64,000 bases of DNA from Plantactinospora soyae (lineage in GTDB: Bacteria > Actinomycetota > Actinomycetes > Mycobacteriales > Micromonosporaceae): contig NZ_JADBEB010000001.1 in NCBI RefSeq assembly GCF_014874095.1, positions 2,046,001 through 2,110,000 on the forward strand. Direction: 5' to 3'. Below the pieces are notes generated by a model. The model saw only the letters and a program-made list of their open reading frames with translations, made no database searches and was not told where the DNA came from. The translations under genes and the position numbers were made by a program. Below, one piece after another: positions 1-64,000 of this stretch. Positions within the stretch are counted from its first letter, which is position 1. Each line of letters opens with the position of its first letter.

Positions 1-29
1 TCACCGGCGGCGTTCCGGCGGATGCGGCC

Positions 30-329
30 TCAGCCGACCCTGACCCGCTGGGCGAGCGCGGTGGAGTTGTTCCGCATCGGTCGCTGCGCCGGCAGGTGGT
101 TGCGTCGGGTGGTGTTGGTGTAGAGCTGACGTAGCCCGTTGACCTGTACGAATATGGATCGGCGCTCGACCGCGTCGCCGCTGCCGTCGAGTTCGTAGCC
201 GTCGAGCCAGACCCACCCGTGATAGGTCGGCCAGTCGTGCACCCGGATTACCCGGAAGAAGATCGGGTCGGCGAACTGCACGCTCGCCGTACGGGTCACG
301 TGGAGCACATCACCGGAGCGGGGAAGCAC
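30..329 (-). CDS. Small hypothetical protein
   Basis: Not recognised as a named family. About 99 residues, no signal peptide or membrane helix, rich in aromatic and beta-type residues (the stretch around FRVIRVHDWPTYHGWVWLDG), so probably a small soluble beta-rich protein. An ATG exists at 407, but the residues it would add are Pro-rich and read like non-coding sequence. I chose the GTG at 329 because AGGAG lies just upstream of it at the usual distance. Its promoter would lie in the gap to the divergent regulator gene at 919. Function unknown. Confidence 0.6.
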   Translation of the reverse strand: MLPRSGDVLHVTRTASVQFADPIFFRVIRVHDWPTYHGWVWLDGYELDGSGDAVERRSIFVQVNGLRQLYTNTTRRNHLPAQRPMRNNSTALAQRVRVG

Positions 330-918
330 ATCAGCTCCTGTCCGACTGGCCGGGCTGGCCGGCGGTAGTGGCGGGCGGGGGTCTGGTGGGGGGTCTGACC
401 CGGGCATATGTCGGCAAGAACATCAGGACTCTGCATGACTGGGGCATCGGCCGGGACGATGCGTCGGGATTCCGTCACACCGTCCCGGCCGATACCTGTC
501 GACTCCGGGACGCGCCCGCCGCCGTAGCGGCCCTGGCATACAGCGGCGGGGGCTCTTACCCCGGAGCGGGGCTTCTCGCCGTACCGTCGGTACGACCGTC
601 GCCCCGGTCAGGCGAGAATGGGGGAGCATTGCATCGCCTGACCAGATCGGAACGCTGTGTAGCCCGAGCCATACGGACAGGGTGCATCAAGAACATGATC
701 AATGCAAGTTGCAGTTTGCCCTTTGCTCCGGGATGGCGATAGTGGACCGTCCGGTCCTTGATGCGCCGCGCGTCGAAGCGGCAGACTGGACCCGCTTTCG
801 GTCGCCTTGACCGACAGGGTCATCGTTCCATCCGCCGTGAACGTATCCCCGCCGATCGGCGGTCGTCCGCGCGGCGGACAATCAGACCTCTCTTATTGAT
901 CAATACGGAGGTGACCCG
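330..918. other. Intergenic region upstream of DUF5753 regulator
   Basis: No convincing gene on either strand; the short open frames here lack a ribosome site or natural composition. The right part (about 690-730) is less GC-rich and holds a near-repeat (GCAAGTTGCAGTTTGC at 703-718). A TGATCAAT word at 698-705 recurs inside the palindrome at 895-904. It probably holds divergent promoters for the small gene at 30-329 and the regulator at 919. Confidence 0.5.
895..904. promoter_or_regulatory. Palindrome before the XRE regulator start
   Basis: ATTGATCAAT is a perfect 10-bp palindrome immediately 5' of the GGAGGTGA ribosome site and GTG start at 919. Its TGATCAAT half also occurs at 698-705. This placement would suit an autoregulatory operator for the downstream helix-turn-helix protein; that is inference only. 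Confidence 0.3.
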
Positions 919-1800
919 GTGACCGAGCGCCGGAGCCCGACCATCCGCCGCCGCCGACTCGGCGCGGAACTTCGCCAGCGCCGGGAGAAGGCCGGGGTCA
1001 CGATAGAAGCCGTCGCCGACCTGCTGGAGTGTTCCGGGTCCAAGGTATCGCGCATAGAGACGGGCCACACCACGGCAACGGTCCGGGACGTCCGGGACAT
1101 GCTCGGCATCTACGGCGTCACAGGCGCCGAGTGCGACGAGTTGATCCAGATCGCCCGGGAGGCCCGGCAGAAGGGCTGGTGGCATCCGTACAGCCCGGTG
1201 CTCGCCGGGGCGTACGTCGGCCTCGAGGCCGCGGCGGGTTCGATCCGCGCGTACGAGCAGCAGACCGTGCCGGGTCTGTTGCAGACGGAGGAGTACGCCC
1301 AGGCAATGATCAGGTCCGCCCGACCGGACTGGGTCGCCGAAGAAGTCAACCAGCGGGTCCGTGTCCGGTTGGGTCGCCAGTCGTTAGTGGACCAGGACGA
1401 TCCGATCGATCTGTGGGTGGTGCTCGATGAGACGGTGATCAGCCGACCGGTGGGCGGCGACGCGGTCATGCGGGCCCAGTTGGAGCGGTTGGTGGAAGCC
1501 GCTGACCTACCGAACGTCACGCTTCAGGTCCTGCCGTTCGACGTCGGCGCGCATGCCGGCATGGACGGCACCTTTACCATCCTCGGCTTTCCGGAACCGG
1601 GTGATCCGGACGTGGTGTACGCCGAAAACGCCACGGGTGGGTTATTTCTGGAGAAGCGGGATGAGCTGCAGAAATACATATTCATCTTCGATCATATTCG
1701 AGCAGCGGCCATGCGCCCGGAAGAGTCCGTCGCTTTGATTGCGAAGTTGGCAGAGGAGCCATTGTGGAAGTGGAGACAAAGGGGTACCGCGTCGACCTGA
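919..1800 (+). CDS. XRE-family regulator with DUF5753 domain
   Basis: Cytoplasmic DNA-binding protein of 293 residues. An N-terminal helix-turn-helix (about residues 10-70, with the SGSKVSRIETG recognition region) is followed by a DUF5753 ligand-sensing domain (about 100-285, including the VPGLLQTEEYA motif typical of the family). GTG start with GGAGGTGA just upstream. It overlaps the DUF397 gene by 37 nt. Such DUF5753/DUF397 pairs are abundant in filamentous actinomycetes (WhiJ/Scr1-like) and act in development or as toxin-antitoxin-like pairs. The specific role here is unknown. Confidence 0.9.
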   Translation: MTERRSPTIRRRRLGAELRQRREKAGVTIEAVADLLECSGSKVSRIETGHTTATVRDVRDMLGIYGVTGAECDELIQIAREARQKGWWHPYSPVLAGAYVGLEAAAGSIRAYEQQTVPGLLQTEEYAQAMIRSARPDWVAEEVNQRVRVRLGRQSLVDQDDPIDLWVVLDETVISRPVGGDAVMRAQLERLVEAADLPNVTLQVLPFDVGAHAGMDGTFTILGFPEPGDPDVVYAENATGGLFLEKRDELQKYIFIFDHIRAAAMRPEESVALIAKLAEEPLWKWRQRGTAST

Positions 1801-1991
1801 GCGGGGCAGCCTGGCACAAGAGTTCGCGTAGCGGACCTAATTGTGACAACTGCGTCGAGGTGGCTTTCGCGGGCGGCGCGATCGCGGTGCGTGATTCGAA
1901 GAACCCGACCGGGCCAGCCCTGATCTTCACGCCTGACGAGTGGGACGCGTTCGTCGGCGGTGCCAGGGACGGAGAGTTCGACCTGGTCTGA
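1764..1991 (+). CDS. DUF397 domain protein
   Basis: A 75-residue protein consisting almost entirely of a DUF397 domain: W-HKSSRSGPNCDNCVEVA, then VAVRDSK-like and FTPDEWDAFV segments. GTG start inside the end of the upstream XRE gene, so translation is probably coupled; another GTG lies two codons later. DUF397 proteins are small partners of DUF5753 regulators and are thought to modulate or be neutralised by them. No membrane segment. Confidence 0.9.
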   Translation: MEVETKGYRVDLSGAAWHKSSRSGPNCDNCVEVAFAGGAIAVRDSKNPTGPALIFTPDEWDAFVGGARDGEFDLV

Positions 1992-2271
1992 CGGTCACGA
2001 CAACCGACGGTCAGCCGAGCGCGGTCACCCGGTCAGCGAGCAGCTGCCGGGTGGCCGCGCTACTCGTCCCGGTGCACCCCGGCGGAGCGCGGATCGGCCT
2101 GTTTCCGCCGGTAGACGGCTTGCGGCGCCGCCGGTGCCGGCGGGGCGTACCGACGATCACCCGCCGGTTCGGCCGTCGCCGCCGACCCGCCGGGTCGTTG
2201 TACCAGACGGCGCGGTGGGCCACGCCGACCCGCCGCAGGGGGGATTCAACCGAGCGAGGCAGGCGAGGCGG

Positions 2272-2724
2272 ATGACGATGGGGTCGGAGAATCTGGGCAA
2301 CGGTTCGGCAAAGCCGGAGCGGTTCACCGGTAAGTACCGCGGGGCCCGTCGAGACAGCAGCAGCACCACGGTCGCGGAGCCGTCGATGGGTGCCGACATC
2401 GGCGCCTCGGAGGGCGCCGGCTCGGAGCGGGTCGCGGACCTGCCGGGCAACATGGACCTGGCGGGCGCGATGCCCCCGCCCGACCGTGGACCGACGCTAC
2501 CGTCGCTGGACATGGGCGGGCTGACCGAACCGGTCTTCCCGCCGGCCGGCTGGCCGGACGTACCGAGCGAACCGCTCGTCGACCACCCGCTGTTGCGGGG
2601 CCTGCTGCTGGAACTGCCGCCCAAGGGGACCATCCCCGGGTCGCTCTGGCTCGACCGCTGGTTCGAGGCCGCGCGGGCGATCCTCGAACTGCTATACGTG
2701 CAGGATTCCAGCCGCTCGCGATGA
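2272..2724 (+). CDS. Hypothetical protein
   Basis: No recognised family. About 151 residues, starting MTMGSENLGNG, with a purine-rich stretch (2261-2271) as ribosome site; ATG at 2278 is an alternative. The first ~80 residues are low-complexity and probably disordered. The last ~50 (DHPLLRGLLLELPPKG to WFEAARAILELLY) look like a small amphipathic helical domain, suggesting a protein-protein contact module. The frame stays open upstream to 1960, but that part is Arg/Pro-rich and looks non-coding. The 3' end overlaps the convergent membrane-protein gene by 33 nt. Confidence 0.6.
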   Translation: MTMGSENLGNGSAKPERFTGKYRGARRDSSSTTVAEPSMGADIGASEGAGSERVADLPGNMDLAGAMPPPDRGPTLPSLDMGGLTEPVFPPAGWPDVPSEPLVDHPLLRGLLLELPPKGTIPGSLWLDRWFEAARAILELLYVQDSSRSR

Positions 2725-3291
2725 CCTCGACCGGACGGTGATCGCCCGCTCGACCAGGCGGCTGTGCCGGAGCGCGTGGCGTACCCCGATCGTGCCGACC
2801 GCGAGTACGGCGGCGGTGAGCACCACGCCGATCATGCTCGGACTGGTCAGTGGTACCAGGCCGGCGGCGGTCACCAGTCCGGGCAGCATCACCAGCCCGG
2901 TCACCTGCACCGGCAGGGCGATCATCGGATGTGCGGCGGCGGCCCGCAGTGCGGGTGGGGCCGGGGCCTCCGGCGCCGTGGCGAACGCGCCCGCGCGAAC
3001 CCGGAGCGCGCGCACCCGCCGTACGGTGATCAGGGCGACGACCACGGCGGGCACGGCCGGCAGGGCGAGCCCGACGGCGGTTCGGTCGGCGAGCGTCGGC
3101 TCCGCCTCGACCGCCCCGGCCAACAGCACCCCGGCCAGACCGGCCAGGCCGGACACGACCAGTACGAACAGGAGCCCACTGCGTCGGCGGAGCGGCCCGG
3201 CGGTACGCAGTCGCGGCAGTCCTTCGGCGACGAGACCGGCCGCCACCCAGACGACGGCGATCGCGAACAGGAGGGCGAAATCCGTAAACAT
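2692..3291 (-). CDS. Multi-pass membrane protein, unknown function
   Basis: About 199 residues with an N-terminal helix (FALLFAIAVVWVAAGLVAEGL) and four to five further hydrophobic segments, so an integral membrane protein. A positively charged loop (TVRRVRALRVRAG) follows the third helix. No catalytic or transport motif is visible. It faces the protease gene across a 219-bp divergent gap that holds a GGGGAC-ATC-GTCCCC inverted repeat. The 3' end overlaps the hypothetical gene at 2272-2724. Confidence 0.7.
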   Translation of the reverse strand: MFTDFALLFAIAVVWVAAGLVAEGLPRLRTAGPLRRRSGLLFVLVVSGLAGLAGVLLAGAVEAEPTLADRTAVGLALPAVPAVVVALITVRRVRALRVRAGAFATAPEAPAPPALRAAAAHPMIALPVQVTGLVMLPGLVTAAGLVPLTSPSMIGVVLTAAVLAVGTIGVRHALRHSRLVERAITVRSRSSRAAGILHV

Positions 3292-3510
3292 GTCTGGTAG
3301 TCTTGCCCGTTTTTCGGCATACCGAATCCGGGCCCGCCCCCGCTGACCCCCGAGAAGGCACCCGTAGGGGACATCGTCCCCGATAGATAGAACGCTCGGG
3401 ATCTATTGTTTTCCACCGCTGCTGACTAATCTCAGCTCGATCGGTCGTGTTGATCCTTCCCACAAAAACGGGACGGACGGCCCTGCGCCGATCGGAGGGG
3501 AGGAGGGGAG

Positions 3511-5394
3511 ATGAGTCTCCCTCGTAGGAGGTTCTTCGTCGTCGGAGTGTCCACTCTGGCCATGCTCGCCGCGGTGGCTGCACCGGCCGCGGCGGCCCCG
3601 CCGGAGGGCACTATCCGGAAAGCCGGTGGTGCCACCGCCGTAGCGGGCAGCTACATCGTGGTGTTCAAGGACAGTGCGGTCAGTCGTGCCACCGTCGGGT
3701 CGAGGGCGTCCGGCCTGATCGGCAGGCACGGCGGCAAGGTGGCCCGCACCTACACGGCCGCGCTGCGCGGTTTCGAGATCAACACCAACGCGAAGTCGGC
3801 GGCGCGGATCGCCGCCGATCCGAACGTGGCGTACGTCGAGCAGAGCCACACGATCCAGATCAGTGGTACCCAGCCGAACCCCCCGTCCTGGGGCCTGGAC
3901 CGGATCGACCAGCGGAACCTGCCGCTGAACAGCTCGTACACGTACCCGAACACGGCGACGAACGTCAACTCGTACGTGATCGACACCGGTATCCGGTTCA
4001 GTCACAGCGACTTCGGTGGCCGGGCGGTCAGCGGGTTCGACGCGATCGACGGCGGATCCGCCGACGACTGCCACGGTCACGGTACGCACGTCGCCGGCAC
4101 GGTGGGCGGCTCCGCGTACGGGGTGGCCAAGGCGTCCCGGCTGTACGGCGTACGGGTGCTCAACTGCCAGGGCAGCGGTACCACCCCGCAGGTGGTGGCG
4201 GGCATCGACTGGGTCACCGCGAACGCGGTGTTCCCGGCGGTCGCCAACATGAGCCTCGGTGGCGGGGTGGACAGCGCGATCGACACGGCGGTGAGCAACT
4301 CCATCAACGCCGGCATCACGTACGTGGTCGCGGCCGGCAACGGCAACGCCCTGGGAGTCCGGCAGAACGCCTGCAACTACTCGCCGGCCCGGGTACCGAG
4401 CGCGATCACCGTCGGTGCGACCTCGAACAGCGACGCCGCGGCGAGCTTCTCCAACTTCGGCACCTGCGTGGACATCCTGGCGCCCGGCGTCGGGATCACG
4501 TCCGCCTGGTCCACCGGCGACACGGCGACCAACACCATCAGCGGTACGTCGATGGCGTCGCCGCACACCGCCGGAGTCGCGGCGATGGTGCTCTCGGCCA
4601 ACCCGACCTGGTCGCCGCAGCAGGTCCGCGACTACCTGGTCAACAACTCGACCCCGAACGTGGTCAGCAACGTCGGCACCGGCACCCCCAACCAGCTGCT
4701 CCACGTGGTGAACGACACCACGCCGCCGCCGGCCAACGACTTCTCGGTGTCGGTCTCGCCGACCAGCGGGTCGACCACGGCGGGCAGTTCGGTCACGGCC
4801 ACCGTCGGCACCTCGACCACGGCCGGCTCGGCACAGTCGGTGAGCTTCTCCGTGAGCGGCCTGCCGAGCGGCGCGACCGCGTCGTTCAACCCGGCCACGG
4901 TCACCTCGGGCGGGTCGTCCACGCTGACGGTCGCCACCTCGGCGACCACTCCGGCCGGAACGTACCCGTTGATCGTGACGGGGGCCGGGGCGTCGGTCAG
5001 CCGGACCGCCAGCTACACGCTGACGGTGACCGGTAGCGGTGGCACCGGCTGCTCGGGCAGCAACGGCAGCGATGTCACGATTCCGGACACCAACCTGAAC
5101 GTGACGAGCAACATCGCCATCGCGGGCTGTGCCCGCAACGCCGCCACGGCGTCCACGGTGGCGGTGAACATCGTCCACACCTACCGGGGTGACCTGGTCA
5201 TCCACCTGCTCGCCCCGGACGGCACCGCCTACCTGTTGAAGAACAGCAGCATCGCCGACGGCGCGGACAACGTGAACGCCACCTACACCGTCAACCTCTC
5301 CTCCGAGGCGGCGAACGGCACCTGGCGGCTGCGGGTCCGGGACGTGTACTCCGGTGACACCGGATACATCAACTCCTGGAACCTCAACCTCTGA
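3511..5394 (+). CDS. Secreted S8 subtilisin-like serine protease with P-like domain
   Basis: Extracellular protease of 627 residues. Order: signal peptide (about 1-29, AAPAAAA cleavage region); inhibitor I9 propeptide (about 47-115, SYIVVFK start); S8 catalytic domain (about 125-400) with the triad Asp158 (VIDTG), His190 (HGHGTHVAG) and Ser347 (GTSMASPH); an Ig-like Ser/Thr-rich region (about 410-510); and a C-terminal proprotein-convertase P-type beta domain (about 513-627, from CSGSNGSDVTIPD to YINSWNLNL). ATG start after a GGGGAGGAGGGGAG ribosome site. It should process itself after export. Substrate unknown. Confidence 0.95.
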   Translation: MSLPRRRFFVVGVSTLAMLAAVAAPAAAAPPEGTIRKAGGATAVAGSYIVVFKDSAVSRATVGSRASGLIGRHGGKVARTYTAALRGFEINTNAKSAARIAADPNVAYVEQSHTIQISGTQPNPPSWGLDRIDQRNLPLNSSYTYPNTATNVNSYVIDTGIRFSHSDFGGRAVSGFDAIDGGSADDCHGHGTHVAGTVGGSAYGVAKASRLYGVRVLNCQGSGTTPQVVAGIDWVTANAVFPAVANMSLGGGVDSAIDTAVSNSINAGITYVVAAGNGNALGVRQNACNYSPARVPSAITVGATSNSDAAASFSNFGTCVDILAPGVGITSAWSTGDTATNTISGTSMASPHTAGVAAMVLSANPTWSPQQVRDYLVNNSTPNVVSNVGTGTPNQLLHVVNDTTPPPANDFSVSVSPTSGSTTAGSSVTATVGTSTTAGSAQSVSFSVSGLPSGATASFNPATVTSGGSSTLTVATSATTPAGTYPLIVTGAGASVSRTASYTLTVTGSGGTGCSGSNGSDVTIPDTNLNVTSNIAIAGCARNAATASTVAVNIVHTYRGDLVIHLLAPDGTAYLLKNSSIADGADNVNATYTVNLSSEAANGTWRLRVRDVYSGDTGYINSWNLNL

Positions 5395-5402
5395 TTCCGG
5401 TT

Positions 5403-5450
5403 AGGAAGGGCCCCTTCTTATCGCTTTTTGGATAAGAAGGGGCCCTTCCT
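5403..5450. terminator. Bidirectional hairpin, copy 1 of a repeat family
   Basis: A perfect 20-bp inverted repeat (arms 5403-5422 and 5431-5450) around the loop GCTTTTTG, between the convergent protease (ends 5394) and SDR (ends 5463) genes. The arm begins AGGAAGGGCCCCTTC. Two relatives lie at 30675 and 58028. It should work as a terminator for both strands. Confidence 0.85.
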
Positions 5451-5462
5451 TGCACTTCAGCG

Positions 5463-6254
5463 TCAGAGCGTACGCAGGTGGAAGCCGCCGTCGACGTCGA
5501 TCACCTGACCGGTGCTGAACGGCAGCAGGTCGGTGGCGACGGCCACCACCGCCCGGCCGACGTCGTCCGGCTGACCCCAGCGCCGGATCGGGGTCAGGCC
5601 CTGGTTGAAGATCAGATCGTCGTACCTGGCCTTGACCGGACCGGTCATGTCGGTCTCGATGACGCCGGGCCGGATCTCGTAGACGTTGATCCCGTGCTCG
5701 GCCAGCCGGGTGGCGTACAACTGGGTGGTCATCGCCAGCCCGGCCTTGGTCACGCAGTAGTCACCCCGGTTGACGCTCGCGGTGTACGCGCTGATCGACG
5801 AGATGACGACAATCTTCGGCCGCTCGATCAGGCCGGCGTCCAACTGCCCGATCATCGTGCGCGCGGCGAGCTGGATCAGGAAGTACGGCCCCTTGAGGTT
5901 GATCTCGACCAGCCGGTCGAACGACTCCTCACCCGCCTCCAACAGGTCCGCCCGGACGTTCGGCGCCACCCCGGCGTTGCTGACCAGCAGGTCGAGCCGG
6001 CCGAACGCGGCCATCGTCTCGTCGATCAGGTGTCGACGGTCGTCGGCCCGGGACACGTCGGCCCGGACCAGCTGGGCCCGGCCGCCCAGCGCCTCGACCT
6101 CCTTGCCGACCTCCGCCGCGGCGTCCGCGTTGCTCGCGTAGTTCACCACCACGTCGTACCCGGCGCCGGCCAGCGCCAGCACGATGCCGCGACCGATCCC
6201 CCGGGAGCCGCCGGTCACCACCGCCGCCGGCCGGCCGGTGATGGCGTCGCTCAT
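5463..6254 (-). CDS. SDR-family 3-oxoacyl-reductase-like oxidoreductase
   Basis: 263-residue NAD(P)-dependent dehydrogenase of the short-chain family. The Rossmann motif [10 protein letters not shown] is near residues 13-22, NAG is present in VSNAGVAP, catalytic Ser is in ISSISAY, and Tyr/Lys are in YCVTKAG. C-terminal PGVIETDM and DGGFHLR are typical of FabG-like enzymes. Its ATG overlaps the TGA of the upstream GH88-like gene (ATGA), so the two are co-translated. The context suggests it reduces or oxidises a sugar-derived keto compound released by the hydrolase rather than serving fatty-acid synthesis. Confidence 0.9.
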
Positions 6255-7651
6255 GCGCCCACTCCGGTACGGCTCGGGCCGAAGAACGTGTAGTACGGGT
6301 CGGTACGGGCCACCCGTTGCAGATAGAGGGCCAGCTCCCGGGCGTGGTAGTCGCCCCACATGCTCGACTCGCCGTTCGGCACCCGCTGCCCGGCCGGTAC
6401 GTGGTCCCAGCCGTTCGGCCGGTGGTAGACGGAGTGCAGCAGGAGTCCCTGGTGCTGCGGGTCGGTGCTGAGGTACGGCTCGCCGAAGAGGGTGTCCGCC
6501 ACGGTCAGCCCGGCCTGCCAGTACCGCCGGCCCTCCTCGGTCCGGCCGGCCCGGTCGAGATGGCGCCCGAGCCGGAGCAGGCCCTGCGCGCCGATCGCCG
6601 CCGCGGACGAGTCCACCGGCTCGTGCTCGTTGTACGGGTCCGCCGGGCGGTCCAGGTAGTCGCCGAGCCGGACCAGCCCGGGTGCCCCGGTGTCCCAGTA
6701 CGGCACCCCGTCGGTCGGCGTGTGCGCCAGGTAGAAGTCGGCGGTGGCGGTGGCGGCGCGGAGCAGCATCGCCTCGATCTCGGCGCGCCCGCCGTACGGG
6801 GTAAGTTCCTCGTCGGGTAGTTCGCCGAGGAACTCCAACTGCTCCGGGAAGCCGAGCATCGCCCAGGCCAGCCCCCGGGTCCAGGTGCTGAACGGCGAGT
6901 AGCCCTGCTGGGTGCTCGGGCACCGGAAGCTGCCGTCGTTCACGTTGAAGATCGACTCGTGGGAGGTCCGGCCGAGGAGGTCGTAGCTGTCCCGGCCCTC
7001 GCCGTAGAAGACGTTCCACCGGGCGGTGTTGGCGGCGTGTTCCACCAGCCGGCCGAGCAACGAGATCCGCTCGTCCCGCTCGCCCATCAGCACGTGTCCG
7101 AGCAGGTGTGACACGGCCAGCGCCCGGCAGGACCGGATGGTGTCGACGAAGAGCGACTGTGGACCGTTGAAGGAGTAGATGTAGCCGGTGCCGTCGGCGG
7201 TGCCGCGCCACCGGGCCGCCTGTACCGCACCGGTCAGCTTGAGCGCCAGTTCGTAGAAGTTCCGCTCGGCGCGGTCGTCCGGGATCCGCCCCTCGTTCAT
7301 CAGCCGCCACAGGTTCCCGTACGTGCTGACGTTGTTGAACCCGTGGTCGTGTACGCCGATGTGGCTGACATGACTGGCCATCACCGCGACGGTCTGCTCC
7401 CGGCCGGAGTCGAGGAACCGCCGCTCGTCGGTCGCGTCGAACTGCAACAGCGCGGAGCCGTACTGGAAGCCCTGGGTCCACTCGGTCCAGCCCCGCGCCG
7501 TGTACTGCCCCTCGACGGTGAACACCGGTGAGGCCGCGCCCGGCGGGCAACTCTTCTCGATCGAGTCAATCTTCTGCGCGGACGCCTCCCAGAGCCGGTC
7601 GATCTTGGGTAACAGCGCGGACGGGGTCAGCTCCTGGTCGATCCTTATCAT
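6251..7651 (-). CDS. GH88-like unsaturated glucuronyl hydrolase family protein
   Basis: About 466 residues, cytoplasmic, no signal peptide. The alpha/alpha-barrel signature residues of unsaturated glucuronyl hydrolases are visible: a GVHDHGFNN segment matching the family's HD-x-GF active-site Asp, a DTIRSC segment at the second Asp position, and a C-terminal [18 protein letters not shown]88 enzymes add water to the 4,5-unsaturated uronic acid left by polysaccharide lyases. The start at 7651 (MIRIDQEL) is chosen because upstream codons are Arg/Pro/Gly-rich. It forms an operon with the SDR gene. No lyase is adjacent, so the substrate is unknown. Confidence 0.8.
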
Positions 7652-7763
7652 CCGACCAGCATAGGAAAGCGCTATCCCGAGCGACAGGGGGCAGCTGGTC
7701 CGGACCGGCGCAGCCCCGACGGACGGGCAGCCGGACCCGCCACCGGAGCTGCCGCCGGATGGA

Positions 7764-10253
7764 CTACTCCGGCGCCGCGGCCAGTTGGGCGGCGGGGACA
7801 CGCAGGGCGAGCGCGGCCGGAACCAGGCTCGCCAGCACGGCGGCGACCAGGCAGCACGCCGCGACCACCGTGATCGGCAACCAGGGAACGACGACCTCGG
7901 GCTGCGCCAGCACGTCGGCCAGCCGGGCCTTCAGCCCGGCCAGCATGGCGGCGGCCACCAGCGCGGCGAGCGCGGTCCCGGAGAGCCCGACGAGTACCGC
8001 CTCCAGCCCGATCATTCGGAGCACCTGACCGGGGGTGGCCCCGGTCAACCGCAGCACCGCCAGCTCCCGGCGCCGGTCGTGGGTCGCCATCACCAGCGTG
8101 TTCGCGATCGCGATGCTGGTGTAGAGCAGCGCCATCCCGAGTATCGCCAGCAGCGCCACCCGGTTCTGCTCGTACTGCTCGGCATCGCCCGCCACCAGGT
8201 GGTCGAGGGCCGGTGACACCCGACCGCCACCCGGGCCGGCGGCGTCGCCGAGCAGGGCCGGATCGCCGCCGTCCAGGTAGACGATGTCGGCGCTGCCGAC
8301 GGGCTGATGCGCCCGGCCCAGTTCCCAGGGCAGCAGCAGGGTGCGGTCGAGGTCGATCGAATCGGCGAGTACGGCCACCACGCGCAGCCGTACCTCGGTC
8401 GCGTCGGCGAGCCAGACCCGGACCTGCTCGCCGACCTGCCAGCCCATCGAGTGGCTCACCGCCACGGTGTCGGTGCCGGCCAACCCGTCGATCGAACCGG
8501 CCACGGTCGGCAGTCGTAGCACCCGGTCCAGTCCGGGGCCGACGTACCGGGCCGAGTAATGCTCGGGGTAGTCGCCGCTGTCCACGTACACCTCGGTCTG
8601 TCGGCTCGGCACGGCGGCGCGTACGCCGGCCACCTCGCGAAGCGCGGCGATGGTCGGCTCGGCCAGGCCGACCGGGCTGCTCGCGGTGGCCACGGCGGTG
8701 GCGGTGACCCGGTCCCGGGCGGACCGCTGCTCGCTCTGCCACAACGTCGCGGTCAGCGCCAGGGTGGTGGCCGCCATGCCGACGGTGACCAGGATCGGCG
8801 CGGCGGTGGCGGAGGTCCGGCGCACGGCACGCAGCGCGCTGGACCGGGCGATCGTGCCGACCTGGCCGCGCAGCGGGGCGCCGAGCAGGCGGACGAGTAC
8901 CCGGATCAGCACCGGCGCGAGCAGCCCGGCGGCGGTCAGGGCCAACTGGGCCACGAGCATGACCAGCGCCAGGCCGTCGGAGACCCCGATGTTCGGCAGC
9001 ACCGCCAGCAGCACCACCGCACCGCCGAGGAAGAGCAGCCCGAACAGCCAGCGCCCCCAACCCATGACCCGGTTGTCCACCGACGCCTCGCGGAGGGCCT
9101 CGATCGGGCGTACCCGGGCCGCCCGCCGGGCGGCCACCCCGGCGCCGACCAGCGCGACCAGTAGACCGACCCCGGACGCGGCGAGCAGCGGCCAGAGGAT
9201 GAACCGGGCGGTGAAATGCTCCGGCGCGAAGCCCGACCGGGCCAGCCAGTGCGCGTACGGCGGCGCGACGACCAGGCTCAGCGCGCTGCCGACCACCCCG
9301 GCCAGCAGGCCGACCAGCATCGCCTCGCCGAGCACCAGCCGGCGGATCTGTCGCGAGGTCGCACCGGTGGTGCGGAGCAGGGCGAACTCCCGGCGGCGCT
9401 GGGCGACGGCGAACGAGAAGGTGCCGGCGACCACGAAGATCGACACGAAGGTGGCCACCCCGGCGGTGGTGCCCAGCAGCGAGGCGGCGAGCGCCAGCGC
9501 GTCACTGTCCGTATCCGGTTCGGCTCCGCGCCGGTCGTCGCCGGTCAGCACCCGCATTCCCGGGGCGACGGCACGGACCCGGCCGGCCAGCGTGTCGGCG
9601 GGAACTCCACCGGAGGCCCGGAGCGCGACGGCGGTGATCCGGTCACCGGCCAGTCCGGCGGCGGCCCGGTCGGTGAGGTACATGACGGTCGGCAAGTTCT
9701 CGCCAGCGGCGGCGGCCGGCGTCAACACCCCGCTGACGGTCAGCGTCCGCGGACCGTCGGCGGTCTGCGTCCGTACCCGGTCGCCCATCCGGTGGTCGGT
9801 CGGCGCGGTGAGCACGACCTGGTCGTCCGCCGTCGGAGCGCCGCCGGCCAGTCCGGTGTACGCGCCGAGCGCGGCGGCCGACCACGGCCGGGCGATCCCG
9901 GCGGCTCCGGCCACCTCGATCGGTGCCTGGGTGGCCGGCACCGCCTCGGCGACCTCTGTCAACGCGGCCAGCCGGGCCGGCAGGTCGGCCGGCAGCGGAG
10001 CGGAGTACGCCGTGCCCGTCGTCGAGGTCATCCGCTCGTCGCCGGTACCGGTGCTGACCGAGACGGTGTTCGTGCCGGTGACCACCACGTCGGCGTGCCG
10101 GTACCACTGCGGGGCGCGATCCGTTCCGGCCACGCTGGCGGCCAGGGTGAGCCCGGTGGTCGCCAGGAGACAGACGCCGAGAGCGAGCGCGACGAAGGTG
10201 CCGACGAACGCGGTCCAGCGGGACCGGAAGGTCTGACCGGCGAGCGTCAGCAC
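7764..10253 (-). CDS. FtsX-family ABC transporter permease (MacB-like)
   Basis: About 829 residues. The N-terminal membrane helix (TAFVGTFVALALGVCLLATTG) is followed by a large extracytoplasmic MacB-PCD-like domain, three helices of a first FtsX core (around FVSIFVVAGTFSFAVAQRRREFALLR), a second external domain, and a second FtsX core near the C-terminus (MATHDRRRELAVLRLTGAT). Such permeases pair with an LolD/MacB ATPase for lipoprotein or peptide export. No ATPase gene lies next to it. The GTG at 10253 fits a GAAGG site; the longer ATG version at 10319 adds an atypical lead. Confidence 0.9.
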   Translation of the reverse strand: MLTLAGQTFRSRWTAFVGTFVALALGVCLLATTGLTLAASVAGTDRAPQWYRHADVVVTGTNTVSVSTGTGDERMTSTTGTAYSAPLPADLPARLAALTEVAEAVPATQAPIEVAGAAGIARPWSAAALGAYTGLAGGAPTADDQVVLTAPTDHRMGDRVRTQTADGPRTLTVSGVLTPAAAAGENLPTVMYLTDRAAAGLAGDRITAVALRASGGVPADTLAGRVRAVAPGMRVLTGDDRRGAEPDTDSDALALAASLLGTTAGVATFVSIFVVAGTFSFAVAQRRREFALLRTTGATSRQIRRLVLGEAMLVGLLAGVVGSALSLVVAPPYAHWLARSGFAPEHFTARFILWPLLAASGVGLLVALVGAGVAARRAARVRPIEALREASVDNRVMGWGRWLFGLLFLGGAVVLLAVLPNIGVSDGLALVMLVAQLALTAAGLLAPVLIRVLVRLLGAPLRGQVGTIARSSALRAVRRTSATAAPILVTVGMAATTLALTATLWQSEQRSARDRVTATAVATASSPVGLAEPTIAALREVAGVRAAVPSRQTEVYVDSGDYPEHYSARYVGPGLDRVLRLPTVAGSIDGLAGTDTVAVSHSMGWQVGEQVRVWLADATEVRLRVVAVLADSIDLDRTLLLPWELGRAHQPVGSADIVYLDGGDPALLGDAAGPGGGRVSPALDHLVAGDAEQYEQNRVALLAILGMALLYTSIAIANTLVMATHDRRRELAVLRLTGATPGQVLRMIGLEAVLVGLSGTALAALVAAAMLAGLKARLADVLAQPEVVVPWLPITVVAACCLVAAVLASLVPAALALRVPAAQLAAAPE

Positions 10254-10407
10254 GGCGTGACCTTCACCAACCGCAGTGCTTCCATGGCTCCGAGTCAATC
10301 GGAGCCGGCGGTCCGGCACACTCCCGGCGACCGGCGTCTCCCGGGTAGGGGCAGCCCTACCCGGGGATGCGGCACAGTGGAGCCCGGGGGTCGCGCCGAG
10401 TACCCGC

Positions 10408-11214
10408 TCAGACCGCGAAGGTCTCCGGGCGCTCGCTCGCCGGGGCCGGCGGGCGAGCCTTCCAGACCCCGAGCCGCTGCGCGGTGAGCCGGGCCACGTA
10501 CGCGGGATTGAGCACCATGTAGCGGTGCCAGAGCCGTTTCGGCTCCAGGCCGAACCGCCACAGCCACTCCAGGCCGACCCGCTGCATCCACGGCGGCGGC
10601 TTCTTCAGCAGTCCGGCGTGGTAGTCGAAGGCGGCTCCGACGGCCATCAGTGGCATGTCGAGCAGGGGCCGCATGGCGTAGGTGAAGACCTCCTGGCGGG
10701 GGCAGCCGAGACCGACCAGCACCAGTCGGGCGCCGGACGCCCGGATCCGGTCGGCGATCTCCGCGTCCTCGCCCGGTCGCACCGGCCGGAACTTCGACGA
10801 CTCCACACCGGCGATCTTCAGCGCCGGGAACATCCGCTCCAGCTGCGGGATCAACCGCGCGAGCGTGTCGTCCGTGGACCCGTACAGGTAGACCGGCATG
10901 CCCTCGTCGGCGAACCGGGACAGGACGCTCAGCGTCAGGTCCGGGCCGTAGACCCGCTCGGCGAGGGCGGCGCGGTGTAGCAGGTTGAGTGCCCACCGGA
11001 CCGGCTGTCCGTCCGGGGTGACCACGTCGAAGGCGTTGAGCCGGGCGTTGTGCGCCGGATCGAGTACCCCGGTCATCACCCCGTGTACGGCGAGCGCGGT
11101 CAGCGCCAACGACTGGCGCTCGCGCCCGGCGGTCACCACCTGCTCGGTCGCCGCCTCGTAGTCGATCGCGTCGACCAGCACGCCCAGCACATTGCGCTTA
11201 CCCCGCGAGATCAC
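10408..11214 (-). CDS. WecB/TagA/CpsF family glycosyltransferase
   Basis: 268-residue cytoplasmic GT26-family enzyme. Family features seen: NVLGVLVDAIDYEAA at the N-terminus, TPDGQPVRWAL (the conserved Thr-Pro-Asp-Gly active-site region), GSTDDTLARL, VGLGCPRQEVF, and VGAAFDYHAG. These enzymes transfer HexNAc or ManNAc from UDP to a polyprenyl-PP-linked acceptor in wall-polymer or capsule assembly. GTG start at 11214, whose GTGA overlaps the stop of a 26-codon mini-ORF. It is probably co-transcribed with the epimerase at 11356-12429. Confidence 0.9.
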   Translation of the reverse strand: MISRGKRNVLGVLVDAIDYEAATEQVVTAGRERQSLALTALAVHGVMTGVLDPAHNARLNAFDVVTPDGQPVRWALNLLHRAALAERVYGPDLTLSVLSRFADEGMPVYLYGSTDDTLARLIPQLERMFPALKIAGVESSKFRPVRPGEDAEIADRIRASGARLVLVGLGCPRQEVFTYAMRPLLDMPLMAVGAAFDYHAGLLKKPPPWMQRVGLEWLWRFGLEPKRLWHRYMVLNPAYVARLTAQRLGVWKARPPAPASERPETFAV

Positions 11215-11291
11215 GGCCTCTCCTCGCTGCGCTCGTCGACCCCGTGACCGTGATAGCGGAGCTGGCTGGTTCGCTCGCTGCGCTCGCTCAC
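11211..11291 (-). CDS. Mini-ORF 2 between epimerase and wecB-like gene (26 aa)
   Basis: GTG start at 11291-11289 overlaps the stop of mini-ORF 1, and its TGA at 11213-11211 overlaps the GTG of the glycosyltransferase. Predicted peptide begins [17 protein letters not shown] and ends with the same DERSEERP tail as mini-ORF 1. It carries GAGGAGAGG just before its own stop, which serves as the ribosome site of the next gene. I infer a role in passing ribosomes along rather than a functional peptide. Confidence 0.35.
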   Translation of the reverse strand: MSERSERTSQLRYHGHGVDERSEERP

Positions 11292-11348
11292 GGCCTCTCC
11301 TCGCTGCGCTCGTCGACCCCGTGATCGTGATAGCGGAGCCGACTGGTT
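11211..11348. repeat. Tandem direct repeat, 61-bp units, 77-bp period
   Basis: Two near-identical 61-bp units at 11211-11271 and 11288-11348 with few substitutions, joined by 16 bp (CGCTCGCTGCGCTCGC). On the minus strand each unit contains a ribosome site followed by GTGA. It fills the whole spacer between the epimerase and glycosyltransferase genes. Confidence 0.9.
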
Positions 11349-11359
11349 TGGGCGCTCAC
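11288..11359 (-). CDS. Mini-ORF 1 between epimerase and wecB-like gene (23 aa)
   Basis: GTG at 11359-11357 overlaps the TGA of the upstream epimerase gene (GTGA). The frame runs 23 codons and stops at 11290-11288, overlapping the GTG of mini-ORF 2. The peptide ends [15 protein letters not shown], nearly the same as mini-ORF 2. It is too short for a domain, and the repeated tail shows that it arose by duplication. Confidence 0.35.
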
Positions 11360-12429
11360 GTTACAGGCACCCACTTGTCGACGTTGGCGGCGTGGATCTC
11401 CTGGAGAATCATCGGTACGTCGTAGATCTGCTTCCAGTCCGGATAGTCCCGCTGGAAGGCGGCGTTGGAGCCGATCCACCACTGGTGGTCGCCGACCCGG
11501 TTCGCCTCGTGGTACTCGGTGATCATCTCCTGGCCGGTGATCTGCTCGGCCAGGGCGAACGCCTCAAGGTGCGAGCAGTTGGAGTGCCGCCCGCCACCGA
11601 GGTTGTAGACCGCCGCCGACCGGGGCGCGCGGAAGAACGCCTCGAAGGCGCCGACCACGTCGTGGCTGTGGATCGCGTCCCGGACCATCTTGCCCTTGTA
11701 GCCGAAGATCTTGTACGTCCGCCGCTCCATGTTGCACCGCATGACGTACCCGAGGTAGCCGTGCAGTTCGGTGGCGGAGTGCGCCGGGCCGGTCAGCGTG
11801 CCGCCCCGGAAGCAGGCGGTACGCATGCCGAAGTACCGCCCGTACTCCTGCACCATCACGTCGGCGGCCACCTTCGAGGCGCCGAAGACGGAGTGCAGCG
11901 AGCCGTCGATCGACATGTCCTCCTTGATGCCGTCGAAGTAGGGGTGGTCCGCCGCCAGCTCCCAGCGGGTCTCCTGCTCGACCAGCGGAAGGCTGTTCGG
12001 CCGGTCGCCGTAGACCTTGTTCGTCGAGCAGTGGATGACGGGGGCACCGATGCAGTGTTCCCGCACGTTCTGCAGGACGTTCAGGGTGCCGCCCGCGTTG
12101 ACGTCGAAGTCGGTGAACGGGTCGCGCAGGGCCCAGTCGTGTGACGGCTGCGCGGCAGTGTGGATCACCACAGCGATGTCGCGGCCGTACCGCCGGAAGA
12201 TCCCCGCTAGCGCGTCCCGATCCCGGATGTCGACGTCGTGGTGCGTGTACGCGTCGCCAAGATCACTAGTCAGCCGCAGAACGTTCCAGGCTGTGGACGC
12301 CTCCGCGCCGAAGAACTGGCTGCGCATGTCGTTGTCGATACCGACCACGTCCAGCCCGAGCCCGGCAAAGTGCCGGACCGCCTCGGATCCGATCAGGCCA
12401 CCGGATCCGGTCACCAACGCGACACTCAC
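11356..12429 (-). CDS. NAD-dependent epimerase/dehydratase, CDP-paratose 2-epimerase-like
   Basis: 357-residue extended SDR that modifies a nucleotide sugar in the cytoplasm. TGSGGLIG (residues 7-14) is the NAD-binding loop; [19 protein letters not shown] and [10 protein letters not shown] are the motifs of the CDP-paratose (tyvelose) epimerase branch. At the usual YxxxK site it has Phe182-GAS-Lys186, so the usual catalytic Tyr is replaced. I recall Phe here in related actinobacterial proteins, so this may be a family trait. It lies upstream of the WecB-like gene, so it probably supplies a sugar for a surface glycan. The exact substrate is not determinable. Confidence 0.85.
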
Positions 12430-12502
12430 ACGTCACTCCTGGTTCGCCCACGGGTCGGAAACCACCGGAGCATAGCGCGGTGGCGCCTTTGCCCCGATAT
12501 GA

Positions 12503-12536
12503 ACGAGGGGCCCCGTGTTCCCACGGAGCCCCTCGT
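12503..12536 (-). terminator. Terminator after tRNA-Leu
   Basis: A near-perfect hairpin with 15-bp arms (12503-12517 and 12522-12536) and a TTCC loop, starting six bases downstream of the tRNA 3' end on the minus strand. No long U-run follows, as is usual in actinomycetes. Confidence 0.75.
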
Positions 12537-12541
12537 AGCGG

Positions 12542-12624
12542 TGGGGAAGGGGGGAGTTGAACCCCCACGCCCTTTCGGGCACACGGACCTGAACCGTGCG
12601 CGTCTGCCATTCCGCCACTTCCCC
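12542..12624 (-). tRNA. tRNA-Leu (anticodon CAG)
   Basis: Minus strand. Acceptor GGGGAAG pairs with CTTCCCC (12543-12549). The anticodon loop TTCAGGT gives CAG, reading CUG. A long variable arm (TGCCCGAAAGGGCG) marks a class II tRNA, and the T loop is GGTTCAACTCC-like. The discriminator is A and CCA is not encoded in full. A tRNA-Leu upstream of the fhaA operon is a familiar arrangement in actinobacteria. Confidence 0.97.
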
Positions 12625-12743
12625 TTGCAAGGCCGACCCGCGTCGCCCCGCGTTCACTTCAGAACGCGGACCAACCGGCCCGTCCCCGAGCGTGCCACAG
12701 GACCATAACAATTCTGTCCGGAGCCCGCTCTTCGGCATGTGCC

Positions 12744-12763
12744 GGGACATACTACGCTGTCCC
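12744..12763. promoter_or_regulatory. Inverted repeat in fhaA-operon promoter region
   Basis: GGGACA-N8-TGTCCC lies in the 296-bp gap between tRNA-Leu (5' end at 12624) and fhaA. No gene is visible in the gap. The inverted repeat is about 160 bp from the fhaA start and could be an operator or a promoter-overlapping hairpin. Speculative. Confidence 0.3.
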
Positions 12764-12920
12764 TACTGCCACCACGGGCGTTACCGCTCGCGGCGGATGG
12801 AAGAGTAGCACGACAAAACCCGGCTGCTGATAGAGGCCGGCAGCAGGCGGCCGAGCGGCGTGCGAGCCGTACGTGCAACGGCCGGATACCATCATGTCCT
12901 CGGAACCCGAGGAGGAGCCG

Positions 12921-13697
12921 GTGAGCGTGCTGCAACGCTTTGAGAAGCGTCTGGAGGGCCTGGTAGAGGGGGCCTTCGCAAAGGTGTTCAAAGGGGTCGT
13001 GCACCCCGTCGAGATCCTCAACGCGATGCAGCGGGAGGCGGAGGCGCACAAGGCGATCCTCGCCGGTGGGCGCACTCTCGTACCTAACCGCTACGTGATC
13101 GATCTCTCACCATATGACCACAGTCGGCTGGCGCCGTACGCCGCCGCGCTCGCCCAGGAGCTGGCACAGTCCCAGGCCGAGTTCATCGGCGAGCAGGCGT
13201 GGACCGTCTACGGCGACGTCATCGTCGAGATCGAGCGCGGGGACGGACTGGACACCGGGATGTTCCGGGTCACCGCCGAGGTCTACACCGGTGGCGACGT
13301 GGCGCCCGTGCACCAGTCGTCGCCGTACGACCAGCCTGGCGGGCCCCAGCCCGGCTACCCGCCGTACGACCAGGGCGGCGGCTACGGTCCGCCACCCGGA
13401 CACGGTGGCGGTGGGCGCAACATCCGGCTCGTCTCGGGCGACGGACGGACGTACCCGTTGCAGATGGGCTCCACGGTGCTCGGCCGGGGTGACCAGGCCA
13501 ACCTGCGGCTGCCGGACGTCGGCATCTCCCGCCGGCACGCGCGGCTTGACTTCGACGGCGCCCAGGTGGTGCTGACCGATCTCGGGTCGACGAACGGCAC
13601 CATGGTCAACGGCCAGCGGGTCTCGGCCGTGGCGCTGAACCCGGGCGACATGATCCAGCTCGGTACGACCACCCTGACGTTCCGCGTGGACGGTTAA
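12921..13697 (+). CDS. fhaA: FhaA: DUF3662 and FHA domain protein
   Basis: About 258 residues. An N-terminal DUF3662 helical domain (about 1-120, starting VSVLQRFEKRLEGLVEGAF), a Gly/Pro/Tyr-rich linker (about 130-165) and a C-terminal FHA domain (about 170-258) with the phosphothreonine-binding GRGD, SRRHA and GSTNGT motifs. In mycobacteria FhaA binds phosphorylated MviN and PknB targets to brake peptidoglycan synthesis. The GTG at 12921 is chosen over ATG 12873 because GAGGAGGAG lies directly before it. First gene of the seven-gene operon. Confidence 0.93.
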   Translation: MSVLQRFEKRLEGLVEGAFAKVFKGVVHPVEILNAMQREAEAHKAILAGGRTLVPNRYVIDLSPYDHSRLAPYAAALAQELAQSQAEFIGEQAWTVYGDVIVEIERGDGLDTGMFRVTAEVYTGGDVAPVHQSSPYDQPGGPQPGYPPYDQGGGYGPPPGHGGGGRNIRLVSGDGRTYPLQMGSTVLGRGDQANLRLPDVGISRRHARLDFDGAQVVLTDLGSTNGTMVNGQRVSAVALNPGDMIQLGTTTLTFRVDG

Positions 13698-13701
13698 CAC
13701 C

Positions 13702-14184
13702 TTGCCCCCATTCGTCATCACCGTCGCCCGGATCGGGTTCATCGTCCTGCTGTGGATCTTCGTGTTCACGGTGGTCGGAGTGATCCGCCGGGACCTCTTC
13801 GCGGGAGCGAGGTCCAGTCGCCTCGTCGCCGCGCCGCGTGGCGTGGGGGCCGTGCTGGGGAACAACAAACCGGCGAAGGTCAAGCGGGGACGGGCGGCCC
13901 ATCAACTGGTCGTCACCGCCGGCCAGCTCGCCGGCACCCGGATAACACTCGGCGAGGCGCAGATCACCATCGGCCGGGCGGAGGACTCGACGCTGGTCAT
14001 CACCGACGACTACGCGTCGGCCCGGCACGCCCGGCTCGTGCCCCGGTCCGGACAGTGGTTCGTCGAAGATCTCGGCTCGACTAACGGGACCTACCTCGAT
14101 CGCGCTAAGGTCACCGGACCTACCCCCGTCCCCCTCGGCGTGCCGATCCGGATCGGCCGCACTTCCCTCGAATTACGGCCATGA
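13702..14184 (+). CDS. fhaB: FhaB/FipA: membrane-anchored FHA protein
   Basis: About 160 residues. An N-terminal transmembrane helix (about 6-26, VARIGFIVLLWIFVFTVVGVI) and a cytoplasmic FHA domain (about 65-160) with GRAEDS, SARHA and DLGSTNGTYLDRAKV. In mycobacteria FhaB (FipA) binds phosphorylated partners such as FtsZ/FtsQ complexes. The start is TTG at 13702, four bases after the fhaA stop, with no strong ribosome site, so expression is likely coupled to fhaA. The stop overlaps the pstP start (ATGA). Confidence 0.92.
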   Translation: MPPFVITVARIGFIVLLWIFVFTVVGVIRRDLFAGARSSRLVAAPRGVGAVLGNNKPAKVKRGRAAHQLVVTAGQLAGTRITLGEAQITIGRAEDSTLVITDDYASARHARLVPRSGQWFVEDLGSTNGTYLDRAKVTGPTPVPLGVPIRIGRTSLELRP

Positions 14185-15599
14185 CTCTGACCATGCGTTA
14201 TGCGGCGCACAGCGACCGCGGGCTGATCCGAGACGGCAATCAAGACTCCGTCTATGCCGGGCCACGGCTTCTCGCCGTGGCTGATGGCATGGGTGGTATG
14301 GCCGCCGGTGATGTCGCCAGCAACATCGTCATCGGTGCCATGGCCCCGCTCGACGAGGACGTCCCTGGTGACGCCCTTGTCGACGCGTTGCGTTCGGCCG
14401 TGGACACCGCCAACCAGCAGTTGCGCGACACCGTGGACGCCAATCCGCATCTGGAGGGGATGGGCACGACGCTCACCGCTCTGCTGTTCTCGGGCAGCAA
14501 GATCGGCATGGTGCACATCGGTGACTCCCGCGCATACCTGCTCCGAGAGGGCGAATTCGCCCAGGTCACCAAGGACGACACGTACGTCCAGATGCTGGTC
14601 GACGAGGGCCGGATCAGTCTGGAGGAGGCGAGTAGCCACCCCCAGCGGTCCCTACTCACCCGGGCCCTGGACGGTCGCGACATCGACCCCGAATACTCGG
14701 TCCGCCAAGTGCTGCGCGGCGACCGATACCTCATCTGCAGTGACGGGCTCTCCGGAGTCGTCAGCGCGGAGACCATCGGGGACACGCTGCGCAACCACCA
14801 GGATCCCCAGGCGTGCGTCGAGCGGCTGGTGCAGCTCGCGCTGCGCGGCGGTGGTCCCGACAACATCACCGTGATCATCGCGGACGCGACCGACCAGGAC
14901 ATCGTGGAGGCGGCGCCGATCGTCGGTGGCGCGGCGGCCCGGGATCGCGGGATGGCGACCTCGGCCGACGAGTCCACGCCGGCGGCCCGTGCGTCCGCGC
15001 TCTCCCCGCCCCGTCCGGCCAGCCCGGAGTCGACCGAGTCCGACTCGGGAGGCGACGAGGACTCCGAGCGGCCCCGGCGGCGTCCGCTGCGGACCGCGCT
15101 GCTGGTCGTGGTGCTGCTCGGCCTCGTCGGCGGCGGGCTCTGGTTCGGCTGGAGCGTCACCCAGCGGCAGTACTACGTCGGTGCCACCGACGACGGCCAG
15201 TTGGCGGTCTTCCAGGGGGTTCCGGGCCGGATCGCCGGTCTCGACCTGTCGAAGGTGCACGCGACCAGCCCCACCGAGCTGGACGACCTGACCGATGCCG
15301 CCCAGGAGCAGGTCAAGCAGGGCATCCAGGCGGAGGACCAGCCCGACGCCGAACGGCGGCTCGCCGAGCTGACCAACGACGACCCGGGCAACCCCAACCT
15401 GAAGCCGCTCTGTCCGTCGAGCGCGGCGCCGACTGTCACGCCCACGGTGAGCGCCACCACGCCACCGCCGGCCACGCCGGACACCACCCCCGACCCGACC
15501 GTGCGAGCAACCGCCACCCCGGCGGGTACGCCCGACGCGCCACCGTCCGACCCGATCCCGCCGGTCAGCGACCCTGCGGGATGCCGGTCGATCGAGTGA
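14181..15599 (+). CDS. pstP: PstP: PP2C-type Ser/Thr phosphatase
   Basis: 472 residues. A cytoplasmic PP2C domain (about 1-240) with metal-binding motifs DGNQDS, VADGMGGMAAGD, GDSRAYL and the late GGPDNIT; a linker; one transmembrane helix (about 303-323, TALLVVVLLGLVGGGLWFGW); and an extracellular Thr/Pro-rich tail of about 150 residues. It dephosphorylates PknA/PknB and their targets and so resets the operon's kinases. ATGA overlap with fhaB. The extracellular tail is longer than a minimal PstP but usual for actinomycetes. Confidence 0.96.
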   Translation: MTLTMRYAAHSDRGLIRDGNQDSVYAGPRLLAVADGMGGMAAGDVASNIVIGAMAPLDEDVPGDALVDALRSAVDTANQQLRDTVDANPHLEGMGTTLTALLFSGSKIGMVHIGDSRAYLLREGEFAQVTKDDTYVQMLVDEGRISLEEASSHPQRSLLTRALDGRDIDPEYSVRQVLRGDRYLICSDGLSGVVSAETIGDTLRNHQDPQACVERLVQLALRGGGPDNITVIIADATDQDIVEAAPIVGGAAARDRGMATSADESTPAARASALSPPRPASPESTESDSGGDEDSERPRRRPLRTALLVVVLLGLVGGGLWFGWSVTQRQYYVGATDDGQLAVFQGVPGRIAGLDLSKVHATSPTELDDLTDAAQEQVKQGIQAEDQPDAERRLAELTNDDPGNPNLKPLCPSSAAPTVTPTVSATTPPPATPDTTPDPTVRATATPAGTPDAPPSDPIPPVSDPAGCRSIE

Positions 15600-15630
15600 G
15601 CGTCAGCTCCGACGATCCGAGGGAATTCTC

Positions 15631-17136
15631 GTGACCGCCCCACCTGGATCGGCATCGACGCCCGCACCCACGGGCGAGATGCCGCGCGTCCGGGTGGCCG
15701 CCAAACCCAGGCGGAACGCCGAGCTGGCGCTGCTCGTACTGGCGATGGCGGTGGTGGCGGCGTACGCGGCGACGGTCGAGGCCAACCTCCTCGACACCGT
15801 CACGCTGGACTTCTGGGTGCCGATCGCGGCGGTCGGCGCGGTGTTCCTCGCCCTGCACCTGGTGGTCCGTTTCCTGGCCCCGTACGCCGATCCGGTGCTG
15901 GTGCCGGCGGTCGCCCTGGTCAACGGTCTCGGCGTGGCCTTCCTGCGACGGCTGGACCTGGCCAACGCCGTGCCGGAGGAGCGCGCCGATTTCGCGATCT
16001 TCTCCGGAACCGGTGGCCGGCAGCTCGCCTGGACGCTGGCCTCGGTGATCCTGGCCGCCGGGCTGCTGGTGCTGATGCGCGACCACCGGGCGATCTCCCG
16101 GTACGCGTACACGCTGGGCCTGGCCGGCATCGTGCTGGTGATCATTCCGGCGGTGCTACCTGCCAAGTACTCGCAGGTCAACCCGCAGTCGGACGCCAAG
16201 CTGTGGATCAGCGTCGGCGGGTTCACGATCCAGCCGGGTGAGTTCGCCAAACTGGCGCTGCTGGTCTTCTTCGCCTACTACCTGGTCCGCAAGCGCGAGG
16301 TGCTGTCGCTGGCGAGTCGGCGCTTCCTGGGCGTCGACTTCCCGCGTGGCCGGGACCTCGGCCCGGTGGTCGTGGTCTGGCTGATCAGCCTCGGCGTGCT
16401 GGTCTTCCAGAAGGACCTCGGCACCTCGCTGCTCTACTTCGGCATGTTCGTGGTCACCCTTTACATCGCCACCGAACGGGTCAGTTGGCTGATCATCGGT
16501 CTGCTGCTCTTCTTCGGCGGCGCGTTCCTCGCCTACTTCCTCGGCAGCACCATCGGCGGTCCGTTCGCCAACTTCTACACCCGGGTGGAGATCTGGCAGG
16601 ACCCGTACGGCGACGCGTACGGCGCCGGCTGGCAACCGTTGCAGGGGTTGCTGGGGCTGGGCACGGGTGGCCTGTTCGGCACCGGGCCCGGCGGCGGGCA
16701 GCCGACCCAGATCCCCGAGGTGCACAACGACTTCATCTTCGCCGGGATGGGTGAGGAGATCGGCCTCTTCGGCCTCTCCGCCCTGCTGGTGATCTACCTG
16801 CTGATCATCTCGCGGGGCCTGCGGGCCGCGCTGGCGGTCCGGGACTCCTTCGGCAAGCTGCTCGCCGGTGGGCTCTCCTTCACGCTGTGCCTGCAGCTCT
16901 TCGTCATCATCGGCGGCATCAGCAGTCTCATCCCGCTCACCGGGCAGACCACGCCGTTCCTCTCCGCCGGTGGCTCGTCGCTGATGGCGAACTGGCTGCT
17001 CGTGGCGACTCTGCTGCGGATCTCCGACGCCGCGCGCCGGCCGGTCGAGTCCGGCACCGGTCCCCGGCCCAGCGGGGCGCCCGCGGGTCCACCGGCTCAG
17101 TTGCACGGCGCGACAACGGAGGTGATCAGACCGTGA
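15631..17136 (+). CDS. rodA: RodA/FtsW-family SEDS glycosyltransferase
   Basis: 501 residues and about ten to twelve transmembrane helices. It polymerises lipid II into glycan strands during elongation. SEDS features seen: QPGEFAKLALLVFFAYYL, a conserved FQKDLGTSLLYFG segment (Asp-Leu-Gly), and a C-terminal PLTGQTTPFLSAGGSS motif. GTG start with GAGGG upstream. The stop overlaps the GTG of pbpA (GTGA), so the polymerase and its partner transpeptidase are made together. Confidence 0.95.
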   Translation: MTAPPGSASTPAPTGEMPRVRVAAKPRRNAELALLVLAMAVVAAYAATVEANLLDTVTLDFWVPIAAVGAVFLALHLVVRFLAPYADPVLVPAVALVNGLGVAFLRRLDLANAVPEERADFAIFSGTGGRQLAWTLASVILAAGLLVLMRDHRAISRYAYTLGLAGIVLVIIPAVLPAKYSQVNPQSDAKLWISVGGFTIQPGEFAKLALLVFFAYYLVRKREVLSLASRRFLGVDFPRGRDLGPVVVVWLISLGVLVFQKDLGTSLLYFGMFVVTLYIATERVSWLIIGLLLFFGGAFLAYFLGSTIGGPFANFYTRVEIWQDPYGDAYGAGWQPLQGLLGLGTGGLFGTGPGGGQPTQIPEVHNDFIFAGMGEEIGLFGLSALLVIYLLIISRGLRAALAVRDSFGKLLAGGLSFTLCLQLFVIIGGISSLIPLTGQTTPFLSAGGSSLMANWLLVATLLRISDAARRPVESGTGPRPSGAPAGPPAQLHGATTEVIRP

Positions 17137-18638
17137 ACGCACCTCTGCGCCGGGTGGGCGTCGTCGTGATGGTCCTGTTCGGGCTGCTCTTCGCCAACCT
17201 GAACTGGGTACAGGCGTACAAGGCTGACGAATACCGCAACAGCGACTACAACGGCCGGGTACAGGTCGCCGAGTACGAGCGCAAGCGGGGCATCATCGAG
17301 GCGGGCGGAACACCGCTGGCGACCAGCCGGGAGACCGGCGGCGAGCTGAAGTTCCTCCGCTCCTACCCCAAGGGCGAGATGTACGCCCACGTGCTCGGCT
17401 ACAAGCCGGTCAACCTGGCCGACACCGGCATCGAGAAGAGCGAGAACGAGTTCCTCGCCGGTACCAGCGACCAGCTCTTCGCCGACCGGGTCCGGGACAT
17501 CTTCACCGGTAACCAGACCGCCGGTGGCAACATCCTGTTGACCCTCTCGCCGCGGGCCCAGGAGGTGGCGTTCAAGCAGCTCGCCGAGAACAGGAAGAAC
17601 GTGACCAAGGGCGCCGCGGTGGCGATCGACCCGGCGACCGGGGCGATCCAGGCGCTGGTCTCGATGCCGAGCTTCGACCCGAACCCGCTGGTCGACCACG
17701 ATTCCAAGAAGGCCGAGGCGGCGTACAACCAGCTCGACAACAACAAGGACGGCCCGCTGAAGAACCGGGCGCTCTCCGAGATCCTTCCGCCGGGCTCCAC
17801 CTTCAAGGTCATCACCTCGGCGGCGGCGCTGGAGAACGGGTACACCCAGAACACCCAGATCCCGGCGGGGTCGAGCTACCTGGCGCCGACCGCGGGTGTG
17901 CCCATCCGCAACGCGGTGCCGAGCATCTGCCCCGAGGCGCAGGTGACCCTGAAAGAGGCGCTGACCGAGTCGTGCAACACCGGCTTCGCCCGGCTCGGCG
18001 TCACGCTCGGCGCGGAGAAGCTCAAGGCGGAGGCCCGGAAGTTCGGCTTCGAGGACGAGGACCTCACCGTGGGCCGACTCAACGACGGTGGCCAGGCGGT
18101 GGCGGCCAGTCGGACCGGATCCATGCAGACTCCGGACGGCCGGGACGACCCGCCGACGCTCGCCCAGTCCTCGATCGGTCAGAACGACGTGCGGATGACC
18201 CCGCTGCAGGGCGCGATGGTCGCCGCCGCCGTGGCGAACAACGGCCGGCAGATGCGGCCGTACCTCGTGCAGCAGCAGCTCGGTCCGGACCGCACCACCG
18301 ACTACTACACCGCCGTTCCGAAGGAACTGCGGGAGCCGGTCAGTCCCCAGGTCGCCCGCGACCTCCAGGACATGATGGTCAGCGTGGTGCAGAACGGCAC
18401 CGGCGAGAGTGCCCAGATCGGCGGTTACCGGGTCGGCGGCAAGACCGGTACCGCGGAGACCGGCGGCGTCAACGGCGACCAGGGCTGGTTCATCGGCTTC
18501 GCGATCAACAGCGCCGGTGTGCCGGTCTCCGCGGTCTGCGTCCTGCTCGAGGACGCCGGCTCGGGCGGCAGTGCCGAGGCGGCGCGGATCAGCAAGGAGA
18601 TCATGCGCGCGGTTATCGCCGACCGGGGAGGTCGGTGA
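17133..18638 (+). CDS. pbpA: PbpA: class B penicillin-binding protein
   Basis: 501 residues. One N-terminal transmembrane helix (about 7-27), a dimerisation/pedestal domain (about 50-170), and a transpeptidase domain with SxxK at Ser222 (PPGSTFKV), SxN at Ser280 (ESCNTGF) and KTG at Lys437 (GGKTGTAE). It crosslinks peptidoglycan with the adjacent RodA as SEDS-bPBP pair. The start at 17133 is set by the GTGA overlap with rodA and GGAGG upstream. In mycobacteria PbpA is a PknB-regulated division/elongation enzyme. Confidence 0.96.
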   Translation: MNAPLRRVGVVVMVLFGLLFANLNWVQAYKADEYRNSDYNGRVQVAEYERKRGIIEAGGTPLATSRETGGELKFLRSYPKGEMYAHVLGYKPVNLADTGIEKSENEFLAGTSDQLFADRVRDIFTGNQTAGGNILLTLSPRAQEVAFKQLAENRKNVTKGAAVAIDPATGAIQALVSMPSFDPNPLVDHDSKKAEAAYNQLDNNKDGPLKNRALSEILPPGSTFKVITSAAALENGYTQNTQIPAGSSYLAPTAGVPIRNAVPSICPEAQVTLKEALTESCNTGFARLGVTLGAEKLKAEARKFGFEDEDLTVGRLNDGGQAVAASRTGSMQTPDGRDDPPTLAQSSIGQNDVRMTPLQGAMVAAAVANNGRQMRPYLVQQQLGPDRTTDYYTAVPKELREPVSPQVARDLQDMMVSVVQNGTGESAQIGGYRVGGKTGTAETGGVNGDQGWFIGFAINSAGVPVSAVCVLLEDAGSGGSAEAARISKEIMRAVIADRGGR

Positions 18639-18639
18639 G

Positions 18640-19992
18640 ATGCTCAAGCCCGGAGTGCTGCTAGGTAACCGGTACCGGCTCGACGAGCGGATCGCCGGTG
18701 GCGGCATGGGCGACGTGTGGCGGGGCACCGACGAGGTGCTCGGCCGTACGGTGGCGGTCAAGATCCTGCTGCCGGCGTTGCTGGACGAGCCCGGCTTCGC
18801 CGAGCGGTTCCGGGGCGAGGCCCGGACCATGGCGACCATCAACCACCCCGGCGTCGTGGACGTCTACGACTACGGCAGCGACCAGCAGATCGCCTTCCTG
18901 GTCATGGAGTACGTCGAGGGTGACGCCCTGTCCCGGACCCTGGGCCGGGTCGGCCGGCTCACCCCGGCCCGCACGATGGCACTGGTCGCGCAGGCCGCCG
19001 ACGCGTTGCAGGCGGCCCACGACAAGGGCATCGTGCACCGCGACGTGAAACCCGGAAACCTCCTGGTACGCCCGAACGGCACGCTGGTGCTGACCGACTT
19101 CGGCATCGCCCGCTCGGCCATGGTGGCTCAACTCACCGCCGCCGGGTCGGTGCTCGGCACCGCCTCGTACATCTCGCCGGAGCAGGCGGCCGGGGCGGTC
19201 GCCACTCCCACCTCCGACGTCTACGCGCTCGGCGTGGTGGCGTACCAGTGTCTCGCCGGCCGGCGTCCGTTCGAGGGCAACAGCGCGATCGAGATCGCCA
19301 TGAAGCACGTACGGGAGACTCCCCGGCAGTTGCCCGGGGACATCCCACCCGCGATCCGGGCGATCGTCGAGCGGTCGTTGGCCAAGGACCCCGGAGCCCG
19401 CTGGCAGAGTGCCGCCGAGTTGGCCGCGGTGTCCCGACAGGCGGCGGCCACGGTGGGCACGACGCCGGGACAGCCGGGACGACCGCTGGGCACGCTGCCC
19501 GTACCGCCCCAGCCGGCGCCGCCGCACGGTCCGGGCGGGACCCCGCCGGCGACCCGGGTACCGCAGGCCAGGGTCGCGCCGCACGCGCCGCACGCGCCGC
19601 ACTCGCCGGCCGCGCCGACGGCGCGCCCGGCGGCCGGTGCCGTCGCCGGTCCGTCCGGATACAGCCGGGGGGCCGCAGCCGTGCCGCAGCCGGTCCGGCC
19701 CCGTCCGGAGGCGGCATACTCGTACCCGAGGCATCCGGTGCCGTCCTCGGCACCGCAGCCCGGGAACCGCTCATTGGTGATCGTGCTCCTCGTCGTACTG
19801 GGCCTGTTGGTACTGATCTGCTCCGGCGTGATTGCCTTTCAGTGGCGGAAGAACAACGACAGCAACAGCGCGATGCCATCGTCGAAAGTGGCGATATCGG
19901 TATTGCGGTCGGAAGACGGACGCGACGGACCGCCCGGTGCGCCGTACCGTCAGGTGGAGCGAGTCGTGTATCCCGGCGGGGTGACCAGATGA
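18640..19992 (+). CDS. pknA: PknA: Ser/Thr protein kinase
   Basis: 450 residues. The kinase domain (about 12-275) shows GGGMGDVW, catalytic Lys41 (VAVKIL), HRDVKPGNLL, DFGIARS and SPEQA. A Pro/Ala/His-rich juxtamembrane linker (about 280-375), one transmembrane helix (about 378-400) and a short external tail follow. No PASTA repeats, as expected for PknA. It begins one base after the pbpA stop. Its own stop forms ATGA with an eight-codon mini-ORF leading to pknB. Confidence 0.95.
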   Translation: MLKPGVLLGNRYRLDERIAGGGMGDVWRGTDEVLGRTVAVKILLPALLDEPGFAERFRGEARTMATINHPGVVDVYDYGSDQQIAFLVMEYVEGDALSRTLGRVGRLTPARTMALVAQAADALQAAHDKGIVHRDVKPGNLLVRPNGTLVLTDFGIARSAMVAQLTAAGSVLGTASYISPEQAAGAVATPTSDVYALGVVAYQCLAGRRPFEGNSAIEIAMKHVRETPRQLPGDIPPAIRAIVERSLAKDPGARWQSAAELAAVSRQAAATVGTTPGQPGRPLGTLPVPPQPAPPHGPGGTPPATRVPQARVAPHAPHAPHSPAAPTARPAAGAVAGPSGYSRGAAAVPQPVRPRPEAAYSYPRHPVPSSAPQPGNRSLVIVLLVVLGLLVLICSGVIAFQWRKNNDSNSAMPSSKVAISVLRSEDGRDGPPGAPYRQVERVVYPGGVTR

Positions 19993-20015
19993 GCGAAGGA
20001 CGACTGACGAGATGA
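19989..20015 (+). CDS. 8-codon mini-ORF bridging pknA and pknB
   Basis: ATG at 19989 overlaps the pknA stop (ATGA), and its TGA at 20013 overlaps the pknB ATG (ATGA). Encodes MSEGRLTR. It contains the GAAGGACG stretch that could be the pknB ribosome site. Too short for a protein domain; if translated, it would hand ribosomes from pknA to pknB. Confidence 0.25.
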   Translation: MSEGRLTR

Positions 20016-21811
20016 CGGCGCAGGCCCGCCTGCTCGGTGGCAGGTATCAGGTCGGCGAGCTGCTCGGTTACGGCGGCATGGCCGAGGTACACCGGGGGCG
20101 TGACCTCCGGCTGGGCCGTGATGTCGCGATTAAGATGCTTCGTACCGATCTGGCCCGAGACGACACGTTCCAGATGCGTTTCCGGCGCGAGGCGCAGAAC
20201 GCGGCCTCGCTGAACCATCCGGCGATCGTCGCCGTCTACGACACCGGCGAGGAGATCGCGCCGACCGGCGAGACCCTGCCGTTCATCGTGATGGAGTTCG
20301 TCAACGGGCGGACCCTCAAGGAAGTGCTCGCGGCCGAGGGCCGGCTACAGCCTCGCCGGGCACTGGAGATCACCGCCGACGTCTGCGCCGCCCTGGAGTT
20401 CAGCCACCGGCACGGCATCATCCACCGGGACATCAAGCCCGGCAACGTGATGATGACCCTGAACGGCCAGGTCAAGGTCATGGACTTCGGCATCGCCCGG
20501 GCGCTGGCCAGCGGGGCGACCACGATGACACAGACCAGCGCGGTGATCGGTACCGCGCAGTATCTGTCGCCCGAGCAGGCACGCGGCGAGGCCGTCGACG
20601 CCCGCTCCGACGTGTACGCGGCCGGTTGTGTGCTCTTCGAACTGGTCTGTGGTCACCCGCCGTTCGTCGGCGACAGCCCGGTCAGCGTCGCCTACCAGCA
20701 CGTCCGGGAAGATCCGCCGGCACCGAGCGACATCAACCGGGACGTCACCCCGCCGATCGACGCGATCGTGCTCAAGGCGCTGTCGAAGAACCCGCTCAAC
20801 CGCTACCAGAGCGCCGGCGAGATGCGCGCCGACCTGCTCCGCGCGGCGGCCGGCCGGCCGGTGATGGCCACCCCGGTCATGCGCGAGGACGAGACGATGG
20901 CGATGTCGCAGACGGCGACCCGCCCGATGCAGGGCGGCAACCGACCGATGCCGCCGGCCCGGGTCGGCGACGCCCGGCGACGCCGCTCCTCGGCCTGGGT
21001 ACTGGCCGCACTGAGCGGTCTCGGTGTGCTCGCGGTGATCGCCCTGGTCGCCGCCCTGCTGCTCAACGACGGCGGCAGCGGCACCCCGACCGCGGTCGAG
21101 GTGCCGAACGTCGTCGGCAGCACCAAGGAGGTCGCCGAGCAGAAGCTGCGGGACGTCGGTCTGACGCCGGTGCCCGGCGCCCCGGACACCAGTAAGACCT
21201 GCGACATCGGGCAGGTCACCGCGCAGAGCCAGCCGGCGGCCAGCAAGGTCCAGCCGAACACCGAGGTCGAGATCAAGGTCTGTACCGGTCCCGGCAAGGT
21301 GGAGATCCCCGCCAACCTGGTCGGCGGAAGGTTCGAGGCGGTCGAAGGCCAGCTGAAGGGCCTCGGTCTCGTGGTCACCAAGAAAGAGGTGAACAGCGCC
21401 GAGCCCAAGGGCATCGTCACGAAGGTCGACCCGTCGGCCGGACGCGAGGTCGAGAATGGCAGCACGGTCACCGTCGAGGTCTCCCGGGGCAACGTCATTC
21501 CGGTGCCGAACGTCGTCGGCCAGTCCGCGGACGACGCGCGGGAGATCCTGGACGACGCGGGCTTTGAGGTGAAGGTGGTCGAGGGCAACGAGGTGCCCCG
21601 CAACCAGGCCGGCGAGGTGTCCTCGCAGAACCCCAATGCCAACGAGAAGAAGGCGACCGGCTCCACCGTCACCATCACCGTGACGGTTCCCGAGGAAGAG
21701 CCCAACAACCCGCCGCCGACCACGCCGAGCCAGACGCCACCGTCGACCGGAACCGGCGGTGGGCTCTTTCCGCCGCTGAGTCCGCCGGCGAACCGGCCTG
21801 GGACCCGCTGA
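20012..21811 (+). CDS. pknB: PknB: PASTA-domain Ser/Thr protein kinase
   Basis: 599 residues. The kinase domain (about 11-275) contains GYGGMAEV, Lys41 (VAIKML), HRDIKPGNVM, DFGIARAL and SPEQA. A basic juxtamembrane segment, one transmembrane helix (about 328-351), then three extracellular PASTA repeats (about 364-430, 432-497, 498-567) that sense muropeptide or lipid II, and a Pro/Thr-rich tail. Other actinobacterial PknB proteins often have four PASTA units. It controls elongation and division by phosphorylating FhaA/MviN, PbpA partners and others. Last gene of the operon. Confidence 0.96.
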   Translation: MTAQARLLGGRYQVGELLGYGGMAEVHRGRDLRLGRDVAIKMLRTDLARDDTFQMRFRREAQNAASLNHPAIVAVYDTGEEIAPTGETLPFIVMEFVNGRTLKEVLAAEGRLQPRRALEITADVCAALEFSHRHGIIHRDIKPGNVMMTLNGQVKVMDFGIARALASGATTMTQTSAVIGTAQYLSPEQARGEAVDARSDVYAAGCVLFELVCGHPPFVGDSPVSVAYQHVREDPPAPSDINRDVTPPIDAIVLKALSKNPLNRYQSAGEMRADLLRAAAGRPVMATPVMREDETMAMSQTATRPMQGGNRPMPPARVGDARRRRSSAWVLAALSGLGVLAVIALVAALLLNDGGSGTPTAVEVPNVVGSTKEVAEQKLRDVGLTPVPGAPDTSKTCDIGQVTAQSQPAASKVQPNTEVEIKVCTGPGKVEIPANLVGGRFEAVEGQLKGLGLVVTKKEVNSAEPKGIVTKVDPSAGREVENGSTVTVEVSRGNVIPVPNVVGQSADDAREILDDAGFEVKVVEGNEVPRNQAGEVSSQNPNANEKKATGSTVTITVTVPEEEPNNPPPTTPSQTPPSTGTGGGLFPPLSPPANRPGTR

Positions 21812-21841
21812 GCGAACCGACGCCGGCCGGCGCCGCGCTGA

Positions 21842-21945
21842 TGCTCGGCGGGCCGACCGCTGCTCGGCGCGACCCGAGCGGGTCTGATGGCGTGCTCGGC
21901 GCGACCTGAGCGGATCCGATGCGTGCCTGAGTCGGTCCGGTGCGT
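21842..21945. repeat. Degenerate ~31-bp tandem repeat after pknB
   Basis: Units beginning TGCTCGGCG or TGCCTGAG recur at 21842, 21861, 21893 and 21924. The middle two (21861-21892, 21893-21923) differ by a few bases. The 208-bp gap to the TrpG/PabA gene holds no gene. It also has three GTCCGG copies (about 21979-21996) and a duplicated CGGTGACGAAGGC. Confidence 0.6.
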
Positions 21946-22019
21946 GCCCAGCGGGCCCGGGCCGGCCCGACAGGGCCCGGGTCCGGGTCCGGGTCCGTCG
22001 AACGGTGACGAAGGCTGTG

Positions 22020-22670
22020 TCAGACGGTGACGAAGGCGGAGCGCCGCCGGGTGTCGACCTCGGCGGCCAGGGCGGGAGCCCGGTCGAGCGCGTCCGGCAG
22101 GCCACAGCCGGCCAGCCAGTTCGCCAGCATCAGGTGGCCGCCCTCGGTCAGCACCGACTCCGGGTGGAACTGCACGCCCTCGATCGGCAGCGTCCGGTGA
22201 CGCATCGCCATCACCACGCCCGACTCCGTCCAGCCGGTCACCTCGATCTCGGCCGGCAGGGTCTCCGGCAGCACCGCCAGCGAGTGGTAGCGGGTGGCGG
22301 TGAACGGATCCGGCAACCCGGCCAGTACGCCCTCGGCACGGTGCCGAACCTCGGACGTCTTGCCGTGCAGTAGCTCGGGAGCCCGGGTGACGGTCCCGCC
22401 GAACGCGGCACCGATGGCCTGGTGGCCCAGGCAGACACCGAGGATCGGCAGCTTGCCGGCGTACTCCCGGATCACGTCGAGGCACACGCCGGCCCGGTCG
22501 GGTGTGCCGGGGCCGGGAGACAGCAGTACCCCGGCCACGTCGAGCCGGCCCACCTCGGCGAGGTCGATCTCGTCGTTGCGGCGTACCTCGCACTCGGCAC
22601 CGAGTTGACCGAGGTACTGCACGAGGTTGAAGACGAACGAGTCGTAGTTGTCGATCACGAGTACGCGCAT
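22020..22670 (-). CDS. TrpG/PabA-type glutamine amidotransferase
   Basis: 216-residue class I amidotransferase. MRVLVIDNYDSFVFNLVQYL at the start, LSPGPGTPD, nucleophile Cys in GVCLGHQAIG, and His-Pro-Glu in QFHPESVLTEG complete the triad. It supplies ammonia from glutamine to an anthranilate or aminodeoxychorismate synthase large subunit. The partner TrpE/PabB is not adjacent, so TrpG and PabA cannot be separated from sequence. It lies five bases after the small membrane-protein gene; a PabA homologue next to the pknB region is common in actinobacteria. Confidence 0.93.
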   Translation of the reverse strand: MRVLVIDNYDSFVFNLVQYLGQLGAECEVRRNDEIDLAEVGRLDVAGVLLSPGPGTPDRAGVCLDVIREYAGKLPILGVCLGHQAIGAAFGGTVTRAPELLHGKTSEVRHRAEGVLAGLPDPFTATRYHSLAVLPETLPAEIEVTGWTESGVVMAMRHRTLPIEGVQFHPESVLTEGGHLMLANWLAGCGLPDALDRAPALAAEVDTRRRSAFVTV

Positions 22671-22675
22671 CGGGC

Positions 22676-22972
22676 CTACCTGGTGGGGCTCGGGGGCGGG
22701 GTGTTGTTCTGTTCCGTGTCGTACGGCAACTCGTGCTCGTCGCCGGTCGGCTCTCCGGAGACCTCGGAATCCGGTGCGTTCTCGAGCCCGGGTTCGCCGC
22801 CCGGAACACCGGAGTCCTGAGTGACCTGGACGTCGTCGAACGGCAGCAGTGGCTCGGCCCAGGGGAACACGACGTACCAGAGCAGGGCGAGCACGCTCGC
22901 GGTGATCAGTAACGAGCCGGCGAGCTTGCCCGGGAGCCCGAACGGCAACTTCCGCCAGATCCATCCGTACAT
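22676..22972 (-). CDS. Small single-pass membrane protein
   Basis: 98 residues: a short cytoplasmic lead (MYGWIWRKLPFGLPGKL), one transmembrane helix (about 18-40, AGSLLITASVLALLWYVVF), and an acidic Pro/Glu/Asp-rich outer tail. No catalytic motif. It is six bases after the sortase stop, in one operon with DUF881 and sortase genes. Similar small proteins accompany class E sortase genes in other actinomycetes, so it may assist the sortase or the division machinery. Function unproven. Confidence 0.8.
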   Translation of the reverse strand: MYGWIWRKLPFGLPGKLAGSLLITASVLALLWYVVFPWAEPLLPFDDVQVTQDSGVPGGEPGLENAPDSEVSGEPTGDEHELPYDTEQNNTPPPSPTR

Positions 22973-22978
22973 CGCCGG

Positions 22979-24781
22979 TCAGCCGCCCAACTCGACGGGC
23001 TTGATGCCGTCCGGCGTCTTCGGCTCGGTGCGGACCAGCTTCGCGTGCACGATCAACCGCTGATAGTTGTCGAACTTGGGGTTACAGGTGGTCAGGGTCA
23101 GCATCGCGTCCTTGGCCTTGGCCCCGGGCTTGCCCGGTACGGCAGCCACCACCTCGACCTGACTCGGCCTGACGATCCGGGTCTGCGAGACCTGGTAGAC
23201 GTACCAGGTGGTCTTCGACTCGACCACGATCGGGTCCCCGTCGTCGAGTTCGTCCAGTCGCCAGAAGGTGGCCCGGTTCCGGTGGCCGGCGACCGAGAAG
23301 TTCCCGACCTGACCCGGCAGCGCGCTCTCCGGGTAGTGGCCCGGCGCGTACCGGATGTCCTTCTGGGTGACCCCCTCCACCACGGTCCAGTGCTTGTCCA
23401 GCTTCGGGATGTAGAGCCCGGCGATCGCCTTGCCCTGCACCGGCTTCTCGGGTTTCGGGGTGGCGGTGGGGGTCGGCCCGACGGTCGGGTCGGGCTCCGC
23501 CCACTGCTGGGCCAGCTCTTGCCCCAGATCGTCCTGGTGGGCGTTGACGATGGTCGACTTGCCCCAGATCTCGTACCCGGCGAAGAGCAGCACCACCAGG
23601 CCGAAGGTGATCAGCACCTCTCCGGTGCCCCGGATGGTGGTACGGATCCGGGAGCCGATCGTCGGTCGGGTCAGCTCGGAGTAGACGCTCTTGTAGCCCT
23701 CGCCGGTCTGCTCGGGCCGGAGCTGGACGACACGCTCGCCGCGTCGGGGGCGTTCGCCGTCGGCCGCCGAATCGCCGTCCGGCCCGTCACCGCCGGGCGG
23801 CGCGGGTGGGATCGCCCCGATCAGGGCGGTGGCCTCGATGTCGTCCCGGCGTGGCGCGGCCGGCCCGGGCAGGTGTGGAAGGCTCGTGGTGGCGCCGTCG
23901 TCGCCACTTCCCCGCCGGTTCGTGACGGTGGGGATCAGAGCGGTGACCCCGGGATCCGCATTCGGGATCGTCGGGATGAGGGTGGTCGGACTGTCGCTCC
24001 GGTTGACTCCGCCGGGGCGCTCGGCCGTACCCGCCGAATCGGGGCCGGGCGGACGTATCCGGCCGGTCGGCGCGGCGGCGGGCGGGGTCGGCACCGGCGC
24101 GCCGCCGCCGAGCCCGGCCATGGCGGCGGTCACCGGCCCGGCACCGGCGGGGACGGCGGTGGGGCGGCCCGGCACCGAGGGCGCCCAGGGAGCAGCGCCG
24201 GAGGGCGCCGGAGTCGCCGAGGCGAGTCCGGGACCGGCCGGCGGGGCCTCCCGGCGTTCCCGGGCGGTGGCCGGGGTCAGTTCCCAGCGGTCCGCGCCGA
24301 CGGCGGGGGTCGGCTCCCGCCGCTCGGAGCCGGCGACCGAGGGGGGTGTCCAGCGGCCCGGGGCGGGCTGCGGGTCCCACGCCTCGGGGGCGGACGCCGG
24401 TGGGGCCGGGCGGCGCTGGAATCCGTCGGCACCGTCGTGGGGCCGTGGTTCGGGGGTGGCCGACGCCGTCCGGCCGTTCGGCTCGGTGGCCGGTCTGCGG
24501 CCGTGGTCACCGGTGGGGATTGCGACGGTGTCGTCGTTGTCCCGGCCGACTTCCGGCTCGCGAGGTGGACTCGGCGGCGGTACGACGTGGTCGACGGTTA
24601 TCCGGAGCCGCCGGCCGGCCGGTTCGGCGGGCCCGGGTGAGGCCGACCGCTCCGGCCGATCCACCGGGGACGGCTCGCCGGCCTCGCCGGGCCGGGGGAT
24701 GAACATGGTCGGGTCTTCGCCGTCGGGGGCGCGGTGCCGACCGTTGCGGGCGGAGTACGGGTCGCCGGTCACTGGACTCAC
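22979..24781 (-). CDS. Class E sortase with long disordered N-terminus
   Basis: About 600 residues. The first ~370 are Pro/Ala/Arg/Gly-rich and probably disordered in the cytoplasm. A transmembrane helix (about 385-410, [22 protein letters not shown]) leads into a sortase domain (about 450-600) with His in [11 protein letters not shown], Cys in TLTTC and Arg in YQRLIVH. It anchors proteins bearing LPxTG/LAxTG-like signals to the wall or builds pili. Its GTG overlaps the DUF881 stop (GTGA). The disordered region is unusually long for a sortase. No sorting-signal substrate gene is next to it. Confidence 0.9.
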
Positions 24782-25587
24782 CCCGGAACCTTCGCGGACC
24801 GCAGTCCGCCGGGACCGTCGTACGCCGGCACGGTCACGGTGGGCTCCACTGTCTCGCGGTATCCGAGCTGGTAGTGGGCGACGGCGTCTTTGAACAACCG
24901 GACCCCCTCGGATGCGGCGAGTGCCCGCGTGAGTGCGGCGGGATCGCCGATGGCGGTGATCTGGAAGGGTGGTGAGTACACCCGCCCGTGCAGGAGCAGG
25001 GTGTTCCCCACGCAGCGTACCGCGCTGGTGGAGAGGATGCGGACATTCATGATTGCCATGGCCTCGGCCCCTCCGGCCCAGAGCGCGTTGACGACGGCCT
25101 GCACGTCGCCCTGGTGCACCACGAGATCGTCGTTGCTGGCGTCGGCCGGCTGGCTGCCGTCACCGAGCCGTGGTGCGTCGTTGAGTTCCACACTGATCCC
25201 GGGGCCGGTGAGCGCGGTGAAGCCGGCCGCCTCCCGGCTGTTCGCGGCGCGGCCGCGTTGGGCCGCGACCCTGCCGTCGGAGCCGCCGAGCGCTTCGGTC
25301 TGGCTCTCCACCTCGTCCCGGAGGGCGGCGGCCCGTTCCTGGCCGGTGGCCACCTGATCTCGACGGTCCTCGATGAGCTGAGCGATTTCCGGCCGCCGGT
25401 CCTCGCGCAGCGAGGTGCCGCCCGCCGCCGTGGCCGAGGTCGTGAAGAGCACCCCGGCGGCGAGGGCGATCAGCGGTACGCCGATCGACCAACCGGGTTT
25501 GCGCTGCGTGGGCCGTCGAGGGAGCAGCCCTGCGGCCGCTCGCCGGAGCACCTTCTGCCAGGAGGCGGCGCCGGATGTGTACTCCAT
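24778..25587 (-). CDS. DUF881 family membrane-anchored protein
   Basis: 269 residues. Basic N-terminus, one transmembrane helix (about 34-55, [20 protein letters not shown]), a coiled-coil stretch (about 65-110), and the DUF881 domain (about 120-255) with [40 protein letters not shown] and [23 protein letters not shown]. Members are extracellular and conserved around crgA, sortase and the pkn cluster in actinobacteria, suggesting a septum or wall role. First gene of a minus-strand operon to 22020, divergent from crgA. Confidence 0.9.
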
Positions 25588-25811
25588 CGAGGCTCTCCCT
25601 CCGGGTCATGCCGATATGGTAAGTATGTCCTGATCGCGGGAATTCCTGGAGCGATCTGGATGTTCACCCTTCCGTACCCACGTGACCGGGTCCGTGGCTT
25701 GAACGGGTCATCGCGACTACGCTAGCTGTCGAACATTATTGGCCATGGACCGTCGCCCTTGCGTCCGGTTGTCAGGCCGGACGAGGATCACCACCCCCTC
25801 AGGAGAGCGCC

Positions 25812-26075
25812 GTGCCCAAGTCTCAGGTCCGCAAGAAGAAGGTGTACACGCCACCGACCGACGTCCGACCGACGTCGACCGCGGCGACGCGTAAGCCTAG
25901 CCCGGTGTGGTTGCCGGCCACCGCAGTCGCCTTGATCGTCTTCGGTATCGGCTGGCTGGTGGTTTTCTACCTGTCCGACATGCAGTACCCGGTCGCCACC
26001 TGGCGCTACTGGAACCTCGCTATCGGCTTCGGCGCGATGGTCGGCTCGCTCGGACTGCTCTCCCGCTGGCGCTGA
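25812..26075 (+). CDS. crgA: CrgA: cell division protein
   Basis: 87 residues. Basic N-terminus (MPKSQVRKKKVYTPP), two transmembrane helices (about 32-51 and 65-82) separated by YLSDMQYPVATWRYWN, which matches the conserved CrgA outer loop. CrgA recruits or stabilises the septal complex with FtsZ, FtsQ, FtsI and PbpA, and controls septation timing in Streptomyces. GTG start after AGGAGAG. The 224-bp gap to the divergent DUF881 gene should hold its promoter. Confidence 0.95.
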   Translation: MPKSQVRKKKVYTPPTDVRPTSTAATRKPSPVWLPATAVALIVFGIGWLVVFYLSDMQYPVATWRYWNLAIGFGAMVGSLGLLSRWR

Positions 26076-26505
26076 CCTCCGAGTTCACCCGCGCGGCGGG
26101 CACACCCGGCCGTGCCGGGTTCGCTGGCGTGCGGCGCAGGTTGCGGACCTGAGGAACAGCGTCGTACGCCACCTGCGAGTGGAAGGTTCGCGCCTCCCGG
26201 TCGCGTCTCCGCCCGGCGATTCGCCGCTCGGACGGCGGGTCCCGGGGTGACCCCGTGTCGCCGTTCCTCGGCGCCTCCGGGCGGGTGACGCCATGCTCCG
26301 ACCCTGGTCGGTGCCGCCTGGCCGACCGGCGGTACCGCCCGACGGCCTAGGGTGTCCGCAGGGTGGCGGCGGGCGCCACGAGGACGGCCACGTTACCAAC
26401 GAGTAACCTCGCCGCGTAGGCTGCACCCATCGCCGCCGCCGGTCGATGGACCGCCCGCCCGGCAGCGGACGGATCAGGCAGCAGCAGGACGGGGAGGCCA
26501 AGCGC
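26076..26505. other. Intergenic region before Fe-S oxidoreductase
   Basis: No gene supported. The open frames crossing this gap belong to other frames of the following gene. It contains a GTTAC-N6-GTAAC inverted repeat at 26392-26407 near its right end. Confidence 0.5.
26392..26407. promoter_or_regulatory. GTTAC-N6-GTAAC operator-like site
   Basis: A near-perfect dyad (GTTAC CAACGA GTAAC), one helical turn between arms, about 100 bp before the Fe-S oxidoreductase start. TTAC-N6-GTAA dyads are typical of TetR-type operators in actinobacterial lipid-metabolism genes. The cognate regulator is not in view. Confidence 0.4.
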
Positions 26506-28683
26506 ATGGGCAGCGTCCAGATCGTCACCACGGTCCTCGCCGCCGGCATCACCGCGGTAGCGGTATGGCTGGCGACGCGCGCGGTGCTGCGGATGACGGC
26601 GGTGATCCGGCGGGGGCAACCAGACCCGGAGCGGTTCGCCGACAAGGGCGTCCGGGCCAGGAACATGCTGGTCGAGACCGTCGGCCACACCCGGATGCTG
26701 CGCTGGGGTGTGGTGGGCGCCGCGCACTGGTTCGTCATGGTGGCCTTCGTCGTCCTCTCCCTGCTGGTGCTGGAGGCGTACTTCGAGGTCGTCAGCCCGA
26801 CCGGTGGGCTTCCGGTGCTCGGACACTGGGTCGTCTACGGCCTGGTCACCGAGGTGATCGGCGTCCTCGGGGTGGTCGGCATCCTGGTGCTGATCGCCAT
26901 CAGGCTGGCCAACCGGCCGGGTAATCCGGAGCGGCGGTCGCGGTTCACCGGCTCCACCATGTGGCAGGGCTACTTCGTCGAAGCCGTCGTGCTCGCCGTA
27001 CTGGTCTGCGGATTCCTGATCCGGGGATTCAAGGTCGCCACGGACCACTTCGAGTTTCCCCTCTGGGCCACCCCGGTCAGCCACGCCGTCGGCAGCCTGT
27101 TGCCGGATGCGGCGGCCGGCGTCAGCGTCACCGCTGCGGTGAAGATCGCCATCTCCATGACCTGGGTGATCGTCATCGCGCTGAACGTGACGATGGGGGT
27201 GGCCTGGCACCGGTTCGCCGCGTTCTTCAACATCTTCTTCAAGCGCGACCCCGCCGGGCCGGCATCCGGCCTCGGCGCACTGCGCCCGATGATGAGCGGG
27301 GGCAAGCCGCTCGACTTCGAGGAGGCGGACCCCGAGTCCGACCAGTTCGGAGTGGCCCAGGTCGAGCAGTTCACCTGGAAGGGCCTGCTCGACTTCACCA
27401 CCTGCACCGAGTGCGGCCGCTGCCAGTCGCAGTGCCCGGCCTGGAACACCGGCAAGCCGCTGTCGCCGAAGCTCCTGGTGCTGTCGCTGCGCGACCACGC
27501 GTACGCCAAGGCGCCGTATTTGCTGGGCGGTGGTGGCAAGGACCTGTCCGGCGAGGAGAAGGCGACCGCCGCGCAGCTCGCGCACATGGACGTACTCTCG
27601 CTGGCGGAGGCGAACCGGCCGCTGATCGGCGGCGCGGAGGAACTCGGGATCATCGATCCGGACGTGCTCTGGTCCTGCACCACCTGCGGCGCCTGCGTCG
27701 AGCAGTGCCCGGTGGACATCGAGCACGTCGACCACATCGTCGACATGCGTCGCTACCAGGTGCTGATCGAGTCGAGCTTCCCGTCCGAGGCCGGCGTGAT
27801 GCTGCGCAACCTGGAGAACAAGGGCAACCCGTGGGGAGCGCCGCCGAACACCCGGGAGGACTGGACCAAGGGCCTGGACTTCGAGGTGCCCCGGGTCGGC
27901 GAGGTCGACGACTTCGAGTACCTCTTCTGGGTCGGCTGCGCGGGAGCGTTCGAGGACCGGGCCAAGAAGACCAGCCGGGCGGTGGCCACCCTGCTGCACG
28001 AGGCCGGGGTCGACTTCGCCATCCTCGGCGAGGGCGAGACCTGCACCGGTGACCCGGCCCGGCGGATCGGCAACGAGTTCATCTTCCAGATGCTGGCGCA
28101 GCAGAACGTGGAGACGCTGAACGAGGCGTTCGGCGACCGCGAGCCGGCCAAGCGCAAGATCGTCGCCACCTGTCCGCACTGCTTCAACACCCTCGGCAAC
28201 GAGTACGGGCAGCTCGGCGGGGACTTCGAGGTCGTACACCACACGCAGTTGCTAGCCCAACTGGTCTCGGCCGGCCGGCTCACCCCGGTCCAGCCGGTGG
28301 AGGGCTCGTTGACGTACCACGACCCGTGCTACCTGGGTCGGCATAACCGGGTGTTCACGCCGCCACGCGAGGTGCTCGGGGCGGCGGCGGCCGACGGGGT
28401 GACCGAGATGCCCCGCAACCAGGAGCGGTCGTTCTGCTGCGGCGCGGGTGGCGCCCGGATGTGGATGGAGGAGCGGATCGGCAAGCGGATCAACGTCGAC
28501 CGCGTCGAGGAGGCCATCTCCACTGGTGCCCGGACCATCGCGGTCGGCTGCCCGTTCTGCAGCACGATGCTCAGCGACGGCGTCAACGGCAAGGAGGCGG
28601 CCGACCAGGTCGAGGTGGTCGACGTCGCCACCGTGCTGCTCCGGTCCGTACGGCCGAACCCGGAACCGGCCACGCCCGCCTGA
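26506..28683 (+). CDS. Membrane-bound heterodisulfide-reductase-like Fe-S oxidoreductase
   Basis: 725 residues. The N-terminal half has about five to six transmembrane helices. Two [4Fe-4S] motifs start at Cys300 (CTECGRCQSQCP) and Cys391 (CTTCGACVEQCP). Two CCG domains follow, with CPHCFNTLGNEYGQLGG and DPCYLGRHN/FCCGAGGARMWMEE. It matches the Rv0338c-type iron-sulfur reductase of mycobacteria, thought to pass electrons, perhaps from acyl-CoA dehydrogenase/ETF, to the quinone pool. The start at 26506 follows GGGGAGG. Precise donor unknown. Confidence 0.92.
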   Translation: MGSVQIVTTVLAAGITAVAVWLATRAVLRMTAVIRRGQPDPERFADKGVRARNMLVETVGHTRMLRWGVVGAAHWFVMVAFVVLSLLVLEAYFEVVSPTGGLPVLGHWVVYGLVTEVIGVLGVVGILVLIAIRLANRPGNPERRSRFTGSTMWQGYFVEAVVLAVLVCGFLIRGFKVATDHFEFPLWATPVSHAVGSLLPDAAAGVSVTAAVKIAISMTWVIVIALNVTMGVAWHRFAAFFNIFFKRDPAGPASGLGALRPMMSGGKPLDFEEADPESDQFGVAQVEQFTWKGLLDFTTCTECGRCQSQCPAWNTGKPLSPKLLVLSLRDHAYAKAPYLLGGGGKDLSGEEKATAAQLAHMDVLSLAEANRPLIGGAEELGIIDPDVLWSCTTCGACVEQCPVDIEHVDHIVDMRRYQVLIESSFPSEAGVMLRNLENKGNPWGAPPNTREDWTKGLDFEVPRVGEVDDFEYLFWVGCAGAFEDRAKKTSRAVATLLHEAGVDFAILGEGETCTGDPARRIGNEFIFQMLAQQNVETLNEAFGDREPAKRKIVATCPHCFNTLGNEYGQLGGDFEVVHHTQLLAQLVSAGRLTPVQPVEGSLTYHDPCYLGRHNRVFTPPREVLGAAAADGVTEMPRNQERSFCCGAGGARMWMEERIGKRINVDRVEEAISTGARTIAVGCPFCSTMLSDGVNGKEAADQVEVVDVATVLLRSVRPNPEPATPA

Positions 28684-28892
28684 GCCGCCGAGCCCCGGTG
28701 CGTACCTCCAACAGCTCCGCGGCGCCCGTACCAGGCACGTCCCGGCGCCAGGCTGTGGAAAACCACACCACCGGCCGAGGGCATGCCCCATTGGATGGCG
28801 GGGCCGACACCACCTAGCGTCGGAGGCATGACGACCAACCGAGCGTGTCCGGGGCATGACCCGGTCGCCCATCCAGCGGTCGCGCGCCTGGC

Positions 28893-30032
28893 ATGAGCGG
28901 TGTACGGGTCTGGATCAGGTCGGTTGCGGGGATCGGTCTGGGCGCGGCCACCGCGACACTCGGCCTCTGCTATCTCGCCGTCGCGGCCGTCGGGTACCCC
29001 GCCCTGGCCAGGGCCCCACAGCTCCGCCGGCATCTGGGCGGGCTCGCCCGCCGGGTCGCCGAGTACGACCGGCGGAGGGTCGAGCGGTTCCTGGGCGACA
29101 GTCCGGCCGGCGTGGTCAGCGATGCCCGTGCGCTGGGCTACCTCGCCGTACGGCTGCCGCTCGGCGTGCTCGGCGGGATCGTGCTGTTCCTGATGTTGTA
29201 CGGCACGGGAGTGATGTGCGCCGTACTCGTCGGCTGGCTCATCGGACGTCCGGTGGACGGGATCGAGGCCACGCCGCTGATCGTGACGTACATCGGGGTC
29301 TTCGCCCTGGTTCTGCTGTTCCTCGCCGTGCAGGGCGTCATCGGCGTCGCGGCGCTGGATCGGCGGCTCGCCCGGGCCATGCTCGGGCCGACCGACCGGG
29401 CGGCCTACCAGCGGCGGATCACCGAACTGGCCACCAGCCGGGCCGGAGTGGTGGCGGCGGTCGACGCCGAGCGCCGGCGAATCGAACGGGACCTGCACGA
29501 CGGCGTACAGCAGAGGTTGGTCGCCCTGGGCATGCTGGTCGGCCGGGCCCGGCGCAGCGGTGACCCCGCGAAGGCCGCGGAACTGCTGCGTCAGGCGCAC
29601 GAGGAGTCCGGGCGGGCCCTCGACGAACTCCGGGAGGTGGCCTGGCGGGTCTATCCGACCGCGCTGGACAACCTGGGGCTGGCCGATGCGCTGGACCGGG
29701 TCGCGGAGCGGGCCGGGCTGCCGGTCCGGATCGACTACCGGCTCACCGGACGGCCGCCGCGCCCGGTCGAGACCGCCGCGTACTTCGTGATCTCCGAGGC
29801 GGTGACCAACGCGGCCAAGCACGCCCGCGCCAGCCGGGTCGAGGTCGCGGTCACCGCCCGGGAGGGCTGGCTCGTCGTCGAGGTCCGCGACGACGGCATC
29901 GGCGGCGCCGACCCGGCCGGCGGCGGGCTGTCGGGGCTGGCGCGCCGGGTCGCCGCCCAGGACGGCCGGCTCCGGGTGGAGAGCCCACCGGCCGGGCCGA
30001 CCAGCGTCGTCGCGGAGTTGCCGTGCGGGTGA
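28893..30032 (+). CDS. NarL-type sensor histidine kinase
   Basis: 379 residues. Two to four N-terminal membrane segments (about 8-40 and 88-150), a HisKA_3 dimerisation domain with phospho-His in ERDLHDGVQQRLVALG, and an HATPase domain (about 285-378) with NAAKHA and DDGIGGADPAGGGLSGL. It autophosphorylates on a membrane-associated cue and passes phosphate to the response regulator whose GTG overlaps its 3' end by 10 nt. Signal unknown. Confidence 0.93.
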   Translation: MSGVRVWIRSVAGIGLGAATATLGLCYLAVAAVGYPALARAPQLRRHLGGLARRVAEYDRRRVERFLGDSPAGVVSDARALGYLAVRLPLGVLGGIVLFLMLYGTGVMCAVLVGWLIGRPVDGIEATPLIVTYIGVFALVLLFLAVQGVIGVAALDRRLARAMLGPTDRAAYQRRITELATSRAGVVAAVDAERRRIERDLHDGVQQRLVALGMLVGRARRSGDPAKAAELLRQAHEESGRALDELREVAWRVYPTALDNLGLADALDRVAERAGLPVRIDYRLTGRPPRPVETAAYFVISEAVTNAAKHARASRVEVAVTAREGWLVVEVRDDGIGGADPAGGGLSGLARRVAAQDGRLRVESPPAGPTSVVAELPCG

Positions 30033-30667
30033 TCCTGGCCGAGGACTCGACCCTGCTCCGGGAAGGGCTGGTCCGGCTGCTCGTCGAGGAGGGGCACGAG
30101 GTCACGGCCGCGGTCGGCGACGCGGTCGCCCTGCTGGCGGCCGTCGCGGCGGATCCGCCGGACGCGGTGGTCGCCGACGTACGGATGCCGCCGACCCACA
30201 CCGACGAGGGGCTGCGCGCCGCGTTGGAGATCCGCCGTCGCTGGCCCGCCGTCGGGGTACTGGTGCTCTCCCAGTACGTCGAGAAGCGTTACACCGTGGA
30301 GCTGCTGACCAGTCAGAGCGCCGGAGTCGGGTACCTGTTGAAGGACCGGGTGGCCCAGGTCGGCGAGTTCCTCGACGCGCTCACCCGGGTGGGCGACGGC
30401 GGAGCCGCCTTCGACCCCGAGGTGGTACGCCAACTGCTGGCCCGGACCAGCCACACCGACCCGCTGAGCCGGCTGACCGAGCGGGAGCGGGCCGTGCTCG
30501 ACCATATGGCGCAGGGGCACACCAACGCCACCATCGCCGAGCACCTGCACGTCTCGCAGAGCGCCGTCGAGAAGCACGTGAACGCGATCTTCGACAAGCT
30601 CGACCTGGCGCACGTCACCGGGTACAGCCGCCGGGTCCTCGCGGTCCTGCGCTACCTCGGCGACTGA
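30023..30667 (+). CDS. NarL/FixJ-family response regulator
   Basis: 214 residues. A receiver domain (about 1-120) with acidic pocket ED near the start, phospho-Asp in VVADVRMPP and the conserved Lys in LLKDR. A LuxR-type helix-turn-helix (about 150-210) with LTERERAVLDHMAQGHTNA and VEKHVNAIFDKL. Pairs with the overlapping histidine kinase. Targets unknown. Confidence 0.95.
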   Translation: MRVILAEDSTLLREGLVRLLVEEGHEVTAAVGDAVALLAAVAADPPDAVVADVRMPPTHTDEGLRAALEIRRRWPAVGVLVLSQYVEKRYTVELLTSQSAGVGYLLKDRVAQVGEFLDALTRVGDGGAAFDPEVVRQLLARTSHTDPLSRLTERERAVLDHMAQGHTNATIAEHLHVSQSAVEKHVNAIFDKLDLAHVTGYSRRVLAVLRYLGD

Positions 30668-30674
30668 AGCTGCA

Positions 30675-30722
30675 AGGAAGGGCCCCCTGTTATCGCTTTT
30701 TGTAGATGCGGGGGCCCTTCCT
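30675..30722. terminator. Bidirectional hairpin, copy 2 of a repeat family
   Basis: Arms AGGAAGGGCCCCC (30675-30687) and its complement (30710-30722), with a loop containing TTATCGCTTTTTGTAGA. It lies between the convergent response regulator and DedA genes. Same core as copies at 5403 and 58028. Confidence 0.85.
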
Positions 30723-30728
30723 AACCGG

Positions 30729-31397
30729 TCACATCCGGTGCCGGCTGCGTACCCGGTCGCGTCGGGTCAGCCGGGCGACCACGAACCAGCCGACCACGAC
30801 CACGACGGCGACGATGACGACCTTCTGGAACAGTCCGGCGTACTCCTCGACCAGGTGCCAGTTCTCGCCGAGCAGGTAGCCGGCCAGCACGAAGACCGTG
30901 TTCCAGATCAGGCTGCCGAGGGCAGTGCAGGCCAGGAAGGTCCGCAGCCGCATCCGTTCGATACCGGCCGGAATGGAGATCAGACTGCGGAAGATCGGGA
31001 TCATCCGACCGAGGAACACGGTCTTGACGCCGTGCCGGAGGAACCACGCCTCGGTACGGTCCACGTCGGCGAGCTTGACCAGCGGGATCCGGGCGGCGAG
31101 CGCCCGGGTACGGTCCCGGCCGAGCAACGCGCCGAGATAGTAGAGCGCGAGGGCCCCGACCACCGAGCCGAGCGTGGTCCAGAAGATCGCCGACCAGAGG
31201 CTCATCTCGCCCTGACTCGCGGCGAAGCCGGCCAGCGGCAGGATGATCTCGCTGGGCAGCGGCGGGAAGAGGTTCTCCAGGGCCACCGCCAATCCCGCTC
31301 CCGGGGCGCCCAGGGTGTCCATCAGGTCGGTCGCCCATTCGGCGATCCCGGTCAGCGGTGCGGGCTCGGCGGCGAGTGGGTCCGTAGCAGTGATCAT
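30729..31397 (-). CDS. DedA family membrane protein
   Basis: About 222 residues and five to six hydrophobic segments, including re-entrant-like parts. DedA signatures: ENLFPPLPSEIILPLAGF, GALLGRDRTR, FLRHGVKTVFLGRMIPIFRSLISIPAG, and a late TALGSLIWNTVF. DedA (VTT-domain) proteins flip undecaprenyl phosphate or other lipids. The ATG at 31397 is used; the longer frame upstream is Arg/Pro-rich. No operon partner on this strand. Confidence 0.93.
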   Translation of the reverse strand: MITATDPLAAEPAPLTGIAEWATDLMDTLGAPGAGLAVALENLFPPLPSEIILPLAGFAASQGEMSLWSAIFWTTLGSVVGALALYYLGALLGRDRTRALAARIPLVKLADVDRTEAWFLRHGVKTVFLGRMIPIFRSLISIPAGIERMRLRTFLACTALGSLIWNTVFVLAGYLLGENWHLVEEYAGLFQKVVIVAVVVVVGWFVVARLTRRDRVRSRHRM

Positions 31398-31624
31398 GAC
31401 TTCGACGCTAGTCGTTGGCACCTGCGTAAACCCTGGGGAGTGGCGCCGGGCCGGTTGCCGCGCACCACAGTCACGGACTGCGGTGAACCACACACGCCGT
31501 TCGCTCGTACCTTGCTGGTGTCGGGAAGGCTGACGCTCGCCGATGGATCGAGGTCGGCCACAATCGACCGGAGTCGCGATCACATCGATCGAGTTCCAGA
31601 AGATCACGAGGGGGCGGACGGCGC

Positions 31625-32407
31625 GTGGTGGAGGATGCACCGACGGGGACGGCTGCGGAGGCGACCGGACGTCACCGGGCCAACCGCTCGGCCGGCGGGA
31701 CCGGGCCGGCGGGGAAGGCGACCGGGGCGGTGGACCGGGCGACCGGGGCGGTGGACCGGCGGGCCCGGTCCGGGCGTGGACTGCGGCTGACGGCGATCCT
31801 GGGACTCGGCCTCGGGCTGCTGGTCCTCGCCATCCCGGCCGGGGCGAGCGTGCTGCGACCGTACGTCTGGGGTGGTGATTCCGGGCCGGAGGCCGCGGTG
31901 CCGGTCGCGGTCGCCAGCCCGCCGGCGGCCTCCCCGCCGACGCAGGAGGCCGGACCGACGCCGAGCGGTACGCCGGAGCTCTCCCCGTCCCCGACCACGT
32001 CGCCGTCGGCACCGCCCGCGACCGGCACTCCGACCACGTCGCCGTCGGTCCGGCCCGTTCCGACCCGGACGGCGCTGCCGGGGGTCACCCCGCCGCTGGC
32101 TCCGGGCGGTACGTCGAATCCGCCGGCCGCCCAGCTGCCGCCCCCGCCCGCGCCGCCGGAGCCGGTGCTGCTCGGTCCCGACGGCCGGGACGAGCTGGCG
32201 CAGATGATGGACCGGTACTGCGACCGGCACGTCGGCGGTACGAGCTGGGCGGACCCGCGCGGCGACGGCCGGTGGGAGTGCCAGCGGCTGCTGCTGTCGT
32301 CCCGCACGGTCGACATGGACACCGCCTGCCGGGACACCTACGGCGACGGAGCCTTCGCCCGCAACGACGGTGGGGACGCCTTCGACTGGCGCTGTTTCCG
32401 ACGCTGA
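31625..32407 (+). CDS. Membrane-anchored Pro/Thr/Ser-rich protein with Cys-containing C-terminus
   Basis: 260 residues. A basic cytoplasmic lead, one transmembrane helix (about 53-75, LTAILGLGLGLLVLAIPAGAS), a long Pro/Ser/Thr linker (about 90-180), and a compact C-terminal module (about 185-260) with four Cys residues (YCDRH, WECQRL, TACRDTY, WRCFRR) likely forming two disulfides outside the cell. The module resembles small secreted actinobacterial domains of unknown function. GTG start. No informative neighbours. Confidence 0.8.
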   Translation: MVEDAPTGTAAEATGRHRANRSAGGTGPAGKATGAVDRATGAVDRRARSGRGLRLTAILGLGLGLLVLAIPAGASVLRPYVWGGDSGPEAAVPVAVASPPAASPPTQEAGPTPSGTPELSPSPTTSPSAPPATGTPTTSPSVRPVPTRTALPGVTPPLAPGGTSNPPAAQLPPPPAPPEPVLLGPDGRDELAQMMDRYCDRHVGGTSWADPRGDGRWECQRLLLSSRTVDMDTACRDTYGDGAFARNDGGDAFDWRCFRR

Positions 32408-32494
32408 CCGGGCGGGGCGCTCGATGGCTGGTCGGGCCGGTACTCTGCTCGATTATCCCGGGCGGGACGCAACCACGGTCGAGGTGAACCGAAC

Positions 32495-33835
32495 ATCGAC
32501 GCCCTACTTCTGACCACACTGCTGCCACTGGTCGGATTTCTGCTGTTGACCGGCGGCAACGCGTTCTTCGTAGCGGCCGAGTTCGCGCTGGTCACCGTCG
32601 ACCGGGCGGAGTTGGAGCGGCGTGCCGCCGAGGGCGACCGCCGGGCCGCCACCGTACGCAAGGCCCTGCGCGAACTCTCCTTCCAGCTCTCCGGTGCCCA
32701 GCTCGGCATCACCATCACCGCCCTGCTCACCGGCTACCTCGCAGAACCGGCGCTGGCGAAGCTCTTCACGCCGGTGCTCCGGCCGATCGCCGGGGACGCG
32801 ACCGGGCGGATCACCCCGTTGCTGGCGCTGGCGCTGGCCACCCTGCTCTCGATGCTCTTCGGCGAGCTGGTGCCGAAGAATGCCGCGCTGGCCCGGCCGA
32901 TGCCGGTCGCGCTGGCCACCGCCGCGCCGATGCGGACCTTCTCCCGGGTCTGCGGCTGGTTGATCCGGGCCCTGAACAACTCGGCGAACTGGCTGGTCCG
33001 CCGGCTCGGGGTGGAGCCGCAGGAGGAGCTGGCCAGCGCCCGGTCGCCGGAGGAACTGGGTCTGCTGGCGGCGATCTCGGCCAAGGCCGGCGCCCTGCCC
33101 CGGGAGACCGCGATGCTGCTGCAACGCACGATCCGGTTCGGCGACAAGCGGGCCGCGGAGGCGATGACCCCCCGGGTCGACGTGGTCGCACTCCGGGCCG
33201 GTGCCTCGGTCGCGGAGCTGCTGGCGCTGGCGCAGCAGACCGGCCGTACCCGGTTTCCGGTCTACGAGGACACCGTCGACCTGGTGACCGGGGTGGCCGG
33301 GGTCCCCGACGCGCTGGGCGTACCGCCGAAGGACCGGGCCGGTACGACGGTGGGCTCGGTGGCCCGGGAACCGGTGTACGTACCGGAGAGCCTGGACCTC
33401 GACGGCGTCCTCGCCGCGCTGCGCGCCGCCGGTGCCGACCTGGCCATCGTGGTGGACGAGTACGGCGGCACGGACGGCGTGGTGACCGTCGAGGACCTGG
33501 TGGAGGAGCTGGTCGGGGAGATCGCCGACGAGTTCGACCCGGACGCGATGCCCGACAGCCCGGGTGAGCTGACGGCGCCGGGCGGGGACCGGACGGTACT
33601 CGTCGACGGGGTGCTGCGCGAGGACGAGCTGGCCGAACAGGTCGGCTTCCGGCTGCCCGAGGGGCCGTACGAGACCCTGGCCGGGTTCCTGCTGGCCCGG
33701 CTCGGGCACATTCCGGTGGCCGGCGAGACCGTGCGGGAGCAGGGTTTCGAGTTCACCGTGGTCGAGGTGGACCGGCACCGGATCGAGCAGGTTCGGGTGG
33801 TCCGCCCGGAGGAGCCCGGCGATCGCCGTGACTAA
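32495..33835 (+). CDS. CNNM/CBS-domain membrane protein (hemolysin C-like)
   Basis: About 430-447 residues. A CNNM domain with four membrane segments (NAFFVAAEFALVTVDRAEL), two CBS domains (about 215-330) and a CorC/HlyC C-terminal domain (about 350-425). Such proteins are linked to Mg/Co transport and homeostasis. The start is uncertain: the first usual start codon in frame is TTG 32546, which would remove most of the first helix. The helix codes from an ATC at 32495, eight bases after GAGGTGA, with no ATG/GTG between. The stop overlaps the paralogue at 33828. Confidence 0.85.
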   Translation: MDALLLTTLLPLVGFLLLTGGNAFFVAAEFALVTVDRAELERRAAEGDRRAATVRKALRELSFQLSGAQLGITITALLTGYLAEPALAKLFTPVLRPIAGDATGRITPLLALALATLLSMLFGELVPKNAALARPMPVALATAAPMRTFSRVCGWLIRALNNSANWLVRRLGVEPQEELASARSPEELGLLAAISAKAGALPRETAMLLQRTIRFGDKRAAEAMTPRVDVVALRAGASVAELLALAQQTGRTRFPVYEDTVDLVTGVAGVPDALGVPPKDRAGTTVGSVAREPVYVPESLDLDGVLAALRAAGADLAIVVDEYGGTDGVVTVEDLVEELVGEIADEFDPDAMPDSPGELTAPGGDRTVLVDGVLREDELAEQVGFRLPEGPYETLAGFLLARLGHIPVAGETVREQGFEFTVVEVDRHRIEQVRVVRPEEPGDRRD

Positions 33836-34874
33836 CCTGCTGATCACCGTCGGGCTGCTGCTCGGCAACGCCTTCTTCGTGGGCAGCGAGTTCGCGTTGA
33901 TCGCGTCGCGACGTACCGTGATCGAGCCGTTGGCGGCCGGCTCCAAACGGGCCCGGATGGCGCTGTCGGCGATGAACCAGATCCCGCTGATGATCGCGGG
34001 CGCCCAGCTCGGTATCACCATCTGCTCGCTCGGCCTGGGTGCGATCGCCGAGCCGGCGATCGCACACCTGCTGGAGAACCCGATCCACGCGCTGGGGATG
34101 CCGGAGCGGGCGGTGCATCCGGTCGCCTTCGTGATCGCGCTGGGCCTGGTCGTCTTCCTGCACACGGTGATCGGCGAGATGGTGCCGAAGAACATCACCC
34201 TGGCCGGTCCTGAGCGGTCCGCGCTCTGGCTGGGGCCGGCGATGCTGGCGTTCTGCGTGGCGACCAAGCCGCTGCTGCTGGCGATGAAGTGGGCCTCCGC
34301 GCGGATCCTGCGGTTCTGGCGGATCGAGGCGACCGACGCGGTGAAGACGGTGTTCACCGCCGAGGAACTGGCCGGACTGGTCTCGCAGGCGCGTACCGAG
34401 GGGCTGCTCGGCTCGGAGGAGCATGCCCGGATCACCGGCGCGCTCGCCCTGCACCGCCGTACCGCCGGGGACGCGCTGCGGCCGTGGGCGACGGTGACCA
34501 CGGTCGCCGAGGACGTCTCACCGGCCTCACTGGAGGTACTGGCCACCCGGACCGGGCGGTCCCGGTTTCCGGTGGTCCAGCGGTCCACCCGCCGGGTGCT
34601 GGGCTTCGTGCACGTCAAGGACATCCTGGGGTACGAGGGTGTGGCGCGCACGGCGGCGGTGCCGGCCGACCTGCTGCGTCCGCTGGCCGTGGTGCCACCG
34701 GATCGCACCCTGGCCGACCTGCTGCTGGCGATGCGCCGGGAGCGCCGACACATGGTGCTGGTCAGTGACGGGCGGGTGCCGATGGGTGTGGTCACGCTCG
34801 ACGACGTGCTGACCGCCGTCGTCGGTGCCGGCGCGGAGCCGGGCGGCGTAGGGCAGCAGCCGGCGCCGGCCTGA
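33828..34874 (+). CDS. CNNM/CBS-domain membrane protein, paralogue
   Basis: 348 residues. A CNNM domain with NAFFVGSEFALIASRRTVIE and GEMVPKNITLAGPER, then a pair of CBS domains (about 215-335). It lacks the CorC/HlyC C-terminal domain of the upstream gene. GTG start, overlapping that gene by 8 nt. Tandem long/short CNNM pairs are common in actinobacteria and may form heteromers for divalent-cation efflux. Exact ion unknown. Confidence 0.92.
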   Translation: MTNLLITVGLLLGNAFFVGSEFALIASRRTVIEPLAAGSKRARMALSAMNQIPLMIAGAQLGITICSLGLGAIAEPAIAHLLENPIHALGMPERAVHPVAFVIALGLVVFLHTVIGEMVPKNITLAGPERSALWLGPAMLAFCVATKPLLLAMKWASARILRFWRIEATDAVKTVFTAEELAGLVSQARTEGLLGSEEHARITGALALHRRTAGDALRPWATVTTVAEDVSPASLEVLATRTGRSRFPVVQRSTRRVLGFVHVKDILGYEGVARTAAVPADLLRPLAVVPPDRTLADLLLAMRRERRHMVLVSDGRVPMGVVTLDDVLTAVVGAGAEPGGVGQQPAPA

Positions 34875-34890
34875 GCTCCGGCCGCGCCGC

Positions 34891-34950
34891 CGGACCTCGT
34901 TGACGCCCGTCGGACCTCGCCGACCCGCGCCGGACCTCGCCGACGCGGGT
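34891..34950. repeat. Three tandem 20-bp units
   Basis: CGGACCTCG-starting units at 34891-34910, 34911-34930 and 34931-34950 in the 123-bp gap between convergent genes. The first differs more than the last two. No hairpin of the 5403 type here. Confidence 0.75.
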
Positions 34951-34997
34951 CCGGGGCCCGCCGCGTGGCGAGCCCCGGACGTGTCGAGCGGATCGGA

Positions 34998-36998
34998 TCA
35001 GCCGGGTGCGCCGATCGGCGAGAGGAGCAGCCGTACGTCGGCGGCGTCGACGTACATGATCCGGTGGCCGAACTGGATCTGGACGTACCGGGTGTCGCCG
35101 CGGATCACCGTCCAGTCTCCGGGTGAGGAGCCGTCGAACGTGGTGGCCCGGTAGTACTCGCTCGGCAGCAGGTTGCCGACGGCGTACCGCTGACCGGCGG
35201 AAAGGGTGTACTGCAACGGGGTGACCGCCTGGTAGGGCACGCCGGCAGGGTAGGCGGCCTCCTCCGGGTACGCCCTGCCGTACACCGGGATCGTCGCCCG
35301 ACCCGGTTTCGGCGTCGCGACGAGTCCGATCGACCATTTCGCGCTCGGGTTCGCGGTCGGGTTGTGGAACCAGGCCTTCTGCCCGAGGTACCAGATCGCG
35401 GTCCAGTCGCCCTGCCGGCCGGCGACCGCGTACGTCTGGCCGGCCGAGGCCCGCGCCCCGTGGTCGGAGATGTGCATCGTGTTCGGGGTGCCGTCGGGGC
35501 GCAGTGCGATGTCGTTCACCAGTGGCGCGCCGGCGGCCGGGGCGCTGCGCAGGATCACCGACGACGAGCCGCGCGCCGGGCACGGTACGCCGGCCGCGTC
35601 GCAGCCGGTGAAGGCCGGCCGGTTGGTGGCGAAGTCCGGGTCGATGGTGACCAGGCCGGTGCGGGACGTGCCGGTGCTCCAGAACGGGGAGCGGAGCAGG
35701 TCGAAGTAGTGCGACCAGTCCCAGTACGGCCCCGGGTCCCAGTGCATGCCCCGGACGTTGGCCGGCAGGATCCCGGGCACGTTGTCGTGACCGATGATGT
35801 GCTGGCGGTCCAGCGGGATGTCGTACCGGTCGGCGAGGTGGCGGACCAGCTTGGCCGAGGTCCGGTACATCGCCTCGGTGTACCAGGTGCCCTGGGCGGC
35901 GAAGCCCTCGTGTTCCAGCCCGATCGCCTTGGCGTTGACGTACCAGTTGCCGGCGTGCCAGGCGACGTCCTTCGCCTTCACGTGCTGCGCGATGTGCCCG
36001 TCCGCCGAACGCAGCGTGTACTGCCAGCTCACGTAGGTGGGATCCTGCACCAGCCGGAGCGTGGTGTCGTAGCTCCCCTCGGTGTCGTGGATGACGATGT
36101 ACTCGATCTTCTGTCGTGCCGGCCGGTCGGACAGGTCGTGGTTGCCGTAGTCGCCGGCCCCGAACGCCTGGTAGGGCGCGGGGATCCACTCGCAGGAGAT
36201 GTCGCGCGGGCACTCCAGCCCGTCCGGCCGGGCGGGCTTGCGCAGGCCGAGCCGGTCCAGCCAGGACCGGGCCGGAACGAGTCCGGGGTGGGCGGCCAGG
36301 ACGATCCGGTGGCCGTCGTCGGTGGTCCGGGCCGCACCCTCGGTGACGGTCCGGTACACCTCGTCGGCGAAGGTACGTGCCGCGTCGGCGCTGTCGCTGC
36401 CGGCGTACCGGGCCACCGCGCCGTACCAGGCCGCGGGGTCGCTGGTCCGGCCGGTCGGTCCGGCGAGCGCCTTCTGGTACGACGCGAGCAGCGCCGCCCC
36501 GCCCCGGATGTTCACCGCCGGTTCGGTGCGCAGTGCCCGTTCGTCGACCCCGGTCAGCGCGGCGGCGGCGTCGAGGGTCTGCGCCCCCGGAGCGGCCGGT
36601 GGCGCGGTCGCCCTGTCGGTGGGAGTCCGCTCGGGCGCGCTGGGGTGCGCGGCTGCGGCGGGCCGGGCACTGTCACCGCGCCGGTCCTCGCCGTGCTCGT
36701 GCGGTGCTGCGGGCAACCCGCGCAGGTACTCGGCGTCGGTGAGGTGCATCGGGCCGTACCCGCCGCTGGTGCTCGGCGTGCCGGCGTTGGTGTCCCAACG
36801 GGACTCCAGATAGGAGACGCCGAGTAGAACGCTCTCGGGTACGCCGAACTCGGTCGCGGCGGCGGCGTACTCCTGTTGCCGGCCGTCGGACGCCGGGGCG
36901 GCCGCCGGCGCGGGGCCGGACGGCACCAGTGCGACGGCGCCGACCATGGCGGTGCCGAGCGCGATTCTCCTGCTCAACGGCATTGTCGTTCGAGGCAT
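34998..36998 (-). CDS. Secreted N-acetylmuramoyl-L-alanine amidase (Amidase_2)
   Basis: 666 residues. Signal peptide (about 1-34). An N-terminal region with a lytic-transglycosylase-like helix set (EYAAAATEFGVPESVLLGVSYLESRWD and GGYGPMHLT). Amidase_2 domain (about 290-440): VIHDTEGSYDTT, SWQYTLRSADGHIAQHV, DVAWHAGNW, IGLEHEGF, and IGHDNVPG supply the zinc-binding and catalytic residues. The C-terminal ~200 residues are SH3-like wall-binding modules. It cleaves the MurNAc-L-Ala bond. Divergent from the NlpC/P60 gene, so the two wall hydrolases face each other. Confidence 0.92.
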   Translation of the reverse strand: MPRTTMPLSRRIALGTAMVGAVALVPSGPAPAAAPASDGRQQEYAAAATEFGVPESVLLGVSYLESRWDTNAGTPSTSGGYGPMHLTDAEYLRGLPAAPHEHGEDRRGDSARPAAAAHPSAPERTPTDRATAPPAAPGAQTLDAAAALTGVDERALRTEPAVNIRGGAALLASYQKALAGPTGRTSDPAAWYGAVARYAGSDSADAARTFADEVYRTVTEGAARTTDDGHRIVLAAHPGLVPARSWLDRLGLRKPARPDGLECPRDISCEWIPAPYQAFGAGDYGNHDLSDRPARQKIEYIVIHDTEGSYDTTLRLVQDPTYVSWQYTLRSADGHIAQHVKAKDVAWHAGNWYVNAKAIGLEHEGFAAQGTWYTEAMYRTSAKLVRHLADRYDIPLDRQHIIGHDNVPGILPANVRGMHWDPGPYWDWSHYFDLLRSPFWSTGTSRTGLVTIDPDFATNRPAFTGCDAAGVPCPARGSSSVILRSAPAAGAPLVNDIALRPDGTPNTMHISDHGARASAGQTYAVAGRQGDWTAIWYLGQKAWFHNPTANPSAKWSIGLVATPKPGRATIPVYGRAYPEEAAYPAGVPYQAVTPLQYTLSAGQRYAVGNLLPSEYYRATTFDGSSPGDWTVIRGDTRYVQIQFGHRIMYVDAADVRLLLSPIGAPG

Positions 36999-37271
36999 CG
37001 AACCTCCATTCGCCGGGGGTGGGCTTGAAGATCACCCTCCACCCGGGACCGGCGTCCGTCAATAGCTGCCGGTCAGGCTCACCGCGATGTAGGAAATCTT
37101 CACCTATTTCCCAGGGCGTTCGGACACCTGTTCGCTCGCACCCTCAGCGAGCGTCCAGATACATAACGAATCGACTCGAATCATGGGTTGCGTTTGAATA
37201 ACAGGCTTCTCTAATGTTGGGGACCGTCGGAGACGACGGCCTGCCGCCCATCCGGGCGGCGACGTCTCTAC
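36999..37271. other. Divergent promoter region of amidase and NlpC/P60 genes
   Basis: No gene seen. The middle (about 37140-37220) is the least GC-rich part and includes TAATGT at 37212-37217, a possible -10 for the downstream riboswitch transcript. Amidase-directed sequence is near 37000-37130. Confidence 0.4.
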
Positions 37272-37401
37272 ACCGCCGAATCGTCGAGAATCAGCGAACC
37301 GGGGACCCGGGCACCATGGGGTGAATCCGCGCGTCAGCGGTAGGGCGAATCTCTTCCCGCCCGAACCCGTCAGCTAACCCGGTAGGCGGGCTTACGGAAG
37401 A
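37272..37401 (+). promoter_or_regulatory. Probable c-di-AMP (ydaO/yuaA) riboswitch
   Basis: Upstream of a secreted NlpC/P60 hydrolase, the typical place for this class in actinobacteria. The conserved blocks are seen in order: GAACCGGGGACCCGGG, then TGGGGTGAATCC (37317-37328), then CCCGAACCCGTCAGCTAACC (37360-37379), then GGCGGG-CTTACGGAAG. The ribosome site GAAGGAG follows directly, so ligand binding could control termination or translation. Assigned by motif recall; exact ends approximate. Confidence 0.85.
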
Positions 37402-37417
37402 AGGAGTACGGACCCCG

Positions 37418-38455
37418 GTGGCTGCCCCTGCCCCGCGGTCGCCCTCCCTCCGGTCGGTTTCGACTGGCCAAGGGACGGCGACACCGCCTTTGCGAAGGTC
37501 CATTCTCGCCGCCGCATTCGCCGTGCTGGCCAGCGTCGCCGTGCTGTTCGTGGGCACCACGCCGGCCCTCGCCGAACCCACGGTGGCCGAGATCGAAAAG
37601 CAGATCGACACCGCCTGGCGCAAGCTGGAGCCGGTCGTCGAGAAGCACAACGCCACCCGGCAGGACCTGACCGCGAAGAAGGCCCAGGCCAAGACCCTGC
37701 GGAACAAGATCGCCCCGCTCCAGTCGCAGATCGACGCCGCGATGGACCGGGTGAGCGAGTTCGCGGTGGAGGCGTACAAGGGCGACAAGGCCTCGTCGCT
37801 CAACGCCCTGCTGACCAACAAGTCGCCGGCCGCGCTCGTCGGCCAACTCTCGGTGCTCGACCAGTTCGCCCGTCAGCAGCAGCGCGACGTGCAGGCGGTG
37901 ATCGACCTCAGGGACAAGTACGACGCCCAGAAGCGCCCGCTGGACACCCTGGTCAACCAGCTCACCAAGACCGAGGCCGAGCTGGCCAAGAAGAAGAAGG
38001 AAATCGACGCCGAGGTCGACAAGCTGCAGAAGCTGCGGATCCAGGCGTACGGCAACGGTTCCGCCGGTCCGCTCGCCCCGGCGCCCTGCCCGGCCACCTA
38101 CCCGGGTGGCAACGCCGGCAAGGCGGTCAAGTTCGCCTGCCAGCAGATCGGCAAGCCGTACGTGTGGGGTGCCGAAGGCCCGAGCTCGTACGACTGCTCC
38201 GGCCTGACCCTGGCCGCCTGGGCCAAGGGCGGTGTTTCGCTGCCGCACAACGCCCGCGCCCAGCGGGGCAAGGTCAAGTCGGTCAGCCGCTCCGAACTCC
38301 GCCCCGGCGACCTGGTCTTCTACTACGCCGACCTCAGCCACGTCGGAATGTACGTCGGAGGCGGTTGGATCGTGCACGCCTCCCGGGCCGGCGAACCGGT
38401 CAAGATGAAGCGGATGGACGACGGCGAGATCCACAGCTTCGGCAGACCTGGCTGA
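37418..38455 (+). CDS. Secreted NlpC/P60 endopeptidase (RipA-like)
   Basis: 345 residues. An N-terminal signal/anchor (about 25-52), a long coiled-coil region (about 55-215, RipA-like), and a C-terminal NlpC/P60 domain (about 228-345) with catalytic Cys260 (YDCSGLT), His308 (SHVGMYVG) and a later VHASR. It cuts D-Glu-mDAP links in peptidoglycan at septa or during growth. GTG start at 37418. The upstream riboswitch would tie expression to c-di-AMP, as with other wall hydrolases. A terminator follows at 38511. Confidence 0.94.
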   Translation: MAAPAPRSPSLRSVSTGQGTATPPLRRSILAAAFAVLASVAVLFVGTTPALAEPTVAEIEKQIDTAWRKLEPVVEKHNATRQDLTAKKAQAKTLRNKIAPLQSQIDAAMDRVSEFAVEAYKGDKASSLNALLTNKSPAALVGQLSVLDQFARQQQRDVQAVIDLRDKYDAQKRPLDTLVNQLTKTEAELAKKKKEIDAEVDKLQKLRIQAYGNGSAGPLAPAPCPATYPGGNAGKAVKFACQQIGKPYVWGAEGPSSYDCSGLTLAAWAKGGVSLPHNARAQRGKVKSVSRSELRPGDLVFYYADLSHVGMYVGGGWIVHASRAGEPVKMKRMDDGEIHSFGRPG

Positions 38456-38510
38456 TTCAGTCCGATCGGTCGACCGGAGGAGGGACCCGGAAGACCGAGT
38501 TGTACGCGGA

Positions 38511-38544
38511 AGAACCCCCGTCGCAACCATGCGGCGGGGGTTCT
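38511..38544. terminator. Hairpin terminator after NlpC/P60 gene
   Basis: 14-bp stem (AGAACCCCCGTCGC paired with 38531-38544, one G-T pair), loop AACCAT, followed by GTCCTT. Between the convergent NlpC/P60 and dcd genes. Confidence 0.85.
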
Positions 38545-38632
38545 GTCCTTCTCGGGCGGGCCGTACGAGCCCGCGGCGTGCTCCGGTCGGGTCAACTCCG
38601 CCTGGCGGCGTCCGGGACGCTGTAGGCGGGCC

Positions 38633-39211
38633 TCAGCGGGTGGGCCAGGTGTGCCAGTTCTGCCACGAACGGCTCGGGGTCGGTCCGCGCTGCCCCTGGT
38701 AGCGCGAACCGTAGACGGCCGAGCCGTACGGGTGCGCGGACGGCGACGAGAGTCGGAAGATGCAGAGCTGACCGATCTTCATCCCGGGCCACAACCTGAT
38801 CGGCAGGTTGGCGACGTTCGACAGCTCCAGGGTGACGTGACCGGAGAACCCGGGGTCGATGAAGCCCGCGGTCGAGTGGGTGAGCAACCCGAGCCGGCCC
38901 AGACTGGATTTGCCCTCCAGTCTGCCGGCGAGCTGGTCGCCGAGCGAGATCGCCTCAAGGGTCGACGCGAGCACGAACTCGCCGGGGTGCAGCACGAACG
39001 GCTCGCCGTCCGGCACGTCGACCAGCGAGGTCAGCTCGTCCTGCTGGATCGCCGGGTCGATGTGGGTGTAGAGGTGGTTGTTGAAGACTCGGAACAGGCG
39101 ATCCAGACGTACGTCGATGCTCGACGGCTGCATCAGCGCGGGTTCGAAGGGCTCAAGCGCGAGGGTGCCCGCCTTGATCTCGATCACTAGGTCGTGGTCA
39201 GAGAGCAGCAC
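38633..39211 (-). CDS. dcd: dCTP deaminase
   Basis: 192 residues, full length for Dcd. [30 protein letters not shown], the [14 protein letters not shown] core with catalytic Arg-Ser-Ser region, [20 protein letters not shown], and a C-terminal [13 protein letters not shown] tail. It deaminates dCTP to dUTP (or directly to dUMP in the bifunctional type found in actinobacteria) for thymidylate supply. GTG start. Its upstream region faces the LexA-type box at 39281, about 70 bp away. Confidence 0.96.
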
Positions 39212-39280
39212 CGTGCCACCTTAGCGACTTCCCGGACCGGGCTCGGCCGTGACCTGCCGAAGTGCGGGTCGGGGTAGGTG

Positions 39281-39298
39281 ATCGAACATATGTTCGAT
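39281..39298. promoter_or_regulatory. LexA-type SOS box
   Basis: ATCGAACATATGTTCGAT is an 18-bp perfect palindrome with the actinobacterial/Gram-positive LexA form GAAC-N4-GTTC. It ends 11 bp before the ATG at 39310; TAGAAT at 39298-39303 could be a -10 box. It also lies in the dcd upstream region. Confidence 0.8.
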
Positions 39299-39309
39299 AG
39301 AATGTTCCC

Positions 39310-39861
39310 ATGGCATCCTGGTCCGAATTCGCCTCCGACGAGCCCCGTCTCGCCGACGCGATCCGCGTCCTCATCCAGCAGTACGGGCCGGGTCTCGGCT
39401 ACCTGGCGACCGTGCGCGCCGATGGTGGGCCGCGCGTGCACCCGGTCTCCCCGGTCATCACCGACGAGGGGATGTTCTGTTTCGTGGTCGACTCGCCCAA
39501 GCGCCGTGATCTCGAACGGGACGGCCGCTACGCGTTGCACTCGTTCCCACCGGAGGACAGCGACGACGAGGCCTACGTGGCTGGCCGGGCCCGCCCGGTG
39601 ACCGACCAGACCCGGGTGGACCAGCTCGCCGGCAACCTGAGGGCCGCCCCTCAGGTCGACTGGCGGCTGTTCGAGTTCACGGTCGACGTGGCGATGCTGT
39701 CCCGGCACGGCAGCAACGGAGCCACCCCGCTGGCGGGCGACCGTTCCGAGCGCCCGGCGGTGCAGGTCTGGCTGGATCCGGCCGGCGCCACCCCGGCCGT
39801 CGGGCCGAAACGGAGGATCCGGCACCGGGCCGCCGCCGAGGAGCCGGTGCCGGCACCCTGA
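39310..39861 (+). CDS. Pyridoxamine 5'-phosphate oxidase-family protein
   Basis: 183 residues. A split-barrel flavin/F420-binding fold: GLGYLATVRADGGPRVHPVSPVITDEGMFCFVV (about 29-62), SPKRRDLERDGRYALHSF and an Ala-Gly-Arg-Ala strand. Members bind FMN, F420 or haem, and most lack PNPOx activity. ATG start. The LexA-type palindrome directly upstream suggests DNA-damage control, which is unusual for this family. It converges on the metalloprotease gene 11 bp downstream. Confidence 0.85.
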   Translation: MASWSEFASDEPRLADAIRVLIQQYGPGLGYLATVRADGGPRVHPVSPVITDEGMFCFVVDSPKRRDLERDGRYALHSFPPEDSDDEAYVAGRARPVTDQTRVDQLAGNLRAAPQVDWRLFEFTVDVAMLSRHGSNGATPLAGDRSERPAVQVWLDPAGATPAVGPKRRIRHRAAAEEPVPAP

Positions 39862-39872
39862 CCGGAGCGGAA

Positions 39873-40850
39873 CTACGACTCGCGGAGCGCCTTCCACGCC
39901 TTCAGCATCCGGAGCGCCTGCCCGTACGTGAACTGGCTCATGCAGGCGTCGACGGAGTAGTCCATGAAGTTGTGGATCGGGTCGAGGCCGGGCCTGGTGG
40001 GGCAGCTGTCGCGCCCCGCCGGGCAGCCGAATGCCGGCACCGCCTCCGGGGGCGTGTCGAACACCTGGTCGCCCCGACCGGCGCAGCCCTCCTGGAAGGT
40101 GTGGTAGAGATTCAGCCAGTGGCCGATCTCGTGGGTGGCCGTGTCCCCCGCGTTGTACGGCGTCGCCGTACCGCCCGGCAGCGACTCGGAGAGCACCACC
40201 ACGCCGTCCAGCCGGTCGAACCTCCGCTCCGGGAAGGTGGCCCAGCCGAGCAGCTCCTCGTCCAGGAGCCCGGTGTAGAGGTTGAGGGTGTCCTTTCCGC
40301 CGACCCGGAGCGCCCGCTTCATCTGCGCCTCCGCCGGGCTGTCGACGACGATCGGGTACCAGGCCGGGTTGACCACCCGGTTCACCTTCTTGAGCTTGAA
40401 CTGGAAGGGCGTCCAGGCCCCGCCGGTACGGCCGGCGAACGAGTCGTTCAGCACCTTGAACTGTGTGTCGATCAGTGACTGTGGAACGTTGCCGCCGGCC
40501 CGGGACCCGTCCCTGGCGATGACGTGGATGACCACGTCGATGGTTATCCGGAGCTTGCCGGGAATGCCGAGCGGCGCGACCCCCACCCGTTGGGCGTACG
40601 CGGAGTCGACGACGCGTTCCCGTTCGGCCGCCTCGGTCGCGGTCAGCTCGTTCGGCTCGAGCCCGTGTGGCGTACCGGGTCTGGCCTTGGCGCTTGGGTG
40701 GTCGTCGGTCGCCTCGACGCAGTCCGGCTCGGCGCTGCCGGCCGGGATCGTCGGCGCCGCGACCGCCGGGCTGGACCCGAGCAGCAGTACGAGTGGAAGG
40801 CTCGCCAAGCCGACCCAGCGCGACGACCGTCGAATGTTGTGCAACGCCAT
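39873..40850 (-). CDS. Secreted zinc metalloprotease, M43 pappalysin-like
   Basis: 325 residues. Signal peptide (about 1-32), a pro-region (about 33-95), and an M43B-type catalytic domain with the metzincin zinc site HEIGHWLNLYH at residues 240-250 and a Met-turn in the NFMDYSVDACM segment near the C-terminus. Four or more Cys residues after residue 250 suggest disulfides. Extracellular protein degradation. Single gene; the 213-bp gap to tRNA-Gly should hold its promoter. Confidence 0.93.
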   Translation of the reverse strand: MALHNIRRSSRWVGLASLPLVLLLGSSPAVAAPTIPAGSAEPDCVEATDDHPSAKARPGTPHGLEPNELTATEAAERERVVDSAYAQRVGVAPLGIPGKLRITIDVVIHVIARDGSRAGGNVPQSLIDTQFKVLNDSFAGRTGGAWTPFQFKLKKVNRVVNPAWYPIVVDSPAEAQMKRALRVGGKDTLNLYTGLLDEELLGWATFPERRFDRLDGVVVLSESLPGGTATPYNAGDTATHEIGHWLNLYHTFQEGCAGRGDQVFDTPPEAVPAFGCPAGRDSCPTRPGLDPIHNFMDYSVDACMSQFTYGQALRMLKAWKALRES

Positions 40851-41063
40851 TGCCTCACCCTTTGCCTCCGGAAAGTGGCGCTACGATCACGCAGAGCCAC
40901 TGTTACAGGTGGGGCGGACGTTACCTTGCGTGACGGCCTTTGCAAATGACACGCGGCGGTGTGGTGTACGGCGATTGAGACGGCACGGCGGCGTGGGCGA
41001 GCCACGAGGGAGGGGGCGGGTGAGTGCGCGAGCCGACCCGACCAGGTACAGTGGGGTCCGCTC

Positions 41064-41134
41064 GCGGGTGTAGTTCAATGGCAGAACATCAGCTTCCCAA
41101 GCTGACAGTGAGGGTTCGATTCCCTTCACCCGCT
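41064..41134 (+). tRNA. tRNA-Gly (anticodon CCC)
   Basis: 71 nt. Acceptor GCGGGTG pairs with CACCCGC; D loop GTTCAATGGCAGAAC; anticodon stem TCAGC/GCTGA with loop TTCCCAA giving CCC (reads GGG); T arm GAGGG TTCGATT CCCTT. CCA not encoded. Its 3' end (41094-41135) is the att-like sequence repeated at 42539 and 43986. Confidence 0.97.
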
Positions 41135-41140
41135 CAGAGA

Positions 41141-41181
41141 TAAAGGCCCTGGTCGGACGTAGTATCGAACCAGGGCCTTTA
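41141..41181. terminator. Terminator T1 after tRNA-Gly
   Basis: 13-bp stem (TAAAGGCCCTGGT with 41169-41181). The GGCCCTGGTC core recurs in terminators at 42587, 44032 and 45863. It overlaps the end of the integrase relic on the other strand by a few bases. Confidence 0.8.
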
Positions 41182-41757
41182 CTTATGAGCGTCGATTCTT
41201 TCGGGGGCCGTGCCCGTTACGCGCCCGATCACGTTCCCTGGTGATCTGAGCGCGCCAGCGATGCCCTCGTCTTGCGCCTGAGCAGCGTGTTGACAGACAA
41301 GTGCGGCCCGCGTGGAGCCATGACCCATACGGGCCAGCAGGTCGGCGAGACTCGCTCCGGATCGGGAAGCGAGCGTGTTTCCGGTGTGTCGAAGGTCGTG
41401 GAAGTGGAAGCCCGGTAGGCCGACCTCGGTCACAGACCTGGTCCAGTTCGAGGTGCGTTGAAAGTTGGAGCGGCGCAGAGGTGCGCCCTTGGTGCCGGTG
41501 AAGACCAGGGCGTCAAGCTCGTTGGCGACGAAGTCCCGCAGGTGCGTGCGGACGTCGCGGCGGATCGCGTTCGGGATGGTGACCGCGCGGAGTCCGGCGT
41601 CCGACTTGGGCGGGCCGAAGACGAGGCCGCCGTTCTGTCGCTCGACAAGAGTCGCGCGGACCGTGACGGTCCCACAGCGCGGGTCGAGGTCGCGGCGGCG
41701 CAGCGCGGCGAGTTCGGAGCTGGGATCTTCGGAGTAGTTCGGCGCGGTGAGAACTTT
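41179..41757 (-). pseudogene. Tyrosine-recombinase (phage integrase) relic
   Basis: C-terminal catalytic half only, 192 codons open from just after a TAG at 41760-41758. ELAALRRRDLD and VTVRATLVERQNGGLVFGPPKSDAG through HFHDLRHTGNTLASRSGASLADLLARMGHGS are plainly integrase. The first catalytic Arg region is lost (the frame begins NYSEDPSSELAAL). The nucleophile position reads ALVCQHA, where family members have Tyr (a TAT/TAC to TGT change). The protein cannot recombine DNA. It is oriented into the tRNA-Gly att site, as for a tRNA-inserted element. Confidence 0.85.
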
Positions 41758-41978
41758 CTATACGTTGCGGGGGCCATCCCGCCTGCCATCGACCCAGGCA
41801 AGCCGAGCACACCACCGCCCGGCCCACCAGCGTCCGTACGAGCCGTCAAGGCCCGCTTGACATGGCGGGCCGGGCGGCGGCCCGCTCCCCAAGAGGGCGG
41901 CTCGACGGCAGACGGGATGGCATTTCCTTTGGGCTGCGGCGAGAAGTCGGTGTCACACATCAACGTCTGACACCCGAG

Positions 41979-42002
41979 CTGGGTGACCAACTGGGTGACA
42001 AT
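41979..42002. repeat. 12-bp tandem direct repeat
   Basis: CTGGGTGACCAA followed by CTGGGTGACAAT, in the non-coding stretch (41758-42161) 5' of the integrase relic. No gene is visible in that stretch. First of four short tandem repeats in the att region. Confidence 0.6.
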
Positions 42003-42161
42003 GGGCACGAGCAACGCTGGACGTCCATGGACTCCGGTGGACCGTTCGGGCAGCTCAGCCCTGTTGCTGGCACAGCCCACCAACGGCTAGTGGTTCCTTC
42101 ACACCGAAGTGGTCAGTCCCGGCCCGTCGTCTCGGCGTACGTGACGCGCCGGGTCGAGCTC

Positions 42162-42398
42162 CTAACCCCGAGTGTCAATGATCGCCGTCTCGATGCGCAG
42201 CCCGATCCCTGTCAGGACAAGGAGGCCCGCAATGATATGCGTTTCGGCCTGTCCGGAGTTGCTCGCCATGGTGAGCACGGAGGCCAGGAAGCCCCCGGCT
42301 ATTGCCATGGTTCCAAGTACACGCTTGCTGGCAGCTTGCCGAGATCGAAGGTCCACGGCGTGACCGTACCCGGAGACTTCGCGTCGAGACCAGCTCAC
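42162..42398 (-). CDS. Small two-helix membrane protein
   Basis: 78 residues. A short basic N-terminus, two hydrophobic segments (about 28-47, LGTMAIAGGFLASVLTMA, and 54-70, HIIAGLLVLTGIGL), and a short tail. No family recognised. It lies inside the first slot of the tRNA-Gly island, just downstream (in its own sense) of the 11-bp repeats at 42412. It reads as cargo or a leftover of the element. Confidence 0.5.
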   Translation of the reverse strand: MSWSRREVSGYGHAVDLRSRQAASKRVLGTMAIAGGFLASVLTMASNSGQAETHIIAGLLVLTGIGLRIETAIIDTRG

Positions 42399-42411
42399 AC
42401 CGAAGTGGTCG

Positions 42412-42433
42412 GCGTGCCCGATGCGTGCCCGAT
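42412..42433. repeat. 11-bp tandem direct repeat (GCGTGCCCGAT x2)
   Basis: Two exact 11-bp copies, 106 bp before the second att copy. Related to repeats at 42656 and 43879; possible recombinase arm-type sites. Confidence 0.6.
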
Positions 42434-42538
42434 GCAGCGGTCAACACCAGCCAGCACCGGCACCTCTACGGCGTCGACCTGAACGCTCCGTGCCTGTCTG
42501 CTGGCCGGCACAACTACCCAGAGTGCTAATCAACGTGA

Positions 42539-42580
42539 TTCCCAAGCTGACAGTGAGGGTTCGATTCCCCTCACCCGCTC
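42539..42580 (+). repeat. tRNA-Gly 3' end, second copy (att2)
   Basis: 41 of 42 positions equal the 3' end of tRNA-Gly (41094-41135), from the anticodon loop TTCCCAA to CACCCGCTC. Not a full tRNA, because the 5' half is missing. Read as the other att end of an integrated element between here and 41134. Confidence 0.9.
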
Positions 42581-42586
42581 CACACG

Positions 42587-42627
42587 CGGAAGCCCTGGTC
42601 AGGACAGACGTCCCGCCAGGGCTTCCG
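42587..42627. terminator. Terminator T2 after att2
   Basis: 12-bp stem CGGAAGCCCTGG with 42616-42627, seven bases after the att2 copy. Core CCCTGGTCAGGACA is shared with T4 at 45863. Confidence 0.8.
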
Positions 42628-42655
42628 TGGTTCTAGGTCATGCTGAAACAGGGAT

Positions 42656-42682
42656 GGGCCATTAGCGGGCCATTAGCGGGCC
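42656..42682. repeat. 11-bp tandem direct repeat (GGGCCATTAGC x2.5)
   Basis: Two exact copies plus a partial third. Read as GCGGGCCATTA it aligns with GCGTGCCATTA at 43879. Lies just after T2. Confidence 0.65.
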
Positions 42683-42789
42683 TCGGGAGGCCCGCACTCC
42701 CCCGAGCGCCAGGCTGCCACCGCGATCGGGCAAGCCATCCTGGCCCTACACCACATCGAAAACTTGACCTACGGCAGTTGAAGCGCTCA

Positions 42790-43143
42790 CTAGACCGGGA
42801 CGAAGGTGGCGGCCAACACCCGCCAGTTGCCGTCCTCACGCACCCACAGCCGGGTGTAGCGCAACCGCGCGGACATAACGGCACCGCCCTGAACGGCATC
42901 CACCGCAGCGACCGTGCGAGTCATCCCGGTCTCACCGTCTTCCTGGACGTCGAGCGACTCCTCCACCAGGTTAGTGATTCGCAGGGCCCCCGAGCGGTAG
43001 CTCTCCAGGTCATCTTCCTTCGTGAAAACCGTGCCATCCGGTCCAGCACCCACGACCTGGGGGTGCAGAAGCGCGTCGAGGGACTCGACATCGGCGGCGC
43101 GCTGAGCCGCTTGGAGCTGCCGTTCCGCAGTATGGAGATCCAT
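42790..43143 (-). CDS. NTF2-like (SnoaL/DUF4440) domain protein
   Basis: 117 residues. N-terminal helix AERQLQAAQRAADVESLDALLHPQVV, then a curved sheet: VTAVDAVQGGAVMSARLRYTRLWVREDGNWRVLAATFV. This is the NTF2 cone fold seen in DUF4440/SnoaL-like proteins. Catalytic residues cannot be assigned. Sits in the second slot of the tRNA-Gly island. Confidence 0.8.
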   Translation of the reverse strand: MDLHTAERQLQAAQRAADVESLDALLHPQVVGAGPDGTVFTKEDDLESYRSGALRITNLVEESLDVQEDGETGMTRTVAAVDAVQGGAVMSARLRYTRLWVREDGNWRVLAATFVPV

Positions 43144-43412
43144 TCACCGATCCTCCACAGCGCCCCGCAACAAGACAAGCGGGTTCGCTCGCGGCAGAAC
43201 GGCAATGTCAGCCCAGTACGGCGTTCGCGGCACAACCGAACTTCGGCATGACCGGGTCGGCCACCTGAGAGGGTCCTCTACCTCGCTCCGAAACGGGGAA
43301 CCATCCGTGCTGAGCGAACCAGTTGGACAGTGCTCAGTGGGGCGCGCGGAAGATCGCGTGCGGCAACTGCCGCCGGGCAGCCGCAGCCGCACCCGCACCG
43401 GACATACTGGCC

Positions 43413-43784
43413 ATGCCTGGAACGAGGACGGTGGCGGTGGCTGAGACAGAGCTCAACATGGCTGTTGCGCGAATCCAAAGCAGCGGTGGCTACCGCAACT
43501 TGGTCCGGGGGTACCGCTGCCTAGCCGTCGGGCTGGTCTTCGGCCTGTTGGTCCTTGTGTCGGCGCTCGTTCGCTTCCTGCCGTTGACGATTGCGTTGTT
43601 CGCTGTCGCGGCCGTGGCGATGGCTGCCGGTGTGGCGCTCTGCTGGACAGGGATGATCAGGATGTCGCGAGACCAGTTGATGCCACGTGGCGGAACAAAT
43701 CGACATCAGGCCTTGATGCGAGGGCTGTGGCGGGACGTGATCAAGCCAGCACAGCGTGCTGACATAGTCGATAGCCGACGGTAG
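43413..43784 (+). CDS. Two-helix membrane protein, unknown function
   Basis: About 123 residues from ATG 43413 (MPGTRTVAVAETELNMAVARIQ). Two adjacent transmembrane helices (about 37-57 and 61-82) and a basic C-terminus (RDQLMPRGGTNRHQALMRGLWRDVIKP). The frame is open further upstream to 43323, but that part looks non-coding. Second slot of the island, with lower GC than flanking core genes. Confidence 0.55.
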   Translation: MPGTRTVAVAETELNMAVARIQSSGGYRNLVRGYRCLAVGLVFGLLVLVSALVRFLPLTIALFAVAAVAMAAGVALCWTGMIRMSRDQLMPRGGTNRHQALMRGLWRDVIKPAQRADIVDSRR

Positions 43785-43878
43785 CCGTGATCGCAGTGCG
43801 CGGCGAGGGAGAAGGCCAGGGCTGGCTTCGCAAGGACGCTGGGCGGCACGTGATCGATCTGGCCAGGCATCCCAACGG

Positions 43879-43900
43879 AGCGTGCCATTAGCGTGCCATT
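43879..43900. repeat. 11-bp tandem direct repeat (AGCGTGCCATT x2)
   Basis: Two exact copies 86 bp before the third att-like copy. Same consensus (GCGTGCCATTA) as the repeats at 42412 and 42656. Confidence 0.65.
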
Positions 43901-43985
43901 GAGCCAGGGCAACAGAGGCCAACGCAGGCCGCTGGAGGCCGCCGTGATCAGGGTGCCGGCTGGTCGGAGGCCCGATCTTCGACAC

Positions 43986-44028
43986 TTCTCAAGCTGACGA
44001 TGAGGGTTCGATTCCGTTCACCCCGCTC
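43986..44028 (+). repeat. tRNA-Gly 3' end, third copy (att3)
   Basis: Four substitutions and one inserted C against 41094-41135; the AAGCTGAC and TGAGGGTTCGATTCC blocks are intact. Older or more diverged than att2. Confidence 0.85.
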
Positions 44029-44031
44029 GGA

Positions 44032-44078
44032 CAATGAAGGCCCAGGTCGGAGGAGCATTTCTGACGCTGGCCTTCGTT
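44032..44078. terminator. Terminator T3 after att3
   Basis: Imperfect stem GAAGGCC-C-AG with CTGGCCTTC, then CGTTCT. Its GGCCCAGGTCGG matches T1's GGCCCTGGTCGG at 11 of 12 bases. Confidence 0.65.
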
Positions 44079-44322
44079 CTTTCTGATCTCTGTCCGGAGG
44101 TCGTCCCCCTTCGTGCCCCTCCAGTCTGGCGTGCTGGCTGCGTCCGTCTCCGCCGATCATGGGCGTCACAACTTGCTCACCTACGACGGCTGCCAGCCCC
44201 GCTGAGGCTGTCGACTTCCCGCGCCGTAGCCGCGCGGATATTTCGCCGATCCGGTGCAACCGTGGCGTCGCTCTGCTGCGTGAGTGGGAGGAGCAGCAGG
44301 CACCGAGGAGAGTGAGGTCGGC

Positions 44323-44922
44323 GTGACAGAGGACGACTACCGGGCGTTCTACGCATCGTCGTTCGCGCGGTTGGTCGGTCAGGTGTACCTGCTGACCGGC
44401 GACTTTGCTGAGGCGCAGGACTCCGTTCAAGAAGCGTTTGTCCGAGCTTGGAGCAGACGTCGCCGGTTCGTCGACGGGGACGAGCCGGAGGCGTGGATCA
44501 GAACGGTCGCCCGCCGGGTCGCGGTCAGCCGTTGGCGCTCGGCGCGGTCCGGGTTGGCGGCGTGGCGGCGCCGTGGGGTGGTTCCACACGTGCCTGGGCC
44601 TGGCGTGGAGACGCCGTTGATCGTGGCGGCCCTACAACGTCTGTCCGAGGAGCAGCGACGCGCAATCGTGCTGCACCACCTGTGCGATCGGTCTGTCGAG
44701 CAGGTCGCCGCCGAGACGGGGGTGCCATCCGGGACGGTCAAGGCCCGGTTGTCGCGCGGGCGGACCGCTCTGCGACAGATTCTCGAAGAGGCGGACGTTT
44801 CGCATCCGGGGAGCCGGCAGGAGTTCGGCTCCACACCTCCCTCGGGCGAGCCGCCGGCTGGCACGCCGCGCCGGTCCGACCGACAGAACGACAGCACAAC
44901 CTTGGAGCGTCGTCATGCCTGA
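44323..44922 (+). CDS. ECF RNA polymerase sigma factor
   Basis: About 199 residues. Sigma-70 region 2 (about 6-70) with FARLVGQVYLLTGDFAEAQDSVQEAFVRAW and a region-2.4-like WIRTVARRVAVSRWRS; region 4 (about 95-150) with LSEEQRRAIVLHHLCDRSVEQVAAETGVPSGTVKARLSRGRTAL. The Ser/Gly/Pro-rich tail (about 160-199) is unusual. GTG 44323 chosen because upstream codons are not conserved-looking. Overlaps the next gene by 8 nt, as for sigma/anti-sigma pairs. Third slot of the island. Confidence 0.92.
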   Translation: MTEDDYRAFYASSFARLVGQVYLLTGDFAEAQDSVQEAFVRAWSRRRRFVDGDEPEAWIRTVARRVAVSRWRSARSGLAAWRRRGVVPHVPGPGVETPLIVAALQRLSEEQRRAIVLHHLCDRSVEQVAAETGVPSGTVKARLSRGRTALRQILEEADVSHPGSRQEFGSTPPSGEPPAGTPRRSDRQNDSTTLERRHA

Positions 44923-45826
44923 ACGCCAGTACTCTGACCGAGAGAGCCGCGACCTCGAAAGCCCCGCGCCAGATACGCCTGTCCTGGAGAGCCCGCTGCC
45001 CGGCCTGGACACCATGCTCCGGGACGCGGCTGACGACGCGACGCGCCGGACGTTCGTGCCGCCGTACGACCTGGTCGAGGGTCTGGTGCGGCGGCGCCGA
45101 ACCGCGCGGGTCGCGACGGCCGGCGTGTTCGGGGTAGTGCTTTTTCTGGCGTTCGGGGTCGCGGCCGTCAGCGGTGGCGGGCCTGACCGGGACGGGGGCC
45201 GCCCGCAGCCGGCCGCGTCGGCCACCGCCCTGGACCCTTCGTTGCGCGAGTACTGGACCCAGATTCCCATCTTGAGCTGGACGCCGGGCGCGGGACGCCG
45301 GGCGCGGGACGTGAGTTCCACGAGCGAGTTCCGTACGGCGGTGTTCTCCGCGCTTGGCCCGGGGGATCATGACTACTCCCAGCTCCACGATTTGCGAAAG
45401 AGCTTTCCCGACGCTCCGGTCGGTGGCCCGGCCATCGCCATCGATCAGTCGGTCACGAGAGCGGAGTTGGAGCACGCCGCCGCGAACCTGCGCAAGCTCG
45501 CCGGCGTGCAGGACGCGCGGGTCGTCGAGGTACCCGGCCTCTGGTTCACCGTATCGGCCACCGGCCCCGCCGCCTCCGGCACCAGCAGGGCACCAGTCAT
45601 TGACCTCGAGGGGATAGCCATCAGAGGCTCCGCCAGCGGGCGGGAACGTGACGCACAGAATCGGTGGGTTAGCTGGGTACGCGCCACGTACGCCGGGCCG
45701 GCCATCGACCGCGCCACCTTCGACCTGCTGCGCGCACGGGCCGCCGAAGCAGTGGAGATCGATGTCTCGCAGGTAGTGGTCACCGCAGAATCCTCCGGCA
45801 GGAACCCGGAGCCGACGACGAGCTGA
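44915..45826 (+). CDS. Putative anti-sigma factor, single-pass membrane protein
   Basis: 303 residues. A cytoplasmic N-terminus (about 1-68) ending YDLVEGLVRRRRTARVA, one transmembrane helix (about 69-88, GVFGVVLFLAFGVAAVSG), and an external domain (about 95-300) without a recognised family. Starts within the end of the sigma gene. The topology suits a membrane anti-sigma, but no zinc-finger HxxxCxxC is present, so the role is inferred from position. Confidence 0.7.
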   Translation: MPERQYSDRESRDLESPAPDTPVLESPLPGLDTMLRDAADDATRRTFVPPYDLVEGLVRRRRTARVATAGVFGVVLFLAFGVAAVSGGGPDRDGGRPQPAASATALDPSLREYWTQIPILSWTPGAGRRARDVSSTSEFRTAVFSALGPGDHDYSQLHDLRKSFPDAPVGGPAIAIDQSVTRAELEHAAANLRKLAGVQDARVVEVPGLWFTVSATGPAASGTSRAPVIDLEGIAIRGSASGRERDAQNRWVSWVRATYAGPAIDRATFDLLRARAAEAVEIDVSQVVVTAESSGRNPEPTTS

Positions 45827-45842
45827 CGCCGGACTCAGCCAG

Positions 45843-45853
45843 TTCCCTTCACC
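45843..45853 (+). repeat. Remnant of tRNA-Gly 3' end (att4?)
   Basis: TTCCCTTCACC equals the T-arm/acceptor part of tRNA-Gly (41120-41130). Only 11 bases remain, but it is followed, as at the other copies, by a GGCCCTGGTC terminator. By itself the match would be weak. Confidence 0.4.
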
Positions 45854-45862
45854 GGGACAGAT

Positions 45863-45907
45863 TCGGAGGCCCTGGTCAGGACAATCAGTCCGGACCAGGG
45901 CCTCCGA
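45863..45907. terminator. Terminator T4 after sigma/anti-sigma pair
   Basis: Perfect 15-bp stem TCGGAGGCCCTGGTC with 45893-45907 and a 15-base loop. The CCCTGGTCAGGACA core equals T2. Confidence 0.9.
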
Positions 45908-45994
45908 TCTTCCGTTGGCCGCGATCGGTGTACCAGCCATCCGCGGGCCAATGCTCGGCGCCGAGCATACGGTGGACTGTCGCGCTGCTTGACT

Positions 45995-46015
45995 TGTTCT
46001 AGTAGTATGCGAACA
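45995..46015. promoter_or_regulatory. Operator-like dyad over the GntR gene start
   Basis: TGTTC-N11-GAACA ends at the first base of the ATG at 46015. Short GntR proteins of the YtrA subfamily usually bind dyads at their own promoter. Upstream TTGACT at 45989 could be a -35. Confidence 0.35.
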
Positions 46016-46383
46016 TGTTGTTCAGTGTTGTGCCGGAGAGCGGAACGCCGCTGGCCGAGCAGATCGCGGCCAGCGTGCGTCGTGCGTTGGCCGAGGGGGC
46101 GGTGCGGCGCGGTGATCGTCTGCCAGCGGCCCGGGAGCTTGCCGAGACGTTGGACGTCAACATGCACACGGTTCTCCGGGCGTACGCGGCACTGCGCGAT
46201 GACGGGCTGATCGAACTGCGGCGCGGTCGTGGCGCCGTGGTGACCGGCGCGGTGCCCCGGGAACGGGCGCAGGTGATCGAGTGGGTGCGACATCTGGTGA
46301 GCGACGCGCAGCGGGCTGGCGTTGGCCTGGACGAGGTCGTCGCACTGGTACGCCAGCAATACACAAAGGAGGCAGGCGGATGA
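46015..46383 (+). CDS. GntR-family regulator, YtrA-type
   Basis: 122 residues. Winged helix-turn-helix (about 8-78) with PLAEQIAASVRRALAEGAVRRGDRLPAARELAETLDVNMHTVLRAYAALRDDGLIELRRGRGAVV and a short helical tail, as in the YtrA subfamily. Its TGA forms ATGA with the next gene, so the pair is co-translated. Such repressors usually control their own operon with an adjacent membrane protein or ABC transporter. Confidence 0.9.
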   Translation: MLFSVVPESGTPLAEQIAASVRRALAEGAVRRGDRLPAARELAETLDVNMHTVLRAYAALRDDGLIELRRGRGAVVTGAVPRERAQVIEWVRHLVSDAQRAGVGLDEVVALVRQQYTKEAGG

Positions 46384-47393
46384 GGACAGCACGGTGGATC
46401 GCCGGAATCGGGCTCCTGCCGGGGGTCCTGCTCGGCGGCGCGACAGCCCTGACGCTGGCGTGGCGGGAGCGGCTGCCGGATCACCTACCCAACCAGGGCG
46501 GCGTCGGCGACCGCCCGATGGTGACCACGATCTCGGTCGACATGCTGACCGCGATCCTGATCGGAGTGGCCCTCGCCGCGTGGATCACCGGGCTCGTCGT
46601 GTTTCTCGCCGCCGGCCGGCTGCCCCGGATACCCCGGCACTGGCTACGCACCGGTGTCCAGGTCGCGGTCGCCGCCGTTGCTGGCGCGGCGGTGACGATT
46701 CTCCTGATGGTGCTGGGAGCAGCGCTCGACGCGACCACCGCGGCCGACGTACACATCTCCTGGGCCTACTTTGCCGCCATCATGGCCGTGCCGGCGGTGG
46801 CCGCCGTCCTGTCAGGTCTCGTGGCGACCCTGCTGGCCGGCCGCGCCCCGGCGCAGCCCTCGGACCCCACCGCGACGACCGCGACCGCCTCGGCGCCGCA
46901 GCCCGCCCGGCCCGCCGCGACGGCCGACGACGAGCGACTGCTCTGGTGGGAGTCGCGTTCGCTGCGCCCGGTCGTGTGGGCGATGGTCGCACTCGCCGTC
47001 TCCGGTCTCCTGCTCGCCGCCGTGCTGGTGCCCTTCGTCGGCCTGCCGGGCTGGGCCGGGCTGGCGCCGACCGTGACCGCACCCGTTCTGCTCCCGTTCA
47101 CCCGCTACCGACTCGCCATCGACGCCCGCGGCGTCCGGCTCACCTTCGGCCTGGTCCGATGGCGGCTGCCGCTGACCGCCATCGCCGCGGCGGAGGAGAC
47201 TCGCCTGGACGCGGCAACCTGGCTCACCCGTGGAATGCTGCGCGGCGCGACCGACCCCACGCTACCGCTGCTGCCCGGCCAGGTTCTGGCCCTACGGCTG
47301 ACCGACGGCACCCGCCGCCTGGTCACGTGTCGCGACGTCGCCACCGCAGTGGACACCGTCAATACCCTGCGTGCCAGGGCGACCGCCCGCTGA
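46380..47393 (+). CDS. DUF1648-like multi-pass membrane protein
   Basis: About 337 residues. The N-terminal LPDHLPNQGGVGDRP resembles the DUF1648 LP-x-HW/N motif; six or so transmembrane helices; a C-terminal soluble PH-like domain (about 235-335, RYRLAIDARGVRLTFGLVRWRLPLTAIAAAEE). ATG 46380 fixed by ATGA overlap with the GntR gene. DUF1648 proteins are linked to SdpI-type immunity and to GntR-controlled operons. Function here is unknown. Confidence 0.8.
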   Translation: MRTARWIAGIGLLPGVLLGGATALTLAWRERLPDHLPNQGGVGDRPMVTTISVDMLTAILIGVALAAWITGLVVFLAAGRLPRIPRHWLRTGVQVAVAAVAGAAVTILLMVLGAALDATTAADVHISWAYFAAIMAVPAVAAVLSGLVATLLAGRAPAQPSDPTATTATASAPQPARPAATADDERLLWWESRSLRPVVWAMVALAVSGLLLAAVLVPFVGLPGWAGLAPTVTAPVLLPFTRYRLAIDARGVRLTFGLVRWRLPLTAIAAAEETRLDAATWLTRGMLRGATDPTLPLLPGQVLALRLTDGTRRLVTCRDVATAVDTVNTLRARATAR

Positions 47394-47402
47394 GTCTCAC
47401 GC

Positions 47403-47439
47403 CGTCGGGACCCCGGTGCCCGGCATCGGGGTCCCGACG
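47403..47439. terminator. Bidirectional hairpin terminator
   Basis: Perfect 13-bp stem CGTCGGGACCCCG with 47427-47439 between convergent genes ending at 47393 and 47448. Confidence 0.9.
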
Positions 47440-47447
47440 ATGCCCGG

Positions 47448-47978
47448 TCAGTTCGAGCCTGCCAGGGACACTCGGAACGCCTCCGCCAACGGGCCGTCGA
47501 CCCGGCGAAGGGCGCTGATCGCCCGGCTGGCCCGGCTCTTCACCGTTCCGGTCGAGCAGTTCAACATCCCGGCGATCTCCTGTTCGCTGAGCCCGGCCCA
47601 GTACCGCAGCACGAGCACCACCCGCTGCTGGACGGGCAGTTCACGTAGCGCGGACAGCACGAGCCGAGCCGTGTCGCGCGGTTCGTAGGGGTCGGCGGCC
47701 CGCCGCTCCGGCAGTTCCCCGGTGGGGACCTCCCGCCGCCACAGCCGCCGTCCGGCCCGCCAGGCCGCGCGCACCATCACCCGCCGGGTGTACGCGTCGG
47801 CGTCGCCGTCCGGGTGCAGCCGGTGCCAGGCCCGGTACGTCTTGACCAGCGCCTCCTGGGCGAGGTCCTCACCGTGGCCGTGGTCACCGGTCAGCAGGGT
47901 GCCGTGCCGGACCAGCGCGGCGTAGCGGGCGTTGACGAACTCGGCGAAGCTGTCCGGCGCGGTCACCTGGCTGCCCAT
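47448..47978 (-). CDS. SigE-family ECF RNA polymerase sigma factor
   Basis: 176 residues. Region 2 (about 8-75) FAEFVNARYAALVRHGTLLTGDHGHGEDLAQEALVKTYRAW and region 4 (about 105-160) LRELPVQQRVVLVLRYWAGLSEQEIAGMLNCSTGTVKSRASRAISAL. Matches the SigE-like SCO family common in actinomycetes. The ATG overlaps the stop of the upstream putative anti-sigma by one base (TGATG), with GGGGAGAAG before it. In this pair the regulator-like gene comes first and the sigma second. Confidence 0.93.
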   Translation of the reverse strand: MGSQVTAPDSFAEFVNARYAALVRHGTLLTGDHGHGEDLAQEALVKTYRAWHRLHPDGDADAYTRRVMVRAAWRAGRRLWRREVPTGELPERRAADPYEPRDTARLVLSALRELPVQQRVVLVLRYWAGLSEQEIAGMLNCSTGTVKSRASRAISALRRVDGPLAEAFRVSLAGSN

Positions 47979-49075
47979 CACTTCTCCCCGTCGGCGAGCA
48001 GGGCCCGGATTTCGGCCAGGAATCCGGCGGGCAGCCAGACCCGGCCGCCCATCGACGAGGTGGCGAAGGCGCACTCGTCAGTGCTGCTGATCGCCACCAG
48101 GGCCTGCGCGGGACCCGACGGGTAGTGCAAGGTGAGTGCGGCCATGTCCTTACCAGCCAGCTTCCGACTCGGGGTCAGCGGCAGCGGCGAAGCGCAGGGC
48201 AGTTCGTCGGTCTGGACGACCTGGTCCAGTCCACGCAGGCGCTCCAGCACCTGGGAAATGGCGGACGTATCGGCGGAGTCGATTCGGTCCCGGTCCCGCT
48301 GACCGAGGGCCACGAACGGCGAGGTGTCCGGCAGGACCAGCCGCCCCGGTACGACCGGTTCGCTGCTGATCGAACCGAGGACGAGATCCAGCTCCTGCTG
48401 AGCCACTTCGACGCCGAAACTTGTTCCGGCCCACGGGAACCCTATGTTGAAGGCCGCCCACGGCCCTTTTACCCGGAAGTTACCAACGTCGTTGTCGGTC
48501 AACCAGGCTGGCTGCCCGCCGGGCAGGACGATCTCGCTGATTCCCTCGCTGAACTTCTTCGGCGACTCGGACCGATAGGACATCGTGCCCCAGGAACCGA
48601 CCTGGATCTGGGCGCGCGCGTCGCAGTCCCCGCCGGGACTCCATCTGACATTGATCAGCACCGACCTGGGTACCACGTCGCAGTCGGTCACCTGCTGGCC
48701 ACTTTCGGGGACGACCTGCCATCCGTCCGGAACGGTCAGGACGAGGCCGTTCGCGCGTACCTCTCCATCGGTCACCGTCGCCGCCACTGTCCGGCGACTG
48801 CTGGGCCTCCTGCTCGTCTCCGAGGGGAGGGTGGGCGGGGCGCTGACGCTCGGGGAGGGGTTGGCGGTGGTTGTTCCGCCGCCCCCTCGGTTCGCGGCGA
48901 CGAGGCCGCCGGTGGCGAGCAGGGCGATCGTCACGGCGCCGGCCGCACCGGCGACGGCCAGCCGGTGCCGCCGGTGGGCCCGCCCACGCCGGAGCACCTC
49001 CGACACCGGGTCGACGACCCGTGGTCGGGTGTCGGCGACCGCCGCGTCGAGCAGCGATCGGATTCGCTCGGTCAT
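47978..49075 (-). CDS. Membrane protein, putative partner of SigE-family sigma factor
   Basis: 365 residues. N-terminal cytoplasmic helix set (MTERIRSLLDAAVADTRPRVVDPVSEVLRRGRAHRRHR), one transmembrane helix (about 38-62), a Ser/Thr/Pro linker, and an external domain (about 100-365) with several Cys. ATG 49075 after GGAGGAGG. Its position just before the sigma gene suggests that it senses outside conditions and holds the sigma factor. No classic anti-sigma motif, so this stays inference. Confidence 0.7.
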   Translation of the reverse strand: MTERIRSLLDAAVADTRPRVVDPVSEVLRRGRAHRRHRLAVAGAAGAVTIALLATGGLVAANRGGGGTTTANPSPSVSAPPTLPSETSRRPSSRRTVAATVTDGEVRANGLVLTVPDGWQVVPESGQQVTDCDVVPRSVLINVRWSPGGDCDARAQIQVGSWGTMSYRSESPKKFSEGISEIVLPGGQPAWLTDNDVGNFRVKGPWAAFNIGFPWAGTSFGVEVAQQELDLVLGSISSEPVVPGRLVLPDTSPFVALGQRDRDRIDSADTSAISQVLERLRGLDQVVQTDELPCASPLPLTPSRKLAGKDMAALTLHYPSGPAQALVAISSTDECAFATSSMGGRVWLPAGFLAEIRALLADGEK

Positions 49076-49091
49076 GCCCGTACCTCCTCCG

Positions 49092-49469
49092 ATGGATGAG
49101 ATTCCACCTCTGCAAAGACACCGGGAGGCGGATCGGTTCCACCGTCAGGGGCCGCACGACCGCGCAGCAGGCCGGGCTCGCCGGTCCGACTCAATCGAAG
49201 AACAGACGTTCCGCGTCGGCGGGTATCCACGGGCTCGGGTCCGTGACCCAGTCCGGGTCGTACGACTCGACCGCGTCGGCGGGATCGAGGGACTGGTACG
49301 ACCCTCCGACCGGTCCGGCAAGCCGGTCGACTCCCTGCCGCAGGACGTACGGGTGGGCGACGAGATGTGGGTCGAGATCGTCGACGTCGAGCCGGTGCAC
49401 CGCCGGGTCCGGCTGGCGCCCGTACCGCCGATGCCGAGGAGCCGGGTTCGGTCGGAGGCGCCGGAGTGA
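49092..49469 (+). pseudogene. Frameshifted S1 RNA-binding domain gene
   Basis: The last ~60 codons encode a clear S1-domain end: GGIEGLVRPSDRSGKPVDS, DVRVGDEMWVEIVDVEPVHRRVRLAPV. The start MDEIPPLQRHRE is in the same frame. The middle makes S1 sense only in the next frame (IGSTVRGRTTAQQAGLAG, about 49128-49185), then returns. Two compensating indels (or sequencing errors) would explain this. A reverse-strand frame at 49191-49400 also exists but shows no family signal. Confidence 0.45.
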
Positions 49470-49478
49470 CGGGGCTCG

Positions 49479-50084
49479 TTACCCGTCCCACCGCTTCAGG
49501 GGCGTGGCGTAGACCAGCTCGGTCCGGTGCCCGGGAAAGAGGGCGTCGGCGACCTCGACCACCCGCCCGGTGACGTCCACCGAGATCTTGCGCAGCGCCA
49601 GGACCGAGGTCCCCGGTTCGAGGTCGAGCATCTCGGCCTCGTCCGGCGACGGCGGTCGGGTCCGGATCCGGTCCTCGACCCGGGCCAGCTCGACGCCGAC
49701 GGTGTGCAGCTGGTGCTGCGTACCGCCGGGCCAGGGTTCGCGCTCCGGGTCCAGCAGGTCCCGGTTCCGGGCCACCAGGTCGTACGGCAGGTAGGAGCGG
49801 GACGCGGAGAGCGGTGTGCCCGCGCTCCGGCAGCTGGTCCGGTACGCCCGGCGGAGCAGGGGAGTACCGATCGGCACCCCGAACGCCGAGGCCAGGTCCT
49901 CGTCGGCCTCGATCCGGGCGTACTCGGCGTGGAAGTCGAGATCGTGCGTGCGCAGGCCGGTGTCCCGCTCGGTCCCGCCGGTCCGGCGCCGCTCGGCCTC
50001 GGTGAGCCGTACCCGGTCCTTCTCCCACTGGTAACGCTCGCTGTTCCGGCGCCGGACCATCGGGCGCCCGTTCCTGGAACTCAC
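49479..50084 (-). CDS. GntR/UTRA-type protein lacking the DNA-binding domain
   Basis: About 201 residues. Only the ligand-binding UTRA domain (about 35-200) is present: RLLRRAYRT-like strand, SYLPYDLVARNRDLLDPEREPWPGGTQHQLHTVGVELARVEDRIRTRPP, EMLDLEPGTSVLALRKISVD. Family members start with a ~70-residue winged helix ending SRNGRGMxV; here the frame begins MSSRNGRPMVRRR, i.e. at the wing. No winged helix is encoded directly upstream on this strand. Either a truncated relic or a DNA-binding-free sensor. GTG 50084 or ATG 50060 start. Confidence 0.75.
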   Translation of the reverse strand: MSSRNGRPMVRRRNSERYQWEKDRVRLTEAERRRTGGTERDTGLRTHDLDFHAEYARIEADEDLASAFGVPIGTPLLRRAYRTSCRSAGTPLSASRSYLPYDLVARNRDLLDPEREPWPGGTQHQLHTVGVELARVEDRIRTRPPSPDEAEMLDLEPGTSVLALRKISVDVTGRVVEVADALFPGHRTELVYATPLKRWDG

Positions 50085-50228
50085 GCTCCGTACGCTACGG
50101 CCTGCCCGCCGAAACGTGTGGGAGGTGGCGACGGGGGGAGCCCCGGCGGCGATGTCGAGGCCGGCGTCGCGGTTCCGTCCGTAGGGTGGAAGCGTGCCAG
50201 CGGGGTACGCCGACGGAAGGAACACCCG

Positions 50229-50591
50229 ATGAAGTACCTGCTGCTGATCTACGGTAACCAGGAGAAGTGGGACTCGATCCTGGCCGAGTCGTGGCCGGCG
50301 GAGATAGCCAAGCAGGACGCCTTCAACCGGAAGTACCACGAGAGTGGTGAACTGATCGGTGGCTACGGCCTGTCCGATGCCGCCGCCGCCCGGCTGGTCC
50401 GGCGTAAGGACGGGGCGCCGGCGGTCACCGACGGGCCGTACCTGGAGGCCAAGGAGTACATCGCCAGCTTCTACCTGCTGGACTGCGAGAGCGAGGAACG
50501 GGCGTACGAGATCGCGGCGGAAATGCCGTGGGCCGACCAGGAGCCCGTCGAGGTGTGGCCGATCCTGCACGAGTCGGCGGCCGACCTGTGA
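50229..50591 (+). CDS. YCII-related (DGPF) domain protein
   Basis: 120 residues. MKYLLLIYGNQEKWD start and VTDGPYLEAKEYIASFYLLDCESEERAYEIAAEMPWA, the DGPF-type conserved core. Members are small alpha-beta proteins nearly always encoded before a sigma factor of the type that follows, with an unsettled role, perhaps as its regulator. ATG after GGAAGG-type site. Stop overlaps a nine-codon mini-ORF. Confidence 0.93.
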   Translation: MKYLLLIYGNQEKWDSILAESWPAEIAKQDAFNRKYHESGELIGGYGLSDAAAARLVRRKDGAPAVTDGPYLEAKEYIASFYLLDCESEERAYEIAAEMPWADQEPVEVWPILHESAADL

Positions 50592-50617
50592 CCGACGAGC
50601 CGGTACCCGTCCGGTGA
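50588..50617 (+). CDS. 9-codon mini-ORF between YCII and sigma genes
   Basis: GTG at 50588 overlaps the YCII-gene TGA (GTGA), and its TGA at 50615 overlaps the sigma GTG at 50614 (GTGA). Encodes MTDEPVPVR. Same stop-start arrangement as at 11211-11359 and 19989-20015. Confidence 0.25.
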   Translation: MTDEPVPVR

Positions 50618-51879
50618 GCCTGGACCGGAGTGTCGAGGACCTGCTGCGGGAACTCGCGCCGCAGGTCCTCGGCGCCGTGGTCCGGCGGTACGGGCAGTTC
50701 GATGCCAGCGAGGACGCCACCCAGGAGGCACTGGTCCGGGCCGCCACCCGCTGGCCCACCGACGGGATACCCGACAACCCCCGGGGTTGGCTGGTGACCG
50801 TCGCCGTGCACCGGCTGCTGGACGAGTTCCGCAGCGACACGTCGCGGCGACGCCGGGAGGATGCCGTCTTCGCGGCGACGCCGCAGTCGGAGTTGCTGGG
50901 CCGTCCGGCGGACGTGGAGCCGGGCACGGACCGGGACGACTCGCTCGCCCTGTTGTTCATGTGCTGCCATCCGGCGCTCTCGCCGCCGAGCCAGATCGCG
51001 TTGACCCTGCGCGCGGTCGGCGGTCTGACCACCGCGCAGATCGCCGCCGCGTTCCTGGTTCCGGAGGCGACCATGGCCCAGCGGATCAGCCGGGCGAAGC
51101 AGGGGATCAGAGACAGCGGCGCGCCGTTCGCGATGCCGGCGGGACCGGATCGCGCCGAGCGGCTGCGGGCGGTGCTGCACGTGCTGTACCTCGTCTTCAA
51201 CGAGGGGTACACGACGTCGGCCGGGCCGGACCTGACCGCGCCGCAGCTGTCCGACGAGGCGATCCGACTCACCCGTTGGCTGCGCCGGCTGCTGCCCTCG
51301 GACGCCGAGGTGGCCGGACTGCTCGCCCTGATGCTGCTCACCGACGCCCGCCGGCCGGCGCGTACCCGGCCCGACGGGGCGCTGGTGCCGCTGGCCGAGC
51401 AGGATCGCGGCAGGTGGGACCGGGGGCGTATCGCCGAGGGGGTCGCGCTGATCACCGAGACGCTGCCCCGGGGGCCCGTCGGCCCGTACCAGGTGCAGGC
51501 CGCGATCGCCGCGGTGCACGACGAGGCGGAACGGATGGAGGCGACGGACTGGCCGCAGATCCTCGGCCTCTACGACCTGCTGGAGAAGATGGCGCCGAAT
51601 CCGATGGTCACGCTCAACCGGGCGGTCGCGGTCGCCATGGTGTCCGGCCCGACCGCCGGGCTGGAACTGCTCGGCACGCTGGAGTCCGACAAGCGGTTGG
51701 CGAAGCACCACCGTCTGCTCGCGACCCGGGCCCACCTGCTGGAGCTGGCCGGCCGGTCCGGTGCCGCCGCCGACAGCTACCGGGAGGCGGCCCGGCGTAC
51801 CAGCAGCCTGCCCGAGCGCCGGCACCTCGCCGAGCGGGCCGCCCGCGCCGCCCGGGCGCAGGTCGACGAGGCCGACTGA
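50614..51879 (+). CDS. ECF-type sigma factor with long C-terminal (DUF6596) domain
   Basis: 421 residues. Region 2 (about 8-75) with YGQFDASEDATQEALVRAATRWPTDGIPDNPRGWL; region 4 (about 110-160) with LTLRAVGGLTTAQIAAAFLVPEATMAQRISRAK; then a long helical C-terminal domain with VLYLVFNEGYTTSAG and MVTLNRAVAVAMVSGP, TPR-like. This architecture always travels with YCII proteins. The added domain probably replaces an anti-sigma. GTG start at 50614. Confidence 0.93.
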   Translation: MSLDRSVEDLLRELAPQVLGAVVRRYGQFDASEDATQEALVRAATRWPTDGIPDNPRGWLVTVAVHRLLDEFRSDTSRRRREDAVFAATPQSELLGRPADVEPGTDRDDSLALLFMCCHPALSPPSQIALTLRAVGGLTTAQIAAAFLVPEATMAQRISRAKQGIRDSGAPFAMPAGPDRAERLRAVLHVLYLVFNEGYTTSAGPDLTAPQLSDEAIRLTRWLRRLLPSDAEVAGLLALMLLTDARRPARTRPDGALVPLAEQDRGRWDRGRIAEGVALITETLPRGPVGPYQVQAAIAAVHDEAERMEATDWPQILGLYDLLEKMAPNPMVTLNRAVAVAMVSGPTAGLELLGTLESDKRLAKHHRLLATRAHLLELAGRSGAAADSYREAARRTSSLPERRHLAERAARAARAQVDEAD

Positions 51880-51891
51880 GCCGGCCGCAGC

Positions 51892-52647
51892 TCAGCGGTT
51901 CCAGTCCTGCTTGGCGGCGCGGACCAGTTTGTCCTTCAGCTCGCGGGTGTGCCGCCGGCTGACCGGCAGCTCGGTCTCGTCGACCACGACCACGTAGCCC
52001 GAGTTGGCCAACCGCAGTTCGGCGATCAGCCGGAGTTGGACCAGATACGACCGGTGGATCCGGACGAATCCCGCATCGGCCCAGCGTTCGGCGAGGGTGG
52101 CCAGCGGCACCCGGACCAGGTGCGAGCCGTCGGAGGTGTGCAGCCGGGCGTAGTCGCCCTGCGCCTCCACCCAGCGTACGGCCGAGCGGGGCAGCATCCG
52201 GGTGGTGCCGGCCAGCTCCACCGGGATCGTCGGATCGGGCTCGGCCCGCGCCATCGCCGCCGGATGTGTCGGCACCACCCGTGCGCCGACCACCCGGCGT
52301 AGCGACTCGGCGAGCCGTTCGGCCCGGACCGGCTTGCGTACGTAGTCGGTGGCGCCGAGGTCGAAGGCGTCGACGGCGCCGTCGTCGTACGCGGTGACGA
52401 AGACGATCGCCGGTGGCCGGGCGAACCGCCGCAGCACCCGGGCCAGTTCCATGCCGTCGAGGCCGGGCATCCGGATGTCGAGGAAGACCACGTCGACGTC
52501 GGCGTCGCGGAGCACCCGCAGCGCCTCGGTCGCGTCGCCGGCCGTGTGCAGCCGGGCCACCCGGGGGTCGGCCCGCAGGTGGTACGCGAGTTCGTCGAGT
52601 GCCGGAGGCTCGTCGTCGACCGCCAGGACCCGCAGGAAACCGCTCAC
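51892..52647 (-). CDS. LytTR-family response regulator
   Basis: 251 residues. Receiver domain (about 5-120): VDDEPPALDEL, phospho-Asp in VVFLDIRMPGLDG, Lys in VRKPVRAERL. C-terminal LytTR DNA-binding domain (about 145-248): WVEAQGDYARLHTSDGSHLVRVPLATL and FVRIHRSYLVQL. GTG start. Forms an operon with the LytS-type kinase upstream. Targets in related systems include wall or carbon-starvation genes; unknown here. Confidence 0.94.
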   Translation of the reverse strand: MSGFLRVLAVDDEPPALDELAYHLRADPRVARLHTAGDATEALRVLRDADVDVVFLDIRMPGLDGMELARVLRRFARPPAIVFVTAYDDGAVDAFDLGATDYVRKPVRAERLAESLRRVVGARVVPTHPAAMARAEPDPTIPVELAGTTRMLPRSAVRWVEAQGDYARLHTSDGSHLVRVPLATLAERWADAGFVRIHRSYLVQLRLIAELRLANSGYVVVVDETELPVSRRHTRELKDKLVRAAKQDWNR

Positions 52648-52663
52648 GCCCCCGTCACCCCGC

Positions 52664-53881
52664 TCATGCGCTCGCCCGGACGTGGCGGTGGAACTTCGGC
52701 ACCCGCATGCTCACCTTCGTACCCGATCCGAGACCGGTCTCCACGACCAGGCCGAACTGGTCGCCGAAGACCGACCGGAGTCGCTCGTCCACGTTGGACA
52801 GCCCGACGTGCTGGCCGGAGTCGTCGGTCGGATCGGCGGCGGCCTCGGCGATCCCGGCGACCAGTACGGCCGGATCCATCCCCACCCCGTCGTCCTCGAC
52901 CGTGATGTGACACTCGGCGCCGGCGTCCCGTGCCTCGATGCTCACCATCCCCACCCCCGGCTTGCGGGACAAGCCGTGCCGGACGGCGTTCTCGACCAGC
53001 GGTTGCAGGCACAGGAACGGCAGGCTGACCGGCAGTACCTCGGGGGCGATCTGGAGCTTCACCTGGAGCCGGTCGCCGAACCGGGCCCGCTCGATGGTCA
53101 GGTACCGGTCGATGGACCGCAACTCCTCGGCGAGCGTGGTGAACTCCCCGTGGGCCCGGAACGAGTAGCGGGTGAACTCGGCGAACTCCAGGATCAGTTC
53201 GCGGGCCCGCTCGGGATCGGTCCGGACGAACGATCCGATCGCGGTCAGCGCGTTGTAGATGAAGTGCGGGCTGATCTGCGCCCGCAGCGCCCGTACCTCG
53301 GCCCGGGCCAGCCGCTCCCGGGACGAGTCGAGTTCGGCGAGCGCGAGCTGCGCTCCGGCCCAGTGCGCGGTCTCCAGCGCGGCCTGCACCAGGCCCGGCA
53401 CGGGCTGGTCGTCGGCGATCGCCACCAGCGCCACCGTGGCCCGGCCGTCCGGGCCGGTCAGCGGGGCGATCACGGCGCCCCGGACCGGGCAGTCGACCCG
53501 GTCACAGCGCAGTTCCGTCTCGCCGAGCACTGTGGACCGGCGGGTGTTGATGGTCTGGGCGGCGGCGGCGAGCAACTGTTGGCCGTGGTGGCCGCCCCGG
53601 CCGTCGAGCGCCAGCATCCGGTCACGGTTGGCCAGCGCCAACCCGGCGGAACCGACCAGGGTACGCAGGTGGCGTACCGCCTTGGCCGCTCCGGCCGGGG
53701 TGAGCCCGGCGCGGAGCGGCTCGGCGGCCAGCCCGGCGGTGTGCAGTACGTCGTAGGTGGCCCGCTGGGTGGCGGTGGCGATACCCCGCCGGGCCCGGAG
53801 CCGGACGACGGCGAAGAGCGCAGCGCCCAGCGCGCTGATCATCGCCACCACGGCGATCGCCGTGGAAAGGTTCGGCCCCAC
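52664..53881 (-). CDS. LytS/YehU-type sensor histidine kinase
   Basis: 405 residues. One N-terminal transmembrane helix (about 7-27), a GAF-like middle (about 45-185), the His_kinase domain with phospho-His in RAQISPHFIYNALTAIGSFVR, and an HATPase domain with PLVENAVRHGLSRKPGVG and DDGVGM. GTG start. With one helix and a GAF-like domain, it probably senses an intracellular small molecule or redox state. Cys residues at LRCDRVDCPV inside the GAF-like part are notable. Pairs with the LytTR regulator 16 bp downstream. Confidence 0.93.
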   Translation of the reverse strand: MGPNLSTAIAVVAMISALGAALFAVVRLRARRGIATATQRATYDVLHTAGLAAEPLRAGLTPAGAAKAVRHLRTLVGSAGLALANRDRMLALDGRGGHHGQQLLAAAAQTINTRRSTVLGETELRCDRVDCPVRGAVIAPLTGPDGRATVALVAIADDQPVPGLVQAALETAHWAGAQLALAELDSSRERLARAEVRALRAQISPHFIYNALTAIGSFVRTDPERARELILEFAEFTRYSFRAHGEFTTLAEELRSIDRYLTIERARFGDRLQVKLQIAPEVLPVSLPFLCLQPLVENAVRHGLSRKPGVGMVSIEARDAGAECHITVEDDGVGMDPAVLVAGIAEAAADPTDDSGQHVGLSNVDERLRSVFGDQFGLVVETGLGSGTKVSMRVPKFHRHVRASA

Positions 53882-53977
53882 GCAGAGATCCTGACGGGTC
53901 CGGCCCGGTTCGCCAAGCCTGCGTACGTCCGGACCCCGCCCCCGGTCGGCCCGAAGTGCGCCGCTGCCGGTGCGTCG

Positions 53978-55615
53978 TCAGTACGCGCCCTTGCGGGCCA
54001 GTACGACTCCGACGGTCCGCCACAGAATGCTCAGGTCGTACGCCAACGACCAGTTGTCGACGTAGTAGAGGTCCAGCCGGACGGCCTCGTCCCAGGACAG
54101 GTCGGAGCGGCCGGAGACCTGCCAGAGCCCGGTGATACCGGGACGTACCAGCAGCCGGCGCCGGACGTCGCCGAGGAAGTCGCCGTCGTCGGCCGGCAGT
54201 GGGCGGGGGCCGACCAGGGACATCTCGCCCCAGAGCACGTTGATCAGCTGGGGCAGTTCGTCGAGCGAACTGGCCCGGAGGAACCGCCCGGCCGCGAAGA
54301 CCCGGGGATCCTCCTTGATCTTGAACAGCATGCCGTCGGTCTCGTTCTGGTCGACCAGGCCGGCGAGGCGCTGTTCGGCGTCGACGTACATCGTCCGGAA
54401 CTTCCAGACCCGGAAGGTCCGGCCCTCGTGGCCGACCCGGGGCTGGCGGAAGAAGACCGGCCCGGGGTCGGAGAGCCGGATCGCCACCGAGATCGTGACG
54501 AAGAGCGGAATCAGCAGCAGAAGTCCCAGCCCGGCGGCGAGCCGGTCGAGCAGGTTCTTGGCCAGCAGGGCCGGACCGGAGAGGGTCGGCTCCTCGACGT
54601 GCAGCAGCGGCAGGCCCTCGATCGGCCGGATGTGCACCCGGGGACCGGCGATGTCGGTGAGCTGCGGCGCCACGATCAGGTCGACGCCGGAGCCCTCCAG
54701 TTGCCAGGCGAGCCGGCGCAACTCGCCCGGTTCCGTGCTGGCCGAGCCGCAGACCGCGATGGTGTCGCCACCGACCTCCCGGACCAGCGACAGCACGTCC
54801 CGGCCGGCGTACACCGGGATCGGGGTCTCGAGGCCCCGGGCCGCCGCGTACCCGTCGGTGAGGTGGATGGCCACCGGGATGAGACCGGCGGCGGGGCTCC
54901 GGCTGACCGCCTTGTAGACCTCGAGCGCTTCCGGCAGGGTGCCCACCAGCACCACCTGCTGGGCGGCCTGCCCGGCTCGGCGGCGGATCGTGTGCAGGAC
55001 GATCCGGGCGAGGTACCGGGCGAACAGGACCAGCAGCATCGCGCCGAGCAGCGCCGTGCCGACCGTGAGCCGGGACACGTCGGTGTTGGTGGCGAAGGTG
55101 ACGAAGGAGACGCTGGCCGCGACCGCCACCCCGGCCCGGGTGACCCGCTTGAACTCGTCGGTGCCGAGCCCGAGGTAGCGCCGATCGTAGGCCCCGTTGG
55201 ACCAGAGCACGATCACCCAGCCGAGCGGAAGCAACAGGTAGGAGACGGTGTAGAACCAGGTGGCGTTGGAGGTCTGGAAACCGGCCCTGGCCTGCTCGAA
55301 CTCCGTGCTGGCCAGCCAGCTCGCCAGCACCGTCGCCGCGAGGTCCATCAGCAGCAGGATCGCGATGTACGGCCGGTGCCAACGCGACACCCGCCGATGG
55401 GACCGCGCCCACGCGGAGCGGGGTACGCCATTCGGCTGCGGAGCGGTCGGCGGCTGGATCTCGAAGCTGTCGACGTGCCGCAGGGTGCTCGGTTGGCCAG
55501 CGTTGCCTACCGGGCGCTGGAGGCTTGTCGTCACCTCACCCACGTCCTCCCGCGTGACACGTGCCGCCCATTTGCCGTAAGGGCTCGGGTCGCCCACCGT
55601 CTCAGTCTCTCCCAT
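53978..55615 (-). CDS. Polyprenyl-phosphate sugar-1-phosphate transferase (WbaP/CpsE-like)
   Basis: About 545 residues. Four N-terminal transmembrane helices, a CoA-binding-like Rossmann domain (about 165-310), a fifth helix (GLGLLLLIPLFVTISVAI), and a C-terminal bacterial sugar transferase domain with DPGPVFFRQPRVGHEGRTFRVWKFRTMYVDAE, SLDELPQLINVLWGEMSLVGPRPL, RPGITGLWQVSGRSDLSW. It starts exopolysaccharide synthesis by loading a sugar phosphate on undecaprenyl phosphate. ATG 55615. Its 5' region carries direct repeats. No other polysaccharide gene is on this strand. Confidence 0.92.
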   Translation of the reverse strand: MGETETVGDPSPYGKWAARVTREDVGEVTTSLQRPVGNAGQPSTLRHVDSFEIQPPTAPQPNGVPRSAWARSHRRVSRWHRPYIAILLLMDLAATVLASWLASTEFEQARAGFQTSNATWFYTVSYLLLPLGWVIVLWSNGAYDRRYLGLGTDEFKRVTRAGVAVAASVSFVTFATNTDVSRLTVGTALLGAMLLVLFARYLARIVLHTIRRRAGQAAQQVVLVGTLPEALEVYKAVSRSPAAGLIPVAIHLTDGYAAARGLETPIPVYAGRDVLSLVREVGGDTIAVCGSASTEPGELRRLAWQLEGSGVDLIVAPQLTDIAGPRVHIRPIEGLPLLHVEEPTLSGPALLAKNLLDRLAAGLGLLLLIPLFVTISVAIRLSDPGPVFFRQPRVGHEGRTFRVWKFRTMYVDAEQRLAGLVDQNETDGMLFKIKEDPRVFAAGRFLRASSLDELPQLINVLWGEMSLVGPRPLPADDGDFLGDVRRRLLVRPGITGLWQVSGRSDLSWDEAVRLDLYYVDNWSLAYDLSILWRTVGVVLARKGAY

Positions 55616-55808
55616 GCAGGCCCCACGGGGACGCCGACCCGAGGGACAGTACGCCGCCCGCTCCACCGGCAGAAAGAGCCGGGCCGCCCCAGAGCAGAGT
55701 CGCAGACCGGGTCACTATACCGACGGAAGGGGCTGGCGGTAGAGCCCAGCGCGGGCCGGTTCATCGCCTCGTGGGCGTTTTCCACTCTTATCAAGAGCCA
55801 GAGTCACC

Positions 55809-55842
55809 CAACGTACAAGCACAATCGCTCAACATACAAGCA
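55809..55842 (-). promoter_or_regulatory. Direct-repeat operator upstream of the sugar transferase
   Basis: CAACGTACAAGCA (55809-55821) and CAACATACAAGCA (55830-55842), one mismatch, exactly 21 bp apart, so on the same helix face. The region (about 55785-55850) is AT-richer than its surroundings. On the minus strand TTGACT and GATAAG-like words lie around it. Suits a regulator that binds as a tandem dimer. Confidence 0.5.
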
Positions 55843-55891
55843 GGCGCAGTCAACGGGTGAGCCGAACCGATCAGCGAGCGCCCCGGGCCGG

Positions 55892-56752
55892 TCAACGGAC
55901 GAGCCGGGAGAGCCGCCGGTCGGCGAGCGGTTTGCCGCCGGTCTGGCAGCCGGGGCAGTACTGGAGGCTGGAGTCGGCGAACGACACTTCACGGACAGTG
56001 TCGCCACAGACGGGACAGGGCAGCCCGGTCCGGGCGTGTACCCGCAGCCCGGCCCGTTTCTCCCCCTTCAGCTCGGCGGCCCGCTGCCCCATCGAGCGCG
56101 TGACGGCGTCTCCGAGCACCTCCGCCACCGCCGCGTGCAGGGTCGCCAGCTGGGCCTCGGAGAGCCGGTTCGTGAGCGCGAACGGCGAGAGCTTCGCGAC
56201 GTGCAGGATCTCGTCCGAGTACGCGTTCCCGATCCCGGCCAGTACCTCCTGATCGGTGAGTACGCCCTTGACCTGTCCCCGCCGGCTGCGGAGCCGTTCG
56301 CTGAAGGTCGCCAGGTCGGCGGCGAGCGCGTCCGGCCCGAGCCGACTCACCCCGGGCACCAGGGCCGGATCGGTGACCAGGTAGGCGGCGAGCTTCTTCT
56401 GCGTACCGGCCTCGGTCAGGTCGAACCCGGAGCCGTCGTCGAGGCGTACTCGAACGGCTATGGGTCCTTTGCCGGGTTTGAGGGGAAGAGTAGAGTTGAA
56501 TGCCTCCCGGTAGTGCAGCCAACCCGCTCGGGCCAGGTGCACCACCAGGTGCAGATCGCCGTCCAGTCGTACGTCCAGGAACTTGCCGTGTCGACCCGCG
56601 TCCACGACCTTCCGACCGGCTGCCGCGGACGGCGCCGGATCGTACGTCTTCAGGGCGCTGATCGCCGCGACCTCAAGTCGGTCGACCCGCCGGCCGACCG
56701 CCCGCTCGCGCAGGTAGCCAGCGAGGGCCTCCACCTCCGGTAACTCAGGCAC
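55892..56752 (-). CDS. Fpg/Nei-family DNA glycosylase
   Basis: 286 residues. After the initiator the chain begins PELPEVEALAG, giving catalytic Pro1 and Glu2; a conserved Lys in RHGKFLDVRLD; the H2TH region (QEVLAGIGNAYSDEILHVA with Asn-Ala-Tyr-x-Asp-Glu); and a C-terminal zinc finger of four Cys (CPVCGDTVREVSFADSSLQYCPGCQ). Excises oxidised bases and nicks the abasic site. GTG 56752 fixed by the need for Pro at position 2. Divergent from the glycosyltransferase. Confidence 0.94.
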   Translation of the reverse strand: MPELPEVEALAGYLRERAVGRRVDRLEVAAISALKTYDPAPSAAAGRKVVDAGRHGKFLDVRLDGDLHLVVHLARAGWLHYREAFNSTLPLKPGKGPIAVRVRLDDGSGFDLTEAGTQKKLAAYLVTDPALVPGVSRLGPDALAADLATFSERLRSRRGQVKGVLTDQEVLAGIGNAYSDEILHVAKLSPFALTNRLSEAQLATLHAAVAEVLGDAVTRSMGQRAAELKGEKRAGLRVHARTGLPCPVCGDTVREVSFADSSLQYCPGCQTGGKPLADRRLSRLVR

Positions 56753-56864
56753 GAGGTAAACGGTAGCGTTCAATCCCCCGGGTGCGGCAATGCGCGCCCA
56801 TCGGCGACCGGCCCGCTCGCCGCGCGGCCGGGTCGGCGGACGGTCCCGAAGGAGGGCAATCGGC

Positions 56865-58028
56865 GTGCAGGTGATCGTCGCGCACAACCGCTATCGGGAG
56901 GCGCAGCCGTCCGGCGAGAACACCATCGTCGACCAGGAGATCGTCCAGCTCCGGGCGGCCGGAGTGGAGGTTCATCCCTTCCTGCGCAGTTCCGACGAGA
57001 TCGCCGAGTTCTCGCCGGCAGCCAAGGCGCTGCTGCCGATCTCGCCGATCTACGCCCCGAAGGCGCAGCAGGAGCTGAGCCGGCTGATCACCGAGCACCG
57101 GCCGGACGTACTGCACCTGCACAACCCGTACCCGCTGCTCTCGCCCTGGGTGGTCCGGACCGCGCACAAGCACGGGGTGCCGGTGGTGCAGACGGTGCAC
57201 AACTACCGCCAGGTCTGCTCCTCCGGGCTCTACTTCCGGGACGGCCGGATCTGCCAGGACTGCCGGGGGCGGGCGCTCGGGGTGCCGGCGATCGTGCACA
57301 AGTGCTACCGGGGCTCCCGGGCCCAGAGCGCGCTGATGGCCACGACGCTCGCCGTACACCGGCCGACCTGGCGCTCGGTGGACCGGTACATCGCGCTCAC
57401 CTCGGGCATCGCCGAGCACCTACGGGACTACGGCATCCCGGACGACCGGATCGTGATCAAGCCGAACGGGATTCCGGACCCCGGAACGCCGGCACCGCTC
57501 GGCGAGGGCTTCCTCTTCTTCGGCCGGCTCTCCCCGGAGAAGGGCGTCGGGCTGCTGCTGGACGCCTGGCGCCGGCACCCGGACGGTGCGCTCGGTCCAC
57601 TCCGGATCGCCGGCGACGGCGAACTGCGCGGCCTGGCCGAGGCCGCCGCCGCCGAACGCGGGGACGTCGAGTTCCTCGGGCCGCTGGACCGGGCCGGGGT
57701 GGCGGCGGCACTCCGCTCCACCGCCGTCGTTCTGACCGTACCCACCTGGCACGACGTACTGCCGACGGTGGTGATCGAGGCGCTGGCCGCCGGCCGCCCG
57801 GTACTCGGCACCGCACTCGGCGGCATTCCCTACCTGGTCGGCGCCCACGACCCGGCCGGCGCGGCCGGCTGGATCGTCCCTGCCGACCCGGCCGCCCTCG
57901 CCGCGGCCCTGCCGACCGCCCGCGCCACGGCCGGCACGCTCGCACCCCTGGCCCGGACCCGCTACGAGCGGACGTTCCACCCCGACGTCGTCACCCGGCA
58001 GCTCGTCGACGTCTACACGAAGATGTAA
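56865..58028 (+). CDS. GT4-family glycosyltransferase
   Basis: 387 residues, GT-B fold. Acceptor half: VIVAHNRYREAQPSGENTIV, RPDVLHLHNPYPLLSPW, VVQTVHNYRQVCSSGLYFRDGRICQDC. Donor half: FFGRLSPEKGVGLLLDAWR, GDGELRGLAEA, VPTWHDVLPTVVIEALAAGRPVLGT, typical of GT4 with the E-x7-E region. The CSSGL...CQDC cysteines are usual for this capsule/exopolysaccharide subgroup. GTG with GGAGGG upstream. It ends at the copy-3 hairpin; donor and acceptor unknown. Confidence 0.92.
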   Translation: MQVIVAHNRYREAQPSGENTIVDQEIVQLRAAGVEVHPFLRSSDEIAEFSPAAKALLPISPIYAPKAQQELSRLITEHRPDVLHLHNPYPLLSPWVVRTAHKHGVPVVQTVHNYRQVCSSGLYFRDGRICQDCRGRALGVPAIVHKCYRGSRAQSALMATTLAVHRPTWRSVDRYIALTSGIAEHLRDYGIPDDRIVIKPNGIPDPGTPAPLGEGFLFFGRLSPEKGVGLLLDAWRRHPDGALGPLRIAGDGELRGLAEAAAAERGDVEFLGPLDRAGVAAALRSTAVVLTVPTWHDVLPTVVIEALAAGRPVLGTALGGIPYLVGAHDPAGAAGWIVPADPAALAAALPTARATAGTLAPLARTRYERTFHPDVVTRQLVDVYTKM

Positions 58029-58075
58029 GGAAGGGCCCCTTCCTATCGTTTTTTGTAGAAGAAGGGGCCCTTCCT
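58028..58075. terminator. Bidirectional hairpin, copy 3 of a repeat family
   Basis: 15-bp perfect stem AGGAAGGGCCCCTTC with 58061-58075; loop includes CTATCGTTTTTTGTAGA. Its first base is the last base of the glycosyltransferase stop codon. Lies between convergent genes, as do copies at 5403 and 30675. Confidence 0.85.
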
Positions 58076-58097
58076 AACAGTTCAACCGGAGCGGCGC

Positions 58098-58826
58098 TCA
58101 GCGCAGCGAGGCGCGGGCCGAGAAGGCGATGCTGGCGAGCAGGAAGCCGCCGTTGACGAGGGTGAACGCCGCGATGAGCCAGGTCGTCCACTCCGGCACG
58201 ACGGTCAGCACCAGGCCGGCCAGGAAGATCACCGCACCGTAGTCCCGGATCAGTTTCGCCAGCCGGACCGGCAGCGAGGTCGAGGTGACCATGCTGGCGG
58301 CGTTCGGGCCGGCGGCCATCACCGAGGTCACCAGGTTGACCATCCAGGTACCGGCGAACGCCGCGACCAGCCAGGTCGGGGCCGACGGCCGCTGCGCCAC
58401 CGCCGTCGCCGACAGCGCGGTCACCAGCGCGATCTGGGCGGCCACGTCGCAGAGCACGTCCACCCGGGCGCCGGCCGGGCTGCCCTGGCCGGTGACCCGG
58501 GCGAGCTGCCCGTCCGCGCAGTCCAGGGCGTACGCCAACTGCCAGCCGACCAGCGCGACCAGGCCGACCACCCAGGCGGGTACGTCCCCGCTGGCCACCT
58601 GACCGGCCAGGGTCACCACGGTCACCGAGACCGCCAGCCCGAGCACCAGGTTGCCCATGGTCAGTGCGGTGGGCGGCAGTCCCATCCGGTGCGCGGCCAG
58701 GGCCATGCCGGCGCCGATCCGTTGGCTGATCGCCTCACTGAACAGGCCACCGCCCCGGTTGACCCGGTAGAAGTCGGCGGCGGTGGGCGGGGGCAACAAC
58801 TCAGCCGAGATGTTCACGGAGTGCAT
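58098..58826 (-). CDS. CDP-alcohol phosphatidyltransferase family protein
   Basis: 242 residues and five to six transmembrane helices. The full family signature is present: Asp102-x2-Asp105-Gly-x2-Ala-Arg110-x8-Gly119-x3-Asp123-x3-Asp127 (DCADGQLARVTGQGSPAGAR, then DVLCD). It moves a phospho-alcohol group from a CDP-alcohol to a hydroxyl. ATG 58826 overlaps the upstream dehydrogenase gene by 26 nt; GTG 58817 is an alternative. Context suggests that the donor is the CDP product of the two upstream genes. Confidence 0.93.
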   Translation of the reverse strand: MHSVNISAELLPPPTAADFYRVNRGGGLFSEAISQRIGAGMALAAHRMGLPPTALTMGNLVLGLAVSVTVVTLAGQVASGDVPAWVVGLVALVGWQLAYALDCADGQLARVTGQGSPAGARVDVLCDVAAQIALVTALSATAVAQRPSAPTWLVAAFAGTWMVNLVTSVMAAGPNAASMVTSTSLPVRLAKLIRDYGAVIFLAGLVLTVVPEWTTWLIAAFTLVNGGFLLASIAFSARASLR

Positions 58827-59868
58827 CGACGTAGTTTGCCAGCCGTTCACCGATCGCGTCAGGAGCCAGGTCGAGGTGTTCGAGAATGGTGTAACGGTCC
58901 GGTCGGGTACGCGGCGCGTGGTGCACCGCCGCGACGAACTCGGCGTCGGTCAGGCCCAGCTCGGCCGGGGTGGTCGACAACCCGTGCCGTTGCAGGCAGG
59001 ACGCCATCTGGCCGAACCGTTCCAGGTCCCCGCGCAGGAACGTGCAGAACAGCGCCCCGAGCCCGACCTGTTCGCCGTGCGACCCGAGGCCGGGGTTGAG
59101 CCGGTCCAGGGCGTGCGAGATGAGGTGGCAGCCGCCACTGGCCGGTCGGCTCGAACCACAGACCGACATCGAGATGCCGCCGAGGATCAGCGCCTCGGCC
59201 AGCGTGGTCAGGAAGCCGTCGTCGGTGATCTTCCCGGGATGGTTGACCAGCGCCTCCGCGCCGGTCCGGGCGAGCGTCACGGCCAGCCCGTCGATCGGCT
59301 CGGCGCGTACCCGGTGGGCCAGTTCCCAGTCCGCGACCGCGCTCAGGTTGCTCAGCGCGTCGCCGATCCCGGCCTGGGTCTGCCGGTCCGGGCCGTTCTC
59401 CACGAAGTCCAGATCGACCACGACGGCGATCGGGATGTGCACCCCGTAGGAGCCCTTCCCACCGTCGTGGTCCAGCGCGGCGACCGGCGAGGCGATCCCG
59501 TCGTTGGCCAGGCTGGTCGCCACGCTCACCATCGGGATGGCGTACCGGGAGGCGGCGTACTTCGCGGTGTCGATGGTCTTGCCGCCGCCGATTCCGACCA
59601 CCGCGTCGTAGGAGCGGCGGTGCAGTTTCTCGCCGAGTTCCTGGGCGGCGTCCACGCTTCCGCCGGTCACCGTGAACAGGTCGGCGTTGCCGAGGCCGGG
59701 GCGGATCAGCTCGGCGATCCGCTCGCCCTGGCCGGGCCCGACCACCACCGCCACCTCGCCGCCGGCCGAGATGCGCCGGTCGGCCAGGAGCGAGCCCAGG
59801 TCCGCGATCGCTCCGCGACGTACGTCGATCACGAGCGGGGTGTTGACGGTACGGGCTAGTAGTGGCAT
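58801..59868 (-). CDS. sn-Glycerol-1-phosphate dehydrogenase-like enzyme (EgsA/AraM type)
   Basis: 355 residues, iron-containing-ADH/DHQS fold. VVGPGQGERIAELI; GIGGGKTIDTAKYAA (Gly94-Lys97); SVATSLANDGIASPVAAL, whose Asp-Gly-Ile-Ala-Ser-Pro is a hallmark of G1P dehydrogenases; metal-ligand His in GGCHLISHALD and LGSHGEQVGLG. It probably reduces dihydroxyacetone phosphate (or a related keto-phosphate) with NAD(P)H. Overlaps the nucleotidyltransferase gene by 13 nt. Annotated elsewhere as plain alcohol dehydrogenase; the G1PDH reading is mine from motifs. Confidence 0.85.
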   Translation of the reverse strand: MPLLARTVNTPLVIDVRRGAIADLGSLLADRRISAGGEVAVVVGPGQGERIAELIRPGLGNADLFTVTGGSVDAAQELGEKLHRRSYDAVVGIGGGKTIDTAKYAASRYAIPMVSVATSLANDGIASPVAALDHDGGKGSYGVHIPIAVVVDLDFVENGPDRQTQAGIGDALSNLSAVADWELAHRVRAEPIDGLAVTLARTGAEALVNHPGKITDDGFLTTLAEALILGGISMSVCGSSRPASGGCHLISHALDRLNPGLGSHGEQVGLGALFCTFLRGDLERFGQMASCLQRHGLSTTPAELGLTDAEFVAAVHHAPRTRPDRYTILEHLDLAPDAIGERLANYVDALREHLG

Positions 59869-60587
59869 GCGATCTCCCGTGCCCGGGCGAGGTCGTCGTG
59901 GTTGTCGACCTCGACCCAGGAGACGTCACCGATCGGCGCCGCCCGCACCTCGCCGCCCCGGTCGGCGAACTCCTGGTAGCCGTCCTCGTAGTAGAGGTGC
60001 GGATCGCGCCGCCAGGTCGTCTCCAGGGCGTCGGCCAGCTCCACGGCGATCCGGGATTCGATCAGGGTGGCCCCGATGTACTCCCCGTACGCCTCGGCGG
60101 GGTCGATCGCCTTGTTGATCCGGGTGAGCTGGCCACGGTCGTCGAAGATGGTCTTCATCTCCTCCTCGGCCAGCTTCTTGATGTCGTCGACCGCGAGCAG
60201 GATGCCGGGGCCACGCTGGGCGAGCAGGGTCTTCTCCACGCTCACCGGATGCACGGTGTCGCCGTTGACCAGCAGCGCACCCTGGGCGAAGTGGTCCCGG
60301 GCCAGCCAGAGCGAGTACGCGTTGTTCCACTCCTCGGCCCGGTCGTTGTGCACCAGGGTGAGTCGTACGCCGTACCGGTCCTGGAGGGCGGCCTTCCGCG
60401 ACTCGACGGCCTCGGCCGCGTACCCGACCACCACGGTGACGTCGGTCAGCCCGACCTCCGCGAGGTTGCCCAGCGCGATGTCGAGGATCGTCGTCTCCCC
60501 ATCGACCGGAATGAGCGCTTTGGGTAGGGTGTCCGTGTACGGGCGCAATCTCCGGCCTGCTCCCGCAGCCAGCACCATACCGATCAT
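59856..60587 (-). CDS. Sugar/polyol-phosphate nucleotidyltransferase (CTP type likely)
   Basis: 243 residues, GT-A nucleotidyltransferase. MVLAAGAGRRLRPYTDTLPKALIPV is the NTP-binding loop with the catalytic Lys; LVNGDTVHP carries the metal Asp; WVEVDNHDDLARAREI closes the fold. It resembles inositol-1-phosphate and phosphocholine cytidylyltransferases more than UTP enzymes. ATG 60587. First gene of the operon with a G1PDH-like enzyme and CDP-alcohol transferase, so CTP and a glycerol- or polyol-1-phosphate are the likely substrates. Confidence 0.9.
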   Translation of the reverse strand: MIGMVLAAGAGRRLRPYTDTLPKALIPVDGETTILDIALGNLAEVGLTDVTVVVGYAAEAVESRKAALQDRYGVRLTLVHNDRAEEWNNAYSLWLARDHFAQGALLVNGDTVHPVSVEKTLLAQRGPGILLAVDDIKKLAEEEMKTIFDDRGQLTRINKAIDPAEAYGEYIGATLIESRIAVELADALETTWRRDPHLYYEDGYQEFADRGGEVRAAPIGDVSWVEVDNHDDLARAREIACHY

Positions 60588-60714
60588 TCCGGGTCCTTCC
60601 TCACGACGAGCGCCATCGCACGGAGGATAGCGCCGCGTGACGACAGCACGAATTCCCGGCGAATGCTGGGCCAATCCGTGTCGACCGTAGCCGCTGGTGG
60701 CACCGGCCGGGCGG

Positions 60715-60748
60715 GCCGGGGCGGACGCCGCCCGTTCCGTGCCCCGGC
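60715..60748. terminator. Hairpin sharing sequence with that at 63891
   Basis: GCCGGGG paired with CCCCGGC around a G/C-rich loop. Bases 60718-60748 match 63908-63938 at all but a few positions. Lies past the end of the minus-strand gene at 60848. Confidence 0.5.
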
Positions 60749-60847
60749 AATCCGGGCGGCCGACGACGGGGTCGCCTCGGCGTTCCGGGTGCCCGACGAC
60801 GGGGTCGCCCCGGCGATCCGGGCGGCCGACGACCCGAGTCCCCCGGC
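60749..60847. repeat. Three tandem 33-bp units
   Basis: Units at 60749-60781, 60782-60814, 60815-60847, sharing TCCGGGxGGCCGACGAC-like cores; the third is more diverged. They abut the stop codon of the gene at 60848-61681. A 33-bp length would keep a reading frame (11 codons). Confidence 0.75.
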
Positions 60848-61681
60848 TCAGCCGGGTAGCGCGGCCAGGTCGGCGAGGAGTCGCAGCCGCTCGGACGGGG
60901 TGAGTACGGCGTACGGCCCGGCGGCCCGCCGGTCGGTCTCCAACTCGATGGCGACCCGTTCCGGCCCCGAGGTCAGATCGACGATCGTCCGCGCGGTGTG
61001 CCCGGCAGCCTGCCAGGCGGCGGCGTGCGCGTCGGCACGGTGGTAGCGCAGCGTGCCGAGACGGTTGAGCAGCAGAACACCGGCCGGGGTGCCGTCCGGC
61101 TCGTACGGCCACGCCATCGCGCCGAACGCGCCGACCTCGGCCGGCCGACCCGGGTCCTCGGCCAATCCACCGCCGGTCGGGCCGGTCCAGCCGCCCGGCT
61201 GGAGGTCGAGCGCCGGTGGCGGGGCGTCGACCGCGGCGCCGAGCAGCCGGCCGGCCGTGTCGACGAGCCGGCGTACCCGCTCGGAGTGCCCGGTCCAGAT
61301 CTCCCGGGTCACCTCGGCGTGCAACTCGTAGAGCTCGGTCAGGAAGGCCCGGCCGCGCTCGGTGGCGAGGATCCCGCCGTCCGGCTGCCGATGGATCATG
61401 CCGTGCGCGACCTGCTTGTCGAGCGCACGTTGGCATTCGGCCTGGTCGCCGTAGCGGATCAGGGCGGCCAGGCCGGTACCGCTGATGGTGCCGCCCGGTG
61501 CCGCCAGCCGGGTCCGGAAGTCGACCAGGAAGCCGACCGCGGCCGGCCCGCCGTAGCGCTGGACCAGCTCGGCCCCGCCCCGGTTCCGGGCGGCCGTCAT
61601 CGCGGCGCGGAAGACCCGGTCGACGGCCGGCCAGACCAGCGCGGCGGCCTGGTGCGGCGCGAGCGGGACGGGGTCGTTCAC
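60848..61681 (-). CDS. Winged-helix-like protein, unknown function
   Basis: About 277 residues. N-terminal APHQAAALVWPAVDRVFRAAM, then a region (about 70-150) resembling a winged helix in LAALIRYGDQAECQRALDKQVAHGMIHRQPDGGILATERGRAFLTELYELHAEV. C-terminal mixed alpha-beta part (about 200-277). Could be a regulator or a member of a helix-turn-helix enzyme-like family. GTG overlaps the Nudix stop (GTGA). No membrane segment. Confidence 0.75.
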   Translation of the reverse strand: MNDPVPLAPHQAAALVWPAVDRVFRAAMTAARNRGGAELVQRYGGPAAVGFLVDFRTRLAAPGGTISGTGLAALIRYGDQAECQRALDKQVAHGMIHRQPDGGILATERGRAFLTELYELHAEVTREIWTGHSERVRRLVDTAGRLLGAAVDAPPPALDLQPGGWTGPTGGGLAEDPGRPAEVGAFGAMAWPYEPDGTPAGVLLLNRLGTLRYHRADAHAAAWQAAGHTARTIVDLTSGPERVAIELETDRRAAGPYAVLTPSERLRLLADLAALPG

Positions 61682-62127
61682 AGGCCGATCAGGTGCAGGG
61701 CGCGGAAGCCGTCCTCCGCGATCTGCCGGATCAGCCCGTCGCCCGGGTCGCGGCTCTCGTCGAGGACGGCGACCTCGTGCTCGGCGAGCCACCGGAACTC
61801 GGTGTGCTTGCCGGGTTCGAGCCGGGGCCGGGCGAGGTCACCGTCGACCCGGACGAGGAAGTCGGACTCGATCCGGTCGAGCCCGTCGTCGCCGGTGTAG
61901 CGGTACTCGCCGACCAGTCCCAGGATCAGCGAGACGCTCCAGCCGGTCTCCTCGGTGACCTCGCGGAACAGCGCCTCCTCGACGGTCTCGCCCGGTTCGA
62001 GGTGACCGCCGACGACGTCCCAGGTGTTGGGAAAGAGCTTCCGGTGGGGGGACCGTCGCTGGAAAAAGATCCGGCCCTCGTCGTCGACGACGAGGGCTCC
62101 GGCGCAGCGTAGGGGCTCTGTGGACAC
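61678..62127 (-). CDS. Nudix hydrolase
   Basis: 149 residues. The Nudix box is complete: GGHLEPGETVEEALFREVTEETGWS (G-x5-E-x7-REUxEExGU). PNTWDVVGGH and FFQRRSPHRKLFP resemble NTP-pyrophosphohydrolases of the MutT type. Hydrolyses a nucleoside diphosphate linked to another group; substrate not predictable. GTG 62127. First gene of a short minus-strand operon. Confidence 0.93.
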   Translation of the reverse strand: MSTEPLRCAGALVVDDEGRIFFQRRSPHRKLFPNTWDVVGGHLEPGETVEEALFREVTEETGWSVSLILGLVGEYRYTGDDGLDRIESDFLVRVDGDLARPRLEPGKHTEFRWLAEHEVAVLDESRDPGDGLIRQIAEDGFRALHLIGL

Positions 62128-62242
62128 CTGTCGAGCGTAGTCACCCGGAGCCGACGCCTCCCACCGCCGGCTTGTACTTCCCCGGCCGAGCGTCCAGTCT
62201 GTCCCTACCGGTACCGCCCGTCCCGTCCCGAAGGTGTGATGT

Positions 62243-62638
62243 GTGATGCGGGTACGCGAAGCGATGTCCAGCAACGTCCTCGTGGTGGGTCCGGAGCACA
62301 CGCTTCGGCAGGCCGCCCAGATGATGTCCCAGCGCGGTGTCGGGTCCGCGGTCGTGGTCGACCCCGATTCCGAGGGCGTCGGCATCATGACCGAACGCGA
62401 TGTCCTGAAGGCGATCGGCGCCGGCCTCGACTGCGATGTCGAACGGACCGCCGCCCACCTGACCTGGGACGTCGTCTACGCCGGCCCGGACTGGACCGTG
62501 CACGAGGCGGCCGAGGCGATGTCCAGGGGCGGCTTCCGCCACCTGGTGGTGCTGGAGGACGACGAAGTGCTCGGGATGATCTCGGTCCGGGACATCGTCC
62601 GGGTCTGGGTCGACGCCCCGGCGACCGCCTCGATCTGA
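62243..62638 (+). CDS. Tandem CBS-domain protein
   Basis: About 131 residues made of two CBS motifs (about 5-60 and 70-128): VREAMSSNVLVVGPEHTLRQAAQMMSQRGVGSAVVVD and MTERDVL; then WTVHEAAEAMSRGGFRHLVVLEDDEVLGMISVRDIV. Such stand-alone pairs bind adenosine nucleotides and regulate partner enzymes. GTG 62243 or ATG 62246. Partner unknown. Confidence 0.92.
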   Translation: MMRVREAMSSNVLVVGPEHTLRQAAQMMSQRGVGSAVVVDPDSEGVGIMTERDVLKAIGAGLDCDVERTAAHLTWDVVYAGPDWTVHEAAEAMSRGGFRHLVVLEDDEVLGMISVRDIVRVWVDAPATASI

Positions 62639-62780
62639 CCGTTCCGCCGGCCCATCCCGGAGCGAATTCCCAGCTCGGTAGCGGTGGGCGGAGGCGTACC
62701 CCTCCGGTTCCACTGCTCAAGATACGGACATTGTCGTGCCTCCGCCCCGGACGCCGGGAGCGCCCGTAGGCTGGGGAGTC

Positions 62781-63875
62781 ATGACTGCCGAGCAGCTGAT
62801 CTCCTTCGCCCGTGGGGCGCCATCGCTGGACATCGTCGATATCGACGGGCTCAAGGCCGCGGCCGGACGCGCCTTCGACGCCGATCCGGCCGGCATCACC
62901 GGGTACGGGACATCGGTCGGATACCCGCCCCTGCGGAAGTGGATCGCCGACAAGCACGGCGTCGGAGTCGACCAGGTGCTGGTCACCAACGGATCCCTCC
63001 AGGCCGACGCATTTCTGTTCGCGCACCTGATCCGGCCGGGCGACGCGGTCGTGGTGGAGCGGCCGACGTACGACCGGACGCTGCTGAACCTGCAACAGCA
63101 GGGCAGCGAGGTCCACCCGGTGACCATCCAGCCGGACGGGATCGACACCGACGAACTGGGCAAACTGCTGGAATCCGGGGTACGCCCGAAGCTGGCGCAC
63201 ATCATTCCGAACTTCCAGAACCCGGCCGGGGTGACTCTCTCCCTGGAGAAGCGACGGGCCCTCCTCGACCTGGCCACCGAGTACGACTTCACGATCTTCG
63301 AGGACGACCCGTACGCGGACATCCGGTTCCGGGGCGAGCCGCTGCCCTCGATGCTCTCGCTCGACGAGCGGGGCAGCGTGGTGCACGCCTCCAGCTTCAC
63401 CAAGACGGTCTGCCCAGGTGTCCGGGTCGGCTACCTGGTCGGGCCGGCCCCGCTGATCGCCGACATCGCCAAGGAGGCGACCAACCTCTACATCTCGCCG
63501 GGGATGGTGGCGCAGGCGATCGTGCACCAGTTCTGTGTCTCCGGCGACATCGACCGGTCGATCCGTACGGTCAGCGGCGCACTCGGCGAGCGGGCCGTCG
63601 CGTTGGCGTCGGCGCTGCGGGAGCACATCCCGGACGTCCGGTTCACCGAGCCGAACGGCGGCTACTTCCTCTGGATCGAGTTGCCGCAGAACGTGCACGT
63701 GGACCGGCTGGTGCCGGCGGCGACCGAGCGGGGCGTGACGGTCGTCAAGGGCAGTGACTTCCTCGTCGAGGGCGGCCAGCACGCGTTGCGGCTGGCGTAC
63801 TCGGGGGTGACGGTGGACCAGATCGACGAGGGCGTACGCCGGCTCGCCGACGCCGTGCGGGCGGTCCGCGACTGA
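62781..63875 (+). CDS. PLP-dependent aminotransferase, MocR/LysN-like class I/II
   Basis: 364 residues. Fold-type I aminotransferase: GYGTSVGYPPLRKWIA, VTNGSLQADAFLFAHLI, IIPNFQNPAGVTLS (Asn-Pro contact), EDDPYADIRF, PLP Lys in SSFTKTVCPGVRVGY, and C-terminal LRLAYSG with substrate Arg. Resembles 2-aminoadipate/aromatic aminotransferases of the MocR catalytic type, but without a GntR domain. ATG 62781. Substrate unknown. Confidence 0.92.
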   Translation: MTAEQLISFARGAPSLDIVDIDGLKAAAGRAFDADPAGITGYGTSVGYPPLRKWIADKHGVGVDQVLVTNGSLQADAFLFAHLIRPGDAVVVERPTYDRTLLNLQQQGSEVHPVTIQPDGIDTDELGKLLESGVRPKLAHIIPNFQNPAGVTLSLEKRRALLDLATEYDFTIFEDDPYADIRFRGEPLPSMLSLDERGSVVHASSFTKTVCPGVRVGYLVGPAPLIADIAKEATNLYISPGMVAQAIVHQFCVSGDIDRSIRTVSGALGERAVALASALREHIPDVRFTEPNGGYFLWIELPQNVHVDRLVPAATERGVTVVKGSDFLVEGGQHALRLAYSGVTVDQIDEGVRRLADAVRAVRD

Positions 63876-63890
63876 GATCCGAACGACCCG

Positions 63891-63940
63891 ACGCCGGGGT
63901 ACGGACAGGGGCGGACATCGCCCGTTCCGTGCCCCGGCGT
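63891..63940. terminator. Terminator after the aminotransferase gene
   Basis: A long stem ACGCCGGGGTACGGA with 63926-63940 (one wobble), an inner GGGCG/CGCCC hairpin, then TCTGTTGTTC. Shares about 30 bp with 60718-60748. Confidence 0.8.
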
Positions 63941-63951
63941 TCTGTTGTTCC

Positions 63952-63997
63952 GGTCCGTTTTCCGCGTCTGTTCGGGGGTCCGTTTCCGCGTCTGTTC
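63952..63997. repeat. Direct repeat, 25-bp period
   Basis: GGTCCGTTTTCCGCGTCTGTTC (63952-63973) and GGTCCGTTTCCGCGTCTGTTC (63977-63997), differing by one T. Runs to the window end; no gene seen after 63875. Confidence 0.7.
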
Positions 63998-64000
63998 CGG

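Follow-up and report, generated by a model that had tools for sequence, protein, structure and literature searches.

Decayed AICE-type elements probably stacked in tandem at a tRNA-Gly(CCC) gene of Plantactinospora soyae

The AICEs pSAM2 and pACPL carry a tyrosine integrase beside a tRNA 3' half, an identity segment of 42-43 nt, arm-type repeats round the core, and RepSA and FtsK-like genes (PMC3364876). Tandem AICEs in a single tRNA gene have been reported for Frankia (Fean5518/Fean5534) and Streptomyces avermitilis (Sav3708/Sav3728), with integrases that are related or different (PMC3218068). In ICE/IME accretion, CIMEs lack integration and transfer genes, keep both att sites and are stacked by later integration (PMC5704250), and in Dehalococcoides many tandem islands follow the 3' end of one RNA gene, ssrA, bounded by copies of that end (PMC3146451). 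The tRNA-Gly(CCC) locus of Plantactinospora soyae, analyzed here within a stretch of 64,000 nucleotides (the window), shares features with these systems. Together with its counterparts in relatives, it resembles the AICEs in the integrase, identity segment and arm repeats, and RepSA and FtsK-like genes are present in relatives; however, the window slots are devoid of replication and transfer genes, and a hairpin between the core and the arm repeats is not described in the portion of the AICE account drawn on here (PMC3364876). The Frankia and S. avermitilis tandems comprise two elements, whereas stacks of up to four slots, mostly decayed, are found here across many genera of one family. The locus differs from CIMEs in being actinobacterial, in using tRNA-Gly and in having a putative terminator in its module. 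The Dehalococcoides islands, as far as the account is used here, rely instead on a serine recombinase, a tmRNA target and a 20-bp repeat, and the word "terminator" is absent from the main text of that paper (PMC3146451). Very probably, decayed integrative elements of the AICE type (pSAM2-like) have accreted here in tandem, with the 3' half of tRNA-Gly(CCC) as their site.

ARAGORN assigns the tRNA-Gly gene, anticodon CCC, to positions 41064-41135 of the forward strand; positions 41094-41135, its 3' half, serve as the present core, as identified from the repeat family. This 3' end recurs downstream on the same strand, as the preliminary description of this DNA had stated: core copy 2 (42539-42580) matches it at 41 of 42 positions, copy 3 (43986-44028) is degraded (34/42 ungapped, with an inserted C), and two blocks remain of copy 4 (45821-45853; junction profile match). 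The latter are an 11-base remnant (45843-45853), located 15 bases 5' of GCCCTGGTC with the same spacing as in copy 1, and, upstream, the block AGCTGAC (45821-45827). A junction profile trained on 153 junctions from 106 other loci and searched against the window reports the four junctions with E-values of 2.6e-24, 1.9e-23, 1e-15 and 4e-7; of five further rows, four (E 0.0015 to 0.26) are these hairpins read from the other strand and one, at 14345, is stray (E 5.8). Across 2.1 Mb from 107 loci, no 42-mer reaches 31/42 on the reverse strand or against the reversed core. Copies at unrelated loci, which the preliminary description had named as an argument against its reading, were not found: in its own genome the 42-nt copy was detected at the tRNA-Gly locus only. 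The idea that elements switch the T-stem pair 50:64 was set aside, the tRNA's allele being present in 46 of 49 distal copies; a coherent other allele is seen only in G072, so switching of this pair is a hint at most.

A terminator-like hairpin follows each core on the forward strand. Hairpin 1 (41137-41184; profile match; fold of 41136-41200, -27.3 kcal/mol) marks the right end of the element closest to the tRNA, and is followed by hairpin 2 (42582-42631; fold of 42581-42645, -37.6 kcal/mol), hairpin 3, of B type (44029-44081; fold of 44029-44093, -26.2 kcal/mol), and hairpin 4, an inverted repeat of A type (45863-45907; fold of 45855-45925, -48.0 kcal/mol). Taken together with its flank, hairpin 2 shares 95-96% identity with the downstream flank of tRNA-Gly in G116 and G007, and the hairpin 3 region shares 84% identity over 108 bp with the right end of G001. 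One core string had been described for all four hairpins; similar hairpins do follow each core, but only hairpins 1 and 4 have precisely GGCCCTGGTC together with the arm that pairs with it, hairpin 2 having AAGCCCTGGTC and hairpin 3 GGCCCAGGTC. That GGCCCTGGTC-type hairpins might terminate tRNAs throughout this genome was also considered and rejected: of 65 tRNAs found, 30 loci were taken and the first 32 nt after the match inspected, and the motif GCC[CT][TA]GG occurs at three of them (this tRNA-Gly, tRNA-Gly(TCC) and tRNA-Ala(GGC)), a rough count because minus-strand loci were possibly inspected on the wrong side.

Tandem 11-bp repeats resembling integrase arm sites lie at fixed distances on either side of the cores, all on the forward strand. 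Slot 1 is bordered by gamma-type repeats at its right (41209-41230) and left (42413-42434) ends, and slot 2 by alpha-type repeats (42656-42682 and 43881-43900). The right end of slot 3 exhibits degraded beta-type repeats (44102-44122), while no arm repeats are recognized in the window at its left end, where the far core consists of two short blocks. Beyond it, degraded alpha-type repeats (45934-45954; 16/21) are the putative trace of the right end of a fourth element. Judged by these repeats, the window keeps the right ends of at least four putative elements, of three arm types; the earlier count of at least three was thus too low, while the serial integration behind it stands. Among 48 slots, the arm types are the same at both ends in all 25 typed at both, an agreement that is not a blind test since the patterns were drawn up after inspecting the window and 12 other loci; chance calls amount to 6 in 2120 random stretches.

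The three slots measure 1.4-1.8 kb each. Slot 1 contains the frame-broken remains of a tyrosine integrase's C-terminal part (41248-41715, minus strand), with 53% tblastn identity to residues 205-358 of the G006 integrase and a Pfam Phage_integrase hit below cut-off (E 0.0038). Slot 2 encodes a DUF4440 (SnoaL/NTF2-like) protein of 117 residues (42790-43143, minus strand; Pfam E 2.7e-26) and a small membrane-protein-like ORF (43323-43784, plus strand), whose real start may be further in and which weakly resembles an actinobacterial holin (PF07332, E 1e-4, below cut-off). Slot 3 carries an ECF-type sigma factor (44323-44922, plus strand; Pfam Sigma70_r4_2 and r2, scanned from 44284) overlapped by a probable anti-sigma gene (44915-45826, plus strand), assigned by its position and a hydrophobic stretch, with no Pfam family found, and ending with its stop codon inside the remnant of core copy 4. 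The window slots hold no intact integrase gene, no relic of one was found in slots 2 and 3, and no integrase-bearing neighbor was found in the stack. None of the scanned slot ORFs matches RepSA-type replication, FtsK-like transfer or toxin-antitoxin families; they fall into other families or into none. In tblastn (E 1e-3) against the stretches covered at 106 other loci, neither the two slot 2 genes nor the probable anti-sigma gene is matched; the same genes in relatives without tRNA copies, the other argument that the preliminary description had raised against itself, were therefore not encountered. Slots 1 and 2 resemble CIMEs, having no complete integration or transfer genes (slot 1 with its integrase relic) and cores with like arm repeats at both ends as att sites, although the degradation of core copy 3 makes a functional att there doubtful.

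In the relatives, an integrase adjoins the same tRNA in five of six congeners, G005 being without one, and four of the six have an integrase-bearing slot of 14-18 kb. The element of G003, the one scanned among these, comprises int, RepSA, FtsK and GntR genes, that is, the integrase, Rep and FtsK-like transfer genes of an AICE between two cores. Distal core copies occur at 35 of 107 Micromonosporaceae loci, the stacks differ among relatives, and both occupied and copy-free states are seen in sister genomes. The congener elements, the arm-like repeats at fixed distances and the varying stacks support the proposal of serial integration at one tRNA. In G052, used as a copy-free reference, an integrase-like fragment lies 1.5 kb downstream, with neither a copy nor arm repeats.

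The right-end module of such an element would comprise, in order, the 42-bp core, the element's terminator hairpin, a tandem 11-bp arm pair (roughly 115 and 126 bp away, counted from where the core begins), and the end of the integrase gene, and its left end a like repeat pair about 95-105 bp before the core (somewhat further for the gamma type). Upon integration, the element's 3' half and terminator would replace those of the tRNA and shift the earlier ones to the far end; repetition would yield nested copies, the newest as a rule adjoining the tRNA, and later deletion of integrase, replication and transfer genes would leave short slots. We infer this order of events, as well as transcription termination by the hairpins and integrase binding by the arm repeats. 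As proposed earlier, the hairpins might in addition insulate the cargo. That the element's putative terminator sits between the core and the right arm repeats, the host's moving to the far end, seems clear in four genomes (G071, G087, G189 and G199), where an element-type hairpin adjoins the tRNA and a host-type one follows the distal copy; four others (G049, G084, G100 and G104) do not fit, a host-type hairpin adjoining the tRNA despite copies beyond. Between genera, hairpin regions resemble one another in step with the far ends of their slots (Mantel r 0.12, p 0.026), whereas no such relation holds for the DNA preceding the copy concerned (r 0.00, p 0.53); the former correlation is weak, however, and a slot's two hairpins are correlated about as strongly (r 0.14, p 0.10). 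The earlier suggestion that the terminator belongs to the copied identity core, each integration duplicating tRNA end and terminator together, would account for the similar hairpins at all four window junctions, for the longer identity in G006 and G039, whose long slots match for 15 and 17 nt beyond the tRNA, and for the G180 hairpin regions (52/60 identical). It is nevertheless very improbable, as in the other 15 of the 17 long slots the identity ends within 0-5 nt of the tRNA 3' end, and an element's two terminators mostly differ, wholly so in several pairs such as those of G071 and G087.

Local duplication of the tRNA end and terminator, with no mobile elements, fits the shared orientation of the copies and their place behind a single tRNA, yet it is scarcely credible: in relatives, integrase genes and a complete set of AICE genes separate the copies, the arm-like repeats keep fixed distances, and slot ends in other genera are near-identical. 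Another reading holds that the short slots are integrase-less cassettes moved in trans by AICE integrases, and not merely leftovers of in-place decay. Slots 1 and 2 and several short slots elsewhere indeed retain a core and similar arm repeats at either end, and G107 has as its slot 1 a short slot that G049 has as its slot 2 (87% alike over 920 bp), with genes that recur at 73-75% DNA identity in other genera. Toxin-antitoxin-like genes are present in 13 of 31 short slots of relatives (three judged by DNA similarity only, one below cut-off); of 37 slot ORFs scanned, 14 are of this kind, seven of them being toxins or toxin-like with matches at or above cut-off and the others HTH, antitoxin or weaker matches, against 0 of 19 similar-sized control ORFs located beyond the stacks in ten genomes. 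However, G049 and G107 belong to one genus, the former fitting the latter plus one later insertion, the slot ends differ outside that genus, and several short slots contain integrase remnants, as in-place decay predicts; movement in trans is unlikely. No less unlikely is its extension to the family, in which tRNA-Gly(CCC) of Micromonosporaceae would be a cassette platform: core, terminator and arms would form a portable module, and AICE integrases acting in trans would capture and stack integrase-less cassettes of ~1 kb, often toxin-antitoxin pairs resisting loss, the tRNA 3' half and terminator being swapped at each capture; if true, the locus would parallel a sedentary integron, with a tRNA as its basis. 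Tandem accretion of AICE-type elements is favored because the window junctions are matched by a profile from other genomes, AICE genes are present in G003, integrases are present in five of six congeners, arm types agree, identity ends close to the tRNA in most long slots, four genomes show the expected hairpin order and hairpin regions resemble one another as the far ends of their slots do; against it count the four misfit genomes, the weak correlations, the G052 fragment and the unrecognizable left end of slot 3.

Stacking at a tRNA is already known, and the putative element-borne terminator appears to be the less usual part. No description of a travelling terminator or of AICEs at tRNA-Gly was found in the portions of the open-access literature searched. 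Older work on tRNA attachment sites may mention terminators. An element entering a tRNA 3' half separates the tRNA from its terminator, and the elements here appear to bring a replacement. With this replacement located between the core and the arm repeats, each integration would renew the terminator of the tRNA, and past terminators would stay on record in the stack; if so, tRNA 3' ends and read-through into the element should be measurably affected. The toxin-antitoxin-like genes in the short slots of relatives bear, in turn, on the persistence of relic islands.

The 42-nt core, which corresponds to the 3' half of the tRNA-Gly(CCC) gene (41064-41135) and starts in its anticodon loop, recurs in the window at 42539 (41/42 match) and 43986 (34/42, ungapped), and as a degraded copy in two blocks at 45821-45853. 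A profile built from 153 junctions at 106 other loci matches the window's four junctions (E values of 2.6e-24, 1.9e-23, 1e-15, and 4e-7), its five other rows being opposite-strand readings of these four hairpins plus a single stray hit (E 5.8); this bears out the repeats that the preliminary description had placed at 42539, 43986, and, as a remnant, near 45843. The DNA 3' of the four cores folds with energies of -27.3, -37.6, -26.2, and -48.0 kcal/mol. The family survey searched 200 genomes, including the window's own and six congeners, of which 199 matched; the 107 loci are the top 100 of the 192 other matching genomes and seven Plantactinospora loci, mostly read over 20 kb. With a threshold of ≥31/42, distal copies of the core occur at 35/107 loci (29/100 outside Plantactinospora), 49 in total from 12 of 27 genera, with at least two copies at 11 loci, and none of the 107 loci has such a 42-mer on the reverse strand or to the reversed core. 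At many copy-bearing loci an integrase match (>45 bits) adjoins the tRNA. Since such a match also turns up at several loci that lack a distal copy, the survey likely overlooked elements whose copy has been lost or lies further away.

A slot is the DNA between two consecutive cores. In the 17 slots longer than 4 kb, the core is identical at 41-42/42 positions in 16 and at 38/42 in one, identity begins exactly at the core start in 15/17, and it extends 0-5 nt past the tRNA end in 15/17 (15 and 17 nt in the other two). From where identity ends, the core is therefore 42 bp with the terminator outside, which contradicts the earlier proposal that the terminator may belong to the copied core. A hairpin stem of ≥11 bp follows 88/107 tRNAs and 32/49 distal copies, against 103/1060 random stretches. 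Two 11-bp repeats in tandem follow the hairpin, at about 115 and 126 bp from the start of the core, and a similar pair is found about 95-105 bp upstream of the distal core. Near cores, the alpha type (CGKGCCATTA) is present 49 times in 40.8 kb, versus 8 times in 2.0 Mb elsewhere, and two further types are designated beta and gamma. With patterns defined after inspection of the window and 12 other loci, the two ends of a slot carry concordant types in 25/25 typable slots out of 48 (19 alpha, 4 gamma, 2 beta; permutation p 5e-5), chance calls amounting to 6/2120 random stretches; neighbouring slots across one core agree in 9/13. Arm-type repeats around the core have been described for pSAM2 and pACPL (PMC3364876), and we infer that the 11-bp repeats bind integrase. 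In G072 (L207), the T-stem pair 50:64 is C-G in the tRNA and A-U in the degraded distal copy, as would be seen if an element had altered the T stem of this tRNA.

The terminator could belong to the host or travel with the element. In copy-free relatives from genera g7 and g30 (such as G052, G119, and G166), the tRNA is followed by a host-type hairpin and then a palindrome, and the 11-bp tandem was not found after this hairpin in such relatives; G052 has an integrase-like fragment 1.5 kb downstream despite having no distal copy. Four genomes (G071, G087, G189, G199) exhibit an element-type hairpin 3' of the tRNA and a host-type hairpin 3' of the distal copy, the arrangement expected if the terminator arrives with the integrating element; G183 fits the same arrangement, its host-type end being decayed. 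Contrary cases are G049, G084, G100, and G104, where the host-type hairpin adjoins the tRNA and the copies lie beyond. Across 48 slots, similarity between hairpin regions parallels similarity between the far ends of the slots they belong to (Mantel r 0.12, p 0.026 between genera) and does not parallel that of the DNA preceding the same copy (r 0.00, p 0.53); the two hairpins of one slot correlate to about equal size (r 0.14, p 0.10). This effect is weak and agrees in direction with an element-borne terminator. The hairpin after tRNA-Gly in Salinispora fenicalii (L055) looks like a hybrid, its left half resembling other Salinispora and its right half and flank Plantactinospora G002.

Among the congeners, 5/6 carry 1-3 distal copies and G005 none. 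The first slot spans 14-18 kb in G002, G003, G004, and G006, starting after the hairpin with a minus-strand integrase gene. The G003 element scan reports an integrase (E 3e-14), RepSA (E 4e-101), DUF2637, FtsK_SpoIIIE, and GntR-UTRA, which is the gene set of an AICE, a pSAM2-like integrative element. In G006, the same two copies lie 2.8 kb apart on contigs C7 (L047) and C8 (L046) and 1.5 kb apart on C1, with a DDE transposase gene inside that slot on C8, which may reflect assembly variants or a mixed culture. Of the 31 short slots (0.5-3.7 kb) in relatives, whose ORFs were partly covered by the Pfam scan, nine contain toxin/antitoxin families at cut-off next to tRNA-Gly (L135, L137, L148, L152, L153, L154, L199, L224, L226): Gp49 with HTH, AbiEii, PIN, SocA, and PIN with Phd, one PIN standing alone. 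A further slot has an AbiEii match below cut-off, and three more resemble these slots by DNA, one partly. Five of the nine are from genera other than g44, a genus with mutually related slots; 19 control ORFs from beyond the stacks returned no such families. The g44 genomes differ in slot subset, with one slot in G107 and G084 and two in G049, G068, and G115. Single-slot genomes, of the kind that the preliminary description proposed to seek, thus exist alongside multi-slot ones in g44, though this is a different genus from that of the window and the genomes belong to different species.

The genome that contains the window is a single 9.7-Mb contig. All six congeners have a pyridoxamine-oxidase-like gene (our label) and an M43 peptidase gene upstream of the tRNA, and five of the six have dcd, in two pieces in G004. 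There (L041), the two matching parts lie ~1 kb apart in one open frame of 538 codons versus 192, a pattern such as an intein would give. Downstream, the gene at 51892-52647 is present in 4/6 congeners and was not seen in the regions retrieved for G001 and G004. The DNA between these conserved genes is variable among congeners. Past the stack, 46015-49075 holds a GntR regulator with a membrane protein, together with another sigma gene and its neighbour, all of which may be older island content; the next conserved genes lie beyond.

Slot 1 contains an integrase relic and carries gamma-type repeats at both ends (41209-41230 and 42413-42434). Its right part is 75% identical over 532 bp to G030, where the integrase is matched over almost its entire length, and both ends of slot 1 are similar to the first slot of G146. 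Alpha-type repeats mark both ends of slot 2, which gave no integrase match. Over its first 106 bp this slot shares 96% identity with G116 and 95% with G007, from two other genera, while over its last 105 bp it shares 86% with the 18-kb slot of G002; it may be a mosaic or fusion. Slot 3 starts with a beta-type end (84% identity to G001 over 108 bp), and its degraded far end has no recognisable left repeats. Since a degraded alpha-type pair (16/21) lies beyond hairpin 4, a fourth element probably ended there. The cargo comprises a DUF4440 protein, a small membrane-protein-like ORF, a sigma factor, and a probable anti-sigma gene without a Pfam family match. At the 106 other loci, tblastn returns no match for the two slot-2 genes or the probable anti-sigma gene, and only 29-45% identity for the sigma factor. 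The serial stacking proposed earlier stands, although its count of at least three elements is too low: judged from the repeats, the stack would record four or more elements, with three arm types among them. The open-access literature searched yielded no account of a terminator that forms a constant component of the attachment module. Precedents have been published for AICEs arranged in tandem in a single tRNA gene (PMC3218068), for accretion and for CIMEs, which lack integration and transfer genes and keep both att sites (PMC5704250), and for deep stacks of tandem islands at an RNA gene (PMC3146451); the stack type is therefore known in kind, and the one described here represents a variant of it.
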